From positions 248,001 through 312,000 of the forward strand of contig NZ_SNUK01000003.1 in the NCBI RefSeq assembly GCF_012027495.1: a DNA stretch of 64,000 nt, given 5' to 3'. Source of the DNA: Thermococcus sp. JdF3. Its GTDB lineage: Archaea; Methanobacteriota_B; Thermococci; Thermococcales; Thermococcaceae. The translations under genes and the position numbers were made by a program. Positions 1 through 64,000 of this stretch are shown here, one piece after another (position 1 is the first letter of the stretch; every line of letters begins with the position of its first letter). The notes below the pieces were generated by a model. It ran no database searches. It worked only from the letters and a program-made list of their open reading frames with translations, and was not told the DNA's origin.

Positions 1-4
1 GTAA

Positions 5-595
5 TCAGGGCACCCCTTCCCTCACGAGCCTTTCCTTTATCCTCTCAAACTCACCGAGTGAACCCCTCACTATCGGGTGCCTCGGCACGAACGGGCACGG
101 CTCCTCCCGCTCGATGCTTATCGCAAACGTGCCAATCTCCTTGGCAATTCTAACTATCTCCTCCTTGTCGAGGCCGATGAGGGGCCTCAAAATAGGCAGG
201 TCGCTCGCGGTGCTTATGATAAGAAGGTTGTCGAGGGTCTGCGATGCCACCTGCCCCAGGGAGTCGCCCGTAACTATAGCCCTTGCCCCGATTTCGTGTC
301 CCACCCTGCACGCCTTCCTGAGCATCGTGTATTTACAGAAGAGGCACGTCCACTTGGCCTTTCCAATCTCGGCGAGCTTCGAAAAAACCGGAGCCTGTTC
401 CTCGTAGGCATCTACTATAACCGGCTCATTCAGCTTTCCGTACTTTCCGAGAACCTCGCAGAGCTCAAAAACCTTGGACTCCTTCGTACCGCTCTGCCGG
501 AAGTGAACGGGGGTTATCTCAAAGCCTTTCCTGAGCATGAGGTATATCGCCACCGGCGAGTCTATGCCCGAGCTGAGCAGCGCCACCGCTTTCAT
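5..595 (-). CDS. Stand-alone ThiI-like PP-loop protein (THUMP-less paralogue)
   Basis: This 196-aa protein matches only the C-terminal catalytic half of ThiI, the tRNA 4-thiouridine synthase. It has the ATP-pyrophosphatase loop SSGIDS at residues 8-13, a CLFC pair (C84, C87) and the family motif GDSLGQVASQTL near residues 112-123. The NFLD and THUMP domains that present tRNA are absent, and the gene begins right at the PP-loop, so it looks like a genuine short protein rather than a 5' truncation. A full-length ThiI lies 1.2 kb away on the same strand with the same motifs. Both keep the cysteine pair that archaeal ThiI uses for sulfur or Fe-S chemistry. It may thiolate another substrate or work with a separate RNA-binding partner; that is inference. 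The start ATG has only a weak ribosome binding site. Confidence 0.8.
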   Translation of the reverse strand: MKAVALLSSGIDSPVAIYLMLRKGFEITPVHFRQSGTKESKVFELCEVLGKYGKLNEPVIVDAYEEQAPVFSKLAEIGKAKWTCLFCKYTMLRKACRVGHEIGARAIVTGDSLGQVASQTLDNLLIISTASDLPILRPLIGLDKEEIVRIAKEIGTFAISIEREEPCPFVPRHPIVRGSLGEFERIKERLVREGVP

Positions 596-637
596 GTTCG
601 GAAGAAGGGACGGAGGATATATGAAGCTTTCCTCAAC

Positions 638-1192
638 TCAGAGTTTGAAACCCTTGAGCTGGAGCAGGCCGATGTAGACGAACCAGGCCAGTATCGTGGC
701 GGCGCCAACCAGCTCTGGAATCGCGAGCCCCTTAAAGACCCCAGCCTTCACGAGGTATAGCATCAGGACGAAGGTGAGAACCGCCAGAACGCTCCAGGCG
801 TAGCCGGCCGAAAGTCCGTTTCTCCCGAGCTTTATGCCAACTATCGCTATATCCGCCAGGGCCAGAACGTAGAAGAAGACCGCCGCCGGGGCGTGCGGCG
901 CGTACTCCTCAGGAAAAACTCCAACGAGGAACAGGAGAACCATCGCGAGGGGCATCAGGTAGGAGAGACCACGCCTGAGGGCCCCGATGGAGGCAATGAA
1001 ACCGATGACCGCGAAGACCATCAGAAAGCCGTTGAAGTAGTAGTTCACCGGATTCCGTATTGAGCCCATGTCGCTCAGGGCGTTTCCCTTGAAGGAGAAC
1101 CATGGGTTCTGGCTCACAACGATGAGCAGTCCCACGATAAAGATAATGGGGAGGGAGATGGCCACGTACGACCATAAACGCTGGAGAGTCAT
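638..1192 (-). CDS. DUF998 family membrane protein
   Basis: A polytopic protein of about 184 residues with five or six hydrophobic segments. The extracytoplasmic motif NALSDMGSIRNP after the first helix is the hallmark of DUF998, a membrane family of unknown function. An ATG at 1192 is preferred to a GTG at 1201 because the latter sits inside the end of the upstream toxin gene. The gene follows the PIN-domain gene with a small overlap and may be co-transcribed, but nothing links their functions. Confidence 0.75.
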   Translation of the reverse strand: MTLQRLWSYVAISLPIIFIVGLLIVVSQNPWFSFKGNALSDMGSIRNPVNYYFNGFLMVFAVIGFIASIGALRRGLSYLMPLAMVLLFLVGVFPEEYAPHAPAAVFFYVLALADIAIVGIKLGRNGLSAGYAWSVLAVLTFVLMLYLVKAGVFKGLAIPELVGAATILAWFVYIGLLQLKGFKL

Positions 1193-1197
1193 GGGGA

Positions 1198-1575
1198 TCA
1201 CTTCACAAATTCCACGTTTTCCATGTTTACAAACTCTTTATCGCCCGTGAGAAACCTCATTTCCATGCCCTTTGCTAGAACGTAACCCAGACAATCTATC
1301 AGAGACAGCTTTTTCCCTTCTTTCCTCGTCTGGAGCCTGAGCGTTGAGGCCGTGACATAATGCTGGATATCCGGCGTCAGCACGATAAGAATGCTCCTCA
1401 CGAGTTCCACGGTAGCTTTGGCTTTCTTCTCTCCAAAGTCCCTTGTCAGGGCATACGACAGCTCTAGCAGGTTGAATTCGGTTGTATACAGTTCCTCTTC
1501 AGCATATGTTGAGTAGTTGGGGTTTCCTCTGAGGATTTCAACGAGGGCGTAGGTATCGGCGAAGAACTTAGCCAT
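1198..1575 (-). CDS. vapC: PIN-domain ribonuclease toxin (VapC family)
   Basis: This 125-aa PIN domain carries the four expected acidic metal ligands: D7 in FFADTYA, E38 in NLLELSY, D94 in LIDCLGY and D112 in TGDKEF. VapC proteins are Mg-dependent endoribonucleases that act on tRNA or rRNA when released from their antitoxin. The start ATG overlaps the last codons of the antitoxin gene by 8 bp, the usual antitoxin-first order. The length is typical and the active site is intact, so the toxin is probably functional. Confidence 0.88.
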   Translation of the reverse strand: MAKFFADTYALVEILRGNPNYSTYAEEELYTTEFNLLELSYALTRDFGEKKAKATVELVRSILIVLTPDIQHYVTASTLRLQTRKEGKKLSLIDCLGYVLAKGMEMRFLTGDKEFVNMENVEFVK

Positions 1576-1735
1576 GTACCTCCCTCAGCTCATCCTTCAG
1601 CTTTTGAGGGTCAACGTCCCAGTCCTTCAGCAGTCCGAAAATCTCAACCTTTATGAGCACCCTGCTCTTTTCAGGCAGGTTGAGCTTCTTTACGGGTTTT
1701 AAAATTCCGTTTTCATACACTGCCTCAACAACCAT
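1568..1735 (-). CDS. vapB: Antitoxin of the AF2212/DUF104 family
   Basis: This small protein of about 55 residues starts MVVEAVYENGILKP, the signature beta-hairpin of the AF2212-like (DUF104) antitoxins that neutralise PIN toxins in archaea. A longer reading from 1759 adds eight residues, but the internal ATG at 1735 matches the family start. The C-terminal half (GLLKDWDVDPQKLKDELREV) would be the helical toxin-binding tail. It precedes and overlaps the VapC gene, so the pair is a complete type II toxin-antitoxin module. Confidence 0.85.
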   Translation of the reverse strand: MVVEAVYENGILKPVKKLNLPEKSRVLIKVEIFGLLKDWDVDPQKLKDELREVHG

Positions 1736-1783
1736 CGGCACGTTCTCACCCCATAACAACTTGTTTTTCCCATTTTTAACCTT

Positions 1784-2929
1784 TCAGCACCCCCTCTTCC
1801 CCGGCTCTTCACCAAAAACCGCCCGGTAGAGCTTCCTGAACTCCTCCCAGGAGCCCCTTATAACCGGGTGCCTCGGTATGAACGGAATCTCATCCTCCGG
1901 CAGGGTTGAGAGCTCGAAGGTTCCTATCTCCTTCGCTATCCTGACGATTTCCTCCTTGTCCATGCCGATGAGCGGGCGGTATATTGGCAGATCCGTCGCC
2001 TGGCTGACGATGTACATGTTCTCAAGGGTCTGCGAAGCGACCTGTCCAAGGGAATCACCCATGACGATGCCCTTCGCCCCGAACTCCCTCGCTATTCTAT
2101 CCGCGTGCCTCACCATCATGTACTTGCAGAAGACGCAGGTGTACTTCTCCTTCTTCATTTCGCGCAGCTTTTCAAGGATTCTCTCGCGCTCTTTGGGCTT
2201 GACGACTATCAACTCACCCTTTCCGCCGTAGCCGTACCGCCTAAGCTGGTTCCATATCCTCCTGACCTTCTCAAGGGTTTTCTCACCTATGTATATGTGG
2301 ACGGGAATAACCTCAACGCCGCGCTTCATCATGAGGAAAGCGGCAACCGGCGAATCTATACCGCCGCTGAGCAGTGCCACCACTTTGCCCTGGGTGCCAA
2401 TCGGCAGGCCGCCCCAGGAGTGGATTTTATCAACGAAGACGTAGGCTTTACCCTCCATCAGCTCGACGCCGACCTCGATGTCGTAGTTGTGGAGGTCAAC
2501 CTCGCACCCCTCGTTCTCCAGGATGTACTCGCCGACCTTGGCCTGAACCTCGGGGCTCTTGAGCGGAAACTCCTTGGTGATTCTCCTGGCGGTGACCCTG
2601 AAGCGGGGCCTTTCAAGGCCAAGCTCCCTCTTCTTCCTTCTGAAGAGCTTCAGGGCCGTCCGGTGAATCTTATCCAGCTCGGCGTCAATTTCCATCGCGG
2701 GGGAGAGCGACACTATGCCAAAGACCCGCCCAAGAACGTCAACGGCCGCCCTCGCTTTATTCGTCTTCACAAGAATCCTCCCGTGCTTCGCCTCGACCTT
2801 CTTGAACTCAATCCCCTCGCTCACCAGTGCCTCCCGGATGTTGTTCATGAGTATGTTCTCGAACCACCTTCTCGTCTGCCGGGATTTGGTTCCTATCTCG
2901 CCGTATCTGACGATCACCACGTTGAACAT
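1784..2929 (-). CDS. thiI: tRNA 4-thiouridine synthase ThiI
   Basis: At 381 residues this has the full archaeal ThiI layout: an N-terminal ferredoxin-like plus THUMP region (about 1-175), then the PP-loop domain with SGGIDS at 188-193. The enzyme adenylates U8 of tRNA and replaces oxygen with sulfur. There is no C-terminal rhodanese domain; instead the CVFC pair (C265, C268) is present, as in methanogen ThiI, where those cysteines are needed for activity. The ribosome binding site GGGGTGATT overlaps the stop of the upstream membrane-protein gene, so the two are probably one transcription unit. Confidence 0.93.
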   Translation of the reverse strand: MFNVVIVRYGEIGTKSRQTRRWFENILMNNIREALVSEGIEFKKVEAKHGRILVKTNKARAAVDVLGRVFGIVSLSPAMEIDAELDKIHRTALKLFRRKKRELGLERPRFRVTARRITKEFPLKSPEVQAKVGEYILENEGCEVDLHNYDIEVGVELMEGKAYVFVDKIHSWGGLPIGTQGKVVALLSGGIDSPVAAFLMMKRGVEVIPVHIYIGEKTLEKVRRIWNQLRRYGYGGKGELIVVKPKERERILEKLREMKKEKYTCVFCKYMMVRHADRIAREFGAKGIVMGDSLGQVASQTLENMYIVSQATDLPIYRPLIGMDKEEIVRIAKEIGTFELSTLPEDEIPFIPRHPVIRGSWEEFRKLYRAVFGEEPGKRGC

Positions 2930-2933
2930 AGAA

Positions 2934-3260
2934 TCACCCCACCGTACCCGGGAACTTGATGATTATCTCCACGTACTTCTGTATGCCCTCGTAGAGGAGC
3001 AGGGAAACCAGATACGAGGACAGCAGGATAAGCTCGTTCATCTCAAAGATGTGCGCCGCTATGGCCTTGGCCCTGGGCGTCGCATCGACTATCGTGCTCA
3101 TGTACTTCCTCTTGAGGGAGTGGTTGACCAGGATGAACCCGATGAGCAGGGCGACGCCGATCAGGCCCCACGTCTGGCCCAGCGCAAGCATCAGGAAGAG
3201 CGTCGAGGCCACTATTATCCAGCCGCCTATGACCCCGAGCAGTATCACGAACTCTATCAT
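2934..3260 (-). CDS. Small membrane protein of unknown function
   Basis: A 108-aa protein with two adjacent N-terminal hydrophobic helices (about residues 3-48), a charged linker with KRKYMSTIVDATPRAKAIAA, and a third helix near residues 75-92. I recognise no family. It lies upstream of thiI with a 4-bp gap and shares its ribosome-binding context, so co-expression is likely; a functional link is not implied. Confidence 0.65.
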   Translation of the reverse strand: MIEFVILLGVIGGWIIVASTLFLMLALGQTWGLIGVALLIGFILVNHSLKRKYMSTIVDATPRAKAIAAHIFEMNELILLSSYLVSLLLYEGIQKYVEIIIKFPGTVG

Positions 3261-3304
3261 CGTCCCACCGGAGGTTGGTAAGGTGGGGGCAATAAAAAGG
3301 TAAC

Positions 3305-3913
3305 TCAGACGAACCTGAGCACCTCGTCGATACTTTTTCTCCGTCTTCTAGGCCGTGTCTCCTCCCGCGGATAGCCGACCGGGATGACCCCAACGAGATA
3401 GTGGTTCCCGTCGAGGCCCGCAAGCCCCCTGACTTCCTCCTCTATGCCCTGAAAATTCGTAACGCCTATGTAGACCGTTCCGAGGCCGAGCTCAACGGCC
3501 CTGAGCATGAGGTTCTGGATGGCCATCGCGGCGCTCTCAACGCTCCAGATGAATTCCAGTTCATCGAAGTCCTCCCCAGGGAGGAACCGAACGCGCCTGT
3601 CAATGAAGACCGCCACGTAGACCGGCGCACGGTACATCCCGCTTTCGTACATGCGTTTCTTGAGCTTCTCTATCTTCTCATCGGGCAGGTTCACGGCGCG
3701 GTAGTATCGGATCATGCCCTCCGCTATGAGGTTGTAGAGCCTCTCCCTCGCGTTTTCACTCCCGAAAATCACGAACTTCCAGTTCTCCAGACCGCTCGCG
3801 GTCGGTGCCCTCACCGCGGCCTCCACAAGCGCTCTAACGTGCTCCGCAGGGACGTCCTTCTCCTCAAAATACCTCACGGAAGTCCTGTTCAATATCGCGT
3901 CGTCGAGCTCCAC
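3305..3913 (-). CDS. Nitroreductase-family FMN oxidoreductase
   Basis: A 202-aa member of the nitroreductase fold. The N-terminus has the family motif RTSVRYFEEKDVP, followed by APTASGLENWKFVIF, which forms the FMN-binding pocket, and a later ELGLGTVYIGV segment. Such proteins are FMN-dependent NAD(P)H oxidoreductases that act as dimers; the substrate cannot be told from sequence. The start is GTG, preceded by GGGGGTGAT. A second, unrelated-looking nitroreductase occurs at 48.6-49.2 kb. Confidence 0.85.
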   Translation of the reverse strand: MELDDAILNRTSVRYFEEKDVPAEHVRALVEAAVRAPTASGLENWKFVIFGSENARERLYNLIAEGMIRYYRAVNLPDEKIEKLKKRMYESGMYRAPVYVAVFIDRRVRFLPGEDFDELEFIWSVESAAMAIQNLMLRAVELGLGTVYIGVTNFQGIEEEVRGLAGLDGNHYLVGVIPVGYPREETRPRRRRKSIDEVLRFV

Positions 3914-4008
3914 GCTATCACCCCCAGGGACTTCTCGCCGGCATTAATCAGCCTTTCCGAAACCAAAGGTTTAAGAGAACTCCGGAGTAATCTCCAAGAG
4001 GTGAAAGC

Positions 4009-4722
4009 ATGTACGGATGGAGAGGCAGGCTTGGTCTTATCGTTCCATCATCGAACACTACCATGGAGATGGAGCTTCACTCCGCGCTCCCCGAAGGGGT
4101 CTCCCTTCACACCGCGAGGGTTCCGCTTAAGAATGTCACGGAGGAAGAACTTGTCAAGATGAACGCCATGGCCGTTGAGAGCGCCAGGCTTCTGCGTGAC
4201 GCGGGCGTTGAGCTTATCCTCTACGGCTGCACGAGCGGCTCCTTCATCGGGGGGAAGGACTATGAAAAGGAGATCGAGGCGAACGTCGAGGAGGAGGTAA
4301 ACGTTCCCGTTGTCAGCACGAGCACTGCCGTCGTTGAGGCCCTCAGGATACTCGATGCCCAGGCGGTACTCGTGATAACCCCGTACACGGACGAGATAAA
4401 CGCGCGGGAGAGGGAGTTCCTCGAAGCCAATGACTTCGAGGTCCTTGACATCCGGGGTCTGGGAATAGAGGACAACACCCAGATTGGAAAGCTCGAACCC
4501 CACGAGGCCTACCGCCTCGCCAAGGCGAGCTTCATGGACGAGGCCGACGCGATCTTCATCAGCTGCACCAACCTGAGAACCTTCGAGATAATCGAGCCCC
4601 TTGAGGAAGACCTCGGCGTCCCGGTCGTTACGAGCAACCAGGCCTCGCTGTGGCTGGCCCTCCGCCAGATGGACGTTATGGAGCGGATCCCAGGATTGGG
4701 GAAGCTGTTCATCGATTTCTGA
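4009..4722 (+). CDS. Maleate isomerase / arylmalonate decarboxylase-like protein (Asp/Glu racemase superfamily)
   Basis: This 237-aa protein starts GRLGLIVPSSNTTMEME, the typical opening of maleate cis-trans isomerases and arylmalonate decarboxylases in the Asp/Glu racemase superfamily. Two candidate catalytic cysteines lie in the expected places: YGCTSGSF (near residue 75) and FISCTNLRT (near 185). The exact substrate is not resolvable; maleate or a related dicarboxylate is the family expectation. A TATA-like GTTTAAGAG and a GAGGTGAA ribosome binding site precede the ATG. It is a single gene, divergent from the nitroreductase. Confidence 0.82.
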   Translation: MYGWRGRLGLIVPSSNTTMEMELHSALPEGVSLHTARVPLKNVTEEELVKMNAMAVESARLLRDAGVELILYGCTSGSFIGGKDYEKEIEANVEEEVNVPVVSTSTAVVEALRILDAQAVLVITPYTDEINAREREFLEANDFEVLDIRGLGIEDNTQIGKLEPHEAYRLAKASFMDEADAIFISCTNLRTFEIIEPLEEDLGVPVVTSNQASLWLALRQMDVMERIPGLGKLFIDF

Positions 4723-4807
4723 CTCTCCTGTTTCCACCCCTTCATTCCGAAATCCTTTTAAGAACTCCTCCACATTTCTTAGGTGTTAGTCACTGAGGGT
4801 GATACAT

Positions 4808-6187
4808 ATGGGGCTCCTGGACGAGGCAAGGAAGCTTTCGGTATACACGGCCTACAACACGAACGTCGATGCGATAACCTTTCTGAAAGGGGAGATAGTG
4901 CAGAGACTCATAGACGAGTTTGGGGCCGAAGCGGTCAGGAAAAGGATGGACGACTATCCCAGAGAGATAAACGAGCCCTTGGACTTCGTTGCCAGGCTGG
5001 TACATGCCCTCAAGACCGGCAAGCCGATGGCGGTGCCCCTCGTCAACGAGGAGCTCCACACGTGGTTCGACTCCCACTTCAAATACGACGTTGAGAGGAT
5101 GGGCGGTCAGGCGGGAATCATAGCCAACCTACTGGCGAATCTGGATTTCAGGCGGGTGATGGTTTACACCCCCCACCTCGCCAAAAAACAGGCCGAGATG
5201 TTCGTGGACAGGCCGAACCTCGCATACCCGGTCGTCGAGGATGGCAGGTTGACCTTCAAACACCCCCGCGAGGCCTACCGCGAGAACGACCCTATCAAGG
5301 TGAACCGCATTTTCGAGTTCCGCGCCGGGACGACATTTAAGCTGGGAAGTGAAAGGATTACCGTCCCCTTCTCCGGCCGCTTCATAGTCTCGGCGAGGTT
5401 TGAGAGCATAAGGATATACACCGAGCCCGAGCTGAAGCCGTTCCTGCCGGAGATCGGCCTCCAGGCTGACGGGGCGATCCTTTCAGGTTACCAGGGAATA
5501 AAGCTCCGCTATTCGGACGGCAAGGACGCCAACCACTACCTCAGGGAGGCCAAAAAGGACATACTCCTGCTCAAGCGGGAGAAGGACGTCAAGGTTCACC
5601 TCGAGTTCGCCTCGATACAGAACCGCGAGCTCAGGAAGAAGGTCGTCTACAACCTCTTCCCGCTGGTAGACAGCGTTGGCATGGACGAGGCCGAGATAGC
5701 CCACGTCCTCAACGCCCTCGGCTACTCCAAGCTCGCCGATCGGATATTCACCTACAACCGCATCGAGGACACCGTCCTCGGGGGGAAGATACTCATCGAC
5801 GAGATGAACCTTGAGGTTCTGCAAATACACACGATCTACTACCTGATGTACATCACCCACGCGGACAACCCGCTGAGCGAGGACGAGCTGAGGAGCAGTC
5901 TTGAGCTCGCCACCACCCTCGCGGCCGCTAGGGCGTCCCTTGGGGAAATCCGCTCGCCCGAGGACTTCAAGGTGGGCACCAACGTGCCGTACAACGAGCG
6001 CGGAGAGTACGTCAAACTGCGCTTCGAGGAGGCGAAGAGGCGCTTGAGAACCAGGGAGTACAAGGTCGTCATAATCCCCACAAGGCTCGTCAAGAACCCG
6101 GTCTCAACGGTCGGCCTGGGCGACACCATTTCCGCCGGGGCATTCACGAGCTATCTGGCGATGCTGAGGAAGAAGGGCGCGCTGTGA
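4808..6187 (+). CDS. pfkC: ADP-dependent phosphofructokinase
   Basis: This enzyme phosphorylates fructose 6-phosphate with ADP in the modified Embden-Meyerhof pathway of Thermococcales. The sequence has the ribokinase-like fold markers: NTNVDA near the N-terminus, GGQAGIIAN, NEEL, and the C-terminal GLGDTIS with the catalytic aspartate. It closely follows the Pyrococcus PfkC sequence as I remember it (for example INEPLDFVARLVHALKTGK), which favours PFK over the paralogous ADP-glucokinase. A GTG at 4799 is in frame, but ATG at 4808 sits at proper spacing after GAGGGTGAT and is preferred. The gene is monocistronic. Confidence 0.95.
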   Translation: MGLLDEARKLSVYTAYNTNVDAITFLKGEIVQRLIDEFGAEAVRKRMDDYPREINEPLDFVARLVHALKTGKPMAVPLVNEELHTWFDSHFKYDVERMGGQAGIIANLLANLDFRRVMVYTPHLAKKQAEMFVDRPNLAYPVVEDGRLTFKHPREAYRENDPIKVNRIFEFRAGTTFKLGSERITVPFSGRFIVSARFESIRIYTEPELKPFLPEIGLQADGAILSGYQGIKLRYSDGKDANHYLREAKKDILLLKREKDVKVHLEFASIQNRELRKKVVYNLFPLVDSVGMDEAEIAHVLNALGYSKLADRIFTYNRIEDTVLGGKILIDEMNLEVLQIHTIYYLMYITHADNPLSEDELRSSLELATTLAAARASLGEIRSPEDFKVGTNVPYNERGEYVKLRFEEAKRRLRTREYKVVIIPTRLVKNPVSTVGLGDTISAGAFTSYLAMLRKKGAL

Positions 6188-6206
6188 GTCTTTGATTCTT
6201 TGGATT

Positions 6207-6259
6207 GGTACTCTATACTGTACCAAATATTTATAAGTATCGGTATTTTATATCGTACC
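6207..6259 (+). promoter_or_regulatory. Promoter with twin palindromes flanking the TATA box
   Basis: Two 18-bp near-palindromes, GGTACTCTATACTGTACC (6207-6224) and GGTATTTTATATCGTACC (6242-6259), agree at most positions and begin 35 bp apart. A TATA element TTTATAAG (6230-6237) lies between them. The second copy ends directly before the ATG at 6260, so transcription would start at or next to the start codon (leaderless). The arrangement suggests an operator pair, probably autoregulatory; the regulator is unknown. Confidence 0.6.
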
Positions 6260-7531
6260 ATGAATCCGGACGAGGTCAAAAGGTACATCCGTCTGTTCCA
6301 TGAGAGGGACCTGCCGGGGGCCATGGAAAGGGAGTTACAGCCCCCGTTGAATCCAGGAAAGGCCACTGCCATAATCGGTCCGAGACGTTCCGGGAAGACA
6401 TACCTCCTATACTCGATGGTTGGTGAGAACAGGGAGCGCTACGTTTACCTGAACTTCGAGAACCCGCTCCTTTTTGGAACCTCCGGCCGCGATTTTCCGG
6501 GGATAGTGGATGCCTACTTCGACCTTTACCCTGAAAACGTTGGGGCGGATGTTTTCTTTCTGCTCGACGAGGTGCAGAACGTCCCGGGCTGGGAAACGGG
6601 CGTCAGGTACCTGCTCGACGAGGGATTCAGGGTTGCCGTCACTGGGTCGTCCTCGAAGCTCCTCTCACGGGAGGTTGCAACCCAGCTGAGGGGACGGGGG
6701 GTTTCGTACACCCTGCTCCCGCTGTCCTTCAGGGAGTTCCTGCGTTTCAAGGGGGTCGAGTTTGAAAAGCACGAGCTGTATGGGCGGAAGGTTCACCTGA
6801 TAAAAAAGCTCCTGGAGGAGTACCTGAGGTACGGTGCCTTCCCCGAGGTGGCCCTGCTCGACGACCGGGTCAGAATCCTCGAGGAGTACCTCTCGGTAAT
6901 GATAACGAAAGACATCGTGGAGCGACACAGGATAAGAAACGTTGCCCTGGTTGAGGTTATCGTCAAGCTCCTGCTCTCGAACTACGCGAAGTACACCTCG
7001 TACAGCTCGATACATCGCTTCCTGAAGTCAGAGTTCGGAACGTCGAAGACGACCGTCCTGGAATACCTGAGGGCCCTGGAGGATTCCTTCTTCGTCTTCT
7101 TCCTTCCAAAGTTCGCCCCCTCCAGAAAGGAGTCCCTCCGGGCCCCGAGGAAGGTTTACCTGATTGATACCGGGCTTGCCCTCTTCTCAAGGAAAGACCC
7201 TGCGAGGGACGTGGAAAACGCGGTCTTCCTTGAACTCCTCAGGAGGAAGCACTATTCAAACCCCCTCCTCAGCATCCACTACTATGGGGGGTCCGGTGAG
7301 ATGGAGGTTGATTTCGTGGTCTCGGAGTCCGGAAGGCCCGTGGAGCTTATTCAGGTGACAATGAGCCTGGAAGGGACGATGGACCGCGAGATATCCGCGC
7401 TCATCCATGCCGGCAGGGTTCTCGGCTGCAAGAACCTGACGGTGGTGACGCTCGAAGATGAAGACGCCGTGGAGGTGAACGACCTCAGAATAAACGTCGT
7501 CCCCCTCTGGAAGTTCCTGCTGGGCATATAA
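6260..7531 (+). CDS. AAA ATPase with C-terminal DUF4143 domain
   Basis: A 423-aa protein of the AAA_14-DUF4143 type, common and often multicopy in Thermococcales. Walker A is GPRRSGKT, Walker B is FLLDEVQNV, and sensor-like TGSSSKLLSRE follows. The C-terminal part includes EMEVDFVV followed by VELIQV, which resembles a PD-(D/E)XK nuclease core in which the lysine position is Q. Roles proposed for the family are varied and unproven. ATG at 6260 is chosen over an upstream ATG at 6200 because the TATA box lies between them. The twin palindromes just before it suggest tight regulation. It stands alone. Confidence 0.85.
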   Translation: MNPDEVKRYIRLFHERDLPGAMERELQPPLNPGKATAIIGPRRSGKTYLLYSMVGENRERYVYLNFENPLLFGTSGRDFPGIVDAYFDLYPENVGADVFFLLDEVQNVPGWETGVRYLLDEGFRVAVTGSSSKLLSREVATQLRGRGVSYTLLPLSFREFLRFKGVEFEKHELYGRKVHLIKKLLEEYLRYGAFPEVALLDDRVRILEEYLSVMITKDIVERHRIRNVALVEVIVKLLLSNYAKYTSYSSIHRFLKSEFGTSKTTVLEYLRALEDSFFVFFLPKFAPSRKESLRAPRKVYLIDTGLALFSRKDPARDVENAVFLELLRRKHYSNPLLSIHYYGGSGEMEVDFVVSESGRPVELIQVTMSLEGTMDREISALIHAGRVLGCKNLTVVTLEDEDAVEVNDLRINVVPLWKFLLGI

Positions 7532-7553
7532 CGGGGAAGGCTGACATCATCCC

Positions 7554-8396
7554 TCACTCCATCAGCCCCTCTATCAGCCGGGCCTTCTCCTGCGCCTTCC
7601 TGAGATGTTCGACGGTAACCTTGGTGTAAATCTGCGTCGTTGAAAGGTTTGAGTGGCCGAGGAGCTCCTGAATGGCCCTTATATCGACGCCGTTTTCGAG
7701 CATGTGAGTCGCAAAGCTGTGGCGGAGCTTGTGGGGCGTGACATCAACGCCGGCCCTGACGCCGTAGCGCTTCAGGAGGTACCACACGGTTTTGGTGGAG
7801 AGCCTGTCCTTTTCTCTGCGCCTGTCCTCAACGATTAGGTACTCGCTGTCGTCGGAGCGCGTTTCAAGGTATGCCCGTATCTCACTTGCAAGGAACTCCG
7901 GAATGGGTATGACGCGATCCTTGGCACCCTTGCCGCCGCGAACCACGATGGTGGAGCGTTCCAGGTCAACGTCGCGCCTCTTGAGGTTACACAGCTCGCT
8001 GACGCGCAGACCGGCGCCGTAGAGGAGGAGGATTATGAGTCTATCGCGCTTTCTCGTCGGCGGAATGGCGGAGAGAAGCCTCTTAACTTCATCGCGCGTC
8101 AGAGCCTTTGGAAGACTCCTGGGGACCTTTGGGGGCTTGAGCTTCTCGGCCTCTTCGTCGTAGCCCTCGAAGCGGAAGTAGGAGCGCAGAGCCTGAACCA
8201 CGAGGTTGAGGCTCCTGTTGGAGTAGCCTTCCTTTCTAAGTCTCGCAAGAAAACGGAGGGCGGAGCGGGCGTTTGGGGAGCCGCCCCACTCCAGATACCG
8301 GCGCACGTAGTAGGAGTACATCCTAATCGTGTTCGGACTCTTCCCCTCGAGGTCGAGGTATGTCTCGTACTCCTCCATCAGCTCGGGGACTTCCAT
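7554..8396 (-). CDS. xerA: Tyrosine recombinase XerA
   Basis: A 280-aa tyrosine recombinase that resolves chromosome dimers at dif in archaea without FtsK. The N-terminal SAM-like core-binding domain (about 1-88) precedes a catalytic domain with R131, K156, H222-x-x-R225, H248 and nucleophile Y257. The length and motifs match Pyrococcus XerA. Its ATG follows the stop of the upstream Toprim gene by one base, so they form an operon. I did not see an obvious dif-like site nearby. Confidence 0.93.
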
Positions 8397-8397
8397 C

Positions 8398-9297
8398 TCA
8401 CAGCCCCTTCAGAAGCCCCTCAATGTCCTCGGGCTTTACTTCGGCGTTCTCAACGACCTCCGGCCCGCTCCCGGGTTCGGACTCCCTGGACTTCGGTGGC
8501 TCTTCAACCGGTGGCTCGGGCGGCCTGGGAAGCTCCTCTTTTATACTCAGGCTTAGGTAGACCGTCTTCAGCAGTTCCTCCACGAGTTCCTTCTCTTCGG
8601 CGAAGATGTAGCCCTGCCCGACTATCACCTTACCCGCCAGGCCGAGCTTCTTCACGGCCAGGGCTATGACCCCCTCGTCCGGAACCGGCTCCGCAGGGAA
8701 GAGGGACTTCCACGCGTCGTCTATTTTGAGGGGCCGGCTCTTTTTCTCCAGCAGTTCTCTCAATCCCTCGTTCTCGTTTCTAACCCTAACGTATTCGGCG
8801 TGAAGCTCCTCATACTTTTCCTGGAGCTCTCCATGTTCCTTTTCAAGGTTCTCGTATTCCTGAGCCAGCAGATCGTACTGTCCCTTCACATCCAGCAGCT
8901 GTTTCCTCAGCTCCACGTATCCGGGAAGAAGCTGGAGGGTCTTCAACCCCGCCCGGACGAGGGTGTTCTTGAGCTCCTTCCTGACGAGCTCAACGTCAAC
9001 GTGCTCGAGATCGTGGCCGAGGGGGAGCTTCATCCTTTCAACGTGCCCGACCATCTCCCCCAGCTCACTGAAGAGCCTCTCGGCCAGGTCCCTTCCGACC
9101 CGGTCAGCGTCGGTCGCTATGATGAGGAGGTCAGCGCCCGCGGCGGCGCTCTTCGCTATCTCAACGTTGGTCGTTGGGATTATCGCGGAGATCGTGATGT
9201 TGTACTCGCTTCCCAGTGCCAGGCCCTGAAGGGCCTTACTTACAACCTCAACGTCGCTCGCACCTTCCACGAGGATTCTAACATCGACTATGGCCAT
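8398..9297 (-). CDS. Toprim-domain protein with coiled coil, partner gene of xerA
   Basis: About 299 residues. The N-terminal Toprim fold has the acidic residue in [10 protein letters not shown] (E11) and the DxD motif in ATDADRVG (D63, D65). It is followed by a long charged coiled coil (about 131-187), a globular segment around [20 protein letters not shown], and a proline/glutamate-rich tail ending [10 protein letters not shown]. Toprim domains occur in topoisomerases, primases, OLD nucleases and RecR; this one has no topoisomerase or primase parts. Its stop adjoins the xerA start, implying co-expression and perhaps a role in DNA processing. The start ATG at 9297 follows AGGTGATGT. Confidence 0.75.
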
Positions 9298-9394
9298 ATA
9301 CATCACCTGACTTTCTCTCCCCCTTCGGGTTTAAAACGCTTCCGTGTTGGGGCAGGCTTATAAGGACAAAGAACATAAAACTGAAAGGGGTAAC

Positions 9395-10633
9395 ATGGAG
9401 CCCTTAACTCGTGCCCTGGATATCGTGGTATCCATCCTCCACATCATCTGGCTGTTTTCGGCCGCAGTTATCTACCCGGTGTTCTTCTACTACATAGCTC
9501 TGACGATGGCGGGTTTGAGGTACAACTCGAGGTTCAAGCAGCCTGTAATCCCGGACGAGCTTCCCTCCGTCACCATCCTCATCCCGGCGAGAAACGAGGG
9601 TGTGGTGATAAGGGACACGCTCCTGGCGATGGCAAACCTCGACTACCCCAAGGACAAACTGGAGGTCCTCCTGCTCGACGACGGTTCCACGGACGAAACG
9701 GTGAGGATAGCCGAGGATGTGGCGAGGGAGCACCCCTTCATCAGGGTGGTCCGCGTTGAGGGCGGTGGAAGGGGGAAGAGCTACGTCCTGAACTACGGCC
9801 TTAAACTGGCAAAGGGAGAGGTTATAGCGGTCTACGACGCCGACAACAGGCCGGAGCCGGGGGCGCTCAAGGGCCTGGTGGCGATGCTGAGCGACGAGAC
9901 GCCTGCAGTAACCGGAAAAGTCCGGACGATAAACTGGAACAGGAACATACTCACACGGTTCATATGCATGGAGTACCTCTACTTCCAGCTGGCCGGCCAG
10001 AGCGGAAAGAGCAAGCTGTACGGGACGGCAGTACTTCCCGGGACGAACTTCGTAATCAGGAGGGATCTGCTCAAAGAGCTGGGCGGCTGGGACGAAGAGG
10101 CCCTCGCCGAGGACCTGGAGATGTCCTTCAGGATACTGGCGCTGGGCAAGAGGATAGCCTACAACCCCCTCGCGGTCACCTGGGAGCAGGAGCCCGAGAG
10201 CTGGCGCGTGTGGTTCAGGCAACGGACCCGCTGGGCGGCCGGAAACGTCTACACCGTGAGGGAGCACGTAAAGAGGTTCCGCGAGATAAAGGGCTGGGGC
10301 CTGCGCTTTGACCTGCTCCTCACGCTGATGGTGTACTACCTCCTGGCGATAGCCGTCATAGTTGCGGACGTGGCCTTCCTGGCACTTTTGATAACCCTCG
10401 GAAACGTTACGTGGTTCACGGGGCTTATTCTGAGCTTTGTGTACCTTTCGTTCCTGCTGGAGATTTTCGCAGGCCTCTACGACGGGAAGATAAGGAGCAT
10501 CGGCTGCTGGCTCCTCGCACCGCTCATGTACTACACATACTCTCAGATGTGGATATTAATCTCCCTCGCCGGTCTGTGGGAGGCAGGAAAGGCCAAGAAG
10601 GTGTGGTACAAGACTCCACGAACGGCGGTTTAG
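9395..10633 (+). CDS. Membrane glycosyltransferase, family 2
   Basis: A processive-type GT-A glycosyltransferase of 412 residues. After an N-terminal membrane helix come DDGSTDE, the metal-binding DADN, AEDLEMS and the QxxRW-like RQRTRWAAG, followed by three or four C-terminal helices. This layout matches cellulose/hyaluronan/poly-GlcNAc-synthase-like enzymes that polymerise or flip sugars at the membrane. The product is unknown; exopolysaccharide or lipid glycosylation is likely. The start at 9395 follows AAAGGGG. The 3' end overlaps sfsA by four bases, convergently. Confidence 0.85.
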   Translation: MEPLTRALDIVVSILHIIWLFSAAVIYPVFFYYIALTMAGLRYNSRFKQPVIPDELPSVTILIPARNEGVVIRDTLLAMANLDYPKDKLEVLLLDDGSTDETVRIAEDVAREHPFIRVVRVEGGGRGKSYVLNYGLKLAKGEVIAVYDADNRPEPGALKGLVAMLSDETPAVTGKVRTINWNRNILTRFICMEYLYFQLAGQSGKSKLYGTAVLPGTNFVIRRDLLKELGGWDEEALAEDLEMSFRILALGKRIAYNPLAVTWEQEPESWRVWFRQRTRWAAGNVYTVREHVKRFREIKGWGLRFDLLLTLMVYYLLAIAVIVADVAFLALLITLGNVTWFTGLILSFVYLSFLLEIFAGLYDGKIRSIGCWLLAPLMYYTYSQMWILISLAGLWEAGKAKKVWYKTPRTAV

Positions 10634-11379
10634 AGGTCGATCTCAAGGCTCTGCCTCTCAAGAACGACCCTCCCCTCGGGCAGGAGGGAGATGCTGAGCG
10701 CGTGGATTTCAACGCCCGCTTTGCTGGCCTCCTCCAAAAGTCTCGCTATCTCAGGATCACCCTTCCCGTAGGGCCTGAACTTCTCTACACCGGGCATCGC
10801 TCCGACGAAGAAAATCATCGCCTTTTTCCCTGCCCTTGCGAGCCCTATCAGCTCCCTGACGTGCTTCTGGCCCCTGACGCTTGGGCAGTCGGGATACATC
10901 GCGTACTCTCCCCTCTCACCGCCCCGGAGAACGGCACTCTTCATCTCGGCGTATATCTCCCCCTCCGGGCAGTCGAAGAGGTAGTCCAGCCTTGAGTTTC
11001 CGATGCGGACTTCCTTCCTTTTTATTGAGCAGTCCCTCAGCCAGGGGATAAGGTTGAGCTCAACGGCCCTCTCGAAGGCCTTCGCCTGAGTCCTCGTGTC
11101 TATCACCGCTCCCTTTCCGTCCAGGTCCTCGAAAGCGAGCAGAACGAAATCGGTCTTGCCCCCGCTCTTCGGGAGACAGAAAGCCCTCCTTCCGGGAACC
11201 ATGAACTCCTCCAGACGCCCGGTGTTAGTTACGAGGGCTTTCCTGATTTCTCCATTGACCTCAACCAGCGCCACGAAGCGGTTGAGCCTCTTGAGGAAGA
11301 CGCAGGGAACGACGTTCAGTTTCAGCAGGACTTCCCTCATGGGGTGTTCTATGGGTGCGGGGAATATAAACTTGGCCAT
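10630..11379 (-). CDS. sfsA: SfsA family protein
   Basis: A 249-aa SfsA homologue. It has the OB-fold-like N-terminus and the nuclease-like core with SRLDYLF, EIYAEMKSAVLR and the family motif YPDCPSVRGQKHVREL. SfsA in Escherichia coli was named for stimulating sugar fermentation and can bind DNA; its fold resembles PD-(D/E)XK nucleases and the acidic residue and lysine in AEMKS are conserved here. The function in archaea is unknown. It is convergent with the glycosyltransferase. Confidence 0.88.
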   Translation of the reverse strand: MAKFIFPAPIEHPMREVLLKLNVVPCVFLKRLNRFVALVEVNGEIRKALVTNTGRLEEFMVPGRRAFCLPKSGGKTDFVLLAFEDLDGKGAVIDTRTQAKAFERAVELNLIPWLRDCSIKRKEVRIGNSRLDYLFDCPEGEIYAEMKSAVLRGGERGEYAMYPDCPSVRGQKHVRELIGLARAGKKAMIFFVGAMPGVEKFRPYGKGDPEIARLLEEASKAGVEIHALSISLLPEGRVVLERQSLEIDL

Positions 11380-11553
11380 AACCCTTTATCCAGAACTGGG
11401 CAATCCAGCCGGTGGATGATAACGGAGTTCAAGATGGGAAGGACGGGATAACTAATCGCCAGGGGCTTCCGGCGGAAGTGCGACGACTGCATGACCCTTG
11501 AGGAACTTCTCTCTCACCTAAACCCTTAAAAGCCCATTATGATGACTGTCTAA

Positions 11554-12612
<1,059 letters not shown>

Positions 12613-12702
12613 GCCTTCCTCCGTTTTTTCATCGTTTTCCATCGCCAAATTTAAAAACCCGTTCGAGTACATTCCGGGGACGAATGCACAAGGGTGCGCC
12701 CC

Positions 12703-13401
12703 ATGGAGTCAAGAACGGCAGAGGTGCCCTTCTCGGCAGGATGGGAAGCGCTTGTGGGGACAGCTTCAAGGCCGGAGAAGGTTTTCTCGATGTTCCCGTA
12801 TGAGGCCGGGGTAACCCAGAGGGGCAAGAAGCTCTTTGCCAGGTTTGCCATCAGGAAGTTTCTGCTCAGGTTCGAGTTTGAGGGAGTTCTCGAGTTCACC
12901 TTTAACGAACCCCACGTCACCTACGTCGTGAAAGGACCCCGGGGGCTTCTGATACTCTCCTTCGCTGCGGACGGGGGGCTCATCGCAAAGGCCTCCGCCG
13001 ACATCCCCGGCGAGAGAATGATGGGCAAGAAGCTTGAGTTTCTGGCAGAGCGCTCGGGTACTGCCCTGGCCAGAATGGCGGAGAGCCACCACACGATAGC
13101 GGCCAGGGCCTTTGGCTCCCCCCGGAACTTTATAATAAGAAACTTTGAGCCTTTCCTAATGGCACACACGATAAGGTACGTCCGGTTCAATATCGGAAGC
13201 CCCTCCTTCACCATCAAAGGGGATAACGGGAGGGAGTGGTTCACCGTCACCGTGGAAAAGGACACCGTAAAAGGGGTCGAGTACGGGTCGGATTCCGGAA
13301 GTTCGATCATAGAGGTTGAGAAAGAAATTCTGAGCGTGGGAGCGGAGGATTTTGAAGGAATGGATGCCAGGGGGGAGTACATCATCAGGGTCATCGGGTA
13401 G
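12703..13401 (+). CDS. Conserved-looking protein of unknown function
   Basis: A soluble protein of 232 residues with alternating beta-rich segments, among them FEFEGVLEFTFNEPHVTYVV and WFTVTVEKDTVKGVEYG. It has no signal peptide, membrane helix or catalytic motif that I recognise. A beta-rich ligand-binding fold is possible but not shown. A TATA-like AATTTAAAAAC lies upstream and AAGGGTG precedes the ATG at 12703. The 3' end overlaps the convergent small membrane-protein gene by 11 bp. Confidence 0.6.
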   Translation: MESRTAEVPFSAGWEALVGTASRPEKVFSMFPYEAGVTQRGKKLFARFAIRKFLLRFEFEGVLEFTFNEPHVTYVVKGPRGLLILSFAADGGLIAKASADIPGERMMGKKLEFLAERSGTALARMAESHHTIAARAFGSPRNFIIRNFEPFLMAHTIRYVRFNIGSPSFTIKGDNGREWFTVTVEKDTVKGVEYGSDSGSSIIEVEKEILSVGAEDFEGMDARGEYIIRVIG

Positions 13402-13741
13402 CTTCTTCGCTTTCCGTGGTCTCCGGGGTCCTTTCGGAGGGCTCCTCTGGGGAGCCGGCTTCGGCCTCTGGATTCGAGCTTCTGGAAACCACGGGGATCG
13501 CAGGCTCACTGGCGGCTTCCTTCCTCCTAGCGAGCTCTTTCTCGAACTTGTTCCACTCGTACCAGAAGAACAGAATCCCAAGAATCACTCCGATGAGGAT
13601 GAACGGGGATCTGGAGGGCAACGGGAGCCCACGGTGCCACCGGTAGAGCAGGTAGTTCTGATAGAGGAACAGGTATCCCAGCCACGTTACCAGGAGGGCC
13701 TCGACAGTGTATTCAATGAGCCTGCTCGTCTTCTCGTCCAT
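13391..13741 (-). CDS. Small membrane protein with acidic tail
   Basis: A protein of 116 residues with two hydrophobic segments (about 13-30 and 46-60) and a long C-terminal tail rich in E, S, P and T that is probably disordered and cytoplasmic. The ATG at 13741 is chosen because AGGTGACA precedes it; a longer reading to 13792 would cross the divergent helicase start. It is divergent from the XPD-like helicase and convergent with the unknown gene at 12.7 kb. No family recognised. Confidence 0.6.
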   Translation of the reverse strand: MDEKTSRLIEYTVEALLVTWLGYLFLYQNYLLYRWHRGLPLPSRSPFILIGVILGILFFWYEWNKFEKELARRKEAASEPAIPVVSRSSNPEAEAGSPEEPSERTPETTESEEATR

Positions 13742-13790
13742 TACTGTCACCTGGGGAAAAGTTAAAAGCGAGCCGTTAAAACTCTTTCCC

Positions 13791-15698
13791 ATGACCGACT
13801 ACTTTCCATACGAAAACCTGCGACCGAACCAGCGCGATTTCATAGAACTGGTCTCAAAGGCAGTTGAAAACGGAGAAAACGTCATCATCGAGGCGCCCAC
13901 AGGATTCGGAAAGACCGTGAGCGTTCTGGCCGGAGTACTCCCCCACGCCAAGGAAATGGGCTACAAGGTGCTCTACCTGGCCAGAACCCACAGACAGATG
14001 GACAGGGTCATAGAGGAGCTGAAGGCGATAAGCAGGAAGAGCCCCGTTTCCGGCGTTGAGCTCAGGAGCAGGAAGGACCTCTGCCTGCACACGTACCTCA
14101 CCCAGTTCACGAGCGACGCATACACCGCCATGGTCGTCTGCAAGAACCTCAAGAAGATGGGCAAGTGCGAGTTCTACGAGAACGAAAAGAAGAAAAAGGC
14201 GGAGTTCGACGAGCTGGTGCGCTTCTTCCTCGGGGAGCCGAGTCACCCCTCGGAGATACTCGACTACTCGCAGACCCTGGAGCTGTGCCCCTACGATTTA
14301 ACCAAGAGGATAGCGGAGAAGGCGGACGTGATAGTCGCCAGCTACCTCTATCTCCTCAGCCCCACCATACGGGAGAACTTCATAAGCTCCCTGGACCTCG
14401 ATTACTCCGACCTCATAGTCGTCTTTGACGAGGCCCACAACCTTCCGGATCAGGCGATTTCAGCACTCAGCGATAAAATAAGCATAAACACAATCAACAG
14501 GGCAATAAAAGAGGCCGATGAGTACAACGAGCACGAGATAGCAAACTTCCTGAGCATCCTAGGCAGGGGGCTGGAGATACTGTTCCAGGAGAAGCTCTCG
14601 AACAGGGACGTCCAGGAGACCGTCATCCAGCCGGAGCTGGTGTTCTCTCACGTTGTCGATGTCCTCGGACTGGACACGAGATGGCTCGTCAAGACACTCA
14701 ACGACATGGTGGCGGTCGGGGATTCGATAAGGGAGGACAGGATAGAAAAGGGCAAACCTCCCCGCTCCTACATCGGACGCGTCGGCGAGTTCCTTCTCCT
14801 GTGGCTCTCCCTCATCGGAAGGGAGGACTACCTCTTCCTAATGAGCCGGGACAGGGGGCTGAGCCTCGAGCTCGTTGCCCTCGATCCATCCAAGGCCCTG
14901 GGCTTCATAAAGGATGTCCAGAGCGCGATATTCATGTCCGGAACGCTCACCCCGCTTGAGGCCTTCCGCGATGTCATGGGCGTGGAAAACGCCCGCCTGA
15001 AGAAGTTCCCGAGGATGGTGAGGCGGGAAAACGCCCAGGTTCTGGTGGCCAGAGACGTCTCGACGAGGGGCGATGAGCGCTCGCTCCAGGTTTACAGAAA
15101 GATGGTGGACTACATAGTGGAAGCGGCGAGGATAATCCCGAAGAACGTCGGGGTTTTCGCGGCATCCTACGAGGTTCTCCAGGGCCTTCTATCGGCGAAC
15201 CTCCAGGTTAGACTGGAAGGGACGGGAAAAGCGGTATTCATCGAGAAGCAGGGCGCCTCTTCGGCTGAGAACGACCTAATGGTTGCCCAGTTCAAGGCCC
15301 ACGCGAGGGGCAACGGTGCCGTTCTCCTCGGAGTCATGGGCGGCAGGAACAGCGAGGGACAGGACTACAGCGGGGACGAAATGAACGGTGTAATACTCGT
15401 CGGAATCCCCTACGCGAGGCCGACACCCAGAGTCCAGGCCCGGATAAGGTACTTCGAGCGCAAGTTCCCGGAGAAGGGCAGGTACTACGGCTACTACCTG
15501 CCGGCCCACAGAAAGCTCGTCCAGGCGGCGGGGAGGGTGCACCGTTCGGCGGAGGAGAAGGGTTCGATAGTGGTCCTCGACTACCGCCTGCTCTGGAGAG
15601 GGATAAAAAAAGACCTGCCGGACTGGATGGTGGAAACGGTGAGACCCGTTGATCTGGGAAGAATGCGGCTCTACCTCAAGAGGTTCTGGGCTACCTAA
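13791..15698 (+). CDS. XPD/Rad3-like Fe-S DNA helicase
   Basis: A 635-aa superfamily 2 helicase. Walker A is APTGFGKT (35-42), the iron-sulfur domain has four cysteines (C98, C117, C126, C166), and the DEAH box is in VVFDEAHN. C-terminal motifs include FMSGTLTP and the Q-AAGRVHRS motif VI. XPD family enzymes unwind DNA 5' to 3'; archaeal members probably act in repair or replication-fork processing. No ribosome binding site precedes the ATG at 13791, but a TATA-like GTTAAAAG sits about 30 bp upstream, so the transcript is probably leaderless. Confidence 0.9.
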   Translation: MTDYFPYENLRPNQRDFIELVSKAVENGENVIIEAPTGFGKTVSVLAGVLPHAKEMGYKVLYLARTHRQMDRVIEELKAISRKSPVSGVELRSRKDLCLHTYLTQFTSDAYTAMVVCKNLKKMGKCEFYENEKKKKAEFDELVRFFLGEPSHPSEILDYSQTLELCPYDLTKRIAEKADVIVASYLYLLSPTIRENFISSLDLDYSDLIVVFDEAHNLPDQAISALSDKISINTINRAIKEADEYNEHEIANFLSILGRGLEILFQEKLSNRDVQETVIQPELVFSHVVDVLGLDTRWLVKTLNDMVAVGDSIREDRIEKGKPPRSYIGRVGEFLLLWLSLIGREDYLFLMSRDRGLSLELVALDPSKALGFIKDVQSAIFMSGTLTPLEAFRDVMGVENARLKKFPRMVRRENAQVLVARDVSTRGDERSLQVYRKMVDYIVEAARIIPKNVGVFAASYEVLQGLLSANLQVRLEGTGKAVFIEKQGASSAENDLMVAQFKAHARGNGAVLLGVMGGRNSEGQDYSGDEMNGVILVGIPYARPTPRVQARIRYFERKFPEKGRYYGYYLPAHRKLVQAAGRVHRSAEEKGSIVVLDYRLLWRGIKKDLPDWMVETVRPVDLGRMRLYLKRFWAT

Positions 15699-16053
15699 CT
15701 GTGAACTCCCTCTCCACCCTAATTTTGGCGCCCTTCACGTACGCAAACTTAACGACCTTGTAGCGTCCGGGAGGCAGATCGACGGGGATGCGCTGTTCGA
15801 TGGTCTCGCCGGGAATTAAAACAATCCTCCGGTTCAAAAAAACTATTTCCGGATCCAGCTTCTGCCAGAATCCGATGTACTCATACAGCTCAATCTCATT
15901 GTCAATCTCAACCTTTACCGTGTTCGGGTTGGATACCCAGAGAACCAGTTCCCCTTTGCGCGGTTTAACCTCGATGTCCAGCTCCACCTCTAAGGGGGTT
16001 CCAACGGTTATGACGCCCACACTGTCCTTACCGGGGATTTTTATTATCTTCAT
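15691..16053 (-). CDS. Unknown beta-sandwich-like protein
   Basis: About 120 residues, nearly all predicted strand: VGTPLEVELDIEVKPRKGE, TVKVEIDNEIELYEY, IPVDLPPGRYKVVKFAY. No signal peptide or catalytic motif is seen. The composition resembles an immunoglobulin-like or C2-like sandwich; I assign no function. The ATG at 16053 is favoured over readings that extend to 16113. It overlaps the convergent helicase gene by 8 bp. Confidence 0.55.
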   Translation of the reverse strand: MKIIKIPGKDSVGVITVGTPLEVELDIEVKPRKGELVLWVSNPNTVKVEIDNEIELYEYIGFWQKLDPEIVFLNRRIVLIPGETIEQRIPVDLPPGRYKVVKFAYVKGAKIRVEREFTVR

Positions 16054-16207
16054 CGCCACTAAATGATGTGTTTCTAACGATAAATGTTTCGGTACACACA
16101 AATTTTGACACACATTCTCAGAAGTTCTTTCTGCCGTACAACCTAAAACAACCGTACCGACACTTAAACTCCAGGTGAAGATTCTCCAGAACCAGAAGAG
16201 CGTTATT

Positions 16208-16295
16208 TGGTGCGGGGGCGGGGATTTGAACCCCGGAACCCCTACGGGACGGGACCCTCAATCCCGCGCCTTTGACCAGGCTTGGCAACCCCCGC
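16208..16295 (-). tRNA. tRNA-Leu (anticodon GAG)
   Basis: A class II tRNA with acceptor GCGGGGG/CCCCCGC, anticodon stem CGGGA/TCCCG around the loop TTGAGGG (anticodon GAG), a long variable arm, a T arm with GGTTCAAATCC, and an encoded CCA (16208-16210). A TATA box TTTATAAA (reverse strand, about 16323-16331) is about 30 bp upstream. It reads CUC and CUU codons. Confidence 0.95.
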
Positions 16296-16339
16296 GTCGC
16301 CAAACTATAAGGCTCGGGGAGCCTTTATAAATTTTACGG

Positions 16340-17086
16340 TCACATGGGGAGCTTTCTGAACTCCCTCTCAAGCAGGGTTACCATCTTTTCGCTCAGCGTC
16401 TCGGGGGGAGCAATTATAACCAGCCCAGCGCCTTTAGTCAGCAGTATATCCTTCATGTGGAGAACAAAGCGCAGAACAGCCTCCTCCCCATTGTGCAGCA
16501 CAAGATAATCCACACTGTCCAGTATAACAAAGGTATCCCTGTCAACGCTCGTTGTTACCGCATGGAGGAGCGGTGCGAGGGCAGTGGGAGACACCACATT
16601 CGATCCCCCAACGTTGCTGATCCAGATGTAGGAGGCACCACAGCGCATGTATACCTCCGGGAGACGGGTGACACCGAGAATTTTCTTGCCGGAGAGGAGG
16701 CGTAAAACCGAGGCAACCGACATCGATCTTACGAGGTACGGCCCGGGTGAGATGGTGGACGTGCCGTCAAAAACAACGTGGGGCTCGACGTGTGTTGCAA
16801 TTGCCCTCCTCGTGGTGATGGAACACACCATGACAATGCCCATACCGAGGGCAACTAGGACGTCGTCCAGGATCTTCAGAAACTCCGAGGATATTACATC
16901 ATTAAGCACGTTGACCCCATAACCCAGCAGAAGTAGCAGGCTTCCGAAGACAAGGGCACGAAAAACGCCCTCACCGAGGGTGTCTCTGATAACCCTTCGT
17001 ACAGCCATTAAGGAGTAAATCGCCCCCATCACCGCAACAAATGCCACAACCTCTGCCGCAAGTTTCACATATTCGTAAGTGATCAT
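16340..17086 (-). CDS. DUF835 domain membrane protein
   Basis: A 248-aa protein with three N-terminal membrane helices (about 9-27, 43-60 and 75-90) and a soluble C-terminal domain like DUF835: PGPYLVRS, FVILDSVDYLVLHNGEEAVLRFVLHMKD and a late VIIAPPETLSEKMVTLLERE. DUF835 resembles a KaiC/RecA-derived fold without the P-loop and is abundant in Thermococcales, with no settled function. The gene sits between tRNA-Leu and tRNA-Lys and looks somewhat less GC-rich than its neighbours. Confidence 0.75.
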   Translation of the reverse strand: MITYEYVKLAAEVVAFVAVMGAIYSLMAVRRVIRDTLGEGVFRALVFGSLLLLLGYGVNVLNDVISSEFLKILDDVLVALGMGIVMVCSITTRRAIATHVEPHVVFDGTSTISPGPYLVRSMSVASVLRLLSGKKILGVTRLPEVYMRCGASYIWISNVGGSNVVSPTALAPLLHAVTTSVDRDTFVILDSVDYLVLHNGEEAVLRFVLHMKDILLTKGAGLVIIAPPETLSEKMVTLLEREFRKLPM

Positions 17087-17198
17087 CGTTTCAACATGAG
17101 GGTCAGGGTTTATATCCTTTTCGCGAGGGTAAGATGTGGCTTTTGAAGCCCTACCGAAAAATTTATAAAGCCACCTCCCGTCTATGGTTTCGGGTTGA

Positions 17199-17276
17199 GG
17201 GCCGGTAGCTCAGCATGGTTAGAGCGCGGGACTCTTAATCCCGTGGTCGGGGGTTCGAATCCCCCCCGGCCCGCCA
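17199..17276 (+). tRNA. tRNA-Lys (anticodon CTT)
   Basis: Acceptor GGGCCGG/CCGGCCC, anticodon stem CGGGA/TCCCG around CTCTTAA (anticodon CTT), a standard T arm with GGTTCGAATCC, discriminator G and encoded CCA. The TATA box TTTATAAAG at 17162 lies about 35 bp upstream. The DEAD-box helicase begins only 75 bp after the tRNA on the same strand. Confidence 0.96.
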
Positions 17277-17280
17277 GACC

Positions 17281-17318
17281 GCGTTTCTTCTCGACGCGTT
17301 CCGTTTGAGAAGGGATGC
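17281..17318 (+). promoter_or_regulatory. Leader hairpin upstream of DEAD-box helicase
   Basis: The 69-bp interval between tRNA-Lys and the helicase start can form a 12-bp stem, GCGTTTCTTCTC (17281-17292) with GAGAAGGGATGC (17307-17318), including three G-U pairs, around a 14-nt loop. The ribosome binding site (AAGGAG, about 17331) lies just 3' of it. I see no TATA box in the interval, so the helicase may be transcribed with the tRNA. A temperature-sensitive leader is possible, as cold-induced DEAD-box genes are known in Thermococcus. Confidence 0.55.
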
Positions 17319-17345
17319 GTTTGAGCAACGTAAGGAGTTAGGAAA

Positions 17346-18638
17346 ATGAGTTTTGAAAGCTTGGGCTTATCGGAGGCCACGTTAGTGGCCGTCAGGCAGA
17401 AGGGCTTCTCAAGTCCGACGGATATTCAGAGGGAGGTCATTCCTCGTCTTCTATCGGGCGACGTCGATATAATCGGCCAGTCCCAGACAGGGACGGGAAA
17501 AACAGCGGCATTTGCGCTCCCCATAATCGAGGCCATCGACCCGAAGGTCAAGGCGGTTCAGGCGATAATACTGACGCCAACGAGGGAGCTTGCCCTCCAG
17601 GTGGCGGATGAAATCAAAAGCCTCCGCGGGAGGAAGAGGGTTTACGTTTACGCCGTCTACGGCGGCCAGCCGATAGGACCGCAGATAAGGGCCCTCGAGC
17701 GGGGCACCCACGTCGTAGTTGGAACCCCTGGCAGAGTTCTCGACCACATAAGGCGCGGAACCCTCGACCTGAGCTCCGTAAAGTTCTTCATCCTCGATGA
17801 GGCCGACAGGATGCTCGACATGGGATTCATAGACGATATTGAGGCGATTTTCAGGGAGACGCCGAGAAAGAAGCGTGTGCTGATGTTCTCCGCTACGATG
17901 CCGCCGGAGATAAAGAGGCTCGCGAGGCGCTACATGGGTGACTACGAGGTGGTAAGCGTCAGCAGCGACGAGCTCGTCCCGGAGATGGTGGACCAAGAGT
18001 ACATAGAGGTTGTCCCGGCGAGGAAGCTCACGATGCTCAGGAAGATACTCGATGGCGCCGGGGACTTCTACGGGATAGTCTTCTGCGCCACCAAGAGGGA
18101 AACCCGGGAGCTCAGTGAGAAGCTCAGGAGGGCTGGCTACAGCGCCGAGGCACTCAACGGCGACATGAGCCAGGCCGCACGTGAGAGAACTTTCTGGCGC
18201 TTCAAGACCAAAAAAACCAGGGTTCTCGTTGCGACTGACGTCGCCGCCAGGGGCCTCGATGTGCAGGACATAAACTACGTCGTGAACTACTCCCTGCCCA
18301 TGACGGCCGAGGACTACGTCCACAGGATAGGCAGAACCGGCAGGATGGGAAAGAAAGGAAAGGCGATGACCTTCATAATGCCCGGCGAGTTCAGGAGGCT
18401 CCGCTACATCGCCCAGACTGCGGGTGTTGAGATACGCAAGTCCGAGCTGAGCGAGGAAATTCCGCGCGAGTACCGCGAGAGGTACGAGAGGGAGAACCAG
18501 AGGGGGCGCGGTTCAAGGGGCTACCCCAGAAACCCGGGCCGCTCGAGGAGCTACGGCAGGGACGGAAGGAGCAAGAAGGGTGGAAGAAACGGAAGGAGAA
18601 ACTATTCCGACGGCTACTCGCACGATTACCGCTATTGA
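17346..18638 (+). CDS. DEAD-box RNA helicase
   Basis: A 430-aa ATP-dependent RNA helicase. Visible motifs are Q-motif PTDIQREVIP, motif I SQTGTGKT, PTRELA, DEAD in FILDEADRMLDMG, SAT in FSATMPP, and HRIGRTGR. The last 60 residues are rich in R, G, S and Y (RGSRGYPRNPGRSRSYGRDGR), an RGG-like tail that probably binds RNA without strong specificity. The family remodels structured RNA; in Thermococcus the homologue is associated with growth at low temperature. Its leader follows tRNA-Lys closely and can fold into a long hairpin. Confidence 0.93.
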   Translation: MSFESLGLSEATLVAVRQKGFSSPTDIQREVIPRLLSGDVDIIGQSQTGTGKTAAFALPIIEAIDPKVKAVQAIILTPTRELALQVADEIKSLRGRKRVYVYAVYGGQPIGPQIRALERGTHVVVGTPGRVLDHIRRGTLDLSSVKFFILDEADRMLDMGFIDDIEAIFRETPRKKRVLMFSATMPPEIKRLARRYMGDYEVVSVSSDELVPEMVDQEYIEVVPARKLTMLRKILDGAGDFYGIVFCATKRETRELSEKLRRAGYSAEALNGDMSQAARERTFWRFKTKKTRVLVATDVAARGLDVQDINYVVNYSLPMTAEDYVHRIGRTGRMGKKGKAMTFIMPGEFRRLRYIAQTAGVEIRKSELSEEIPREYRERYERENQRGRGSRGYPRNPGRSRSYGRDGRSKKGGRNGRRNYSDGYSHDYRY

Positions 18639-18796
18639 GTGGCAGGTAGATGGTGACGACCGGGTCGTTGCCCTCTATCTCAACCCATATTCAGACCGCA
18701 TCGCTCTTCTTAACAGTCCTCTGGAGACCCGTCCGTGACAAGAATAACGAAGAACTGGAAGTTCCCCGAGGAGAAGAGGGCGACTAAACCTTTTTA

Positions 18797-18832
18797 ACTA
18801 TCGGGGTGATAGTATACTATCGGGGTGGTAGT
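18797..18832 (+). promoter_or_regulatory. Tandem palindromic operator overlapping ATPase start
   Basis: Two tandem 17-bp units, ACTATCGGGGTGATAGT (18797-18813) and ACTATCGGGGTGGTAGT (18816-18832), 19 bp apart. The first is a perfect ACTATC/GATAGT inverted repeat with a 5-bp spacer; the second has one mismatch. A T-rich TATA-like element (18791-18797) is immediately upstream, and the second unit ends at the TTG start at 18833. The GGGGTGG inside the second unit also serves as ribosome binding site. Confidence 0.65.
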
Positions 18833-19921
18833 TTGTACTTTGATGAAAGACCAAAGGTCAGGAGAGATGACCTCTATGACCGAGAGAGGGAGCTGGAAGA
18901 GTTGCTAACTGCTATAAACTCACGGAAGCCCCTCATACTGGTCAAAGGAATACGCAGGCTGGGGAAGACCTCCCTCCTAAGGGTGGCCCTTAACGAAGCG
19001 GAACTCCCCCACGTCATAGTTGATCTCAGGGGGGTGAATCCCAACTCAAGGCGTGACCTCTACCTCCGCTTTCAAGCGGCACTCAACGAGTACCTCTCGA
19101 AAAACGCTCCCCTTCTCAAAAAACTAAAGGACAGGATAAGACTCATAGATGGAGTGAGAATCTCAGGTATAGGCGTTTCGCTCTCATGGAGAAACCCCGA
19201 AACGCTGTATTCCCTGATCTCTGCCCTTGAAAGCGAAGGGTTTGTAATAGCGTTCGATGAGGTCCAGGAGATTAGGGGCCCGGCTGGGAAGGAGCTGGCT
19301 TCACTAATAGCCCATTTCTATGACTACGGCGAGACAAGCTTCATCTTAACCGGGAGCGAGGTTGGGCTTCTCTACGACTTTATTGGCATTGAGAACCCCA
19401 ATGCACCCCTTTACGGGAGGGTCTGTCATGAAATAGGACTCAGGCGGTTTTCGAGAGAGCAGAGCCTGGATTTTCTAACTAGAGGCTTTGAACAGGCGGG
19501 AATCAAAGCGCCGGCAGAGATCCTGGAGGAGGCAGTTAACAGGCTTGACGGCATAGTTGGATGGCTCGTTAAGTTTGGAGTGATTTCGCTCAAGGAAGGA
19601 CTGAACAAAAAAACTGTGGATAGGGTTCTTGAAGAAGCGTCGAAGATGGCTTTGGGAGAGCTTGATCGCTTCCTTGAGAAGAGACCCCTCGCGAGGAAGC
19701 GTTATTTAACGGTTCTTCATGCAATAGCCCGCGGAAGAAACACTTGGAGCGAGCTGAAGAGAGAGCTTGAAAAAGCGGAAAAGCGCGAGATAACAGACGC
19801 TACCCTCGCGAGGCTCCTCGATGCCCTCCTCAGGGCCTCTTTCATAGAGAAAAAGGCTGACGGCAGGAACATAACCTACCACATAGCCGACCCCGTGCTG
19901 GAGTTCGCGTTGCGGAGATAA
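18833..19921 (+). CDS. Archaeal AAA ATPase (ATPase_2 / PF01637-like)
   Basis: A 362-aa STAND-like archaeal ATPase with Walker A GIRRLGKTSLLR, Walker B FVIAFDEVQE and sensor-like ILTGSEVGLL, followed by a C-terminal winged helix (about 290-362). The family is greatly expanded in Thermococcales and its function is unknown. I prefer a TTG start at 18833, giving the usual family opening YFDERPKVRRDDLYDRE; a GTG at 18806 would place the start inside the operator repeats. Both palindromes end at this start, so the protein or a relative may regulate its own synthesis. Confidence 0.82.
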   Translation: MYFDERPKVRRDDLYDRERELEELLTAINSRKPLILVKGIRRLGKTSLLRVALNEAELPHVIVDLRGVNPNSRRDLYLRFQAALNEYLSKNAPLLKKLKDRIRLIDGVRISGIGVSLSWRNPETLYSLISALESEGFVIAFDEVQEIRGPAGKELASLIAHFYDYGETSFILTGSEVGLLYDFIGIENPNAPLYGRVCHEIGLRRFSREQSLDFLTRGFEQAGIKAPAEILEEAVNRLDGIVGWLVKFGVISLKEGLNKKTVDRVLEEASKMALGELDRFLEKRPLARKRYLTVLHAIARGRNTWSELKRELEKAEKREITDATLARLLDALLRASFIEKKADGRNITYHIADPVLEFALRR

Positions 19922-19953
19922 AGCGGGTTATTACAGAAAGCAGGCAAAGTTTT

Positions 19954-20000
19954 CGGGGGCGTGGGGGCAAAACCCCACTACGGGGGTTTGAGAGTACAGA
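19954..20000. repeat. Dispersed GC-hairpin repeat, copy 1
   Basis: The core is GTGGGG-gcaaaa-CCCCAC followed by TACGGGGGTTTGAGAGTA. The segment aligns along about 46 bp with 62224-62270, which has GTGGGGC-gaa-GCCCCAC and ATCGGGGGTTTGATGGTA. Both copies lie in intergenic DNA. The hairpin and its conservation at two distant places suggest a dispersed element or a terminator-like module. Confidence 0.6.
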
Positions 20001-20057
20001 GCAAGCTTTAAGAAAGCTTGACCAAAAGTTGGTAGCTCTTTTATAATGTTGTACTCT
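19991..20057. other. Multi-branched foldable element
   Basis: An outer 8-bp stem AGAGTACA/TGTACTCT (19991-19998 with 20050-20057) continues into GAGC/GCTC (19999-20002 with 20035-20038). It encloses two perfect hairpins: CAAGCTTT-aag-AAAGCTTG (20002-20020) and ACCAA-aag-TTGGT (20021-20033). Both loops read AAG. It is either a structured RNA or a relic with imperfect terminal repeats. No coding capacity. Confidence 0.5.
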
Positions 20058-20301
20058 GAGGGTGGGTTTCTAAACTCGAGGTCAACTTTTCCTGTGAGAA
20101 CCTCCAAAGATTCCTTGCAAAGGGGTTTGACTTCGAAAAGATGTCCGAAGGGCATCAAAAGAAAGCAAACCCTGCACAAAGAGGCCTTTAAAGCAATTCT
20201 CCACGCTAAACTGCTCCAATAATAAGAAACCCCCTGGAAACCGGCATTTCAAGAAGGAGCTACGAACCTTGATCAAACTTCGCGCAGGCGAAGTTTGTAA
20301 C

Positions 20302-20378
20302 TGGTGGGCCCGCGGGGATTCGAACCCCGGACCTCCACCTTGTAAGGGTGGCGTCATAACCATCTAGACCACGGGCCC
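20302..20378 (-). tRNA. tRNA-Val (anticodon TAC)
   Basis: Acceptor GGGCCCG/CGGGCCC, anticodon stem CCACC/GGTGG around CTTACAA (anticodon TAC), a T arm with GGTTCGAATCC, discriminator A and encoded CCA (20302-20304). A TATA box on the reverse strand (TTTTATAACG, about 20402-20411) lies roughly 30 bp upstream. tgtA lies further upstream on the same strand. Confidence 0.95.
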
Positions 20379-20416
20379 GCCCGAAATAGGAGAAGGAAGG
20401 GACGTTATAAAATTTT

Positions 20417-22159
20417 CTACTTCTCAACTCCCCTTCTCACCTTCACGGCGAGACCGCTCTCAAAGACCTTCAGCTCCTCGCCGTTCAGTAGGCTCTGGCC
20501 GGTCGCGAGGAGTTCGTCTTTTTCGTTCACCACCAAAACCTCGTCGTAGGGCCTGATTGAGGGGTCTGCATCGACCACGAACTTGGCGAAGACGTTCTTT
20601 CCGCGCCTCGCGAAGGGTTCTGCATCTGAATTGACCACTACCCTCATCCTCGGGAACGGCAAAACCTCGTGGAGTCTCCTGGCACCCTCGATGCCGAGGG
20701 TCAAGAGGCCATCTTCAGCCCTGAAGGTCGCGAGGTGCCTGCCCTTGGCCTTTATCTGCCTCGGCATTCCTGTCTTCCTTGAAAGCTCGACGAAGGCATC
20801 CTTGAAGGCTTCCCCAGCACCCTCTCCGAACTGGTACTCAGCTATGGCCATGATGTAGCTCCTCGCCTCGCTCTTCCCCGGCTTGGTTATGGTGAAGTCC
20901 TCCTCGCCCTCGCTCTGGGCGAAGGGGTAGCTGAGGCCCAGGTACTTCGGAATCTCGCCAAAGATTGGGTGGCTCACCTTCCCGGGGAACTTCCTGACGA
21001 CCCTTTCAGCCCTCTCTTTAGCGCGCTGGACGATCGGCCAGCGCAGTGCCTCTTCACTTACCTTGAAGAAAGCCGAGGCTTTGGTCACCGGCTCGTTCCT
21101 CTCAAGGTAGTCCCGGTACTCCAGCAGCCGCTTGTAGGCCGCGAACATCTTCGGGTGGGAGCGGGCCCTCTCATCAACGAGCTCCCAGAGCGTTCCCTCC
21201 TTTATCGCCTGTTTGACCCTGTTAAGCTCCTCGCGGATTACCCAGAGGTTGTGCAGGGCCAGAAGCCTCGTCCTCTCTTCCTTCGGCATCTCTCGGAGCT
21301 CCTGGGGTGTGTAGCGTGAGCACACCGGGCAGGAGCACGGGAAGTACTCCAGCTCTTCAAGCCTCTTGGTGCCTTCGGGCGTCAGGTAGCGGTCGTCCTT
21401 GGCGTAGAGGGCGTAGCTGGCTGAGTCGAAGAGGTCAATCCCCATCGCCACGGCCAGGGCGAAAATCATTGGGTGACCGGCACCGAATAGGTGAACCGGC
21501 CTGTCGGGCCTGAGGCCGAGCTTTGAAGCTATCACCACGTCCACCAGGTCTCTGTATCGGTAGCTCTCCATCAGAGGGACGACGGCTCCCACCGGGTGAA
21601 TCTCGAAGTTCATCTCGCTGAGCTTTTTAGCGGCGTAGGTTCTCAGGTCCGGATAGGTGGAGCCCTGCACGGCCGCGTTCATGGCAATGTTTTTAACCTC
21701 CTCGGCCTCCTTCGCCCTCTCAAGGGTTACCCTCAAATCCTCCTCGGCCTTCTCCCTCGGTGCGTCGGGCGGGGTCGGGATGTCGAGGAACGTGCCTATG
21801 TCGACGCCTATCCTCTCCTGGAACTCGATTATCTCGCGGTTCGTAACGTCCACGCCGCCGTAGCGCATGAGCTGGAAGGAGCCGGAATCGACCTCGATGA
21901 TGCCGTCGTAGTCGAGAAGCCTGTGGATTCCCACATCGAGGGCTTTCTCTCTGAGTTCGGGCGTCTTGTAGATGATGTAGGAGTTGGTGATCACCATTCC
22001 AAAGCCCATTTCCTTGAGTTCCTTCGGCGTCACTATCAGTTGCTTCGGGTTGATGACCGGCATTATTGCGGGGGTCTCTATCGTTTTTCCGTTAACGGTC
22101 AGCTTTCCTATTCTTCCAGCGGCGTCTCTCGCCTTGATCTCAAACTTGAACTCGACCAT
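20417..22159 (-). CDS. tgtA: Archaeosine tRNA-guanine transglycosylase
   Basis: This 580-aa enzyme exchanges guanine 15 of tRNA for preQ0 in archaeosine synthesis. The TIM-barrel catalytic domain shows EVDSGSFQLMRYGG and the zinc site CSCPVC (near residue 280), and the C-terminal region includes the C2/C3 domains and a PUA domain (VVDADPSIRPYDEVLVVN and onward). Full length for the archaeal ArcTGT class. It stands next to tRNA-Val but shares no obvious promoter with it. Confidence 0.95.
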   Translation of the reverse strand: MVEFKFEIKARDAAGRIGKLTVNGKTIETPAIMPVINPKQLIVTPKELKEMGFGMVITNSYIIYKTPELREKALDVGIHRLLDYDGIIEVDSGSFQLMRYGGVDVTNREIIEFQERIGVDIGTFLDIPTPPDAPREKAEEDLRVTLERAKEAEEVKNIAMNAAVQGSTYPDLRTYAAKKLSEMNFEIHPVGAVVPLMESYRYRDLVDVVIASKLGLRPDRPVHLFGAGHPMIFALAVAMGIDLFDSASYALYAKDDRYLTPEGTKRLEELEYFPCSCPVCSRYTPQELREMPKEERTRLLALHNLWVIREELNRVKQAIKEGTLWELVDERARSHPKMFAAYKRLLEYRDYLERNEPVTKASAFFKVSEEALRWPIVQRAKERAERVVRKFPGKVSHPIFGEIPKYLGLSYPFAQSEGEEDFTITKPGKSEARSYIMAIAEYQFGEGAGEAFKDAFVELSRKTGMPRQIKAKGRHLATFRAEDGLLTLGIEGARRLHEVLPFPRMRVVVNSDAEPFARRGKNVFAKFVVDADPSIRPYDEVLVVNEKDELLATGQSLLNGEELKVFESGLAVKVRRGVEK

Positions 22160-22200
22160 CTCTCAACACCGCTAAGCCCTTCGGCGGTCGGTTTAAAAGT

Positions 22201-23118
22201 CTAAGCCAGAAACGTGATGAGAACGTAGGATATCGCACCCGCGAAAACCGGGGCCACCACCCAGCCCTTCACGATTCCCGTGAGGAGTTTAAGGTTCACA
22301 TGCTCGCCCTTGTAGAGGCCCAGACCACTTATGGCTCCAACTATGGCCTGACCGGAGCTGACCGGCAGGCCTATTAGGTTGGCCGCGCTGACGGCCAGAG
22401 ATGCTCCGAACTGACTTGAAAAGGCAGAAGTTGGCCCAAGAGGGGAGATGTCCCTCCCGACCGTCATCATCACGTCGTAGCTGAAGGTCAGCGCCCCCAG
22501 GGTAAGGATGAGTGCCAGAATAAGCTTAAACGGACCGTCCACGCCGAGGCCTTCCATCAGTCCGGCCACGTTCGAAAGCTCGTTGGCGCCGAGGTTGAAG
22601 GCTGAAAAGGCCGCCGCCGTGAAGACGAGCCACTTCTGGGTCAGTTCAAGGTTCCTCAGACACTTTATCCTTCTCAGCAGGGGCTTGTAGAGCCTGTAGA
22701 CCACCACCGCAAAGAGCGCGGCGACGATTGGTGAGAGGACCCACGCCGATGCTATCCTGCAGACCGTCCACCAGTCAACCGGCAGCCCGAGGGCGAGGGA
22801 AGCCCCCACGAGACCGCCTATTATGGACTGGGTCGTTGAGATAGGCCTTCCCCAGAGGCTCGCGAGGGTTACGGCAGAGGCCGCGCTGAAGAGGACGAGA
22901 CCGACCTCACCCGCGGACATGCCCTCGGCGAGCCCGGAAACCGTTCCGGAAACGCCAGAACCTCCAAGAAAAACGCCCAGAGTTGTGAATACCCCTATGA
23001 GGAGCACGGCTCTTTTGAAGCCGAGCACGCCCGAGCCAACGGCGGTTCCAACGGCCTTTGCACTGTCGTTTGCGCCTATCGCCCACGCCATGAAGAGCGC
23101 CGTTATCATCGTCATCAC
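22201..23118 (-). CDS. Inorganic phosphate transporter, PiT family
   Basis: A 305-aa polytopic protein with the two inverted PiT signature repeats: AIGANDSAKAVGTAVGSG near the N-terminus and NLGANELSNVAGLMEG near residue 190. PiT carriers import phosphate with cations. The start could be any of three closely spaced codons (GTG ATG ACG ATG); with a TATA box (CTATATAG, about 23143-23151) some 30 bp upstream and no ribosome binding site, a leaderless start is likely. No PhoU-like partner adjoins it. Confidence 0.85.
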   Translation of the reverse strand: MMTMITALFMAWAIGANDSAKAVGTAVGSGVLGFKRAVLLIGVFTTLGVFLGGSGVSGTVSGLAEGMSAGEVGLVLFSAASAVTLASLWGRPISTTQSIIGGLVGASLALGLPVDWWTVCRIASAWVLSPIVAALFAVVVYRLYKPLLRRIKCLRNLELTQKWLVFTAAAFSAFNLGANELSNVAGLMEGLGVDGPFKLILALILTLGALTFSYDVMMTVGRDISPLGPTSAFSSQFGASLAVSAANLIGLPVSSGQAIVGAISGLGLYKGEHVNLKLLTGIVKGWVVAPVFAGAISYVLITFLA

Positions 23119-23201
23119 TATATTCTATTTGTTGGCCCATAATCTATATAGTCTATGTAGCACGGAAGTGAGCATTTAAAAGTGTTTCGCCCCGTATTGC
23201 A

Positions 23202-24251
23202 TCATGCCCTCTGCAGGAGCACCGAGAGATAGCCGTAGAGGTGGAGAGTCAGGTAAAATACCGCCCAGAACCAGATTATAAGGGGAAACAGGAGCGCGTT
23301 TATCAGCCTTCCACCCTTGAAGAGGGTAGGCAGGAGCATCGTGAAGGTCTCGAAGAACCACCAGAGGGCGAAGAGTTCAAACTGACCTGTGATAAGGAGA
23401 AGCGGCGGGACGATCACATCGAAAAACGCCACGACGTCTGAAAGGAGCAGAAAGGCCAAATCCTTCGTGAAGCCTCCCCCAAGGTTCTTCAGGTCTCCAA
23501 GGAACCAGCGCTTCCTCTGGCGCCAGAGGACGGCAAGGCTCTTCGGCATTTTTGTCCATACCCTCGCGCGAGGGGCGTAGACGACTTTTCCAAACTCTTT
23601 AACGGCCTTCGTCGTCGCGTAGTCCTCCACGACGTCCTCGACGAAGCCGCCGATCCTCTCAAGGGCCTCCCTGCGGAAGGCGGCTATCGGACCCGGGGCG
23701 AGGCTCAGGTCATCGAGCTCTTTCGCCCTGCGGAACATCGCTATCCTGAGGTGCTCCGCGTCCTGCGCCATCTCAAGGAAAGAGCCCCCTGCGACGCGAA
23801 CCTGGCCGCCGACTCCGAGGACTTCATCGGAGTGGAAGCGCCTCACCAGCTCCCCCACGGCATCGGGTTCGAGATAGCTGTCGGCGTCGGTCGTTACTAT
23901 GACCTCGCCGGAAGCCTTCGAGAGGCCGAAGTTCAGGGCCCTGGCTTTTCCACCGTGCTCCATTCGATATACCTTCAGCACGGGACTCTTGACCGAGGAG
24001 GCAACCTCAAAGGTGTTATCCTCACTCCCATCGTCGACCACTATGACCTCAAAGTCCGGGTAATCTTGAGCGAGCGCTGATCTGAGGGCCCTGAGAATGT
24101 GCTCCCCCTCGTTGTAAGCCGGGATGAGTATCGAGACCTTAGGCAGCCATTGTCCGGTTCGATACTCCGTGAAAAGGTGGAGTAGGTAATTAACGAAGAA
24201 GTATCCATCCCAGAGGAAGATGACAGCAAGACAGAGGAGGAGCGGATTCAT
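23202..24251 (-). CDS. Membrane-anchored glycosyltransferase, family 2
   Basis: A 349-aa GT-A enzyme with DDGSEDN, TDADSYLE, VVEDYATTKA and RQRKRWFLG, one N-terminal membrane helix and three to four C-terminal helices. The same layout as the enzyme at 9.4 kb, so the two may make related glycans, but this one is clearly divergent. Its acceptor is unknown. It is downstream of the KaiC-like gene on the same strand, separated by the IS-like relic, so probably has its own promoter. Confidence 0.85.
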   Translation of the reverse strand: MNPLLLCLAVIFLWDGYFFVNYLLHLFTEYRTGQWLPKVSILIPAYNEGEHILRALRSALAQDYPDFEVIVVDDGSEDNTFEVASSVKSPVLKVYRMEHGGKARALNFGLSKASGEVIVTTDADSYLEPDAVGELVRRFHSDEVLGVGGQVRVAGGSFLEMAQDAEHLRIAMFRRAKELDDLSLAPGPIAAFRREALERIGGFVEDVVEDYATTKAVKEFGKVVYAPRARVWTKMPKSLAVLWRQRKRWFLGDLKNLGGGFTKDLAFLLLSDVVAFFDVIVPPLLLITGQFELFALWWFFETFTMLLPTLFKGGRLINALLFPLIIWFWAVFYLTLHLYGYLSVLLQRA

Positions 24252-24301
24252 GACGGAGGAATCGAGCGAAGGCTTTTAACTTTTCTCACTCCACGTGATG
24301 G

Positions 24302-24366
24302 CTGACATTCTTCTGATCTGACATCCTCTCCGCCCTGAAGGACGAGGCTTGAGGGGAAAATGTCAG
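24302..24366. mobile_element. IS200/IS605-like end relic
   Basis: A 65-bp segment bounded by the perfect inverted repeat CTGACATT (24302-24309) / AATGTCAG (24359-24366). Inside, from 24318, it reads like the end of IS200/IS605-type elements (CTGACATCCTC-TCCGCC-CTGAAGG-ACGAGGCTT), and a similar stretch recurs at 59628-59662. No transposase or TnpB gene is present. The right end covers the stop codon of the KaiC-like gene, so an insertion may have supplied its current 3' end. Confidence 0.5.
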
Positions 24367-25064
24367 GGCAATGGGAGAACGTGGTCGTGGTACACAACAA
24401 TTCCCCTGTCAGTTATCTTGTACGGCCGGATGGTGCCATCAAAGGCACTACCGCGGAACTTTGTTATCCTGATGCCGCGGGCGAGCTTCCCCTGCATCTC
24501 AAACATCTTGAGCTCAATAACCCCGTTGACCATGTACTCCTCAACATCCGTCCTCTGAAGTTCCGATGTCAGGATTACGGTGGTTTTTAACCTCCCCACC
24601 GCTTTGACAAAAGTAAGAAACGACCTTCTGTACTCGATATCATCTTTCGTAGCCACCTTGAGCATGGTTATAGGATCAATGACGACCCTGTGGTAGTATC
24701 TCTGTTTGAACTGTTCCTTTATGGCAGCCAGCATCTTGTCCATGCCCTCCGCAAAGGACTCGAAGAAGTTTTCCATGAGAACGTACCTCTCCGCGGTCGG
24801 AGTGGCGTCTATTATTGTAAAATGAAGGTCGGCGAGGTTAAAGCCAAACTTCATCATATCCATCTTAAGGTTCTCAGCGGGTTCTTCCAACGTAACATAC
24901 AGTACGTTTTCACCGTTATCCACCCCCGCCATTGCAAAGTGCATCGCAAGGGTGGTCTTGCCGGTACCGGGGGCCCCCTTAATAAGGTACGTTCTACCCG
25001 GAATAAGACCCCCGTTCAGCATGAAGTCCAGTCCAGGGATTCCCGTGGAAACCCGCTCATCCAT
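24363..25064 (-). CDS. KaiC-like RecA-superfamily ATPase
   Basis: A 233-aa single-domain KaiC-like ATPase. It starts RVSTGIPGLDFMLNGGLIPG, with Walker A GAPGTGKTT, Walker B RVVIDPITML and the C-terminal RGIRITKFRGS typical of KaiC/GvpD-like proteins. Archaeal single-domain members are implicated in signalling and motility switching rather than circadian timing. A reverse TATA element (CTTATATATCC) lies about 40 bp upstream. The region looks less GC-rich than the window. The stop codon lies inside the IS-like relic. Confidence 0.85.
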   Translation of the reverse strand: MDERVSTGIPGLDFMLNGGLIPGRTYLIKGAPGTGKTTLAMHFAMAGVDNGENVLYVTLEEPAENLKMDMMKFGFNLADLHFTIIDATPTAERYVLMENFFESFAEGMDKMLAAIKEQFKQRYYHRVVIDPITMLKVATKDDIEYRRSFLTFVKAVGRLKTTVILTSELQRTDVEEYMVNGVIELKMFEMQGKLARGIRITKFRGSAFDGTIRPYKITDRGIVVYHDHVLPLP

Positions 25065-25185
25065 GTTCCCGTTCCCCTAATTATGTTGTGGCGGAAAGGA
25101 TATATAAGAATCTTTCGAGACTGTCCCGAAATTTCCTGCGTAACCTTAAAGTACCATTAAAGCCCTAAAATAATCCGTGATCATC

Positions 25186-25479
25186 ATGAAGGAGGAGAAG
25201 GAATTCCGGCTCGTGCTGGAGGGAGGAAACCTCAAAATAGTTAACTGTAAGACCCAAGAGACCGTGTGCAGCTTCACCATTGACGAGCTGGCGGAGATGA
25301 TCGAGTTCCGCTATGCAACCCCCTGGAATAAGAGCAAAGACATTCTGGAAAAACTGACATACGTTCTGAGGGACATCAAAGATGCATATAAATCTTCCAA
25401 GGATGTATCCCCCAATAAAGAGGACATCATGAGGGAGGTAAAGATGAGAATGCACGGAACGCGGACGGATAAATTTTAG
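25186..25479 (+). CDS. Small unknown protein, divergent from KaiC-like gene
   Basis: A protein of 97 residues (100 if the upstream GTG at 25177 is used). The N-terminal half has strands around FRLVLEGGNLKIVNCKTQETVC and the rest is helical and charged (DILEKLTYVLRDIKDAYKS). No family recognised. It is divergent from the KaiC-like ATPase and is closed by a good terminator at 25478-25502. Shared regulation with that gene is plausible. Confidence 0.6.
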   Translation: MKEEKEFRLVLEGGNLKIVNCKTQETVCSFTIDELAEMIEFRYATPWNKSKDILEKLTYVLRDIKDAYKSSKDVSPNKEDIMREVKMRMHGTRTDKF

Positions 25480-25502
25480 AGGATGCCTCTTTTATTTTTT
25501 TT
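25478..25502 (+). terminator. Hairpin plus T-tract terminator
   Basis: AGAGG-atg-CCTCT forms a short stem overlapping the stop codon of the small gene, followed by a 12-nt run that is nearly all T. It separates that gene from the sugar epimerase, whose own ribosome binding site AGGGGTGA follows. Confidence 0.65.
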
Positions 25503-25514
25503 AGGGGTGAATAC

Positions 25515-26447
25515 ATGAAGAACAAGCTTGTCGTCATCACGGGAGGAGCGGGCTTCATTGGCTCCCACATCGCCTGGGAACTTGTCAGGGACAATGAGGT
25601 GGTTATAATAGACAACCTCTACACCGGGAAGGAAGAGAACGTGCCCCCGGGTGCGAAGCTTGTGAAGGCCGATATCCGGGATTACAGCGCCGTTGCGGAA
25701 CTGATAAGCCACGCGGACTACATCTTCCACGAGGCGGCCCAGGTGAGCGTCGTCGAGAGCGTCAGAGACCCGGTTTTCACGGAGAAAGTTAACGTTATGG
25801 GCACCCTGAACATTTTAAAGGCACTCCTGGAGGGGCACGGGAAGCTGATTTTCGCGTCCTCCGCGGCGGTCTACGGGGACAACCCGAACCTGCCCCTGAG
25901 GGAGACTGAGAGGCCGAAACCCCTTTCCCCGTACGGTGTGACCAAGGCGACCGCCGAGGAGTATCTCCGGGTTTTTCACGAGCTGTACGGCCTGCCAGTC
26001 GTTGCGCTGCGCTACTTCAACGTCTTCGGACCGCGGCAGAGCGCCAACCAGTACGCGGGCGTTATAAGCATCTTCATCAATCGCGCCCTGAAGAACGAGC
26101 CGCTCGTTATCTTCGGAGACGGCAAGCAGACCAGGGACTTCATTTACGTGAAGGACGTCGTTAAGGCGAATATACTCGCCGCCGAGAGCCGGAGGAGCAA
26201 CGGGCGGGTGTTCAACGTTGCAACCGGAAAGCAGACGACCATCCTCGAGCTGGCGATGAAGGTAATCGAGATAACCGGCGCCAACAGCTCCGTACTCTTC
26301 GACAAGCCCAGACCGGGTGACATAAGGCACAGTCTAGCGGATATAAGCGGGGTTAGGAGTCTTGGCTTCGAGCCGGAGTGGAGCCTTGAGAAAGGGCTGA
26401 AGAAAACGGTGGAGTGGTACTCTAAGAACCACCCCGTGGTGGAGTGA
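25515..26447 (+). CDS. NAD-dependent nucleotide-sugar epimerase/dehydratase (GalE-like)
   Basis: A 310-aa extended short-chain dehydrogenase/reductase. GGAGFIGS (residues 8-15 region) binds NAD, SSAAVYG holds the catalytic serine, and YGVTK the catalytic Y-x-x-x-K. RPGDIRHS near the C-terminus is typical of UDP-glucose 4-epimerases. The exact sugar is not decided by sequence. The context with glycosyltransferases and a secreted protein suggests surface-glycan precursor supply. It overlaps the DUF2341 gene by 26 bp at their 3' ends. Confidence 0.88.
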   Translation: MKNKLVVITGGAGFIGSHIAWELVRDNEVVIIDNLYTGKEENVPPGAKLVKADIRDYSAVAELISHADYIFHEAAQVSVVESVRDPVFTEKVNVMGTLNILKALLEGHGKLIFASSAAVYGDNPNLPLRETERPKPLSPYGVTKATAEEYLRVFHELYGLPVVALRYFNVFGPRQSANQYAGVISIFINRALKNEPLVIFGDGKQTRDFIYVKDVVKANILAAESRRSNGRVFNVATGKQTTILELAMKVIEITGANSSVLFDKPRPGDIRHSLADISGVRSLGFEPEWSLEKGLKKTVEWYSKNHPVVE

Positions 26448-28101
26448 CCAGCTCTCGAATTCTTTTTTCAAGCAAATTTTGTTCGTATCTTTCAATCCTG
26501 GCGGATGTTAAATTGAGCCCCACCAAATTCCATTTGTCATTGAAATAGGGAGTTACGGAAAGGGTTTTCTGTGAAATCTGCTGGGAAGGCAATTCAGGGG
26601 GGATCGTGGGGAGAGAGGCAATGTTAACAGATTTCGGGCTGGAGACTGTTATGGAAGGTGTTGCTTGGGGAGGTTGGGGGTTAAAGGTAATGTGATAGTA
26701 GAAATTCCCCAGATCCCATGTGGGCTCTGGATTAACGTACTTCCTAACGAAGAGGTAATCAATCAACAGGGGGCCCCCGCTATACTGGCCAAATCCAACC
26801 GAACCATACTGGCCAGGGGGAACGTTGTAATAGGCCATTGAATTCCCGTTCTGATAAACGGCAATGGCATCCCCGAGGGAGAACATATCAATAAAACTCC
26901 ACCGCCCCACAGTGTACCGTGAACCGGAAATTCCGTAGTTCCAGGACACACTGTTTTTATCCAGCCGCTGGGAGTTGACGTTGAACCGAGCCTCCCCGTT
27001 CAGAGGAATCCGAGTGAACCAGTAAGCGTTACCAATTCCCTCACCGTGCCCTTCTCCAGACGGCAGTATCCATGGAAGGAAAAAAGAACCCAGGGCAATC
27101 TGAATGTCTACAAACGGAATAACATCATAGGGAGTTGTCATATTATCCGGCCCCAGAGAGACTACAGCTTCGACATGGTATGGTGCAGGGAATTGACGCT
27201 TTGTCCAGATCCACTGCCCAGGATAGAGTGACAGAACGCCGTTTGAAGGAGGGGAAACACCACCCCAGGAATTCCAATTGGAGATGTCGTTAAAGTCATC
27301 GTAAAGCAGGAAAACTTTGTCTGGATCGTTGTGATCAACGCACGGGTTTCCGGAGCCGCCGTAGTTGATGTATATCTCCGTCCGGGAATTAGCAGGAATG
27401 TTGGTCACATTCAGCCAGAACCACGCCGATGAGCCTTGCGAACTAACCTCCTGACTCTCCATCCAGTAATACAAACAATCTCCCGAGGCATTAGTGAAAT
27501 AGACAGTGTCCCAGTTGAAGTTGGGATCTGAAATCCCGAGCCCAACAGGAATCGTATACCAATTCAGCGGAACATTGCTTCCAGTTATAATCATGATCTG
27601 GGAATATTTTTCGTCATAGGTACCCAATCCAACCTTTTGAAGATCCACAAAGATTGGTTTACCCGCATCGTAGGCATAATCCCTTGAGAGCACAACCACT
27701 CTGGTTTTTGACACATCAACCCAGGAGGAGGGCACCTGTGATACGCTGACGTTAAATGCAGTTCCCCCGGGAAGACCCCCCTGCGGCACAACAAACGTAC
27801 CATCAGAAATACGCTGGCCGGAGGAATTATACAGCACAACCGTAACTTCAGAGCCCTCTGGCAGGTCCCCCCCAAGAATCAACTCCACATGTACCACATC
27901 ACCCAGCGGGTTATAGGGATTGTACCTCCCGTTAGTGGTCCAGAGGGCGTACCTTCCCTCACGGACAGGACTCACGAGGTAGTTTGAGCCAGCCCCAATC
28001 TCCTGAGCGCTGATGTTAATCCCGGGCACGGCTAATCCAAACGTTCCGAGAATTATGATTAAAACCAGCGCAGTTGAAGCCGTTCTGATCCTTGTCAGCA
28101 T
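26422..28101 (-). CDS. Secreted DUF2341-domain protein
   Basis: A 559-aa exported protein. Residues 1-32 look like a Sec signal (hydrophobic TALVLIIILGTFGLAV) with no lipobox. The middle contains a DUF2341 domain: YYWMESQE, NIPANSRTEIYINYGG and LYDDFND match the usual 'pseudosugar' jelly-roll pattern found in cell-surface proteins. The remainder is beta-rich, with few charged residues and many N, S and Y. It lacks a clear membrane anchor at the C-terminus. By eye it is less GC-rich than neighbouring genes. A surface or extracellular role, perhaps carbohydrate binding, is inferred. Confidence 0.75.
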   Translation of the reverse strand: MLTRIRTASTALVLIIILGTFGLAVPGINISAQEIGAGSNYLVSPVREGRYALWTTNGRYNPYNPLGDVVHVELILGGDLPEGSEVTVVLYNSSGQRISDGTFVVPQGGLPGGTAFNVSVSQVPSSWVDVSKTRVVVLSRDYAYDAGKPIFVDLQKVGLGTYDEKYSQIMIITGSNVPLNWYTIPVGLGISDPNFNWDTVYFTNASGDCLYYWMESQEVSSQGSSAWFWLNVTNIPANSRTEIYINYGGSGNPCVDHNDPDKVFLLYDDFNDISNWNSWGGVSPPSNGVLSLYPGQWIWTKRQFPAPYHVEAVVSLGPDNMTTPYDVIPFVDIQIALGSFFLPWILPSGEGHGEGIGNAYWFTRIPLNGEARFNVNSQRLDKNSVSWNYGISGSRYTVGRWSFIDMFSLGDAIAVYQNGNSMAYYNVPPGQYGSVGFGQYSGGPLLIDYLFVRKYVNPEPTWDLGNFYYHITFNPQPPQATPSITVSSPKSVNIASLPTIPPELPSQQISQKTLSVTPYFNDKWNLVGLNLTSARIERYEQNLLEKRIRELVTPPRGGS

Positions 28102-28189
28102 CTTAAAAACAGCTATGGACGGAAAAGTTTAAAATATTATCCCCCGGGTTTCGGTTTCCATCCTGAAAAGGAGGAAGAAAGAATCTCAA

Positions 28190-28633
28190 TCACTTCCTTA
28201 CGCTGAAGCTCATGGCCTGCCTCTGCTGAAGCTCCTGCGCCTTCTGGGCGAGCTCTCCCAGCTGCCCCTCCAGCTTTCTGAGGGCCTCCTGGGTCTTGGC
28301 TATCGCCTCGTCGTACTCCCTGATGCGCGCGTCCAGATACGCTATCGCGTCGTCGAGGTTCTTCTCGATGGCGTAGCCGGCTCCGACGCTGACTATCGCG
28401 TTCTCCTTGTCGTCTATGTGGGCTTTCAGGAAGGAGCCCGCGCCAATCGGCACCAGGATCTCCGGCTTCCCCTCTTCGACCTTCTTGAGTTCCTCCAGCG
28501 TTTCCTTAACCGCCTGGAACTCGTTCCTCCCCAGGGTGAGCAGTTCAAGGTTCTGGGCCAGGAGCTGCGCCTGGGCCTGAAGGAGCTGGTACTCGTAAGC
28601 GAGCCTTTCAAGCTGCTCGTTCATCTCGGCCAT
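28190..28633 (-). CDS. pfdA: Prefoldin alpha subunit
   Basis: A 147-aa prefoldin alpha. Two long coiled-coil helices (about 1-50 and 95-140) flank the beta-hairpin region [32 protein letters not shown]. Two alpha and four beta subunits form the jellyfish-shaped chaperone that passes unfolded proteins to the thermosome. The ATG at 28633 follows GGTGGTGTG. No beta-subunit gene is in the window. Confidence 0.93.
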
Positions 28634-28921
28634 TTCACACCACCGGGGAGACTACGCGGGGAGGCTTTTAAGGTTTAGGTCAGATTCACTTTTTCCTGAA
28701 GAGCAGGAACCATTCGATGGCCATAACGTGCAACATGGGAGACACCCAACGTGGGTGGTGATGCCCTCCAGCCCGCTTCCCCGCAAAAATTGCCGAGAGC
28801 CAAAAATTTTCAAACATTTCCCTGTCCAAACAGCAAATTTTGGAAAGTTTCACAACAGAACTTGTCGTTCTGTCGGGCAAGGGTTTTAACGTCCGCCCCC
28901 AAACCCCCTCCGGTGGTTGTG

Positions 28922-29632
28922 ATGCTCGGGGCGGTCTTCTTCGATTTCGTGGGCACGCTCATAACGAAGGAGGGCGAAAACGTTACCCATCAGAACATCA
29001 TGAGGGAGGTCCTCAGAAAGGCCGGGAGGGAAGACCTCGACTACGTGAGGCTCTGGGAGGAGTACGAGGCCGAAAGCTCCGCCATGTTCAAGGAGCTCGC
29101 CGGCAAGCCCTACGTCAAAATCCGGGACGTTGATACCGAGGCCATGCGGAAGGTGGCCGAGCACTACGGCTTTTCGGTTCCCGACGACTTCTGGGAGATA
29201 AGCATCGCCATGCACGAGCGCTTCGGAGAGCTCTTCCCCGATGCCGTGGAGACAATTAAGGCGCTCAAAGACCTCGGCCTCCACGTCGGAATCATAACAG
29301 ACTCAGACAACGACTACATCGAGGCCCACCTTAAGGCCCTCGGAATCTACGACCTATTCGACTCCATAACAACCAGCGAGGATGCCGGCTTCTACAAGCC
29401 CCACGAGGGGCCCTTCAGGCTCGCGCTTGAAAGGGCCGACGTTGAAGCGGGCGAAGCCCTCTACGTCGGCGACAACCCCGCCAAAGACTGCGTTGGGGCG
29501 AAAAACGTTGGAATGTCCAGCGTCCTCCTCGACCCGAATGGGACAAAGAGAGAACTGTGGGGCAACTGCGACTTCATGGTTTCAAAGCTGAGCGAGGTCG
29601 TTGAAATCGTGAAGGGCCTGATGGAAAAATGA
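28922..29632 (+). CDS. HAD-superfamily hydrolase
   Basis: A 236-aa HAD phosphatase with the nucleophile motif in FFDFVGTLIT, motif II in GIITDSDND, the lysine in AGFYKPHEGP and the acidic motif in YVGDNPAKDCVGAKNVGM. The second acidic residue of the usual DxDxT is replaced by valine (DFVGT), as in the archaeal CTE7-like group. The substrate is unknown. The start is placed at 28922 with GGTGGTTGTG upstream; a longer open frame to 28751 has no support. Confidence 0.85.
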   Translation: MLGAVFFDFVGTLITKEGENVTHQNIMREVLRKAGREDLDYVRLWEEYEAESSAMFKELAGKPYVKIRDVDTEAMRKVAEHYGFSVPDDFWEISIAMHERFGELFPDAVETIKALKDLGLHVGIITDSDNDYIEAHLKALGIYDLFDSITTSEDAGFYKPHEGPFRLALERADVEAGEALYVGDNPAKDCVGAKNVGMSSVLLDPNGTKRELWGNCDFMVSKLSEVVEIVKGLMEK

Positions 29633-29705
29633 GGGGTCCGCAACGGCAGGGCTCTTCATTGCCCCTGCGGCTCGCCTAGCGAAATTCTCGTCATCCCCCT
29701 CTTCT

Positions 29706-30272
29706 TCACTCCCTGAGCCTCTGGTAGGCCGCGTAAAGCCTCTGGAGAACGGTTATCCACGCCAGAACCGCAACTGCGTAGACGCCGTACTCAACGTAGC
29801 CGAAGAGTGCGGTGATGATTATTATCAGTAGCCGCTCCGCCCTCTCGGCTATTCCAACGGCCAGCCTTCCGGAGCCTGCCAGCTCGGCTCTGCACCGCTC
29901 GTAGCTCACCAGGTAGCTCCCCATGAAAGCTATGAACGCAACGCGCCAGTCCACGAGGTTTCCGAGGGCTATTCCGAAGAGAACCGCTCCGTCGCTTATC
30001 CTGTCGAAGGTGGAGTCGAGGAAGGCTCCAAAGCGGCTCGTCTTCCCTGTGAGTCTTGCGAGCGTTCCGTCGAGGGCATCTATAAGCGAGCCGAAGAGCA
30101 GAACAAGGGCCGCTATGACCTGCTCTCCTCGATAGAAGAAGTACGCGCCGGCGAGGCTTATCAGCAGGCCGAGGACGGTTATCGTGTTCGGCGTAACACC
30201 CGCCCTCGCGAGGGGCCGGACGATGGCTTCAAGGTAACCCCTGACGTTTTCGCGGTAGTTATTGAGCACCAT
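29706..30272 (-). CDS. CDP-alcohol phosphatidyltransferase, probable archaetidylinositol phosphate synthase
   Basis: This 188-aa membrane enzyme has the complete signature DALDGTLAR-x8-G-x3-D-x3-D in SLIDALDGTLARLTGKTSRF and GAFLDSTFD, plus five or six helices. It condenses a CDP-archaeol with an alcohol phosphate; archaeal orthologues of this length make archaetidylinositol phosphate. ATG at 30272 follows GAGGG at good spacing and is preferred to a TTG two codons earlier. It follows trm56 with a gap of about 10 bp in an operon. Confidence 0.85.
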   Translation of the reverse strand: MVLNNYRENVRGYLEAIVRPLARAGVTPNTITVLGLLISLAGAYFFYRGEQVIAALVLLFGSLIDALDGTLARLTGKTSRFGAFLDSTFDRISDGAVLFGIALGNLVDWRVAFIAFMGSYLVSYERCRAELAGSGRLAVGIAERAERLLIIIITALFGYVEYGVYAVAVLAWITVLQRLYAAYQRLRE

Positions 30273-30281
30273 CCGCAACCC

Positions 30282-30818
30282 TCACTCAAGCTCGATGATC
30301 CTCTTTCCCCTCTCCTGGGGGATTATCTTCAGCCTGGCGTTCTGGAACTCCTTCCTCAGCCCCTCTCCTTCCAGGAGCCTGTCCAGGAAGACTGCCAGAG
30401 CGGCGACCTCGCTGTGCGGCTGGTTCCCCACGCCGACGTTGTAGTCTGCCATCTCGTAGACCTCCCTGGGCACCTTCTCGGCGCCGACGACGACGAGCAC
30501 GTCCCTGCCATCCTTCAGCTCGCTCCTGATTCCTGGCATGGCATCGTCGATGTGAACCCCGTACATCGTGAGGTGGACTATCACGCCTCCCTGTTTCTTC
30601 CATTCCCTCAGAATCTTCTTCCAGCTGGGGTCAAAGGTTATCTCAAAGGGTCCTCCCCATCTCCGAACAACGTCCTCGACGCTCTCCCTCACATGCTCGT
30701 CTTCCTCGGCGGCGATGATTATTTTATCCGCCCCGAAGGCCCTCGCCGTCAGGGCCACGTGGGTCGTTATCCTCTTATCCCTCTCGGGTCTGTGTCCAAG
30801 GCGAAGGACGGTTATCAT
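30282..30818 (-). CDS. tRNA (cytidine-56-2'-O)-methyltransferase aTrm56
   Basis: This 178-aa SPOUT methyltransferase methylates the ribose of C56 in the T-loop of archaeal tRNAs. The N-terminus [20 protein letters not shown] and the SAM-knot segment [40 protein letters not shown] fit aTrm56. Its ATG overlaps the stop of the upstream lipoprotein gene (ATGA), and the lipid-synthesis gene follows, so three genes form one unit. Confidence 0.93.
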
Positions 30819-32422
30819 CCCACATCACCCGCGAATAGTTTCCAGTAGCGCGTGAAATCGTCGCTCCACTCCATGTCCCTGTAAAACTCGTACATGGCTT
30901 TTATGCTTTGCTCCATCTTGCCAACACTGTATTTCTCCACCACCAGGTTCAACTCATCGTCGCTGGGGGCAGACGAGAGGATGAAGAGCGCGTAAAGCCT
31001 CTCATTTTCGTTGAGGTTGTTGACCAGCATCATCAGCTTCGAGCGCAGCTCCGGCTTCAGCCTTCCGCTCACAACGCTTATGAGCCTGTCCTCGAGGTTC
31101 GCAATGAAGTCCCCCGTAACGTCAACGTGCTCATGACCGCTGAGCTCCGTCGGGCTCTGAGCCACCATCCTGTAGCCGTTCTCGGTTATTATCTGGTACA
31201 GTCTGGGGAAGTACGGGCTGGCCAGGTACTCCTCGAGGGAGCCTATGAAGCCGTGCTCGATGTCCACGATGTACCAGCCGTCCGCGGTGTAGAACTCCGT
31301 CACGGGCCTCCGTGTGCAGTCCGTCCCGTTGTAGAGCGTTACGATCCTCGCGGGGATGTCTATGGAGCGCAGCATTGCAGTCGTGAGTATCTGGCCCTCC
31401 GCGTAGCTCAGCCTGTCCTGAAGGAGTATCTTCTCCGGCTCAAGGGTGGAGGTCGTGTCCCCGAAGGAGTAGGTGCGCATCATCCAGTCATAAATGGCCC
31501 TCGCAGCGGCTGGCTCGGAACTGGCGTTCCCGATTATCCTGAGGGCGAGATTCCTGAGCTCTGCCCTGTTGAAGGAGGGCGTTGAGTTGTAGCGCTCGGA
31601 CCAGTAGCCGTCAACGAGGTACCCATCGGTTATCCAGTGATATTTGAGTTCATATGCGTCCCTAAGCGTCCCGCTGTCCGCGTTCCAGGGCGTCCAGGTC
31701 ACCTCCAGGGGTACGCTTTCGATGACGCTCTTCTCGGAGCCGCCTATTTTGTACCGGAGCATCGCCGAGATGTATCCCTTCCGGTATGCGTACGGAGCCT
31801 TCACGGTGTACCTGAGGGTTATCTTCCCGTTCTCATTGATGCTCTCCGGAAGCGCGTCTGCGCTCATCACCTTCATTCCATCGAGGAGGTCGAGCCGGAT
31901 GTCCAGCAGGTCGATCGGAGCCTCCAGCTTGTTCTTTATTGTGACCGTTATCGTGGAAGTCTCACCGCCATGGAGGGTCTCGGGTCCGCTTATCCCCAGC
32001 CCTATCTCGTCCGAGGGTGCCGCCCCCCTGGAAACGAACACCCTGAACTGACCATAGAAGCCCGTCCAGGTTCGCTTAAGCTCATCGGTCAGCTCAAGGG
32101 AGAGCTTGAGGTTGTAGTAACCGGGTATGGCAGGGGCCTTGAGTATCCAGACCAGCTGAACGGACTGGCCCACGGGCAGAACGTCCGGGAACTTTGGTTC
32201 CTGGAGTATCTGGAAGCTGTCGTCGCCCAGGACGAGGGTTGCCCCCGTCAATCCGACCTTGCCCGTGTTGTTCACGAAGACGATGACGTGTAGCGTTCCG
32301 TCGGGCGTGACGACCGTTCTGTCAACCGAGAACCTAACCTCCGCCGGCGGCTTGAAGAGGCATCCCGAGACCACCACTATGAGAATGAGGAGAGGAACCA
32401 GGATGGCTTTTCTCATTTTCAT
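30815..32422 (-). CDS. Lipoprotein with degenerate transglutaminase-like domain
   Basis: A 535-aa exported lipoprotein: signal peptide with lipobox VSGC (C21), two beta-sandwich CARDB-like repeats (about 28-130 and 140-245), then a transglutaminase-like region (about 300-395). The region keeps the DIPAR motif and [11 protein letters not shown], but the position where the catalytic cysteine is expected, ahead of LLRALGIPAR in the family, is Y340 here, and the histidine is not evident. It therefore probably binds rather than cleaves or crosslinks. A helical C-terminal domain follows. First gene of the trm56 operon; a TATA-like CTTTAAAG lies close upstream. Confidence 0.7.
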
Positions 32423-32464
32423 CTTCCAAACCCTTTAAAGCCCACAACCGTTAATAAGTTTTAG

Positions 32465-33253
<789 letters not shown>

Positions 33254-33820
33254 ATGGTAAGGCGCGGACTCTTCGTCGGCCGGTTTCAGCCGGTTCACAA
33301 CGGACACATAAAGGCCCTTGAGTTCGTTTTCTCGCAGGTTGATGAGGTGATAATCGGAATCGGAAGCGCGCAGGCGAGCCACACGCTCAAGAACCCCTTC
33401 ACGACGAGCGAGAGGATGGAGATGCTGATAAGGGCGCTGAACGAGACGCACCTGGCGGACAAGCGCTACTACCTGATTCCGCTCCCGGACATCAACTTCA
33501 ACGCCATCTGGGCGACCTACGTGGTGAGCATGGTGCCTCACTTCGATGTGGTTTTCACGGGCAACTCGCTCGTTGCACAGCTCTTCCGCGAGAAGGGCTA
33601 TGAAGTGATAGTCCAGCCGATGTTCAGGAAGGACATCCTCTCGGCGACCGAGATACGGAAGCGTATGGTCGAGGGCGAGCCGTGGGAGGAACTCGTGCCG
33701 AGGAGCGTCGCCGAGTTCATCAGGGAGATAAAGGGCTGTGAAAGGATAAAGATGCTCGCCACGAACCTCGAAAAGAACGAGAAGGAGCTCCAGGCGCCGA
33801 TTAGGATTCCTGAGTTTTAG
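33254..33820 (+). CDS. nadM: Nicotinamide-nucleotide adenylyltransferase
   Basis: This 188-aa archaeal-type NMN adenylyltransferase makes NAD from NMN and ATP. GRFQPVHNGHIKAL carries the nucleotidyltransferase H-x-G-H motif and ILSATEIRKRM the ISTxxR-like motif. The start ATG is immediately 3' of the preceding stop and uses a GGAGGTGA site inside the upstream gene, so expression of the two is coupled. The pairing of SAM hydrolase and NadM may reflect adenosine/NAD metabolism, by inference. Confidence 0.95.
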   Translation: MVRRGLFVGRFQPVHNGHIKALEFVFSQVDEVIIGIGSAQASHTLKNPFTTSERMEMLIRALNETHLADKRYYLIPLPDINFNAIWATYVVSMVPHFDVVFTGNSLVAQLFREKGYEVIVQPMFRKDILSATEIRKRMVEGEPWEELVPRSVAEFIREIKGCERIKMLATNLEKNEKELQAPIRIPEF

Positions 33821-33920
33821 AAGATCCCCTCCTTTGAACTAGGGCCACGTGCGGCCATTTCAATCATTTCCATGAAGGGATTCCCGATCGGAAGCTTGGG
33901 TCTTATGGCAGGTTAGTCCT

Positions 33921-33977
33921 TCACTCGTAATCCTTAACAACGGGACTGCCATCAAGCAACTCTAACTCTCTGAGCAT
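33921..33977 (-). pseudogene. Possible truncated partner gene after the antitoxin-like ORF
   Basis: An 18-codon frame starting ATG at 33977 overlaps the end of the antitoxin-like gene in the -1 register and reads MLRELELLDGSPVVKDYE before TGA. The overlap and N-terminal look fit the start of a toxin gene that would normally follow. The next 100 bp downstream hold no continuing frame that I can see, so the rest appears lost. Confidence 0.35.
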
Positions 33978-34224
33978 GCTCAATCTCCCTGAGCCTGCTT
34001 TTGAGTTCTTCCAGTTTCTTTACGTAGGCCTTCCATTCAATGTAGTCGTCCCATGCCTCGAAAGACTCCTTCGAGCTTTTGAGTTTTTTCTCGAACTCTT
34101 CAATCGTCGTCCCATATTTCTCCTCGAACATCCTGATTTTCTCGCGTATCGGAGCAAGCTCGGAGATTACCCTCAGCCTCTCGTGAGCCAGCACGTCCCT
34201 CTTCGAAATCACGACCTCGCTCAT
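33952..34224 (-). CDS. Antitoxin-like helical protein
   Basis: About 90 residues, almost all helical, with MSEVVISKRDVLAHERLRVISELAPIREKI-type start and a W-containing motif SFEAWDDYIEWKAYVKKL. Small proteins with this WDDYIEWKAY pattern are common in Thermococcales and Archaeoglobus, typically ahead of a small toxin-like gene; I cannot name the family with certainty. The start may be ATG at 34224 or 34230. Here the expected partner appears truncated (33921-33977), leaving an orphan. Confidence 0.6.
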   Translation of the reverse strand: MSEVVISKRDVLAHERLRVISELAPIREKIRMFEEKYGTTIEEFEKKLKSSKESFEAWDDYIEWKAYVKKLEELKSRLREIEHAQRVRVA

Positions 34225-34237
34225 CGCCATCACACCA

Positions 34238-35419
34238 CTAACTTGACCCACCGGAATAAATACCTTTTCCCGCCAGCCACCAGAACATCGCCCCCGCCAG
34301 CAGGAACATCGCTAAGCTCGCCGCGTACGGGAGAGTTGCGTGGACGCTCGCTAAAGCACCCGCGATGAACGGCGTGACGAGGCCGATCAGCCTGTTGTAG
34401 CTCGATATTGCCGCGTGGAACTCGCTGGCTCGCTCCTTCGGAATCAGCGAGAACTGCCAGGAGCGGTAGAAGGGAAACCAGAGGGTGTTCCCGAAGTCTC
34501 CCACCGCGTAGACAATCAGCGCCAGCCAGAAGGGCGGTGAGAGCGCCATGACGAGGGCATAGACGGCGTTGATGAACATCCCTACCCCAATCACCTGAAA
34601 GCCCCTCCCCTTTGGAACCCTCTCGCTGGCGTAGGTGCCGATTATCGAAGCGAGACTGCTCGCGCAGGCTATGAGCGTCACCTCGAAGACCGTCTTATGG
34701 AGCACGAAAACGACGTAGTTGATGAGCACTATCTCGGGGGCGAGCGCCCAGGCGAGAGTTAGTAAGGCCTCGAAGGCGAGAAGGACCTTAAACTCCCCGA
34801 CCTTGAAGGTGAAGCCCTCCGCGCTGATGCGCTCCTCTTTGCCGACCGAAGGCAGGAAGAGCCAGATGTATGCCACCGTAACGGCCGAGAACAGACCGAA
34901 GAAGATGAAGGCCCAGCGGTAGCTCTCCGCGCCGGGGTAGAGGTAGCCGAAGACGTAGCCGAGGATGGGAAAGGTTATCAGCCTCGCCACCTCCGGCAAA
35001 CGGAGATGCCAGGCGAATATCTCCTCGTACTTATCCGCGGGATAGATTATCTGCTCGTAGGCACGGTAGAGGGGGTAGAGCACGGTTGAGAGCTTCTCTA
35101 TCGTCCTCCCTGCGAAGAGCACAAGCGGGGCTACGGCACCTCTGGCGAGACCGTAGAGGACGTAGGCGATGCCGTCTAGGATGTCTATTACAATCAGCCC
35201 CTTCTTGATGTCCCAGCGGTTGAAGAGCCTCCCGAAGAGATAGGTAAGGGGAATCGAGATGATGTTCACAGCGGTAAAGAACGCCCCGACTTCAAGGACG
35301 GAGTAGCCCGTCTCCAGGAGGTAGAGCGGGAAGAGTATCCAGACTATCAGGCCGGGAGCGATGAGCGTGTGGTAGAGCATGTACGCTTTGGCATCCTTCG
35401 GAATCTCACTCCAGCGCAT
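34238..35419 (-). CDS. MFS transporter
   Basis: A 393-aa protein with about 11-12 membrane helices. LFGRLFNRWDIKKGL is the usual loop 2-3 motif of the major facilitator superfamily. The substrate is unknown. The 3' end abuts the antitoxin-like gene start on the same strand. The ATG is preceded by CGGGGTTT; it is divergent from the membrane protein at 35.5 kb. Confidence 0.85.
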   Translation of the reverse strand: MRWSEIPKDAKAYMLYHTLIAPGLIVWILFPLYLLETGYSVLEVGAFFTAVNIISIPLTYLFGRLFNRWDIKKGLIVIDILDGIAYVLYGLARGAVAPLVLFAGRTIEKLSTVLYPLYRAYEQIIYPADKYEEIFAWHLRLPEVARLITFPILGYVFGYLYPGAESYRWAFIFFGLFSAVTVAYIWLFLPSVGKEERISAEGFTFKVGEFKVLLAFEALLTLAWALAPEIVLINYVVFVLHKTVFEVTLIACASSLASIIGTYASERVPKGRGFQVIGVGMFINAVYALVMALSPPFWLALIVYAVGDFGNTLWFPFYRSWQFSLIPKERASEFHAAISSYNRLIGLVTPFIAGALASVHATLPYAASLAMFLLAGAMFWWLAGKGIYSGGSS

Positions 35420-35486
35420 GTGAAACCCCGTTCATATTTTCCGGAGGGCTTTTAAGGTTTAACGCCGAACATTGAGAAGTGGTTCC

Positions 35487-36188
35487 ATGCTCAGAGGAAT
35501 CGGCTACCTCCTTTCGATAACGCTCTCACTCTACGCCCTCTCGGCGTTCTCGGCGAGGGTGGAGTTTTTCTCAACGCCGGTTGGGAGGCTCTTTGGAGGT
35601 CTTTTGGCCCTCGCCCTGGCGTATCTTGTGTCCAGGCTTTTCTATGGTGCCCCCATGAGGTGGGGTGCCGAGGAAGACAGCGTCTCCCATGCCATTGCCC
35701 TCATGCTCCCCCTCTACGCCTTCTCGTTCGCTGCCATGCTTTACTTTGGCGCGGACAGGTTCATGGACATGGCGAAGCCGGGCTTTGCCGGGGAATGGAG
35801 ACCCTCCCTCGTCCCTTATGCCCTCCTCTTCTGGACTCTGAACGGTATTTTGACGGCATTCTTCTACGATGCGGTTCCCTACGAACTCTTCAGTGAACGC
35901 GGGAGAATCGCCGGGATACTTGGTGCCACGGCGGTCTTTGCCCTCAACTACAACCAGCCCCTGATTGGGGGATTCTGGAGACCGGAGGACATAGTTTTCT
36001 TTGGGGCTGCCTTTGCGTACTCCTACTCGGCCAAGGGGAAGCCCTTCGCCCTCGTCTTTACCTACCTGCTCTCCGAGCTCCCCCTCTGGTGGTGTCTCCT
36101 CCATCCCCTCGGCGCTGCGGCTTTTGCAGGCTACATAACCGCGCGGTTTCTAATCTCCGCCTACTTCCTCTTCAGGCATTTCACGTAA
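35487..36188 (+). CDS. Polytopic membrane protein, possibly a degenerate CPBP protease
   Basis: A 233-aa protein with about seven hydrophobic segments. The stretch YDAVPYELFSERGRIAGILGATAVFALNYN resembles the CPBP (Abi) intramembrane metalloprotease core in placement, but the paired glutamates and the histidines that bind metal are not evident, so activity is doubtful. ATG at 35487 is preferred to an upstream TTG. It overlaps the broken GNAT gene on the opposite strand by 28 bp. Confidence 0.6.
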   Translation: MLRGIGYLLSITLSLYALSAFSARVEFFSTPVGRLFGGLLALALAYLVSRLFYGAPMRWGAEEDSVSHAIALMLPLYAFSFAAMLYFGADRFMDMAKPGFAGEWRPSLVPYALLFWTLNGILTAFFYDAVPYELFSERGRIAGILGATAVFALNYNQPLIGGFWRPEDIVFFGAAFAYSYSAKGKPFALVFTYLLSELPLWWCLLHPLGAAAFAGYITARFLISAYFLFRHFT

Positions 36189-36615
36189 ACCAGCGCCGGC
36201 TCGCCCCACCCCGGATACGGGTCTATCAGCGCTATTCTCACAAATTCATTCCTCTCGTAGAAGCGCCTCGTCGCGTCGTAGGGTTTGTAGGTCAAATCGC
36301 CCGAGCTCTTGACGACGAGAAGATCGAAGCCCCTCCCCCTCGCCCACCCCTCAACGAACTCGAGCAGTTTCGTACCTATCCCCTTACCCCTCAGCTCCCG
36401 CCTAACGGCCATCCAGAGGATTTCAAGGGCTTTTCGTTGAGCGGTTTGACCGTTACAAAGCCGAGAACCTCCTCCCCTTCAACGGCAACGAAGGTCTTCT
36501 CCTCTCTCAAATCCCGCCCCATAGCCCTCAGACCGGCCTCGTTGAACCACTCTGGCAGTTCCTTGGCAATTTCAAGGCAACTTTTCACGTTGTCTCTGGA
36601 TGTTTCTATCCTCAT
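36161..36615 (-). pseudogene. GNAT acetyltransferase, frameshifted
   Basis: The 5' part starts at ATG 36615 after a perfect AGGAGG and encodes MRIETSRDNVKSCLEI up to VLGFVTVKPLNEK. The acetyl-CoA-binding core continues only in another frame: ALEILWMAVRRELRGKGIGTKLLEF. The switch lies near 36425-36435 in the run GAAAAGCCCTTG, where one missing base accounts for the change. The R-x-x-G-x-G/A motif and the remainder (to VYVKCLKRK) are intact. A true pseudogene, a programmed shift and an assembly error are all possible; the first is the simplest. Confidence 0.75.
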
Positions 36616-36859
36616 TTTCAATCCTCCTGATTGGCTGCAGAATCCTTTCTCTGAGCCCATAAGGAAACATCCGGCATATCTCAGATGTCCTAAGGGGTGT
36701 ATTTTATCGTCCTCATGAGTCTCTGCAGTTAGATAGGTGCAAAGCTCTTTGGAAGAAATATTAAACTCTCTTCCGGCCTTTTTGACAGTTTGTTTATCCA
36801 TTTTTTGATTTCAGCTCTCATCGTCAATATTTTTAAGACGTTGAATTTAAGCTTTTTTG

Positions 36860-37582
36860 ATGATAAGAAGGGCAAGAATTGAGGATGGGAGTATTTTAGA
36901 AGAAATACATGCTGGAGAGCCTCCATGGGGCGATTTCAAGATTTACTTAAGAGCCATTAGGAACTCTGGTGGGGATGTATTTCTTTACGAAGATAAGGGA
37001 GAGATTGAACTGTTACCATTCAATGGGAAAGCACACATTCATGTTCTCTGGGTGCGGGAGGGGTGCAGGGGTAAGGGAATAGGCTCAAAGCTTTTGATGT
37101 TTGCCGAGGAATGGGCAAAGAAGCAAGGGCTGAAAGGACTAAGCGTCATCCCAGAAGACGGGAATGCAATGCAGTTTTATTGGAAAAACGGATTTAAATT
37201 TAAAGACTGGCAAGTGAAGGGCATAAAAGATGTTAAAGGATGCGACGTAGAAGTAGAGACATATCATGATGGCCCACCAAAGTTTCCAAATATTTCAGCC
37301 GTTTACACTTCAGGTCTTTTCCTTTGGAACCTCCACAAAAAAGCTTCCCGATTCAGATTTGCGGACTTTACAATACTTCTTGTTGATGAAGGAAGCTATG
37401 TAAATGCCGTTGTCTACGGAAGGAGACTCAACAAAGAGATTGTGGAAGTCATTGAGTGTCTTGCTGGAAAAATCGGAAAAAGATTATTCCTTCAGGTCTG
37501 GATGAACGATTGGAAGATTTTAGAGGGAGAAGGCTTTAGGGAAATCGGTAAGGTTGAATGGATGGAGAAGGTTTTCACTTAA
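36860..37582 (+). CDS. GNAT acetyltransferase with C-terminal extension
   Basis: A 240-aa protein with a GNAT domain in the first 140 residues: HIHVLWVREGCRGKGIGSKLLMFAEEW is the acetyl-CoA motif and QFYWKNGFKFKDW the terminal motif. The second half (VYTSGLFLWNLHKKASRFRF onward) may be a degenerate second domain. It is visibly AT-richer than its neighbours, suggesting recent acquisition. ATG at 36860 lies about 25 bp after a TATA element (ATATTTTTAAG), so leaderless. It overlaps the next, convergent GNAT gene by 8 bp. Confidence 0.8.
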   Translation: MIRRARIEDGSILEEIHAGEPPWGDFKIYLRAIRNSGGDVFLYEDKGEIELLPFNGKAHIHVLWVREGCRGKGIGSKLLMFAEEWAKKQGLKGLSVIPEDGNAMQFYWKNGFKFKDWQVKGIKDVKGCDVEVETYHDGPPKFPNISAVYTSGLFLWNLHKKASRFRFADFTILLVDEGSYVNAVVYGRRLNKEIVEVIECLAGKIGKRLFLQVWMNDWKILEGEGFREIGKVEWMEKVFT

Positions 37583-38195
37583 GCCACTCTTTTAATGCCC
37601 GGTTCATCATCCTTAAGAATTCTTCTTTAGTCCCTCCCTTTCTGTAGAACTCATCTAACAGCTCCATGAAACGCCTCTCTTCCTCCGTGAACTTCTCGCC
37701 CTTCCAGCGGAAGATTCTGAACCTCTCGCCAAGAAGCTCGACGGCGTGAAAGGCCGTGCGCCCCGAGGGCTTGAGGTCCTTCACGAGCTCGATGGTGTTT
37801 ATCGTGCCGTAGCCAAGCCTCTTCCAGAAGGCTACCGCGTCCTTGTCCTGGGGGAGAACGTAGAGGTAGAGGGCGTCGTCGTGCTCCTTCACCTCCTCCT
37901 CAGCCCTCTCAACGAGTACCCTCCCGATGCTCCTGCCCCGAAACTCCGGCCTGACGAAGAGCTCTTCAATCCAGAAGCAGCCCTCGCGCGAGGAGAGCCG
38001 TATGAAGCCCGCTGGTTCTCTTTCGTAGGCGAGAAAGATAACGTCGCCACGCCTGAAATAGCTCTCCGCTTCCTTCCTATAACTTTCCTCCTCGTCCGGC
38101 CTCCAGCCCTGCTTCCCCCTGAGCTCCTTGAAGAATTCGATGTAGAGCTCCTGGAAATCCGGAAGGTGTTCCTCATCGAGGCGAACTATCTCCAT
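37575..38195 (-). CDS. GNAT acetyltransferase
   Basis: A 206-aa GNAT protein with WIEELFVRPEFRGRSIGRVLVERAEEE as the acetyl-CoA motif and AVAFWKRLGYGTINT as the C-terminal motif. The last 60 residues are helical and charged (FTEEERRFMELLDEFYRKGG), an extension seen in some archaeal members. The substrate is unknown. It follows the M29 peptidase gene by about 13 bp on the same strand and may be co-transcribed. Confidence 0.85.
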   Translation of the reverse strand: MEIVRLDEEHLPDFQELYIEFFKELRGKQGWRPDEEESYRKEAESYFRRGDVIFLAYEREPAGFIRLSSREGCFWIEELFVRPEFRGRSIGRVLVERAEEEVKEHDDALYLYVLPQDKDAVAFWKRLGYGTINTIELVKDLKPSGRTAFHAVELLGERFRIFRWKGEKFTEEERRFMELLDEFYRKGGTKEEFLRMMNRALKEWLK

Positions 38196-38208
38196 CTTCC
38201 TGTCCCTC

Positions 38209-39234
38209 CTACAGTCTAAGCGTCCCCTCTTCCATCAGGGGCTCCCCGTCCACGAGCACAGTAGGGTTCATGACAACGAAGTCGATGTGGATTTCCGACT
38301 CGTTCGCTCCCCCGAGGTGCAGGTTGTGGCCGACCGCCACGTGAACCGTCCCAAGGGCCTTCTCATCGAACATCCTGAGGCCGAGGGGCTTTACCCCGGG
38401 GTTCAGCCCTATTCCAAACTCCGCTATAACATTCCCTCCAGGCGTTTCAATCCTCCCCCTGAGCTCATCGGCCTTTTCGCCCCCTATGGAGATGACCTTA
38501 CCTCTATGAAACTCCAGCTCCAGACCCTCGTGGGGAAGGACGAGCCGCCCTGAGGCGGAGCTCTCTATGGGGGCTATGTAAACCTCCCCCGCTGGAATCT
38601 CGACCTCGCACTCCTTACGCTTCAACCGACAGTCGCGGAGCGTCCCGTCTTCAAGGCCTGGCTTTCTCCCCTCAACGCTGAACCTCAGATGTGTGCCGTT
38701 TTCGTCTGTTATAAGAACCTCCTTCGCCCCATTGAGTCTCTCTGCCACAATAAGCCCGAGCTCGCGCATCCGAACGTAGTCCACGTCTACTGCGGAGATG
38801 AACTCTAGGAGGTATTCACTGGGCTTTATCCCTTCCTCCTCAAGCCACGCCGGCGGGGGAAGGTTCACGAGGAGCGTCGGCACCTTCTCCTCCTGCAGGA
38901 GGCCATATATAGAGTCCCAGAAGGAGAAGACCTTCTCCTGAACGTTCTCGGATAGATCATCGACGGCCGTGTACTGGGAGAGCCATATCACGACGTCAGC
39001 TTTCCCGAGGATGCCGGCAACGCTTTCTGAAGGCTTTTCTGGAAAGTCGCTTACCAGGGAGTCGTTGAAACTCCAGAGGAATGGGAGCGCGCCAACGCGG
39101 ATGGCCTCCTCAGCCAGCAGGCTGGCGAAGTTCCTGTTGTGTGCCCCGTGGATTATCAGCACCGATTCACCTGTCCTAACAAGCGCCGAGTCCTTGATTA
39201 TGCACCCGGCGGCGCTCCTGAGACTGTTCTCCAT
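38209..39234 (-). CDS. M29-like aminopeptidase (leucyl aminopeptidase, thermophilic type)
   Basis: About 341 residues, resembling the M29 metallopeptidases. Visible landmarks are the N-terminal GESVLIIHG, the IVAERLNGAKEVLITDENGTHLRF segment, IPAGEVYIAPIESSASGRLVLP with a candidate metal glutamate, AEFGIGLNP, and the H-rich end VAVGHNLHLGGANESEIHIDFVV. Such enzymes release N-terminal residues from peptides. ATG at 39234 follows AGGTGTTTG and is preferred over the GTG at 39243. It lies between two GNAT genes on the same strand. Confidence 0.85.
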   Translation of the reverse strand: MENSLRSAAGCIIKDSALVRTGESVLIIHGAHNRNFASLLAEEAIRVGALPFLWSFNDSLVSDFPEKPSESVAGILGKADVVIWLSQYTAVDDLSENVQEKVFSFWDSIYGLLQEEKVPTLLVNLPPPAWLEEEGIKPSEYLLEFISAVDVDYVRMRELGLIVAERLNGAKEVLITDENGTHLRFSVEGRKPGLEDGTLRDCRLKRKECEVEIPAGEVYIAPIESSASGRLVLPHEGLELEFHRGKVISIGGEKADELRGRIETPGGNVIAEFGIGLNPGVKPLGLRMFDEKALGTVHVAVGHNLHLGGANESEIHIDFVVMNPTVLVDGEPLMEEGTLRL

Positions 39235-39243
39235 CTCAAACAC

Positions 39244-40056
39244 CTAAACCAGCTTTTTCCTGAATACCAGCACGTTAGGCTCCTCGGTCTCGTCCCAGAG
39301 GAAGAGGCCGAGCCTCTTCAGTCCCGGCAGGAGGGGCTTAACACCGCTCGGGAGCATTAGGTCGAACTCTTCCCATCCCCTCTCCCGTGCGACCCAGGCC
39401 ATCGCTGGAAGGGTGGCCTTGAGCGTCGCGAGACCGACGTCCAGAGGCGTGAAGGTCGCTCCCTCCTTCGGGACCAAAAAGCGGAAGCCGTTGATGTCGT
39501 AGAGCTCGGCGTTTACCCTAATCCACTCTAAAGCTTCCTCACTCCTGTGGACGAACTTCCAGCCGACGGGAACGGTGCCGAGCGTCAGATCCTCAAGGGT
39601 CGGCTCTACCCGCTCCGGCTCCTCCGGCTCGAAGCTTTCAGTTTTGGCCCCGAAGACGAAGAACCTAGCCCTCACGTGGAAGCCCGTTCTCTCGGCCATC
39701 GAAATGCTCTCGCGGTTGATGAAGTAGGTGGCGAACTCCAGGGCCTCGACCTTACCCTCCCTTGCGAGCCTCTCGCCCAGTTCAAGCATAAAGCCGTGGA
39801 GCTTCCTCCCGTAGCCCCTACCTCTATAATCCGGGTGAACCCTCAGTCCCTCCAGCCAGCCGACCTTTCCCGGGAGAAGCGTCAGCTTCGCCGTGCCGAT
39901 TACCTTTCCATCAACCTCCAACACGTAAAAACCGCCATCGCTAAGCCACTCGTCAAAAACTCTTGCCAGGTAGTCTTCTCCGCCCCACGTGAGCCTTGAA
40001 ATCTCCTCGATGAAGGGTCTATCTTCAGGCCTTGCCTCGCGGATGAAGGGTTCCAT
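39244..40056 (-). CDS. Two-part GNAT acetyltransferase
   Basis: A 270-aa protein with a full GNAT domain (about 1-140): WLEGLRVHPDYRGRGYGRKLHGFMLEL binds acetyl-CoA, and ISMAERTGFHVRARFFVFG closes the domain. The second half (WKFVHRSEEALEWIRVNAEL, PAMAWVARERGWEEFDLML) is a second, divergent domain without the motif. The stop adjoins the M29 gene. A TATA-like palindrome CCTTAAAAGG (about 40085-40094) is about 30 bp upstream of the ATG. Confidence 0.83.
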   Translation of the reverse strand: MEPFIREARPEDRPFIEEISRLTWGGEDYLARVFDEWLSDGGFYVLEVDGKVIGTAKLTLLPGKVGWLEGLRVHPDYRGRGYGRKLHGFMLELGERLAREGKVEALEFATYFINRESISMAERTGFHVRARFFVFGAKTESFEPEEPERVEPTLEDLTLGTVPVGWKFVHRSEEALEWIRVNAELYDINGFRFLVPKEGATFTPLDVGLATLKATLPAMAWVARERGWEEFDLMLPSGVKPLLPGLKRLGLFLWDETEEPNVLVFRKKLV

Positions 40057-40273
40057 GATATCACCGGTACTGCTTGAGGGAAACCTTTTAAGGTTCTTTC
40101 GTTATTACGAGTGGTGGTGTTAATGAGGTGTGTTGCTTCCTTCTGAACGATGAGCGGGCCGGGTGTTTTCGGCCTAACCGGTTCCCATCACTCGATAAGC
40201 TTGTCTCTGGATTGGACAGTGCATTTGGCCGTGGAGATTAAACTGCTCACCTCTGACCGGAAAGGCTAAATGA

Positions 40274-40292
40274 TTGACCACTCTATGGACAA
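40274..40292 (+). promoter_or_regulatory. Palindromic operator candidate at the regulator gene start
   Basis: TTGACCA-ctcta-TGGACAA is an inverted repeat with one mismatch per arm, ending three bases before the ATG at 40295. A weak TATA-like GGCTAAAT (40264) lies upstream. A similar motif, TTGACCACACTAATG, recurs at 40713, just before the next gene. Autoregulation by the winged-helix protein is the natural reading. Confidence 0.55.
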
Positions 40293-40294
40293 TC

Positions 40295-40735
40295 ATGCCC
40301 GATGAAGACCTTGCCAGGGAAGTCCAGGAGCTCAGGAAGGCACTTGAGGAGCTCAGGGAGAGCTTCGCCGTCGTTTCCCAGATGGCGCAGGCCTATCTGA
40401 GGCTCATCAACATATACGCCCAGTACGGTGGGCTCAGCATAGACCTAGTCGTTCCGGAGGTCAGGAGCGACCCGATAGCGCGTGAAATAGTCCGGATTCT
40501 CTTCGACCTGAAGAGGGCCAACGTGAGTCAGATAGCGCGGGAGCTGAAGGGGAGGCGCGGAAAGGCCTCGCGGAACACCGTTAGGGCGAAGCTGGCCGAG
40601 CTGAGGGAGATGGGCATCGTTGTCGAGGCTCCCGGCGAGAGGGGGAAGGTCTACGCCCTTTCCCGCGAAGTGGTCAAAAAGTGGCTCGAAATGATCGGAA
40701 TGCCAATTAGGCTTGACCACACTAATGATTATTGA
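40295..40735 (+). CDS. Winged-helix transcriptional regulator with N-terminal coiled coil
   Basis: A 146-aa protein. Residues 1-35 are a coiled coil (LAREVQELRKALEELRES), and residues 65-130 form a winged helix: REIVRILFDLKRANVSQIARELKG, then SRNTVRAKLAELREMGIVVEAPGERGKVYALS. This looks like an MarR/ArsR-type DNA-binding repressor with a dimerising coil. It is first in a probable three-gene operon with two unknown helical proteins. The start lies next to its own operator candidate, and no ribosome binding site is present, so probably leaderless. Confidence 0.78.
   Translation: MPDEDLAREVQELRKALEELRESFAVVSQMAQAYLRLINIYAQYGGLSIDLVVPEVRSDPIAREIVRILFDLKRANVSQIARELKGRRGKASRNTVRAKLAELREMGIVVEAPGERGKVYALSREVVKKWLEMIGMPIRLDHTNDY
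40713..40731 (+). promoter_or_regulatory. Second operator-like motif before the downstream gene
   Basis: TTGACCACACTAATGATTA lies in the last codons of the regulator and matches the first half of the site at 40274 (TTGACCAC-CTA-TG). The second arm is degenerate. It lies just upstream of the ribosome binding site GAGGTGG of the next gene, so might give that gene its own control. Confidence 0.4.
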
Positions 40736-40745
40736 GGTGGTTGAT

Positions 40746-41234
40746 ATGGTGGATGAAAAGGTAGGAACCCCGAAGAAACTGGAGGAGCTCCTCGACGAGC
40801 TGGTCGAGGGGATAAGGAACGCCCAGAGTGTGGAGGAGGTAGAGGTTCTCAAGAAGAAGGCAGAGGTCGTGGAGGACCTCATCGAGGCCTACGAGGGCGA
40901 CAGGGACCTCGACAAGATACCGGCCCTCATGGATAAGGTTGGCGACATGATGGAGGACATTCTCCAGCCCCTCAAGGAGCTCCTCAACGAGCTCTACAGC
41001 CCGGAGAGGGTTGAGGCGATGGGGAAGAGCGTGGCCGAGTTCTACAAGAACCTGGCCGAGGCCGGAATGGACAGGGATGCGGCCCTTGAGCTGACGAAGG
41101 AGTATATGGACGCGATAAACCCCGGTAAGAAGCTCATGGAGATGCTGGGTGAATTGGTGGGCAAAGGCGGCCACGGCCACTGGACGATGATGCAGGGATT
41201 CCAACCCAAAAAGCCTGAGAACGGGGAGGAGTGA
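40746..41234 (+). CDS. Unknown all-helical protein
   Basis: A 162-aa acidic protein that looks entirely helical, for example KLEELLDELVEGIRNAQSVEE and VGDMMEDILQPLKELLNELY. There is no membrane segment or catalytic motif. The end GKGGHGHWTMMQGFQPKKPE is glycine- and histidine-rich and could bind a metal, though this is speculative. Middle gene of the regulator operon; ATG follows GAGGTGGTTGAT, and the next gene starts within its stop codon region. Confidence 0.65.
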   Translation: MVDEKVGTPKKLEELLDELVEGIRNAQSVEEVEVLKKKAEVVEDLIEAYEGDRDLDKIPALMDKVGDMMEDILQPLKELLNELYSPERVEAMGKSVAEFYKNLAEAGMDRDAALELTKEYMDAINPGKKLMEMLGELVGKGGHGHWTMMQGFQPKKPENGEE

Positions 41235-41446
41235 GCTTGAAGGGCCTCCTTCACTTTTTTCTTCGACTGCCTGTGATAGCGTTCAGGATGGCGGGCATAG
41301 TTGGAGTGGCAAATCGGGCGAAGCGCGGCTTTAAACGGGCGCTTCTGGATGGAGGTCTCCCAACCGACGTCGTCGATGAGCTGGTAGAGCACTTTGACCC
41401 CTCGGCACCGCTCAGGGAGACACTTTTCAGGTTTTCCAGGAAATAG
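41231..41446 (+). CDS. Small basic protein, last gene of the regulator operon
   Basis: A 71-aa protein starting with GTG that overlaps the stop of the previous gene (GTGA). An N-terminal hydrophobic stretch (LLHFFLRLPVIAFRMAGIVGVA) could be an amphipathic or membrane helix, followed by a basic part (NRAKRGFKRALL) and an acidic tail. No family recognised. Translational coupling to the helical protein suggests a joint function. Confidence 0.6.
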   Translation: MSLKGLLHFFLRLPVIAFRMAGIVGVANRAKRGFKRALLDGGLPTDVVDELVEHFDPSAPLRETLFRFSRK

Positions 41447-41459
41447 CCGCCTCCCCCAC

Positions 41460-43349
41460 TCACTCCCACATTGCCCCGGCGGAGGTTTTGACACCCGGCT
41501 TGTCCCCGTAGAGCAGTATCAGGACGTCCATGTCCCCGTAGGTGGAGATCTCGATGTAAACCGCTTTCCCGCTTTTCTCGAAGAGGTCATTGGCCACCAA
41601 GTGTCTCCTCTCATCGTGGGAGGGAAGCTCGACGTAGTCCCTCTCCACCCACCCCGTTTCGAGGAACGCTTTCTTGAGCTGGAAGTAGACTTCCATGCCG
41701 AGCCGGGCAGGATAGAACAGCACCACCGCTTTCGTGTCACCTGAGGCGTTCCCCTCCAGCTTGTATATGTACCCCTCGAACCTCAGTCCGGCCTTTTCCG
41801 TCCAGTTCCAGGGCCTCACGTCGTTCCTCAGTTTGCCGAAGGAGAGCAGCGCACCTGGACTTGCTTCGCCCGTGCCGACCACGTGCCAGAAGAAGTCGCT
41901 GGTCGAGTACCTGGGCTTCTTGACGACGATCGCGAGGTAGTGGTTGTAGCGGTACTGGACGAAGGCCGTTAGGGTGTCTGAATCCCGGGCGAAGGTCCTC
42001 GCGTAGGGTTCCCTTCCGTCGTCGGTTCTCTCCCAGCCTTCAGCCAGGAGCTTTTCGGTCAGCTCGTCGAGGGCTTTGAGGTAAGCGGTGGCGTTCGGAT
42101 AGACGAGGAACATGAACTCGACGTCGGCAGTTCTTCCGCTGTACCAGGCTGCCGCCGGGACATCGGGGATATCCACAAAGTCCGCCGTGATGTTGAACTC
42201 CTTCCTGAGGCCATCGAGGACCCTCGATATCACCGTTTCAGGTCTCACGCCCCTTTCGCTGACCGGCCTGAAAACGCCCCCTGGCACCTCTGTCCCCCGC
42301 TCGAAGGATAGCCCCTCCGTCGGGTCTCCTTCGGACCACAGGTCGTTTACGATGGCTTTGACCTCTCTGGACTTCCCGAGCAGGAGGGCAACGCGCTCCA
42401 GGCCGGCGATCCTCGCCAGCTCTATGTAGGCCCCCGTGTCGTTGGCCTCGACGTAGTCGCTCGCCACGAGATGTCCCGCCGGATCCCGGGTGTTTGTGTT
42501 GATGTACTCACCCTCAACCCAGCCGTTCCTGAGAAACGCCTCCTTGAGCTGGAGGTAAACCTCCCTCCCCTCACGGGGCCGGTAGACGAGAAAAACCGCG
42601 CTGACGTTGGTTCCCTTAACCTTCCCCTCGAGGGCGTCCAGGTAGCCCGAAAACTTCAGACCCCTCTCCTCACTCCATTTCTCCGCGATCACTTTGACCT
42701 GCAGGAAGGGGCCGAGAACCTTGCCGGGGCTGGGTCCGTAAGCGATGGCACTCTCCAGGAACCCCGAGAGTTTTTCCCTCCTTTCTTCTGTGCTCCCCCC
42801 GGTGACTCTCGCCACGGTCAGGACGTAAAAGTAACGTTCGTAGAATGGGAACACCATGTAGGTCTCGTTTCTCTTCTCCCAGAAGACCTCCCCGTCTCCC
42901 TGCTGAAATCCGTTCTCCTGCAGGAGTTTTACAACATGTTCCTGGGCCTCCCCTGCGGCGGTTGAATTGGGATAAACAAAGAGGCCGAACTCGGTGCCGT
43001 TCGCCGTTCCGGTAAAGCTTGAGAGGCTCCTCTGAGGTTGGGGTATGCTCACCCTCCCCTCGGTGACGTTGTACCGTTTCGATAAATTGGAGACGACGTC
43101 AAGGATCGCGTACTCCGGCGGGTATGCGAACCAGTCCATTGTTTTCGGTTCGAATGTTCCCCCCGGAAACGTGGCTTTTACAGCCTCCGGAGGGGAAATG
43201 TTCATGGGGGGTCCATGTTCTCCACTTTTGAAGGCCGTTTCCGTTTCAGGGCTTCCGGTTTCTTCTCCAGGCGGACCGTTGATGCATCCGCTGGACGTTG
43301 TGATCAGAATTATGAGGATGAATGAAACAATAATTTCGACGCGCCTCAT
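41460..43349 (-). CDS. Lipoprotein with internal tandem duplication
   Basis: A 629-aa lipoprotein with lipobox SSGC (C22) and an acidic, E/T/G-rich linker. The body has two homologous halves: each has a PGG-F-P start, an EF-LFVYPN-TA segment (FGLFVYPNSTA and FMFLVYPNATA), an A-V-FY/LVY and EVY-QLK-AF-GWVE block (EVYLQLKEAFLRNGWVE and EVYFQLKKAFLETGWVE), and a HLVA-D end. No catalytic motif is seen and the family is not one I recognise. It is exposed on the outer face of the membrane, role unknown. ATG at 43349 is preferred over an upstream codon at 43379. Confidence 0.75.
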   Translation of the reverse strand: MRRVEIIVSFILIILITTSSGCINGPPGEETGSPETETAFKSGEHGPPMNISPPEAVKATFPGGTFEPKTMDWFAYPPEYAILDVVSNLSKRYNVTEGRVSIPQPQRSLSSFTGTANGTEFGLFVYPNSTAAGEAQEHVVKLLQENGFQQGDGEVFWEKRNETYMVFPFYERYFYVLTVARVTGGSTEERREKLSGFLESAIAYGPSPGKVLGPFLQVKVIAEKWSEERGLKFSGYLDALEGKVKGTNVSAVFLVYRPREGREVYLQLKEAFLRNGWVEGEYINTNTRDPAGHLVASDYVEANDTGAYIELARIAGLERVALLLGKSREVKAIVNDLWSEGDPTEGLSFERGTEVPGGVFRPVSERGVRPETVISRVLDGLRKEFNITADFVDIPDVPAAAWYSGRTADVEFMFLVYPNATAYLKALDELTEKLLAEGWERTDDGREPYARTFARDSDTLTAFVQYRYNHYLAIVVKKPRYSTSDFFWHVVGTGEASPGALLSFGKLRNDVRPWNWTEKAGLRFEGYIYKLEGNASGDTKAVVLFYPARLGMEVYFQLKKAFLETGWVERDYVELPSHDERRHLVANDLFEKSGKAVYIEISTYGDMDVLILLYGDKPGVKTSAGAMWE

Positions 43350-43375
43350 GGGGGATCCCCGGAGATTTTTGGATT

Positions 43376-43765
43376 TCAAATTATAAGTATTTTTTCCCTT
43401 GCAAGTTGTCCAAGGATTGGCATCCGTCCGGGTTCCTTCTGAGCCTCTCGTAAATCAGCTCGTCGATGTATCTCCCGTCGCTCCATACGTGCTCCCTCAG
43501 CCTGCCAGTTAATCCAGTTGAAGCCCGCCACACCGACTGGCTTTTCTTCCTCGTTCTCCACAACCCCAAACATCGGGGCTTTGTCCCAGTTCTTTTTCAA
43601 ATCCCCGTAGAACTCCTCTTCTTGCTCGGGGAGGGTGAAGTGGGCCGAGTTGAGGAGGTATCTGACCGTGCTCCTGTCGTTAAACCAATCCCAGCTTTTC
43701 TTTAAGTCCTCACGGAGGAGTACTGCGAGCGAGACCTTTTTTCCTCTGAGGATTACCGGGCGCAT
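43376..43765 (-). pseudogene. RimJ-type GNAT acetyltransferase with internal deletion and frameshift
   Basis: The gene starts well (GAGGTGATTCT before ATG) and reads MRPVILRGKKVSLAVLLRED to GVAGFNWINWQAEG. The expected central half of the fold, with the acetyl-CoA-binding loop, is missing; the C-terminal family end GRLREHVWSDGRYIDELIYE appears directly afterwards in another frame (about 43450-43510). So roughly 45 codons, plus a base, have been lost. The open frame that continues in the first register (to KILII) is meaningless. Confidence 0.75.
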
Positions 43766-43774
43766 AGAATCACC

Positions 43775-44431
43775 TCACAAAACCATGCTGGTCAGCCATA
43801 TGAAAATCGGGACTTTGAGGCTTTTGGTCTTTTTGGCCGAGATGTACATCAGGAGCGCGAAAATCGTCATATAAACCCCGAGAAGGAGCGCTTCGATGGA
43901 AGAAGTAACTACGATGTTGAGGGCGTGAGCGGAACCCCATAGAACGGTGGGCAGGAGAACGGCAAACCTTTCGTTGCCCAGCTTCAGCGAGCCAGCGTAG
44001 AGGAGGTTAACGGAGAGGATTTCGAGGAGATAATAAACGTACTCCGACGCCAGCGAGGCGAGGGCAAGCCATGTGCTCTGGGAAATCCCGAGGTGGTAGT
44101 GAAACTCCCGGAGAATCTGGGGGTAATAGTCTTTGAGATACACTACCTCAATCGCAAGGATAGCAACGATGATAACCGTCGAGTACTTCAGCTCCCTCCA
44201 CCCAAACTTTCCGGTGGTTAGATCGAGAAAGCTGAGGTTGAGCCACCTGAGAAGGACACATAAGGCCAGGATTCTCAGGCAGTTTATCGTCCACACCTTT
44301 GAGACGTATATGGACGAGCTCTGAGAAATCCAGGAACCGGTTATCGATTTAAAAACCCACGCTACTCCAATCTCAAGGCCCCAGATAACGAAGACGAACC
44401 AGGCGAGGGCGAAGAGGACGAGCTTCCTCAT
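43775..44431 (-). CDS. CPBP-family-like membrane protein
   Basis: A 218-aa protein with about six helices. Near the end, SEYVYYLLEILSVNLLYAG and TVLWGSAHALNIV recall the CPBP intramembrane protease motifs (a glutamate-containing helix and an F/W-x-x-x-H helix). The canonical EExxxR is not complete, so protease activity is uncertain. The ATG follows GGTGGGAAA. It is next to the deleted GNAT gene on the same strand. Confidence 0.65.
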   Translation of the reverse strand: MRKLVLFALAWFVFVIWGLEIGVAWVFKSITGSWISQSSSIYVSKVWTINCLRILALCVLLRWLNLSFLDLTTGKFGWRELKYSTVIIVAILAIEVVYLKDYYPQILREFHYHLGISQSTWLALASLASEYVYYLLEILSVNLLYAGSLKLGNERFAVLLPTVLWGSAHALNIVVTSSIEALLLGVYMTIFALLMYISAKKTKSLKVPIFIWLTSMVL

Positions 44432-44501
44432 TTTCCCACCAGAGATAACAATGCAAAATGGTTTTAAATTTTTCCTATGAAGTTGTTTTCAGTGGTGGGG
44501 A

Positions 44502-44606
44502 ATGGAGAGATGGATACGGGGAGTCTTCCTAACGGTCTCACTGGCCTTTCTGATCCTCTCCAACCGCTTCGTTAACTCGGTAGAATTCAGGGGCTGGTTG
44601 TTCTGA
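44502..44606 (+). CDS. 34-residue single-helix membrane peptide
   Basis: A short frame reading MERWIRGVFLTVSLAFLILS and then NRFVNSVEFRGWLF. It has one hydrophobic helix (about 8-20) with a basic start. It is preceded by GTGGTGGGGA at good distance and by a TATA-like GTTTTAAATTTTT (44460) some 35 bp upstream, so all expression signals are present. No known family. Divergent from the CPBP-like gene. Confidence 0.55.
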   Translation: MERWIRGVFLTVSLAFLILSNRFVNSVEFRGWLF

Positions 44607-44617
44607 TATCGTGATTA

Positions 44618-45547
44618 TTAAGGAAAACTGGCAATGACCATCTCAATCCTCTCCCCCTCCCTCACTCCAAGGGCAACGCCTTCCCCCAAAACCTCTACCG
44701 AGCCGTTCTCCCAGGGCTTTCTCCTGCCCACCACTTCTCCCCCTCCGGAGAGTTCAACGATGACGGCGTTTCCTTCGAGCTCCCCGCCGACGAGAAGGCG
44801 GTCTTTGGTGGCGAACATCGAAGTGGCGGTTCCCTCCCCGAGTGTGATGTCCCACTTCCCTACCCGAACCCAGAAGTTCTCGCCGCAGTAGCCCGCGAGG
44901 ACGAGCTTTTCACACCACAAACCGGCAGTCAGCGCTATTCCCTCCGCGAGGGCTTCCTCTCCGAGAAGCTCCCCGCTGGAGTCAAAGTCAAAGGCCCTAA
45001 CCTCCCAGCGCCCGGTTTTCACGCTCCCGATGAGCTTGAAGCCGTTCTCAGATGGAAGGAGGGCCGTGAATATCACGTCTTCCCAGTGCCCAAAGTCCCT
45101 CAGCCAGAGGAGTTCACCTTCGAGTGAAAGCTTCCCGAGGAAGAAGCCCTTGCCGCCGGGCCTTCCCGTCTCGCCGGCGATGAAGAGACCTTCCTCCGCC
45201 GGGAGAACCGAATAGACGGCCCCGTTCTCCCTCACATCAATCTTCCGCTCCCAGAGGACGTTTAAGCTTTCGTCGAGCCTCGCGACGTAGGCCTTCCAGC
45301 CCTCGCCGCCGTCCGGTGTTGCGACGCCTTCGACGGCCCCGCCGATGATGTAGCCGCTGTCCAGTTCCGCTGCGCTGTGGCCCTCCCAGTCGTTTTCTCC
45401 AGCCAGAAAGCGGGTTTCAATGATTTCCTCCCCTACAACCCTCGCCAGTATTACCCTGTAGTTCCTCCCGTCGTGGACGCTTCCAACTATCAGGTCGTCC
45501 GCTAGAGCTGCCGGAACCGTCTCAACGCCGAAGGAGTAGGTTCTCAT
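44618..45547 (-). CDS. Beta-propeller-like protein of unknown function
   Basis: A 309-aa cytoplasmic protein made of repeated beta segments: GYIIGGAVEG, GLFIAGETGRPGGKGFFLGKL, GFKLIGSVKTGRWEVRAFDF, KLVLAGYCGENFWVRVG, RLLVGGELEGNAVIVEL. Spacing of about 45 residues suggests six or so blades. No signal peptide and no catalytic motif. Proteins of this form in Thermococcus are usually annotated only as hypothetical. The ATG follows GGAGGGTGAG. Confidence 0.65.
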   Translation of the reverse strand: MRTYSFGVETVPAALADDLIVGSVHDGRNYRVILARVVGEEIIETRFLAGENDWEGHSAAELDSGYIIGGAVEGVATPDGGEGWKAYVARLDESLNVLWERKIDVRENGAVYSVLPAEEGLFIAGETGRPGGKGFFLGKLSLEGELLWLRDFGHWEDVIFTALLPSENGFKLIGSVKTGRWEVRAFDFDSSGELLGEEALAEGIALTAGLWCEKLVLAGYCGENFWVRVGKWDITLGEGTATSMFATKDRLLVGGELEGNAVIVELSGGGEVVGRRKPWENGSVEVLGEGVALGVREGERIEMVIASFP

Positions 45548-45621
45548 GGCTCACCCTCCAACGGCCATCGTTGTTACCACTCAAAAAAGTTTTTAAAGCT
45601 TATCTATGATGGTGAATTCAG

Positions 45622-46023
45622 GTGAAGCCAGTGAGGGAAGGCCTCTACGCCGCTGTCGTCTTGTTGGCGATAGCGGTATTCTTTGCCCCCACCATCATTC
45701 TCGGGCCGGTTTACCTGGCGCTCGTCCCCGGAAGGAAGGGCCTCGATGAGCTTATAGGTGAAGTCGATAAGGGATTTTTGGTCCTTGACGTCAGGGGTGC
45801 GAACGCACTAGATCCGACGACGGGGGACTTCTCGGTGGTCGCTACTCCTGCCCTCATAATCGAGCACGGCGAAACCATTGGTTTCTCCCGCTTTGAGCTC
45901 AAAGGGAACGTCTGGGAACTGCTCAAAAACACCACAGGAGTTGGAAGCGAGCTCGCGAGAATCTGGCTCGACGAAGGGCTCTCGCTGTCCCTACCCTCCC
46001 TGAGGACGGAGGTGGTTATGTGA
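45622..46023 (+). CDS. TldD/PmbA C-terminal domain fused to a membrane anchor
   Basis: A 133-aa protein with an N-terminal hydrophobic helix (about 8-34), then a segment like the C-terminal domain of TldE/PmbA: PGRKGLDELIGEVDKGFLVL, GDFSVVATPALIIEHGE, LKGNVWELLKNTTGVGSELA. In the normal protein this part follows an N-terminal domain of some 250 residues that is absent here. It has no protease motif (those are in TldD). A GTG start follows GGTGAATTCA. The stop overlaps the next gene. It may be a fusion, or a fragment kept after decay. Confidence 0.7.
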   Translation: MKPVREGLYAAVVLLAIAVFFAPTIILGPVYLALVPGRKGLDELIGEVDKGFLVLDVRGANALDPTTGDFSVVATPALIIEHGETIGFSRFELKGNVWELLKNTTGVGSELARIWLDEGLSLSLPSLRTEVVM

Positions 46024-46640
46024 GAGAAACCCTGGATAACTTCCACTTCAAAGTCCTCGAAGCTTTCAGGAAGGCCGGTGGCACGGAGGAGGAACTCAAG
46101 TGGCTCACCGGTTCGGCGCTGGCTTTGTTTCCTGCCCACAGGGAAGAGGTCAGACTGAGGCTCAGAACCATGGAGGAGATCCTAAGGAGGGCCCGGGGGA
46201 GAATTCTTGAGGTCGGCTCCGGTTCCGGACTGCTCGCCCTCGCGCTCTCCGAGAAGGGAACCGTCATCGGAGTCGAAAAGAGGGCCGACTTCTTTCCCTT
46301 CCTTCGGGAGCTTGAGAACGGACGGCTGGTCTTCATCCGGGCGGACTTCCTCAGCGACGACGTTGGGCGGGACTTTGACACTGTGGTCTTCTCCTACATC
46401 CTCCACGACCTTGAACCGGAGTCGTTCATAAAACGGGCCGCTGAAGTTCTCTCGCCCGGAGGTAGAGTCCTCATCGGCGACTTCGACCTTAATGGGTTGA
46501 GAGAAAAGGTAAAGGAGCTCACCGGGCTTTATGGGCTCCTTGTGAGTGAGGAGCTCGTCCTCGGACGGGCAACAAGTCACGGTAGGGAGTGCGATGCCTT
46601 CCTGCTCGTCCTTGAAAAACCCTGGGAGGCCAAAAAATGA
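46020..46640 (+). CDS. Class I SAM-dependent methyltransferase
   Basis: A 206-aa Rossmann-fold methyltransferase: motif I ILEVGSGSGLLALALS, motif II VIGVEKR, then the FDTVVFSYILHDL and GGRVLIGDFD segments. The N-terminal 60 residues are helical. The substrate is unknown. The GTG start overlaps the stop of the TldD/PmbA-like gene by 4 bp, and the next gene overlaps its own stop, so this is a translationally coupled three-gene unit. Confidence 0.83.
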   Translation: MRETLDNFHFKVLEAFRKAGGTEEELKWLTGSALALFPAHREEVRLRLRTMEEILRRARGRILEVGSGSGLLALALSEKGTVIGVEKRADFFPFLRELENGRLVFIRADFLSDDVGRDFDTVVFSYILHDLEPESFIKRAAEVLSPGGRVLIGDFDLNGLREKVKELTGLYGLLVSEELVLGRATSHGRECDAFLLVLEKPWEAKK

Positions 46641-47317
46641 AGGTCGCCCTGATACCGATGCGCGTTGAGGTTGGAAACTTCAAAGCCAACTGGGACGAGT
46701 TCAAAAAGCGCTTCAATGAGGCTTTGAAACACGAGCCCGACTTCGTGGTCTTTCCCGAGTACTGCCTCACCGGCTTTGAGGAGTGGGACTTCAGAGGGGC
46801 AAAGCTGTACGATGAGATAGTCGGGCGGGTGAGTGAACTGGCCAGAGAGAACGGCGTTTACGTTGTCTTCGGCCTCCTTGAGCCCTACAAGAACTGCGTC
46901 TACAACTCCGCCCTGCTGATCGGTCGAAACGGCGAGGTGCTCCTCAAGCATCGCAAGTTCCAGGAGCCAATGAAGTTCTGCACCGGCAACACCGTGAAAA
47001 CAGCTCAAACGGAGTTCGGCAAAGTCGCGATAATCATCTGCGGCGATCTCTACAACAAGAGGATAGCGAAGTGGATTAGACGGAAAAGGCCAGATTACGT
47101 CTTCATGCCAATGGATCGCTCACCGTGGGGCGACTTCAACCTCGCGGAGGAAGTGGATGACATGGGCAGGCGAGTTGCCCTCCTTGGAGTCAGAACGTTC
47201 ATCGTAAACAGCTTTGGCCACTGGGACAGCTTCGGCGGCGCGTGGTTCTTTGACAGGGACGGAACCCTGCTTGCAGAGAGCAAGAGGGATGAACTGCTGG
47301 TATGGGAAGAAAAATAG
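46637..47317 (+). CDS. Nitrilase-superfamily C-N hydrolase
   Basis: A 226-aa nitrilase-fold enzyme with the E-K-C triad in FPEYCLTG, KHRKFQEP and IIICGDLYN. Substrates in the family are amides, carbamoyl compounds or nitriles; nothing here decides between them. It is shorter than typical 260-residue members at the C-terminus, but both core halves are present. Overlaps the methyltransferase by 4 bp. Confidence 0.85.
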   Translation: MKVALIPMRVEVGNFKANWDEFKKRFNEALKHEPDFVVFPEYCLTGFEEWDFRGAKLYDEIVGRVSELARENGVYVVFGLLEPYKNCVYNSALLIGRNGEVLLKHRKFQEPMKFCTGNTVKTAQTEFGKVAIIICGDLYNKRIAKWIRRKRPDYVFMPMDRSPWGDFNLAEEVDDMGRRVALLGVRTFIVNSFGHWDSFGGAWFFDRDGTLLAESKRDELLVWEEK

Positions 47318-47320
47318 GGA

Positions 47321-48052
47321 TCAAGGCTTGCCGCCCATGCCTCCGCCGGTCTCCATCGGGCTGCTGATTATCGCCTCGAACTCGTCCTTGGGGAGAACCT
47401 GCGGCTCGTAGGTCACTCCCCTGCTCTCCAGCTGGCCGACGAACGAGCGAAGGTGGTTTCTCGAGCCCATCATCAGGTTCTCGTAGACCATGATGATGTC
47501 TATCTTGTTTGTCTTTGATATCCACTCCTGGAGGTCCTTTATGTCGGTCTCCTCTATGAGAGCGCCGACCTTAAGGGCATCAATTTCGCTCTTCATGCCC
47601 ATCTCGATGAGCTGGTCGTAGAGGGCCTGGAGCTCCTCGTTCTGGAACTCACCGATACCCTCATCTGCCGTTGGATCCGTTAGATTGTACTTTTTGAGGA
47701 GCATTCTCACGGATTCCACGTGGGTGGTCTCGCTCTTGGCGATGTTGTTGAATATCGGAAGCCCCCACTTCTCGTAGAGCTTGGTGTAAACGTCGTGGGC
47801 GAGCTTCTCCTCCTCAACCATATAGAGGAGTCCTTTCTTCTCGTCCTCCGTCAGCGGCTCGGTCGGAAGGGAGTCTATGTACGCCTGCAGGTCCTGGGTG
47901 TTGAGGTCCCCGTTGGTGTCGCCCACGAGCGGAACGGTGTTGGTGGGCGAGGGACTCGTCTCGGTCGGCGTCTGGGTGCTGCTTATGCACCCTGCTACTG
48001 TGATGCTCAGCAGGAGCACTGTTAAGACGACAAGATAACGCCTTCCTCTCAT
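47321..48052 (-). CDS. DUF2202 lipoprotein (ferritin-like)
   Basis: A 243-aa lipoprotein with lipobox VAGC (C22), a T/P/S-rich linker, and a DUF2202 domain: LLYMVEEEKLAHDVYTKLYEKW and AKSETTHVESVRMLLKKY supply glutamates and a histidine arranged as in ferritin-like four-helix bundles. Metal binding is likely on that pattern; the physiological role is unknown. The last residues are methionine and glycine rich (METGGGMGGKP). It is convergent with the nitrilase gene. Confidence 0.85.
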   Translation of the reverse strand: MRGRRYLVVLTVLLLSITVAGCISSTQTPTETSPSPTNTVPLVGDTNGDLNTQDLQAYIDSLPTEPLTEDEKKGLLYMVEEEKLAHDVYTKLYEKWGLPIFNNIAKSETTHVESVRMLLKKYNLTDPTADEGIGEFQNEELQALYDQLIEMGMKSEIDALKVGALIEETDIKDLQEWISKTNKIDIIMVYENLMMGSRNHLRSFVGQLESRGVTYEPQVLPKDEFEAIISSPMETGGGMGGKP

Positions 48053-48178
48053 GGTGGGTCCCCACGCAATAATCTTACCGAAGGTTCATAAATACCTTTT
48101 GGTTCATCGGCCCATTTGAAATGGGTATTCCGTCAAAAGATTTATCTGTAAGTCCCCGGAATGTTCAGAGGTGGTAGT

Positions 48179-48631
48179 ATGTGGAGCTCTGCCAGGTTCA
48201 TCGATGAGGGCGTTGCCTTCTCAAGGATGCCAGCGGTGAGTGAAATCGATCGGGTTGCGGAGACGTTCGACGCAGTAGTTGTCCTCGTTGAGGAGTTCGA
48301 GCTTCCTTATTCCATCGAGGAATGGGAGGAGAGGGGCGTTGAAGTTCTCCACAGCCCGATACCCGATTTCACAGCGCCGACGTTGAGCCAGCTCCTTGAA
48401 ATCCTGCACTGGATTGGAGGGAGGGTGAGAGAAGGCAAGAAGGTTCTGATTCACTGTCTGGGCGGCCTCGGAAGGAGCGGAACGGTGGCTGTGGCGTGGC
48501 TGATGTACTCCAAGGGACTCCCGCTGAGGGAGGCCCTCGCGAGGGTCAGGAGGATAAGGCCCGGGGCCGTGGAAACCCCTGAACAGATGAAGATTTTAAA
48601 AGAACTGGAAAGCTTCCTCAGAAGCCGTTGA
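48179..48631 (+). CDS. Dual-specificity protein phosphatase
   Basis: A 150-aa cysteine phosphatase. The active-site loop HCLGGLGRSGT has the C-x5-R signature, with the general acid aspartate in HSPIPDFTAP. The family dephosphorylates tyrosine, serine or threonine; archaeal members are small and single domain. ATG at 48179 follows GAGGTGGTAG and is preferred over 48161. It overlaps the nitroreductase on the other strand by 14 bp. Confidence 0.9.
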   Translation: MWSSARFIDEGVAFSRMPAVSEIDRVAETFDAVVVLVEEFELPYSIEEWEERGVEVLHSPIPDFTAPTLSQLLEILHWIGGRVREGKKVLIHCLGGLGRSGTVAVAWLMYSKGLPLREALARVRRIRPGAVETPEQMKILKELESFLRSR

Positions 48632-49181
48632 AGCTCACTATTTCCTCCAGACTCTTCCGCTCGTACTTCGGCTTCGGGTCGGCGGGGTAGCCAACGGGCA
48701 GTATCGTCTGGAGCTTGTATTCCGGAGGAGCCTTTAGAAGCTCCTCTACCGGTTTCGGGTTCGGTGGCGTGTAGGTTACTGTCCCGAGGCCGAGCTCTTC
48801 CAGGGCCAGGAGAAGGTAGCCGACGGCTATCCACGTTGACTGGAGCCAGTAGGGGGCTTTTGTGTGCCCGAAGACGAGTATCAGGTAGGGCGCCTCGCTG
48901 AGGAAGGGCTTCTCCGGAGTGAAGCCCTTCGCGCTGAGCCATGCCATCAAATCTCCCTTAGTTCTGGAGTAGAACTTCCTCTCTTCCCCCTCGCAGAGTT
49001 CCCTTACCTTCCCCTTCAGCCAGGGGTCGTCTATCACCACGAACTTCCAGGGCTGGGCGTTCATGCCGCTCGGCGCTTCCTTGGCCACCTTGATGGCCGT
49101 CATTATGTCCTCCTTGGGAGGCGCATCAGGCAGAAATTTTCTCACGGTCTTCCTCCGCCTGGCGAGCTCAAGGGTCCTCAT
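48618..49181 (-). CDS. Nitroreductase-family FMN oxidoreductase
   Basis: A 187-aa nitroreductase-fold protein: RRKTVRKFLPDAPP at the start, KEAPSGMNAQPWKFVVI for FMN binding, and ALEELGLGTVTYTPPNP further on. FMN-dependent, substrate not determined. ATG at 49181 follows GGTGATGGT; longer readings overlap the upstream gene. It follows the PhnP-like gene by 23 bp on the same strand. Confidence 0.85.
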   Translation of the reverse strand: MRTLELARRRKTVRKFLPDAPPKEDIMTAIKVAKEAPSGMNAQPWKFVVIDDPWLKGKVRELCEGEERKFYSRTKGDLMAWLSAKGFTPEKPFLSEAPYLILVFGHTKAPYWLQSTWIAVGYLLLALEELGLGTVTYTPPNPKPVEELLKAPPEYKLQTILPVGYPADPKPKYERKSLEEIVSFNGF

Positions 49182-49204
49182 ACCATCACCGTCCAGAGCT
49201 GGAT

Positions 49205-49954
49205 TCAAACGTAGAACACCATGCCGTCGTAGGCGACGAGAACCCCGTTCCCCCACCTCCGCCTCACGTACTCCGTCAGCTCAAGGAAGGGCAGGTTTTT
49301 GTGGGAGATGTGGCTCAGAACCGTCCTCTCGGCCAGTCTGAGGCCCATTTCGGCAGCTTCATCAACGTTGTTGTGGTAAGGATCCTCAATTCCCGGCGGG
49401 TAGGTTGCATCGACGATGGCGAGTCTGAGGGGAGCCTTCCCCTTCAGGAACTCCTCCGTCTCCTCGGGGAGCCCCTTGGTGTCGTAGAGGATTGCGATGG
49501 CCTTCCCGTCCTCCTCGATGAGGTAGCCGAGGGTTTCGACTTGGTGATTGAGCCGGAACGCGGTGATTTTTAGGGTGTCAAGTTCAACGGTCTCTCCGGG
49601 TTTTATCGTTCTCGGCTGGAGGTTCTTGGGCTCGCGGAGGATCAGGGCGTCGGCGTGCCCCTCCGGAGCGTAGAGAACCGTCTCGCTCTCCATCCAGCGG
49701 AGCTTGTAGAGGCCGTAGATGTGGTCGTGGTGCCAGTGGGTCAGAAATATTGCCTCGAGCGGGACGTTGAGGTAATCCCTTATGTCCGTGCCCACGTCGA
49801 AGAGAACCGCTTTCCCCTTTTCGGTGATCACAGCGAGGGTCGAGGGCTTTCTCTGGGCGAAGCCGAACCTCCTCGCCTCGGTGCAGGTCGGGCAGGTGCA
49901 GAGGTGGGCGGGAATCCCCTCGCTGCCGCCGGTGCCTATGAAGTAGACTATCAA
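49205..49954 (-). CDS. MBL-fold metallohydrolase, PhnP-like
   Basis: About 249 residues with the metallo-beta-lactamase motif THWHHDH and later D and H ligands (ILYDTKG, LSHISHKN). The N-terminal CTCPTC resembles the structural zinc site of PhnP, the phosphoribosyl cyclic phosphodiesterase. Activity on cyclic phosphodiesters is therefore plausible. A TTG start at 49954 gives the family opening IVYFIGTGGSEGIP with AGGTGGT at the right distance; a GTG at 49963 would crowd that site. Confidence 0.85.
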   Translation of the reverse strand: MIVYFIGTGGSEGIPAHLCTCPTCTEARRFGFAQRKPSTLAVITEKGKAVLFDVGTDIRDYLNVPLEAIFLTHWHHDHIYGLYKLRWMESETVLYAPEGHADALILREPKNLQPRTIKPGETVELDTLKITAFRLNHQVETLGYLIEEDGKAIAILYDTKGLPEETEEFLKGKAPLRLAIVDATYPPGIEDPYHNNVDEAAEMGLRLAERTVLSHISHKNLPFLELTEYVRRRWGNGVLVAYDGMVFYV

Positions 49955-50018
49955 ATCCACCACCTATTTTACGGCTGTGAAATAAGGCCCTTATAAGGAT
50001 TGCCGCCAACTTCAGCAT

Positions 50019-50486
50019 ATGAGGTTCATCGCCGACATGATGCTCGGCCGGCTCGCGAGGTGGCTCCGGCTTTACGGCCACGACACCCTCTACGGGGTGG
50101 AGGCGGATGAGGACATACTCCGGATTGCCCTGGCCGAGAACCGGGTTCTTCTGACCAGGGATTCGGGCCTTGCAGGGAGGGCTAGGAAGCTTGGAATGAG
50201 CGTTATCCTACTCACCTCGAACTCCCTGGAGGGTCAGATGGAGGAGCTCAGGGGTTCTGGCGTGGAGTTTAAGGAGCTCTTCCCGGCCAGCGCGCGCTGT
50301 CCTAAGTGCAACGGGCCCATAAAGCGCGTTTCGAAGGAAGAAATCAGGGGGAGAGTTCCGGAGGCGGTGTACGAGAGGTACGACGGGTTTTACGTCTGCG
50401 AGAACTGCGGGCAGGTGTACTGGCCCGGGAGGCAGTGGAAGGAGATGCTCAGGATGGACAAAAAGCTGAGAAAAATAAATCAGTGA
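50019..50486 (+). CDS. Mut7-C RNase domain protein
   Basis: A 155-aa protein: a PIN-like domain (about 1-85) starting FIADMMLGRLARWLRLYGHD with LLTRDSGL, then a C-terminal zinc ribbon CPKC-x-n-CENCGQVYWPG. This is the Mut7-C (DUF82) family, predicted RNases. A TATA element (CTTATAAGG, about 49990) is 28 bp upstream and there is no ribosome binding site, so leaderless. Overlaps the ABC ATPase gene end by 7 bp. Confidence 0.9.
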   Translation: MRFIADMMLGRLARWLRLYGHDTLYGVEADEDILRIALAENRVLLTRDSGLAGRARKLGMSVILLTSNSLEGQMEELRGSGVEFKELFPASARCPKCNGPIKRVSKEEIRGRVPEAVYERYDGFYVCENCGQVYWPGRQWKEMLRMDKKLRKINQ

Positions 50487-51469
50487 AGCGGGTGGTGGCA
50501 GGCGACGAAGTGGTTGTGACTTACCTCCACCAGCTCCGGTTCGTGGGCTATGCAGACCTCGCTTGAGAATGGGCATCTCGGGTGGAACCTGCATCCCCTG
50601 GGCGGGTTTGCCGCGTTTGGAACTTCCCCTGTTATCTTGAGCTTCTTCTCCTTCTTCCTGCGCGCTATTGAGGGTACCGCCTGGATGAGGGCCATCGTGT
50701 ATGGGTGGGCCGGGTTCTTCAGGACTTCCTCCGTCGGGCCCATCTCCACTATTCTGCCGAGGTACATCACCGCTATCCTGTCCGCTATGAGCTTGCCGAC
50801 CGCTATGTCGTGGGTGATGAAGAGCTGGCTGAGGTTGTACTCCTCCCTGAAGCTTTCAAGGAGCTCAAGTACCGAGGCACGCATCGAGACGTCTATCATC
50901 GAGACCGCCTCGTCGGCAACCACGAACTCCGGCTTGAGTATCATCGCCCTCGCTATCACAACGCGCTGCCTCTGGCCACCGCTTAGATGGTGGGGATAGC
51001 GGTCGTAGAACTCATCCTCCGGGGTCAGGCCGACGCGCTTCAGCATCTTGAGGGCTATCTCCTTCGCTTCCTCCTTCTCGGCCATCCCATGGACGAGGAG
51101 CGGATGGGCTATGGCGTCGCCGATTTTCATCCTGGGGCTCAGGCTCGCGTATGGGTCCTGGAAGATTATCTGCATCCTCCGCCTGAAGGGCCTCATCTCC
51201 TCGCGGGAGAGCTCCGTTATATCCGTCCCGTCGAAGATTATCCTGCCGTCCGTGGGCTCTATGAGCCTCAGAACGGTTCTTCCGGCTGTGGTTTTACCGC
51301 AGCCGCTCTCTCCGATGAGCGCGAGCACCTCTCCCCTGGCTATCTCGAAGCTGATGCCGTCAACGGCCTTGACGTAGCGCGGCGGCTCCTTCCTGAGAAC
51401 CTCCAGGATGTTCCTCTTGACCGGGAAGTACTTTTTGAGGTTCTCAACGCGAAGAAGTGGCTCGCTCAT
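50480..51469 (-). CDS. Oligopeptide ABC transporter ATPase (OppF/DppF type)
   Basis: A 329-aa ATPase with Walker A GESGCGKTT, signature LSGGQRQRVVIA, Walker B VVADEAVSMIDVS and the C-terminal oligopeptide-type motif PRGCRFHPRCPFSSEVC, which may hold an Fe-S cluster. Fifth and last gene of the importer operon; its ATG overlaps the preceding stop (ATGA). Confidence 0.93.
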   Translation of the reverse strand: MSEPLLRVENLKKYFPVKRNILEVLRKEPPRYVKAVDGISFEIARGEVLALIGESGCGKTTAGRTVLRLIEPTDGRIIFDGTDITELSREEMRPFRRRMQIIFQDPYASLSPRMKIGDAIAHPLLVHGMAEKEEAKEIALKMLKRVGLTPEDEFYDRYPHHLSGGQRQRVVIARAMILKPEFVVADEAVSMIDVSMRASVLELLESFREEYNLSQLFITHDIAVGKLIADRIAVMYLGRIVEMGPTEEVLKNPAHPYTMALIQAVPSIARRKKEKKLKITGEVPNAANPPRGCRFHPRCPFSSEVCIAHEPELVEVSHNHFVACHHPLH

Positions 51470-52437
51470 TCCCCCGCACCCCCGTAGAGATGGCAGGCCA
51501 CGAAGTGACCCTTCTCGTACTCTATCATTTCAGGTTCCACCGCGTCGCAGAGGCCCTTGAGGGTCGGGCGCTCCCTGAAAACCGGGCACCTCGGGTGGAA
51601 GCGGCATCCCCTCGGCGGGTTTCTGAGGTCTGGGGGATATCCCGGAATCGCCCTGACCTCGCTCTCCTTCCAGAGGTCCGGAACCGCCTCGATGAGCGCC
51701 CTTGTGTAAGGGTGGAGAGGATTCTCGACTATCTGCTCAACGGTTCCGAACTCGACGAGCTTTCCCGCGTACATTACCGCTATCTTATCGCTCCTCTCGG
51801 CCGCAAGGGAGATGTCGTGGGTGACGAAGTATATGCTCGTCCCCTCCGCCTTGAGGTTGTCGATGAGGTCCATTATGGAGTCCTGCACGATGACGTCCAG
51901 GGCGGTCGTCGGTTCGTCCGCGATGAGGAGCTTCGGGTTGAAGGCCATCGCCATCGCTATGCTTATCCTCTGCCTCTGGCCGCCGCTGAGCTGGTGCGGG
52001 TAGTAGTCGAGCCTGTCTGGGGGCAGGTTTACCTTCTCTAACAGCTCCTTCGCCCTCTCCCTCGCCTCCTCCTCCGGGACGCCGTGAACCGTCATGACCT
52101 CGACCATCTGGTCCCCGACTTTCCTGAGGGGGTCAAGGCTGGTCATCGGGTCCTGGAATATCATGCTGATGTCCTTACCCCTGATGTCCCTCAGCTCGTC
52201 CTTGCCGAGCCTCAGGAGGTCCCTCCCCTCGAAGATGACCTCCCCCGTCACTATCCTTCCAGGTGATGGAACGATGTTCATTATCGCGTGGGCGACCGTT
52301 GATTTCCCGCTCCCGCTCTCCCCGACGAAGGTGACCCACTCACCCCTGTCTATTCTGAACGTAACTTTCTCGGCCCCCTTGACGACTCCCGCAAGGGTGT
52401 AGTAGTAGATGCTAAGGTTTTTGACCTCCAGCAGCAT
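51466..52437 (-). CDS. Oligopeptide ABC transporter ATPase (OppD/DppD type)
   Basis: A 323-aa ATPase with Walker A GESGSGKST, signature LSGGQRQRISIA, Walker B LIADEPTTALDV and the C-terminal PRGCRFHPRCPVF extension of the peptide-importer class. It pairs with the adjacent OppF-type ATPase. The start follows GAGGTGATGTG, close to the permease stop. Confidence 0.94.
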   Translation of the reverse strand: MLLEVKNLSIYYYTLAGVVKGAEKVTFRIDRGEWVTFVGESGSGKSTVAHAIMNIVPSPGRIVTGEVIFEGRDLLRLGKDELRDIRGKDISMIFQDPMTSLDPLRKVGDQMVEVMTVHGVPEEEARERAKELLEKVNLPPDRLDYYPHQLSGGQRQRISIAMAMAFNPKLLIADEPTTALDVIVQDSIMDLIDNLKAEGTSIYFVTHDISLAAERSDKIAVMYAGKLVEFGTVEQIVENPLHPYTRALIEAVPDLWKESEVRAIPGYPPDLRNPPRGCRFHPRCPVFRERPTLKGLCDAVEPEMIEYEKGHFVACHLYGGAGE

Positions 52438-52442
52438 TCACA

Positions 52443-53291
52443 TCACCTCGTTCCAAGGGAGAGCCTCTCGCTGAGGGCCTCTCCTATCAGCGCGAAGGCC
52501 ATGGCCAGGAGCATTATCATTATTCCCGGGAAGAAGACCAGCCACCAGTAGCCGTCGAGGAGGAAGGGCTGGCCGACGCGCAGGTCGTACCCCCAGTCGG
52601 GCGTCGGCGGCGTTACCGACAGTCCCAGGAAGCTCAGGCCGGCCTCGGTCAATATGGCATCGGCGACGCTGAGTGTGAAGACGACGAGGATGGTTGGTGC
52701 GAGGTTGGGCAGGATGTACTTGAACATGACCTCCTTGTCCCTCGCGCCTATCGCGTGGGCCGCTTCAACGAAGAGCTGGCCGGTGAAGCTGAGGGTCTGC
52801 CCACGGACCATCCTGAAGTAGGTCGGCACGTAGACGAAGCTTATCGCTATGGCCGTGTTTATCGGACTCGGGCCCAGAACCACCGCGATGACCATCGCGA
52901 GGATCAAAGCAGGGAAGGCGTAGATGCTGTCCATTATCACGCTCAGCGTTCTGTCGATTTTTCCACCGTGGTAGCCGGAGAGCAGTCCGAGGGGAATTCC
53001 TATCGCCATCGAGAGCAGCGTCGCTATGAATACGACGTAGAGGACGACCCTCGAGCCCCAGACTATCCTCGAGAACATGTCCTGGCCGAGCCTGTTGGTT
53101 CCCATGAGGTGATCCGGGCTGGGCGGGGCGAAGACGTCGTCGCTACTCTGCGTCGGGTCATAGGGGGCTATCCAGGGGGCGAAGACCGCCATTATGACCA
53201 CGATGAGGACGATGATTATGCCGAAGATGAGCATGCCCCTGCCGGGCTTCTTCCCGAAGACGAACTCCGTAAGTTTTCCTGCTATCTCCAT
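52443..53291 (-). CDS. Peptide ABC transporter permease (DppC type)
   Basis: A 282-aa permease with six helices and the cytoplasmic loop EAAHAIGARDKEVMFKYILPN that docks with the ATPase. An N-terminal helix precedes a periplasm-facing loop with NRLGQDMFSRIVWG, typical of DppC. ATG at 53291 follows GAGGTGGTCAAG. Confidence 0.92.
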   Translation of the reverse strand: MEIAGKLTEFVFGKKPGRGMLIFGIIIVLIVVIMAVFAPWIAPYDPTQSSDDVFAPPSPDHLMGTNRLGQDMFSRIVWGSRVVLYVVFIATLLSMAIGIPLGLLSGYHGGKIDRTLSVIMDSIYAFPALILAMVIAVVLGPSPINTAIAISFVYVPTYFRMVRGQTLSFTGQLFVEAAHAIGARDKEVMFKYILPNLAPTILVVFTLSVADAILTEAGLSFLGLSVTPPTPDWGYDLRVGQPFLLDGYWWLVFFPGIMIMLLAMAFALIGEALSERLSLGTR

Positions 53292-53301
53292 CTTGACCAC
53301 C

Positions 53302-54321
53302 TCAGTACTTCACCCTCGGGTCGAGCAGCGCGTAGACTATGTCCACTATGAGGCTGATGATGCCGACGAAGAAGGCGAAGAATATCACCGCACCCTGGAT
53401 GGCGTTGTAGTCGCGGTAGTCTATTCTGTCCACGAGGAACGTTCCCATTCCCGGCCAGCTGAAGGTCGTCTCGGTGAGAACCGCACCGCCGAGGAGTATG
53501 GCGAACTGGAGTCCCATGAGGGTAACGACGGGTATGAAGGCGTTCTTCAGCGCGTACCACATGACCTTTCTGTCGGCAACACCCCTCGCGTGGTAGGCCC
53601 TTATGAAGTCCTGGCTGAGGACATCAACCATGTTGTTCCTCACCAGCCTTGTGTAAGCGCCGCTGAGGACTATTCCGAGGGTGAGCGCCGGCAGGATGAG
53701 GTGCCTAACGGAGCTCACGAGGGCATCCCAGTTGGCTGTGAGGATGCTGTCCAGGACGTAGAGGCCCGTTATCGTGTGCAGATTAACCCCCGGGTCGAGT
53801 CTGCCTGAAGTGGGCAACCAGTGCAGGTGGATTCCGAAGAGGTACTGGAGCATCATACCGAACCAGGGTATGAAGAGCGTGTAGGCGATTATGCTGTACA
53901 CCCTCATCGCCGTGTCGGTCTTCGTTCCCTTCCTTGTGGCGCCTATCACTCCAGTCAGGAGGCCGAGGAGCACGCTGACGGTGAAGGCCCAGAGGGCGAG
54001 CTCCAGCGTCGCCGGGAAGCGCTGGGCTATGTAGTCCCACACGGGTTTCCCCATCGGGAACGCCAGCGTAACCCCGAAATCTCCGTGGAGGACGCCCTTG
54101 AGGTAGTCGAAGTACTGGACGTACAGGGGCTTGTCCAGCCCGGCCATGTGCATGAGGTGCTCCAGCTGCTCCGGGGGAATGTTCTTCGTTCCGACGACGG
54201 CCATAACTGGGTTTCCGGGAAGGATTCTCAGGAAGAAGAACACGAGGGTGTAGAGAATGAGGATCGTCGGAATTATCATGAGCGCCCTGATTATTATGTA
54301 CTGACCGAGTCCCCTGGCCAC
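53302..54321 (-). CDS. Peptide ABC transporter permease (DppB type)
   Basis: About 339 residues with six helices and the EAA-like loop AYHARGVADRKVMWYALKNA near the end. A GTG start at 54321, after AAGGGGTGATAAC, is preferred over an ATG at 54372 that would overlap the end of the substrate-binding-protein gene. The start is directly downstream of the hairpin between the two genes. Confidence 0.9.
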   Translation of the reverse strand: MARGLGQYIIIRALMIIPTILILYTLVFFFLRILPGNPVMAVVGTKNIPPEQLEHLMHMAGLDKPLYVQYFDYLKGVLHGDFGVTLAFPMGKPVWDYIAQRFPATLELALWAFTVSVLLGLLTGVIGATRKGTKTDTAMRVYSIIAYTLFIPWFGMMLQYLFGIHLHWLPTSGRLDPGVNLHTITGLYVLDSILTANWDALVSSVRHLILPALTLGIVLSGAYTRLVRNNMVDVLSQDFIRAYHARGVADRKVMWYALKNAFIPVVTLMGLQFAILLGGAVLTETTFSWPGMGTFLVDRIDYRDYNAIQGAVIFFAFFVGIISLIVDIVYALLDPRVKY

Positions 54322-54340
54322 GTTATCACCCCTTCTTAAT

Positions 54341-54377
54341 TGAGACAAAAAGGAGTGAAAGAAGGAAATCACTCCTT
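54341..54377 (-). terminator. Intraoperon hairpin (attenuator) after dppA
   Basis: AAGGAGTGA (54350-54358) pairs with TCACTCCTT (54369-54377) around a 10-nt loop, followed on the reverse strand by T-rich TTTTGTC. The stem covers the stop codon of the binding-protein gene. It could stop some transcripts, or protect the 3' end, so that more binding protein than permease is made. Confidence 0.5.
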
Positions 54378-55922
54378 GTAGAGGGTCGAGTAGCGGAATA
54401 TCATGTCCGGGCCTATCGTCACTCCCTTGACGTTCTTCTGGGTAACCACGAAGAGCTTGCCCTGTATCAGCGGTATGTAGGGAACGTCCCCCGCCAGTAT
54501 GTCCTGGACCTGCTCGTAGAGCTTCGTCCTCTCGTTCTGGTCACTGAGCCTCTGGGCCTGGCTCAGGAGGTCGTCCATCGTCGGGTTGGAGTAGCCGGTT
54601 CCGGCCCACTTGTTGGCGCCGGTCTTGAGGAACGGGGTGGTGTAGTCGTCGGGGTCGAGGTAGTCCGGGTACCAGCCGAGCAGGTAGACCTGCATCTGGC
54701 CGTTCCTGGCGTAGTCGGTGTAGGTTCCCCATTCGGCGCTCTTGATGGTGACCTTTATCATTCCGGTCTTTTCCCACTGCTCCTTGAGCATCTGGGCAAG
54801 GTCGGCCTCGGTGTCGCCGTAGTGGGTCGGCGTGTACCAGAGCTGTATCTCCAGCGGGTTGCTCTCGGAGTAGCCTGCCTCGCTGAGGAGCCCCTTGGCC
54901 TTCTCTATGTTGCCGTCGCCGTAGGCGGTCTTGAAGACGTCCTTGTGGCTCCACATTCCGTTTGGTATTAGGCTGTAAAGTGGCTCGACGGTCCCCATGA
55001 ATACCTTCTGGGCTATTTCCGGCCTGTCAACGGCCGCCGCGAGCGCCTGCCTGACCTTGACGTTGCTCGTCGGGTCGTTCTTGGTGTTGAGACAGATGTA
55101 GCGGATGAATCCGCCAGGAACCTCTATGACGTTGAAGTTCTCGTCCTTCTTCAGGCTGTCTATGTCGCTGGGCCTGAGCGTCCTCCAGGCGATGTCTATC
55201 TCGCCGTTCTGGAGGGCGAGGCGCATTGTCGAGGCGTCGCGGTAGAACTTGATGATTATCTTCTCGGTCTTGGGCTTCTCGCCGTAGTAGTTCGGGTTGG
55301 CCTCGAGAACGAGCTCCTCATCACGAACCCATTTGGTTATCTTGTAGGGGCCCGCACCGCCGGCGGTCTGGTCGCTCTGTATCTGGTCGGGGGCGTAGTC
55401 CGGGTGGACCGGGAAGTACGGCGGGGTCGTGAGGAGGGCCAGGAAGTATGCGGTTGGCTGCTTGAGGTAGAAGACAACCGTGTAGTCATCCTTGGCCTCC
55501 ACCTTGTCCACGAAGTCCGTAACGAGCCAGGACGGGTCGCCCTGAATGGTCATTACCCTCTCGATGCTTCTGACAACATCCTGGGCCTTCAGGGGAGTTC
55601 CGTCCGCGAATTTAAGGTCCTTCCTCAGGTGGAAGGTCCAAACGGTCGAGTCCTCGTTGACCTCCCAGCTCTCGGCTAAAGCCGGTTCGATTTCCAGGGT
55701 TCCCGGCTTGTATTTTACCAGGCCCTCCATAACGTTGTTGAGAACCTCCCAGGTGTAGAAGTCGTAGGCGTTCGAGGGGTCAAGGTCGGTCACCTTGTCG
55801 GTGACCCCCATAACTATCGTCGCTGTCTCTTCCTCTCCGCCACCACCGCTTATACAGCCGCTGGCCACTACCGAAAAAATCACCAAAACCACCAGAGCCA
55901 ATGTTGCGTACTGTAGCCGCAT
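54369..55922 (-). CDS. Oligopeptide ABC transporter substrate-binding lipoprotein
   Basis: A 517-aa SBP family 5 lipoprotein: lipobox ASGC (C23), a short G/E linker, and the family core with ALAESWEVNEDSTVWTFHLRKDLKFADGTPL and VRQALAAAVDRPEIA. It captures peptides or oligosaccharides outside the cell and delivers them to the adjacent permeases. It is first in the five-gene importer operon; ATG follows GGTGACATCCT, and a TATA-like GTTTAAATGC lies at about 55959-55968 (reverse). Confidence 0.93.
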   Translation of the reverse strand: MRLQYATLALVVLVIFSVVASGCISGGGGEEETATIVMGVTDKVTDLDPSNAYDFYTWEVLNNVMEGLVKYKPGTLEIEPALAESWEVNEDSTVWTFHLRKDLKFADGTPLKAQDVVRSIERVMTIQGDPSWLVTDFVDKVEAKDDYTVVFYLKQPTAYFLALLTTPPYFPVHPDYAPDQIQSDQTAGGAGPYKITKWVRDEELVLEANPNYYGEKPKTEKIIIKFYRDASTMRLALQNGEIDIAWRTLRPSDIDSLKKDENFNVIEVPGGFIRYICLNTKNDPTSNVKVRQALAAAVDRPEIAQKVFMGTVEPLYSLIPNGMWSHKDVFKTAYGDGNIEKAKGLLSEAGYSESNPLEIQLWYTPTHYGDTEADLAQMLKEQWEKTGMIKVTIKSAEWGTYTDYARNGQMQVYLLGWYPDYLDPDDYTTPFLKTGANKWAGTGYSNPTMDDLLSQAQRLSDQNERTKLYEQVQDILAGDVPYIPLIQGKLFVVTQKNVKGVTIGPDMIFRYSTLYKE

Positions 55923-56051
55923 AGGATGTCACCAATGGATATTTACGGACATCAATGCATTTAAACCTTTCGTAGTGTTCATTATCGAACCGACGAAGTT
56001 AGAATCTGGTATAGGGGTAAAGTTGATATATGCTCAATGCAATCTCCTTCC

Positions 56052-56759
56052 ATGGACTGGGGGGAATGGGAGTCCTTCTACCTGCGCATAGTCCAGGAGA
56101 TGGGATACTCGGTTGAAGAGGACCGGAAGGCGGCCGAGCTCCTGAGGGCGCTTCTGCTTGAGGGGGATGAATACATCCTGCGGGACGAACTGGCGGCCGT
56201 CGTCGGGAGAAAGGCCTACGTCTTCGGCTGCGGGCCCAGCCTGGAGAAGGCCCTTGTGGAGTTTGATTTCTCTGATGGAACGCTGATAGCCGTAGATGGG
56301 GCAACTTCTGCACTTCTGGAGCACGATATGGTGCCCGACATCATCGTCTCTGACCTTGACGGCAGGATTCCGGACCTGAGGATAGCCAACGATAGGGGGG
56401 CGTTCATGGCGGTTCACGCCCACGGCGACAACATGGATAAACTGACCGCATACGTGCCGCTCTTCTCAAGGGTTCTTGGAACGACCCAGACCGAGCCTCT
56501 CGACATCGTCTACAACTTCGGGGGCTTTACCGACGGCGACAGGGCCGCTTTTCTGGCCGAGGAGCTGGGCGCGAGGGAGATAGTTCTGGTCGGCTTCGAC
56601 TTCGGCGAGACCGTGGGGAGGTGGAGCAAGCCCGGGTTGAGGGAGCACGCCCCGATATGGGGGAGCAAAAGGAAGAAATTCGAGTTTGCGAAGGAACTAC
56701 TGAAATGGTTGGAAAAGAATGGGAAGGCGAGGATCGAGTACCTTAGACCAAATCCCTGA
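56052..56759 (+). CDS. mptE: 6-hydroxymethylpterin diphosphokinase MptE
   Basis: A 235-aa DUF115 protein. Archaeal MptE transfers diphosphate to 6-hydroxymethyl-7,8-dihydropterin in tetrahydrofolate/methanopterin-type cofactor synthesis. Landmarks are AYVFGCGPSLEKAL, LIAVDGATSALLEHDMVPDIIVSDLDG and GFTDGDRAAFLAEELGA. I place the start at 56052 (MDWGEWESFY) rather than 56037, since a TATA-like GATATATG (56023) is about 28 bp before it; leaderless. Confidence 0.9.
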   Translation: MDWGEWESFYLRIVQEMGYSVEEDRKAAELLRALLLEGDEYILRDELAAVVGRKAYVFGCGPSLEKALVEFDFSDGTLIAVDGATSALLEHDMVPDIIVSDLDGRIPDLRIANDRGAFMAVHAHGDNMDKLTAYVPLFSRVLGTTQTEPLDIVYNFGGFTDGDRAAFLAEELGAREIVLVGFDFGETVGRWSKPGLREHAPIWGSKRKKFEFAKELLKWLEKNGKARIEYLRPNP

Positions 56760-57570
56760 GCTTCTTGACCTTCCCGGCCTTTATCTCGACGTAACCGGCC
56801 CTCTTGAGGAAGCGAAGGACCTCCTCGACGGCCCTCGGGGAGTAGTTGATGACGAGGGTTCCCTTCTCCGTGGGTATCGAGAGGGGCGAGGCCCTCATGA
56901 ACGCCTTGACCAGGTCTTCCTCCGGAACCTTCTCGTTGCAGAGGGACTTGAGTATCTCCCCTGAGAGGATCGAGCGGCCTATCAGCGCGAAGTAGACCCT
57001 CAGGAGGTAGTCCTCCGGGAAGTAGCGCGATGCGATCTTTCCGAGGGTGTTTATCTTGGCTATGTTCAGCTCCAGTACCTCGAACTCGTACTCCATGGTG
57101 AGGTCGGTGAAGGCGAACTGCTTGGCTATCCTCTCGGCGCTCTCCGGACTGTGGACGAGGTTGAAGGGGAACTTGAACTCGAAGCGGAGCTTCGTGACGT
57201 CCACCCCATCGCGGAGCTTTATAACGCCGTCCTCGTAGTCTATGGCGCCGTTCCTCGTGAGCTGGTCGAGGAGCTCGGCGACCCATGGGCCCTCCTGAAG
57301 GAGGGTCTCGAACCTCTCGCCGACCTTGATGTGCTCCAGTATGTGGTTCAGGCTCTCCCTGAAGGAGACGAATCCCTCCCTGAGGGCCTCCCTGTCGGCC
57401 CCCTCGATGACGTCTATCTGTGCGCTTATCTCTTCCAGGGTTCCCTCCAGCAGGTACCCGACGAACGCCTCGTATCCGAGTCTCTCATGAAGCTCGAACT
57501 TAATGCCCTCCCTCTTCAGGTCATCGAAAAACGATTTCTTCACCGATTCACTCTTCGTAACGAACCTCAT
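56743..57570 (-). CDS. Unknown protein with C-terminal winged-helix look
   Basis: A 275-aa soluble protein, helical in the first half (LLEGTLEEISAQIDVIEGADREALREGF). The last 50 residues (SPRAVEEVLRFLKRAGYVEIKAGKVKKL) look like a winged helix. Not a family I recognise. The C-terminal end overlaps mptE by 17 bp, convergently. ATG follows CGGTGATAG. Confidence 0.6.
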   Translation of the reverse strand: MRFVTKSESVKKSFFDDLKREGIKFELHERLGYEAFVGYLLEGTLEEISAQIDVIEGADREALREGFVSFRESLNHILEHIKVGERFETLLQEGPWVAELLDQLTRNGAIDYEDGVIKLRDGVDVTKLRFEFKFPFNLVHSPESAERIAKQFAFTDLTMEYEFEVLELNIAKINTLGKIASRYFPEDYLLRVYFALIGRSILSGEILKSLCNEKVPEEDLVKAFMRASPLSIPTEKGTLVINYSPRAVEEVLRFLKRAGYVEIKAGKVKKLRDLV

Positions 57571-57632
57571 TCTATCACCGAACCGGAAACGGTTAAAAGC
57601 CTTATAGGTTTTTGGTTTCTGGAGGTGAGCGC

Positions 57633-57848
57633 ATGGGCGAGAAGCAGTACCTGCTCGACAGAACCCTGGAGGCCTGGAAGGGAAAGAGGGTTGCCCTGGC
57701 TGTTAGCAACGAGCACTCCTTCACCGGAATCCTGGATGACTTCGATGAGGAGGTCATACTCCTGAGGGACGTGGTGGACATAGCCGGGAACAGGGCCAAG
57801 GCCCTCGTGGTGAAGATAGACGACCTCAACTGGATAATGCTCCTGTGA
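57633..57848 (+). CDS. LSm-domain (Sm-like) protein
   Basis: A 71-aa protein with the Sm fold signature: GKRVALAVSNEHSFTGILDDFDEEVILLRDV (Sm1) and ALVVKIDDLNWIML (Sm2). The residues at the usual RNA-binding loop differ from canonical archaeal Lsm (VSNEHSF and no IRGD), so it may be a divergent member. Upstream of mobB by 9 bp; ATG follows GGAGGTGAG. Confidence 0.8.
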   Translation: MGEKQYLLDRTLEAWKGKRVALAVSNEHSFTGILDDFDEEVILLRDVVDIAGNRAKALVVKIDDLNWIMLL

Positions 57849-57857
57849 GGGATCGGG

Positions 57858-58592
57858 ATGAGGGGCATTGCCTTCGTTGGCTTCAAGAAGAGCGGGAAAA
57901 CGACGACGATTGAGGCCGTCGCGAGGGTCCTCAAGGAGAGAGGTTACCGCGTTGCCATAGCCAAGAGCATGCACGTCGACTTCGACAGGGAGGGGAGCGA
58001 TACGTGGCGCTTCTCAAAGGTCGCCGATGCCGTCCTTGTCAGGGCGAACGATACCGATGCTCTCCTCTTCAACGCCAAGGACATCAACGCGCTGTTCTCA
58101 ATGGTCTCGGCGGACTTCCTCCTGCTCGAGGGATTTAAATCGGTTCAGCACGTTCCCAAGATAATATGCGCGAGGAACGAGGAGGACGTGAGGGAGCTCA
58201 ACGACGGCCTTGCCGTAGCGGTGAGCGGAGTTATAGCCTCGGCGGGCGCGGATGGGGTTGAGGGCCTTCCTGTCATAGACGCTACCAAAGAGCCGGAGAA
58301 GCTCGCGGATTTGGTGGAGAAGAGAGCCTTCATGCTGCCCAACATCGACTGCGGCCTCTGCGGCTTCAAGTGCGCCGAGATGGCGAGGATGATAGTGAAC
58401 GGTGAGAAGACGCTGAAGGACTGCGTTGTGCTCAGCTCGAAGCCGAAGGTCACCGTCAAGATAGACGGGCAGGTTCTCCCGATGAAGGACTGGGTGCAGG
58501 AGCTGGTGGAGAAGACGATAAAGGGCATGCTCTCGGCGATGAAGGGCTACCACGAGGGGAGAAGGATAGAGATCGTGATAAGAGAGGATTGA
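57858..58592 (+). CDS. mobB: MobB-like GTP-binding protein with Fe-S tail
   Basis: A 244-aa protein: P-loop FVGFKKSGKTTTIEAVARVL and later FLLLEGFKSVQHVPKI match MobB, which helps MobA attach guanine dinucleotide to molybdopterin/tungstopterin. The tail has CGLCGFKCAEMA and a fourth cysteine in LKDCVVL, a 4Fe-4S-like cluster site as in archaeal MobB fusions. Tungstoenzymes are central in Thermococcales, so the context fits. ATG follows GAGGGATC. Confidence 0.87.
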   Translation: MRGIAFVGFKKSGKTTTIEAVARVLKERGYRVAIAKSMHVDFDREGSDTWRFSKVADAVLVRANDTDALLFNAKDINALFSMVSADFLLLEGFKSVQHVPKIICARNEEDVRELNDGLAVAVSGVIASAGADGVEGLPVIDATKEPEKLADLVEKRAFMLPNIDCGLCGFKCAEMARMIVNGEKTLKDCVVLSSKPKVTVKIDGQVLPMKDWVQELVEKTIKGMLSAMKGYHEGRRIEIVIRED

Positions 58593-58593
58593 G

Positions 58594-58992
58594 TTAGACA
58601 ATTTTAACTTCCACCTCCCGGATTTTGTCTCCCCCCAGCACATAAGCCCCGTAGTTTCCCCTGTCGTCCACTATCAGCCAGACGACCGGCCAGAGCATCA
58701 TGCCCTCCAAGTCCCTGCCGCTCGGTCCCGGCGGGCACTTTAGGTGGGAATGGAATATGCCGACCACCCCAAGGCCCCTCTCCTCGGCCCCGTCTATGGC
58801 CCCCACCATCTCGAGCGGCTCCATCTCGAAGGCGGTGGGCGAGTTCAACCTGTTGGGGATGAAGCGAATTTCTTCGACGATGAAGTCATTCCCTTCTCGC
58901 CTCCCGAAGAGGAAGCCACATACCTCAACAGCACTCCTTTCTGTCATTTTGATAATCCCTTTTAAATCATCTTGTCGAATTACCAGCCTCAT
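58594..58992 (-). CDS. JAMM/MPN+ metalloprotease (desampylase-like)
   Basis: A 132-aa protein with the JAMM motif: upstream glutamate in AVEVCGFLFG, HSHLKCPPGPSGRD, a H-x-H-x7-S-x2-D zinc site. Archaeal single-domain JAMM enzymes remove SAMP ubiquitin-like modifiers; that role fits but is unproven here. It shares a symmetric TATA element (CTTTATAAG, about 59014-59022) with the divergent microprotein gene. Confidence 0.9.
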   Translation of the reverse strand: MRLVIRQDDLKGIIKMTERSAVEVCGFLFGRREGNDFIVEEIRFIPNRLNSPTAFEMEPLEMVGAIDGAEERGLGVVGIFHSHLKCPPGPSGRDLEGMMLWPVVWLIVDDRGNYGAYVLGGDKIREVEVKIV

Positions 58993-59056
58993 GATTAAAA
59001 CTCCCCCGTTAGACTTATAAAGCTTGGAGATGTGACGAAGTTCTGCCGGTGATACG

Positions 59057-59206
59057 ATGAAATGGGCCCTTACCCTCCACGGTGGGGAAAACCACGGCGA
59101 AACAATAATCCTTCACGCCGACAGCGCCGATGAAGCCAGGAGGATGGCGGTAAGGGAAATGAAGCGGAAGGACGCAAGGGTCTTCGAGCTGGAGAAGATC
59201 GAGTGA
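59057..59206 (+). CDS. 49-residue microprotein A
   Basis: A short frame starting ATG at 59057 after CCGGTGATAC; it reads MKWALTLHGGENHGETII and ends ARVFELEKIE. Strand-helix-strand pattern: beta at 2-8 and 16-21, helix at 24-38, beta at 42-48. It has the same length as microprotein B 194 bp downstream and agrees with it at 11 of 49 aligned positions without gaps, including A27, R29, A31, M35, A40, R41 and ELE at 44-46. A TATA element at 59014-59022 serves it. Family not recognised. Confidence 0.7.
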   Translation: MKWALTLHGGENHGETIILHADSADEARRMAVREMKRKDARVFELEKIE

Positions 59207-59399
59207 TTCTTCTTCCCCAAATTATTCTTTTTGGCATTCTCCGCCGCGGAGCGACACTTGTGGCCATCGCAACAATATTGTACGTTGATGCATATTTTGG
59301 TCCGGGCTGTTGTGTACTTTAATGTTAAAATCTGTGCAACAATGTTTTTAAATCCTCCCGATTTTCCTATCACTCACAGTGATATACCGGGGTGATGGC
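59207..59399 (+). promoter_or_regulatory. Promoter and operator region of microprotein B
   Basis: A TATA element GTTTTTAAAT (59345-59354) is followed by a perfect palindrome TATCACT-cac-AGTGATA (59368-59384), placed about where transcription would begin, so it is a repressor-site candidate. Further upstream GCAACAAT occurs twice (about 59268 and 59335). The ribosome binding site GGGGTGAT follows the palindrome. Confidence 0.6.
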
Positions 59400-59549
59400 A
59401 TGCTCGTGAGAATTGTCTACTACATGAACAACACCCTACCCAAAGAGAGGATAGTCGTCACCAACGACATAAAGAAGGCGGAAAGGATAGCAAGGGAGGA
59501 CATGGAAAAGCTCCGCGCGAGGGGCTACGAACTTGAGTGGGTCGCTTAG
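59400..59549 (+). CDS. 49-residue microprotein B
   Basis: A frame of 49 codons starting ATG at 59400, after GGGGTGATGGC, reading MLVRIVYYMNNTLPKERIVV and ending ARGYELEWVA. Strand-helix-strand pattern like microprotein A, and the same length. It is basic in the helix (KKAERIAREDMEKLRARG). The palindrome in its promoter indicates controlled expression. Possible roles include a small regulator or a subunit of a larger complex; unknown. Confidence 0.7.
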   Translation: MLVRIVYYMNNTLPKERIVVTNDIKKAERIAREDMEKLRARGYELEWVA

Positions 59550-59627
59550 CCTTCCCTTTGCTTCCCTTCCCTTGACGTTTATCGACGACTCTCTGACGTC
59601 GCAACTGTAGAGTGTTTCTTCTAAAGG

Positions 59628-59662
59628 CTGACCTCCTCCCCGCCGTGAGGGGCGAAGCTTTC
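59628..59662. repeat. Second IS200/IS605-like end relic
   Basis: The segment CTGACCTCCTCCCCGCC followed by GTGAGGGGCGAAGCTTTC aligns well with 24318-24350 (CTGACATCCTCTCCGCC / CTGAAGGACGAGGCTTG). It contains the hairpin CCCC-gccgtga-GGGG. No transposase gene adjoins it. The rest of the gap to 59729 shows no gene. Confidence 0.5.
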
Positions 59663-59729
59663 AAAAGAAAGATGTAAAGTGGGACATCCGCCCCGACCCC
59701 GCGCGAACGTTCGTTCGCTGGTCGCGCTG

Positions 59730-62117
59730 TCATCCACGTGACTGTTTGAACTGCTCCTGAATCTCCCTGTAGTATTCAATGGTCTCCTCGCTCACGCTCG
59801 GCCCTATTTTCTTCATGGCCTCCTCGAAGTCCTTCATCGTGACCTTGACCCTCCCCCTTATCTCATCGGCCTTCATGCCGGGCCTTATGATGCCCTCCTG
59901 GAGCGCCCTGCGCATGGCGAGCATCGCGGCCTCTCTGACCACCGCCTCTATGTCGGCTCCCGTGTAACCCTCCGTCCTCTTCGCCAGCTCTTCAAGTCTG
60001 ACGTCCTCTGCGAGCGGCACGTTCCTGGTGTGCACCTTGAGTATCTCCAGTCTGGCCTTCTCGTCCGGTGCTGGCACGAGTATCAGCCTGTCGAACCTGC
60101 CGGGCCTGAGCAGGGCCGGGTCTATGATGTCCGGCCTGTTGGTCGCCGCTATGACGACCACTCCACTGTTCTCCTGGATTCCGTCCATCTCGGTGAGGAG
60201 CTGGTTGATGAGCCTGTCGGTGACGTGGTTGACATCGGTTCCCCTGCGCGGAGCAATGGCGTCAATCTCGTCTATGAATATGACCGTTGGCGCAGCCTGG
60301 CGAGCCTTCCTGAATATCTCCCTGATGTTCTTCTCGCTCTCACCGACCCACTTGCTCAGCACCTCTGGGCCCTTGATGGCGATGAAGTTCGCTTCACTCT
60401 CGTTCGCTACAGCCTTTGCCAGGAGGGTCTTACCGGTTCCGGGCGGACCGTAGAGGAGTATTCCCTTCGGCGGGGTTATGCCGAGCCCGAGGAAGGCCTC
60501 CGGATACTTGAGCGGCCACTCAACGGCCTCGCGGAGCTCCTCCTTCACGCTCTCAAGGCCGCCTATGTCGTCCCAGTGGACGTTCGGAACCTCCAGGAGC
60601 ACCTCCCTGAGCGCCGACGGCTCGACCATCTTGAGAGCCTCGTAGAAGTCCTTCCTGGTGACCCTGAGCTCCTCAAGGACCTCCTTGGGTATGTGCTCGG
60701 CCTCGAAGTCGATCTTGCCCTCCTTGATGAGCCTCCTCAGAGCGGCCATCGCCGCCTCCCTCGCCAGCGCCGCCAGATCGGCACCGACGAATCCGTGGGT
60801 GACTTCAGCCAGCTCCTCGAGGAGAGCATCGATGAGCCTGGCCTTGACCTCGTCGTAGAGCTTCTCGTCTATGCCCCTGAGTATCTCCGGAATCTCCTCA
60901 TCCTTCGCTCCTTTGACCTTCATCAGAGCCCTCTCGGCGCTCTCGCGGTAGGCGTCGTTCCTCTCAAGCTCCTCGAGTATCTCGATGACCCTGCCCTTTC
61001 TGAACTCGGGCTCGATGGGCATTCCCCTCGTGTGTATCTGAAGTATCTCCTTCCTGCCCTGCTTGTCCGGGACGCCGACCTCAAGCTCGCGGTCGAACCT
61101 TCCTGGCCTCCTCAGGGCCGGGTCGATGGCGTCGGGCCTGTTGGTCGCGCCTATGACTATGACCTTTCCGCGGCTCTTGAGACCGTCCATGAGCGTGAGC
61201 AGCTGTGAAACGACGCGCTTCTCGACCTCGCCGTGGGTTTCCTCCCTCTTCGGAGCTATGGCGTCGATCTCATCAATGAAGATTATCGCCGGCGCGTTCT
61301 CTTCAGCTTCTTTGAAAACCTCCCTAAGCCTCTCCTCGCTCTCGCCGTAGTACTTGCTCATTATCTCCGGACCGTTGATGGCTATGAAGTGGGCGTTCGC
61401 CTCGTTTGCCACAGCCTTCGCAAGGAGGGTCTTACCCGTTCCCGGCGGGCCGTAGAGCAGGACACCCTTGGGCGGTTCAATGCCGAGCTTCTCGAATATC
61501 TCCGGGTGCTTGAGCGGGAGCTCTATCATCTCCCTGACCTTCTGGATGACGTCCTTGAGGCCGCCGATGTCCTCGTAGGTCACCCCCAGAGCGGCAGTCT
61601 TGGAGACCTCCTTGACCGGCTTCTCGCTGACCGTGAACTCGGTGAACTCGGTGATCTGGACTATTCCCGCTGGGGTCGTAGCGGTGACCACGAAGGTTAG
61701 CTCCTGTCCGAGGATGCCGACCTTGATGTAGTCTCCCCTGACGACGGGCCTCCCGACGAGCCTGCTGTGGAACCACTCAACGAAATCGTGGCCGAAGCGT
61801 ATGGGCTCTGTCGGGGCGACTATGACCTTCTTCGCCTCCTTGACGTCGGCCCTCCTGACGGTCACCTCGTCACCGAGGCCGACACCGGAGTTCTTCCTTA
61901 TGGTTCCGTCCATTCTTATGATGCCGAGCCCCTCGTCCTCTGGATAAGCCGGCCACACCACCGCGGCCGTGTTCTTGGTTCCGATTATCTCGATGATGTC
62001 GCCGCTCTGAACGCCGATTTCACGCATTGACTTGCGGTCTATTCTAACTATTCCCCTCCCAACGTCCCTCTGGTAAGCAGAGGCGACCTTGAGCTTAACT
62101 TCCCTCTTTTCGGTCAT
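59730..62117 (-). CDS. CDC48/VAT-type AAA ATPase
   Basis: A 795-aa archaeal p97 homologue: an N-domain (about 1-190) and two AAA modules each with [14 protein letters not shown], Walker [11 protein letters not shown] and SRH arginines ([38 protein letters not shown]). It unfolds proteins for the proteasome. ATG follows GGAGGTGGTGAAAG; a TATA-like AAATAAAAAC (reverse, about 62167-62177) lies upstream. In Pyrococcus the equivalent gene is next to hsp20 and both are repressed by Phr. Confidence 0.95.
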
Positions 62118-62223
62118 CTTTCACCACCTCCAAACTTCTCATGACCGATGATCGTGAGATTCAATGTTTTTATTTTACTTGGGGGTTGTAGGGGGCGGAG
62201 CCCCCTCCGGTATTAAATTAAAG

Positions 62224-62270
62224 CGGGGTCGTGGGGCGAAGCCCCACATCGGGGGTTTGATGGTAGAGGA
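62224..62270. repeat. Dispersed GC-hairpin repeat, copy 2
   Basis: GTGGGGC-gaa-GCCCCAC and ATCGGGGGTTTGATGGTA align with the copy at 19954-20000. A second GC hairpin, GGGGGC-gga-GCCCCC (about 62193-62207), lies just upstream. The repeat is about 45 bp past the hsp20 stop, so it could act as a terminator for hsp20 or as an independent repeat. The rest of the 62118-62313 gap holds the VAT promoter. Confidence 0.6.
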
Positions 62271-62313
62271 AGATAAGAGGGTGTCCCCCTTGTCTTCCCT
62301 TACAACGAAAGGG

Positions 62314-62799
62314 TTACTCAATCTTGACTTCGAAGCCCTCTCCCTCCTCCTTCTTGGGGGCCTTCTTGGGTATCTCTATCTCAAGGACGCCGTTGTTGTA
62401 GCGGGCCTTGGTCTTCTCCGGGATGACCTCCTCCGGCAGTCTGATGACCCTTCTGTAACCGCTGTAGTAGCGCTCGATCCTTATGGCTCCCTCGGTTTCA
62501 AGCTCCTTCTCGCGCTTCACCTGGGCCTCGAGATAGACGGTGTCCCCCGTAACGCGGAGCTTGATGTCCTCCCTGCGCACTCCCGGAAGCTCGACGGTTA
62601 TGATGAACCTGTCACCGCGGTCGAAGATGTCCACGAAGGGCTCGCGCCAGGTCTCGCTGACGAACTCGTAGCGCTCGGGCTCCCGGGTGCTCCAGAGCCG
62701 CGGTCCATGGAAGACGTCCCTAAAGATGGCGTCGATCTCCTCCTGTATCTCCCTCATCAGGTCAAAGGGGTCCCAGTAGCGGTCCCTCCTCCAGACCAT
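62314..62799 (-). CDS. Small heat-shock protein Hsp20
   Basis: A 161-aa alpha-crystallin-type chaperone. N-terminal arm WDPFDLMREIQEEIDAIFRD, core domain with FIITVELPGVRREDIKLRV and VRLPEEVIP-like strand, and the C-terminal IxI motif LEIEIPKK. Oligomers bind unfolding proteins. A quasi-palindrome just upstream (62817-62845) resembles a Phr heat-shock operator, and the gene is next to VAT as in Pyrococcus. Confidence 0.95.
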   Translation of the reverse strand: MVWRRDRYWDPFDLMREIQEEIDAIFRDVFHGPRLWSTREPERYEFVSETWREPFVDIFDRGDRFIITVELPGVRREDIKLRVTGDTVYLEAQVKREKELETEGAIRIERYYSGYRRVIRLPEEVIPEKTKARYNNGVLEIEIPKKAPKKEEGEGFEVKIE

Positions 62800-62816
62800 A
62801 CTCCCACCCCCCTCAA

Positions 62817-62845
62817 CCTTTTGGTTACCAGTAGTTACTAAAAGG
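62817..62845 (-). promoter_or_regulatory. Phr-like heat-shock operator upstream of hsp20
   Basis: A 29-bp quasi-palindrome, CCTTTTGGTTAC at one end and GTTACTAAAAGG at the other, symmetric at 24 of 29 positions. It sits between the TATA box (reverse CTTTTTAAAC, 62851-62860) and the hsp20 start, overlapping the likely transcription start, as repressor sites of the Phr type do. On the reverse strand it contains TTTA and TGGTAA elements recalled for Pyrococcus Phr. Confidence 0.6.
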
Positions 62846-62969
62846 GAAGAGTTTAAAAAGTTTTGTGTTCATAAATGGACATTAAAGAAGAGCCAGAGAC
62901 ATAGCGGGGATGTGGAAAAACTACAACATTATACGGACTGTGATTGGAAGAAGTACAAAGAGGGAGGGG

Positions 62970-63061
62970 GGAAGCTTGGGGCACCACCCCCTTCGTTCTT
63001 TCTTGAGGGAGACCTCAAGCTTCCGGGCAGCGGGCGTTCCTACCAGGGCCCGCAACGCTGC
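62970..63061. ncRNA. Candidate structured RNA between hsp20 and the nuclease gene
   Basis: An outer 9-bp repeat GGAAGCTTG (62970-62978) / CAAGCTTCC (63016-63024) encloses GGGG-cacca-CCCC (62978-62990) and a 7-bp hairpin CTTGAGG-gaga-CCTCAAG (63002-63019) with a GNRA-type loop; outer and inner stems compete for CAAG. It is followed by GCGGGC/GCCCGC (63030-63053) with alternative pairing GCAGCG/CGCTGC. Strand is uncertain; a reverse TATA-like TAATATATAT (63121-63131) would suit a minus-strand transcript. Confidence 0.35.
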
Positions 63062-63094
63062 TACGTACAAACTTAAATGTTGGTCGCCCACTTC

Positions 63095-63120
63095 TCCTGC
63101 ACTGTAATGTAAGTGCAGGA
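63095..63120. promoter_or_regulatory. 26-bp palindrome with adjacent TATA-like element
   Basis: TCCTGCACT (63095-63103) and AGTGCAGGA (63112-63120) form a perfect 9-bp inverted repeat around gtaatgta. On the reverse strand a TATA-like run lies just upstream (63121-63132), so the palindrome would cover the transcription start. It could also be a terminator of the nuclease gene, but there is no T-tract on the required side. Confidence 0.5.
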
Positions 63121-63164
63121 TATATATTAATCTTTCGCGTTCTTTGTTGTACATTCAACAACGA

Positions 63165-64000
63165 TTAAAAAGTTCGGTTAAAAAATTTCCAGTACCCCGA
63201 CAATGTTGTGGTGGATTCGATAGCCGTTGATTCGTATCCAATCCCATTAAGAATCCTTGCAAACTCCTCGGCAAAGCCGTAAACTGTGAAAACCCTCTCC
63301 GGGTTTACCCGTTCCACGATCCTCATCAGCTCCCAGAAGTCGGCGTGGTTGCTGAGCTTGAGGGTTCCAAAACCGGAAACCGTCAGCTCCCAGGGCGAGA
63401 GGGAGTTCTCAACCTTGGGCGAGCGGTAGGAACGGAGGAGGACTTCACCATCTGCCGAGATGTTGCCGAAGGAAAGGCCGAACTTCGAATAAACGCGCGC
63501 CACTTTAACCATCTCCCGCGAGGCCCTGACGGTGTAGCCGTGAAGGTCGAGTATCTTCATGACTTCCTGAGCTTTCCCCATCTGGTTGACGTAAAGAACC
63601 GGTTTTTTGCCCCTCTCCAGCGCCTCCTCGACGAAGGCGATTAGCTTTTTCTCGGCTTCCCGCGGCGTTGGAAACGTGAAGTGCGGAACGCCAAAGGTGG
63701 CCTCGATTATCAGAAAGTCCGCCCTCGGGAAGCGGCTCTTCTCGGCCGTTCTGAGCTTGAACCACTTGGTGTCGCCGGTGTAGAACAGCGTCCCGTTCTC
63801 GAGCCACAGCTTTATTCCGGCCGAGCCGAGCATATGGCCGGCTGGATAGAGCTTCGCCTTGAAATCGCCGAGGTAGAAGGTCTTTCCGAACTCGATTTCC
63901 CTGTAGAAGCCGCCCTTTCGGAGGTGGCTAAGGAACTTGGTCGCCCTGGTGGAGTAGATAACCTCTCCGCTGACGAAGTGGTCCGTGTGGGCGTGGCTCT
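63165..64000 (-). CDS. MBL-fold nuclease, beta-CASP-like (5' end beyond the window)
   Basis: At least 278 residues, with the start outside the window. Visible MBL motifs are SHAHTDHF (motif II), GHMLGSAGIK and FYTGDTKW (motif IV-like), then a beta-CASP-like insert and the late histidine in KLSNHADFWELM. It resembles the archaeal MBL exonucleases related to mRNA 3'-processing factors and to Artemis-type nucleases. The substrate (RNA or DNA) is not decided by sequence. Confidence 0.8.
   Translation of the reverse strand, partial: SHAHTDHFVSGEVIYSTRATKFLSHLRKGGFYREIEFGKTFYLGDFKAKLYPAGHMLGSAGIKLWLENGTLFYTGDTKWFKLRTAEKSRFPRADFLIIEATFGVPHFTFPTPREAEKKLIAFVEEALERGKKPVLYVNQMGKAQEVMKILDLHGYTVRASREMVKVARVYSKFGLSFGNISADGEVLLRSYRSPKVENSLSPWELTVSGFGTLKLSNHADFWELMRIVERVNPERVFTVYGFAEEFARILNGIGYESTAIESTTTLSGYWKFFNRTF

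Follow-up and report, generated by a model that had tools for sequence, protein, structure and literature searches.

Paired palindromes before archaeal PF01637 ATPase genes are predicted to be operators read by the winged helix of the adjoining ATPase

What is the role of two nearly identical palindromes placed between the TATA box and the start codon of an archaeal ATPase gene? This question is raised by a locus in the window, the whole stretch of 64,000 nucleotides from Thermococcus sp. JdF3 that was analysed and to which positions refer unless another locus is named. Operator copy 1 (18797-18813; ACTATC-GGGGT-GATAGT, ACTATCGGGGTGATAGT) has six of six arm pairs and lies between the TATA box and the inferred transcription start. 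Operator copy 2 (18816-18832; ACTATC-GGGGT-GGTAGT, ACTATCGGGGTGGTAGT) has five of six arm pairs and spans that start; neither copy is assigned to a strand. The copies are 94% identical and start 19 bp apart, and copy 2 ends at 18832, abutting TTG 18833 of the ATPase gene. The ribosome-binding site GGGGTGG lies inside copy 2, whose core is the Shine-Dalgarno sequence. An earlier note had described two ACTATC-N5-GATAGT-type repeats, 19 bp apart, that run up to TTG 18833 and include the ribosome-binding site, and both the coordinates and the pairing confirm it. On a score that rates two mutually repeating palindromes about 19 bp apart (threshold, at least 20 of 24), the upstream region reached 22, a value attained by none of 3000 shuffles (best, 19); the tandem palindromes are not a product of chance. 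Exact ACTATC-N5-GRTAGT was found in the 2.14-Mb genome only at copies 1 and 2, and a genome-wide search for an excess of single sites with one mismatch gave a frequency no higher than that of the reversed control pattern.

The ATPase gene (18833..19921, plus strand, TTG start) encodes 362 amino acids with a PF01637 AAA+/STAND-type ATPase domain and a C-terminal winged helix, as assigned from Pfam, PDB relatives and an AlphaFold model. The PF01637 (ATPase_2) match reached 63.7 bits, compared with the curated Pfam cut-off of 33.2. Walker A is GIRRLGKTS (residues 39-47) and Walker B is AFDE (residues 140-143); G39, R42, G44, K45, D142 and E143 were invariant in 41 diverse members. The only close PDB relatives were 2FNA (SSO1545) and 2QEN (Paby2304), with sequence E-values of 3.5e-60 and 8.1e-55, Foldseek E-values of 1e-27 and 1.3e-26, and TM-scores of 0.88 and 0.83, respectively. 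The AlphaFold model (mean pLDDT 96.2) contains a recognition helix at residues 322-334 followed by a beta wing at 338-351. Judged by this model, the window ATPase is of the SSO1545/Paby2304 type of PF01637, with a predicted overall fold, including the C-terminal winged helix, that matches 2FNA and 2QEN. Both proteins share its family and domain layout, and to our knowledge neither structure has an assigned function. The codons of residues 321-334 (19793..19834, plus strand) encode the N-cap T321 and the recognition helix (DATLARLLDALLR), of which the first residues co-vary with the operator, as described below.

The protein translated from TTG 18833 begins with MYFDERPK, and because this fits the family N-terminus M[LY]FDxRPK, TTG 18833 was taken as the right start. 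A longer ORF from GTG 18806 was rejected, as it would begin upstream of the inferred transcription start. In four relatives with ACTACT operators (L027, L129, L145 and L151), ACG is found where the start codon usually stands; either ACG is used, or a GTG within operator copy 2.

The core promoter was predicted from sequence at 18785..18797 on the plus strand, with a BRE-like TAAAC at 18785-18789 and the TATA box CTTTTTAA at 18790-18797. The last A of the TATA box (18797) doubles as the first base of copy 1. The same overlap is contained in the family consensus GAAA-N3-CTTWTA[A], which stands immediately before copy 1 in 153 aligned operators and whose final A is the operator's first base; the order BRE, TATA box, copy 1, copy 2 and start codon is fixed in the family. 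For Pyrococcus and Thermococcus a distance of about 23 bp from the last TATA adenine to the transcript start downstream of it has been published (PMC6640164; similar median in PMC4247193). From this rule, and with no measured transcript, the transcription start was inferred at A18819 (plus strand), at a T/A pyrimidine-purine step a few bases inside copy 2, which would give a leader of about 14 nt. Since the TATA box overlaps copy 1 by one base, the rule also implies that copy 1 is untranscribed and that the left arm of copy 2 is cut.

Relatives were gathered from 61 Thermococcaceae genomes and from Thermococci, Crenarchaeota, Hadarchaea, Bathyarchaeota and others. The genome that contains the window has 24 PF01637 matches, nine of which belong to the RPK-type subfamily of the window protein, and most of these nine genes carry paired palindromes of differing sequence between the TATA box and the start codon. 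A score of at least 20 was obtained for 76% of 207 family members. Among 272 genes of the same loci outside the family 1.5% reached it, and no shuffled sequence out of 621 did; of the four control matches, two were family operators viewed from spurious antisense ORFs. The fraction with tandems remained at 73-75% after clustering at 80, 60 and 50% protein identity (28 clusters at 50%). The centre-to-centre spacing was 19 bp in 138 of 158 tandems, the half-site A[C/G]TNNN occurred in 28 consensus versions, and nearly all genome-wide tandem matches stood at ATPase starts. The enrichment of paired palindromes before other family members, which the earlier note had proposed as a check, was thus found. 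About 25% of family clusters have no canonical tandem by this score; some of them have a visible variant and others show no fit. One such variant is the operator of the L013 group, CCACCAGTAACTGGTGG; another is the long inverted repeat of the L231 group.

Other arrangements were seen in single loci or small groups. In L225, L231 and L232 a single long inverted repeat, TTTTGGAC...GTCCAAAA, precedes the start codon, and a TTTTGGACGTCC-like half stands again just 3' of the stop codon. L102 carries three tandem operator copies (AGTATC type) upstream of its ATPase and not two.

The relation between operator and protein was examined residue by residue. In a Mantel comparison of operator distance with winged-helix as against ATPase-domain distance, phylogeny dominated (partial r for the winged helix, 0.06) and the result was uninformative; per-column and per-branch tests were used in its place. 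With protein distance regressed out, half-site position 2 was best matched by residue 322 among 329 columns (r 0.67), and positions 4-6 jointly by residue 321. D or E at 322 occurred with C at position 2 in 106 of 106 cases and N, K or R with G in 41 of 42, with only about three independent events for this C/G switch. N321 was found with T at position 4 (46/46) and T321 with A (30/30). In the branch test, which controls for branch length, residue 321, at Z=5.6, stood first among 358 columns, the runner-up reaching Z=3.0; 14 of the 22 changes at residue 321 fell on the 31 tree branches where the operator changed, compared with 5.0 expected. Residues 323 and 326 ranked 12 and 15, respectively, and residues 320 and 325, which are probably buried, ranked 336 and 345. 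The recognition helix comprises residues 322-334 in the AlphaFold model, so the co-varying residues are located where winged helices read DNA. Co-variation of the palindrome with the C-terminal winged helix, the second check proposed, was thus resolved to individual residues where the recognition helix begins. In statistical terms, and with no binding data, the operator sequence appears to depend on the protein's own DNA-binding residues.

Small steps of the same kind were visible within the clade of the window gene, where ITDAT is paired with ACTATC, [TA]DST with ACTACC, SDSV with ACTTCT, and ADSV with ACTACT (10 genes, three of them ACTACC). Where the helix had the form D321-x-[KRH]-[NT]-F, the half-site was ACTGGT in all 16 members, which come from several clades; other D321 helices did not go with it. 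Rules linking residues to half-site bases were found at 321, 322 and 324. The position-2 rule learned on Thermococci was right in 24 of 25 other archaea, mostly for the common D-C case. Transfer was poor for residue 324 with positions 5 (6/19) and 6 (2/19) and for residue 321 with position 5 (7/24), and these rules were therefore regarded as clade-specific.

Half-sites were not always distinct within one genome. In that of the window, ACTTAC is common to paralogs L005 and L012, which have different helices, and ACTACC to L009 and L011. The proposal of a class of private operators, one for each ATPase, is supported by the enrichment and the co-variation and withstood the refuting conditions named with it, with the correction that these pairs share half-sites. 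Further exceptions are a small number of operators that have no ATPase beside them or that are repeated 3' of an ATPase gene. The privacy is good but not perfect.

We consider it likely, with good confidence, that the palindromes are a double DNA operator for the downstream ATPase, bound by its own winged helix in autoregulation and most likely in repression. What the statistics of aligned sequences establish is the class of operators, the constancy of its promoter geometry and the co-variation with the recognition helix; binding, dimers, repression as opposed to activation, and an ATP/ADP switch are inferred. The C-terminal winged helix, presumably as two dimers, would read the half-site ACTATC through the N-terminal end of the recognition helix. 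The bound protein would lie over the initially melted region and the transcription start as well as the 3' edge of the TATA box, and should thereby block the loading of TFB and RNA polymerase and repress its own gene. Pyrococcus TrmBL1, bound downstream of a TATA box, blocks recruitment of RNA polymerase (PMC4706686). The negative autoregulation would probably be controlled by the state of the ATPase. Because paralogs differ in half-sites and recognition helices, most are predicted to regulate only themselves, and the regulon seems to be the own gene, given that hardly any tandem match in the genomes lies elsewhere than at an ATPase start. Plain autoregulation does not predict operators without a cognate ATPase, and it leaves operator repeats at 3' ends likewise unexplained.

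In 27 of 147 members (four Thermococcales groups) the cognate palindrome is found again where the ORF ends, compared with 5 of 735 background windows, and 14 of the 27 copies begin on the last base of the stop codon. No 3' copy was found at the window gene or in most groups. At one locus (G018) the TATA box and the operator are kept and the ORF is absent, with limits that fall almost exactly at its start and stop, the operator directly abutting DNA that lies 3' of the ATPase stop codon in L162 and L025. At two others (G039 and G002) a solo operator stands behind a DUF763 gene.

Among the individual loci inspected, the operator was seen again directly after the ATPase stop codon, bracketing the ORF, in L264-L266, L271, L012, L108, L093, L013 and L107, and the bracketed ATPase of L271 is broken. 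Solo operators without an adjacent intact ATPase start were seen in L267 (at 3343), L268 (2837), L269 (2687), L270 (2517), L272 (2217), L273 (1850), L274 (2901) and L283 (2058), mostly at the 3' ends of other genes. In L267 and L269 the operator precedes an ORF by about 50 bp, a membrane-protein one in L267 and a nucleotidyltransferase-like one in L269, so a few may be real targets.

The 3' and solo copies could reflect recombination between flanking repeats or a past as a mobile cassette. In its strongest form, the latter idea makes operator and ATPase a minimal self-propagating cassette, with the ORF set exactly between two cognate tandem palindromes that its own winged helix would read as end or attachment sites; excision would leave a solo operator, and divergent specificity would avoid cross-interference. 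We regard this as unlikely, though it deserves to be kept in mind. The looser version, which makes operator and ATPase a small mobile or attachment-site cassette or the descendants of one, with the operator as its end or attachment site, the ATPase as a helper that binds it and regulation as a by-product, we likewise doubt. It would account for the 3' palindromes and for the solo operators at gene-less loci, and relatives at 65-80% protein identity mostly share no flanking DNA. However, no transposase or integrase is encoded, just the ATPase and its winged helix; searches of plasmid and phage collections gave no matches, with one fragment only in IMG/VR; and the window gene and most groups are without a 3' copy. 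Thermococcales genomes are also frequently rearranged, the flanking-DNA comparison had no synteny baseline from other genes, and homologous recombination between repeats would leave solo sites too.

Autoregulation by the bound ATPase need not mean repression: the protein could activate or merely mark its own gene, or the operator could be an Orc1/Cdc6-like origin site. This has little to recommend it beyond the fold. The next structural neighbours after 2FNA and 2QEN are Orc1/Cdc6 initiators, which are winged-helix DNA binders, but the TM-scores to them are only about 0.5, the sites occupy the stretch from TATA box to start codon, a position from which regulators are known to obstruct polymerase, and a genome carries many of them, every one at its own start codon. 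Identity of the window ATPase as an Orc1/Cdc6 initiator was rejected, with 13-16% identity at that TM-score and no Orc1/Cdc6 among the sequence matches.

It is quite improbable that the palindromes act as RNA, as 5'-leader hairpins that hide or expose the ribosome-binding site in translational control. The site does adjoin the start codon, with the Shine-Dalgarno sequence as the core of copy 2, but the TATA-to-start distance of 23 bp predicts, for an inferred transcript start, that copy 1 is not in the mRNA and that copy 2 enters it without its left arm. Of 153 relatives, 148 have the copy 2 core in Shine-Dalgarno orientation; copy 1 has a G-rich core in 61, a C-rich one in 39 and a symmetric or other one in 53. 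Such a constraint on copy 2 alone is expected if the mRNA includes only that copy. Copy 1 is equally palindromic without any such constraint, and the operator sequence follows a DNA-binding helix. Promoter geometry and the free copy 1 core thus favour DNA operators over an mRNA hairpin.

Least credible of all is a role of the sites as targets of some other transcription factor common to them, such as the glycolytic regulator TrmBL1, or as general promoter furniture, since half-sites differ among the paralogs of one genome, are nearly absent from other genes and track the recognition helix of each ATPase, even though archaeal regulators commonly target palindromes 3' of TATA boxes and the TrmBL1 motif TATCAC-N5-GTGATA is superficially alike (PMC4706686). 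The window site was rejected as a member of the TrmBL1 regulon, as ACTATC-N5-GATAGT does not match that motif.

The earlier note had also likened the layout to that of a gene at 6.2 kb. The gene at 6260 encodes, by Pfam, an AAA_14/DUF4143 protein, a family other than PF01637, and its palindromes lie at 6207-6224 and 6242-6259. The likeness extends to two palindromes of which the second reaches the start codon of an archaeal ATPase gene, and it ends there, as the 6.2-kb palindromes stand on either side of the TATA box at a distance of 35 bp from each other. In DUF4143/AAA_14 relatives (L318-L330) the palindromes also flank the TATA box, 33-35 bp from start to start, with the second ending at the ATG. 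Because both family and geometry differ, the DUF4143 operators were assigned to a second class. Palindromes of this class such as TGGTAC-N-GTACCA were conserved over 13 genomes, and other subgroups had other sequences.

Regulators that bind their own genes are already known. Controller proteins of restriction-modification systems, antitoxins and RAYT/REP pairs bind a private palindromic site beside their own gene, with specificity that diverges between relatives. They have unrelated folds; here the pair consists of ATPase and operator, with many paralogs per genome, and is spread across archaeal phyla. Orc1/Cdc6 proteins are likewise AAA+ proteins with a winged helix and sequence-specific sites, and 1FNN and 2QBY are the third and fourth best structural neighbours of the window ATPase; unlike origin recognition boxes, the ATPase sites are palindromic and each lies at its own start codon. 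TrmB/TrmBL1 of Pyrococcus, with the glycolytic motif of Thermococcales, resembles the present case in its 17-bp palindrome directly 3' of BRE/TATA (PMC4706686), but it has one regulon-wide motif of other sequence and belongs to another protein family, whereas the ATPases have a doubled site at the own gene. The DUF4143/AAA_14 proteins are likewise an archaeal ATPase family with two palindromes of which the second abuts the start codon, and differ in Pfam family and in the placement around the TATA box. No published description of these operators was found in the full-text literature searched, which did not cover subscription papers, including the 2FNA structure paper. As far as could be tested, doubled self-operators that co-evolve with an ATPase family across the archaea are a new form of such self-binding regulation.

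Sequence-specific recognition of the own promoter would be the first testable function for this large archaeal ATPase family. About 150 natural protein-operator pairs form a data set for a winged-helix recognition code, in which single residues are predicted to change single bases, for example A323 to S with T to C, and D322 to N with C to G. Thermococcales genetics would gain many thermostable switches that differ from one another, and hundreds of natural self-matched switches are suggested. The solo and 3' copies raise the question of whether protein-operator pairs spread as units.

Two further features were noted around the window gene. A remnant of the 3' end of a DUF763 gene (18735..18788, plus strand) lies to the left of the promoter, as identified by blastn to L274, L277, L278 and L282 and a Pfam DUF763 match on L278. 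A full DUF763 gene occupies this position in related genomes, so the locus is rearranged. A recurrent intergenic hairpin, TTGATCAAACTTCG...CGAAGTTTG / TTTGATGAAACTTTTCGCCAGAAAAGTTTC, was seen at about 20272-20300 of the window and upstream of several ATPases (L008, L266 and L270).
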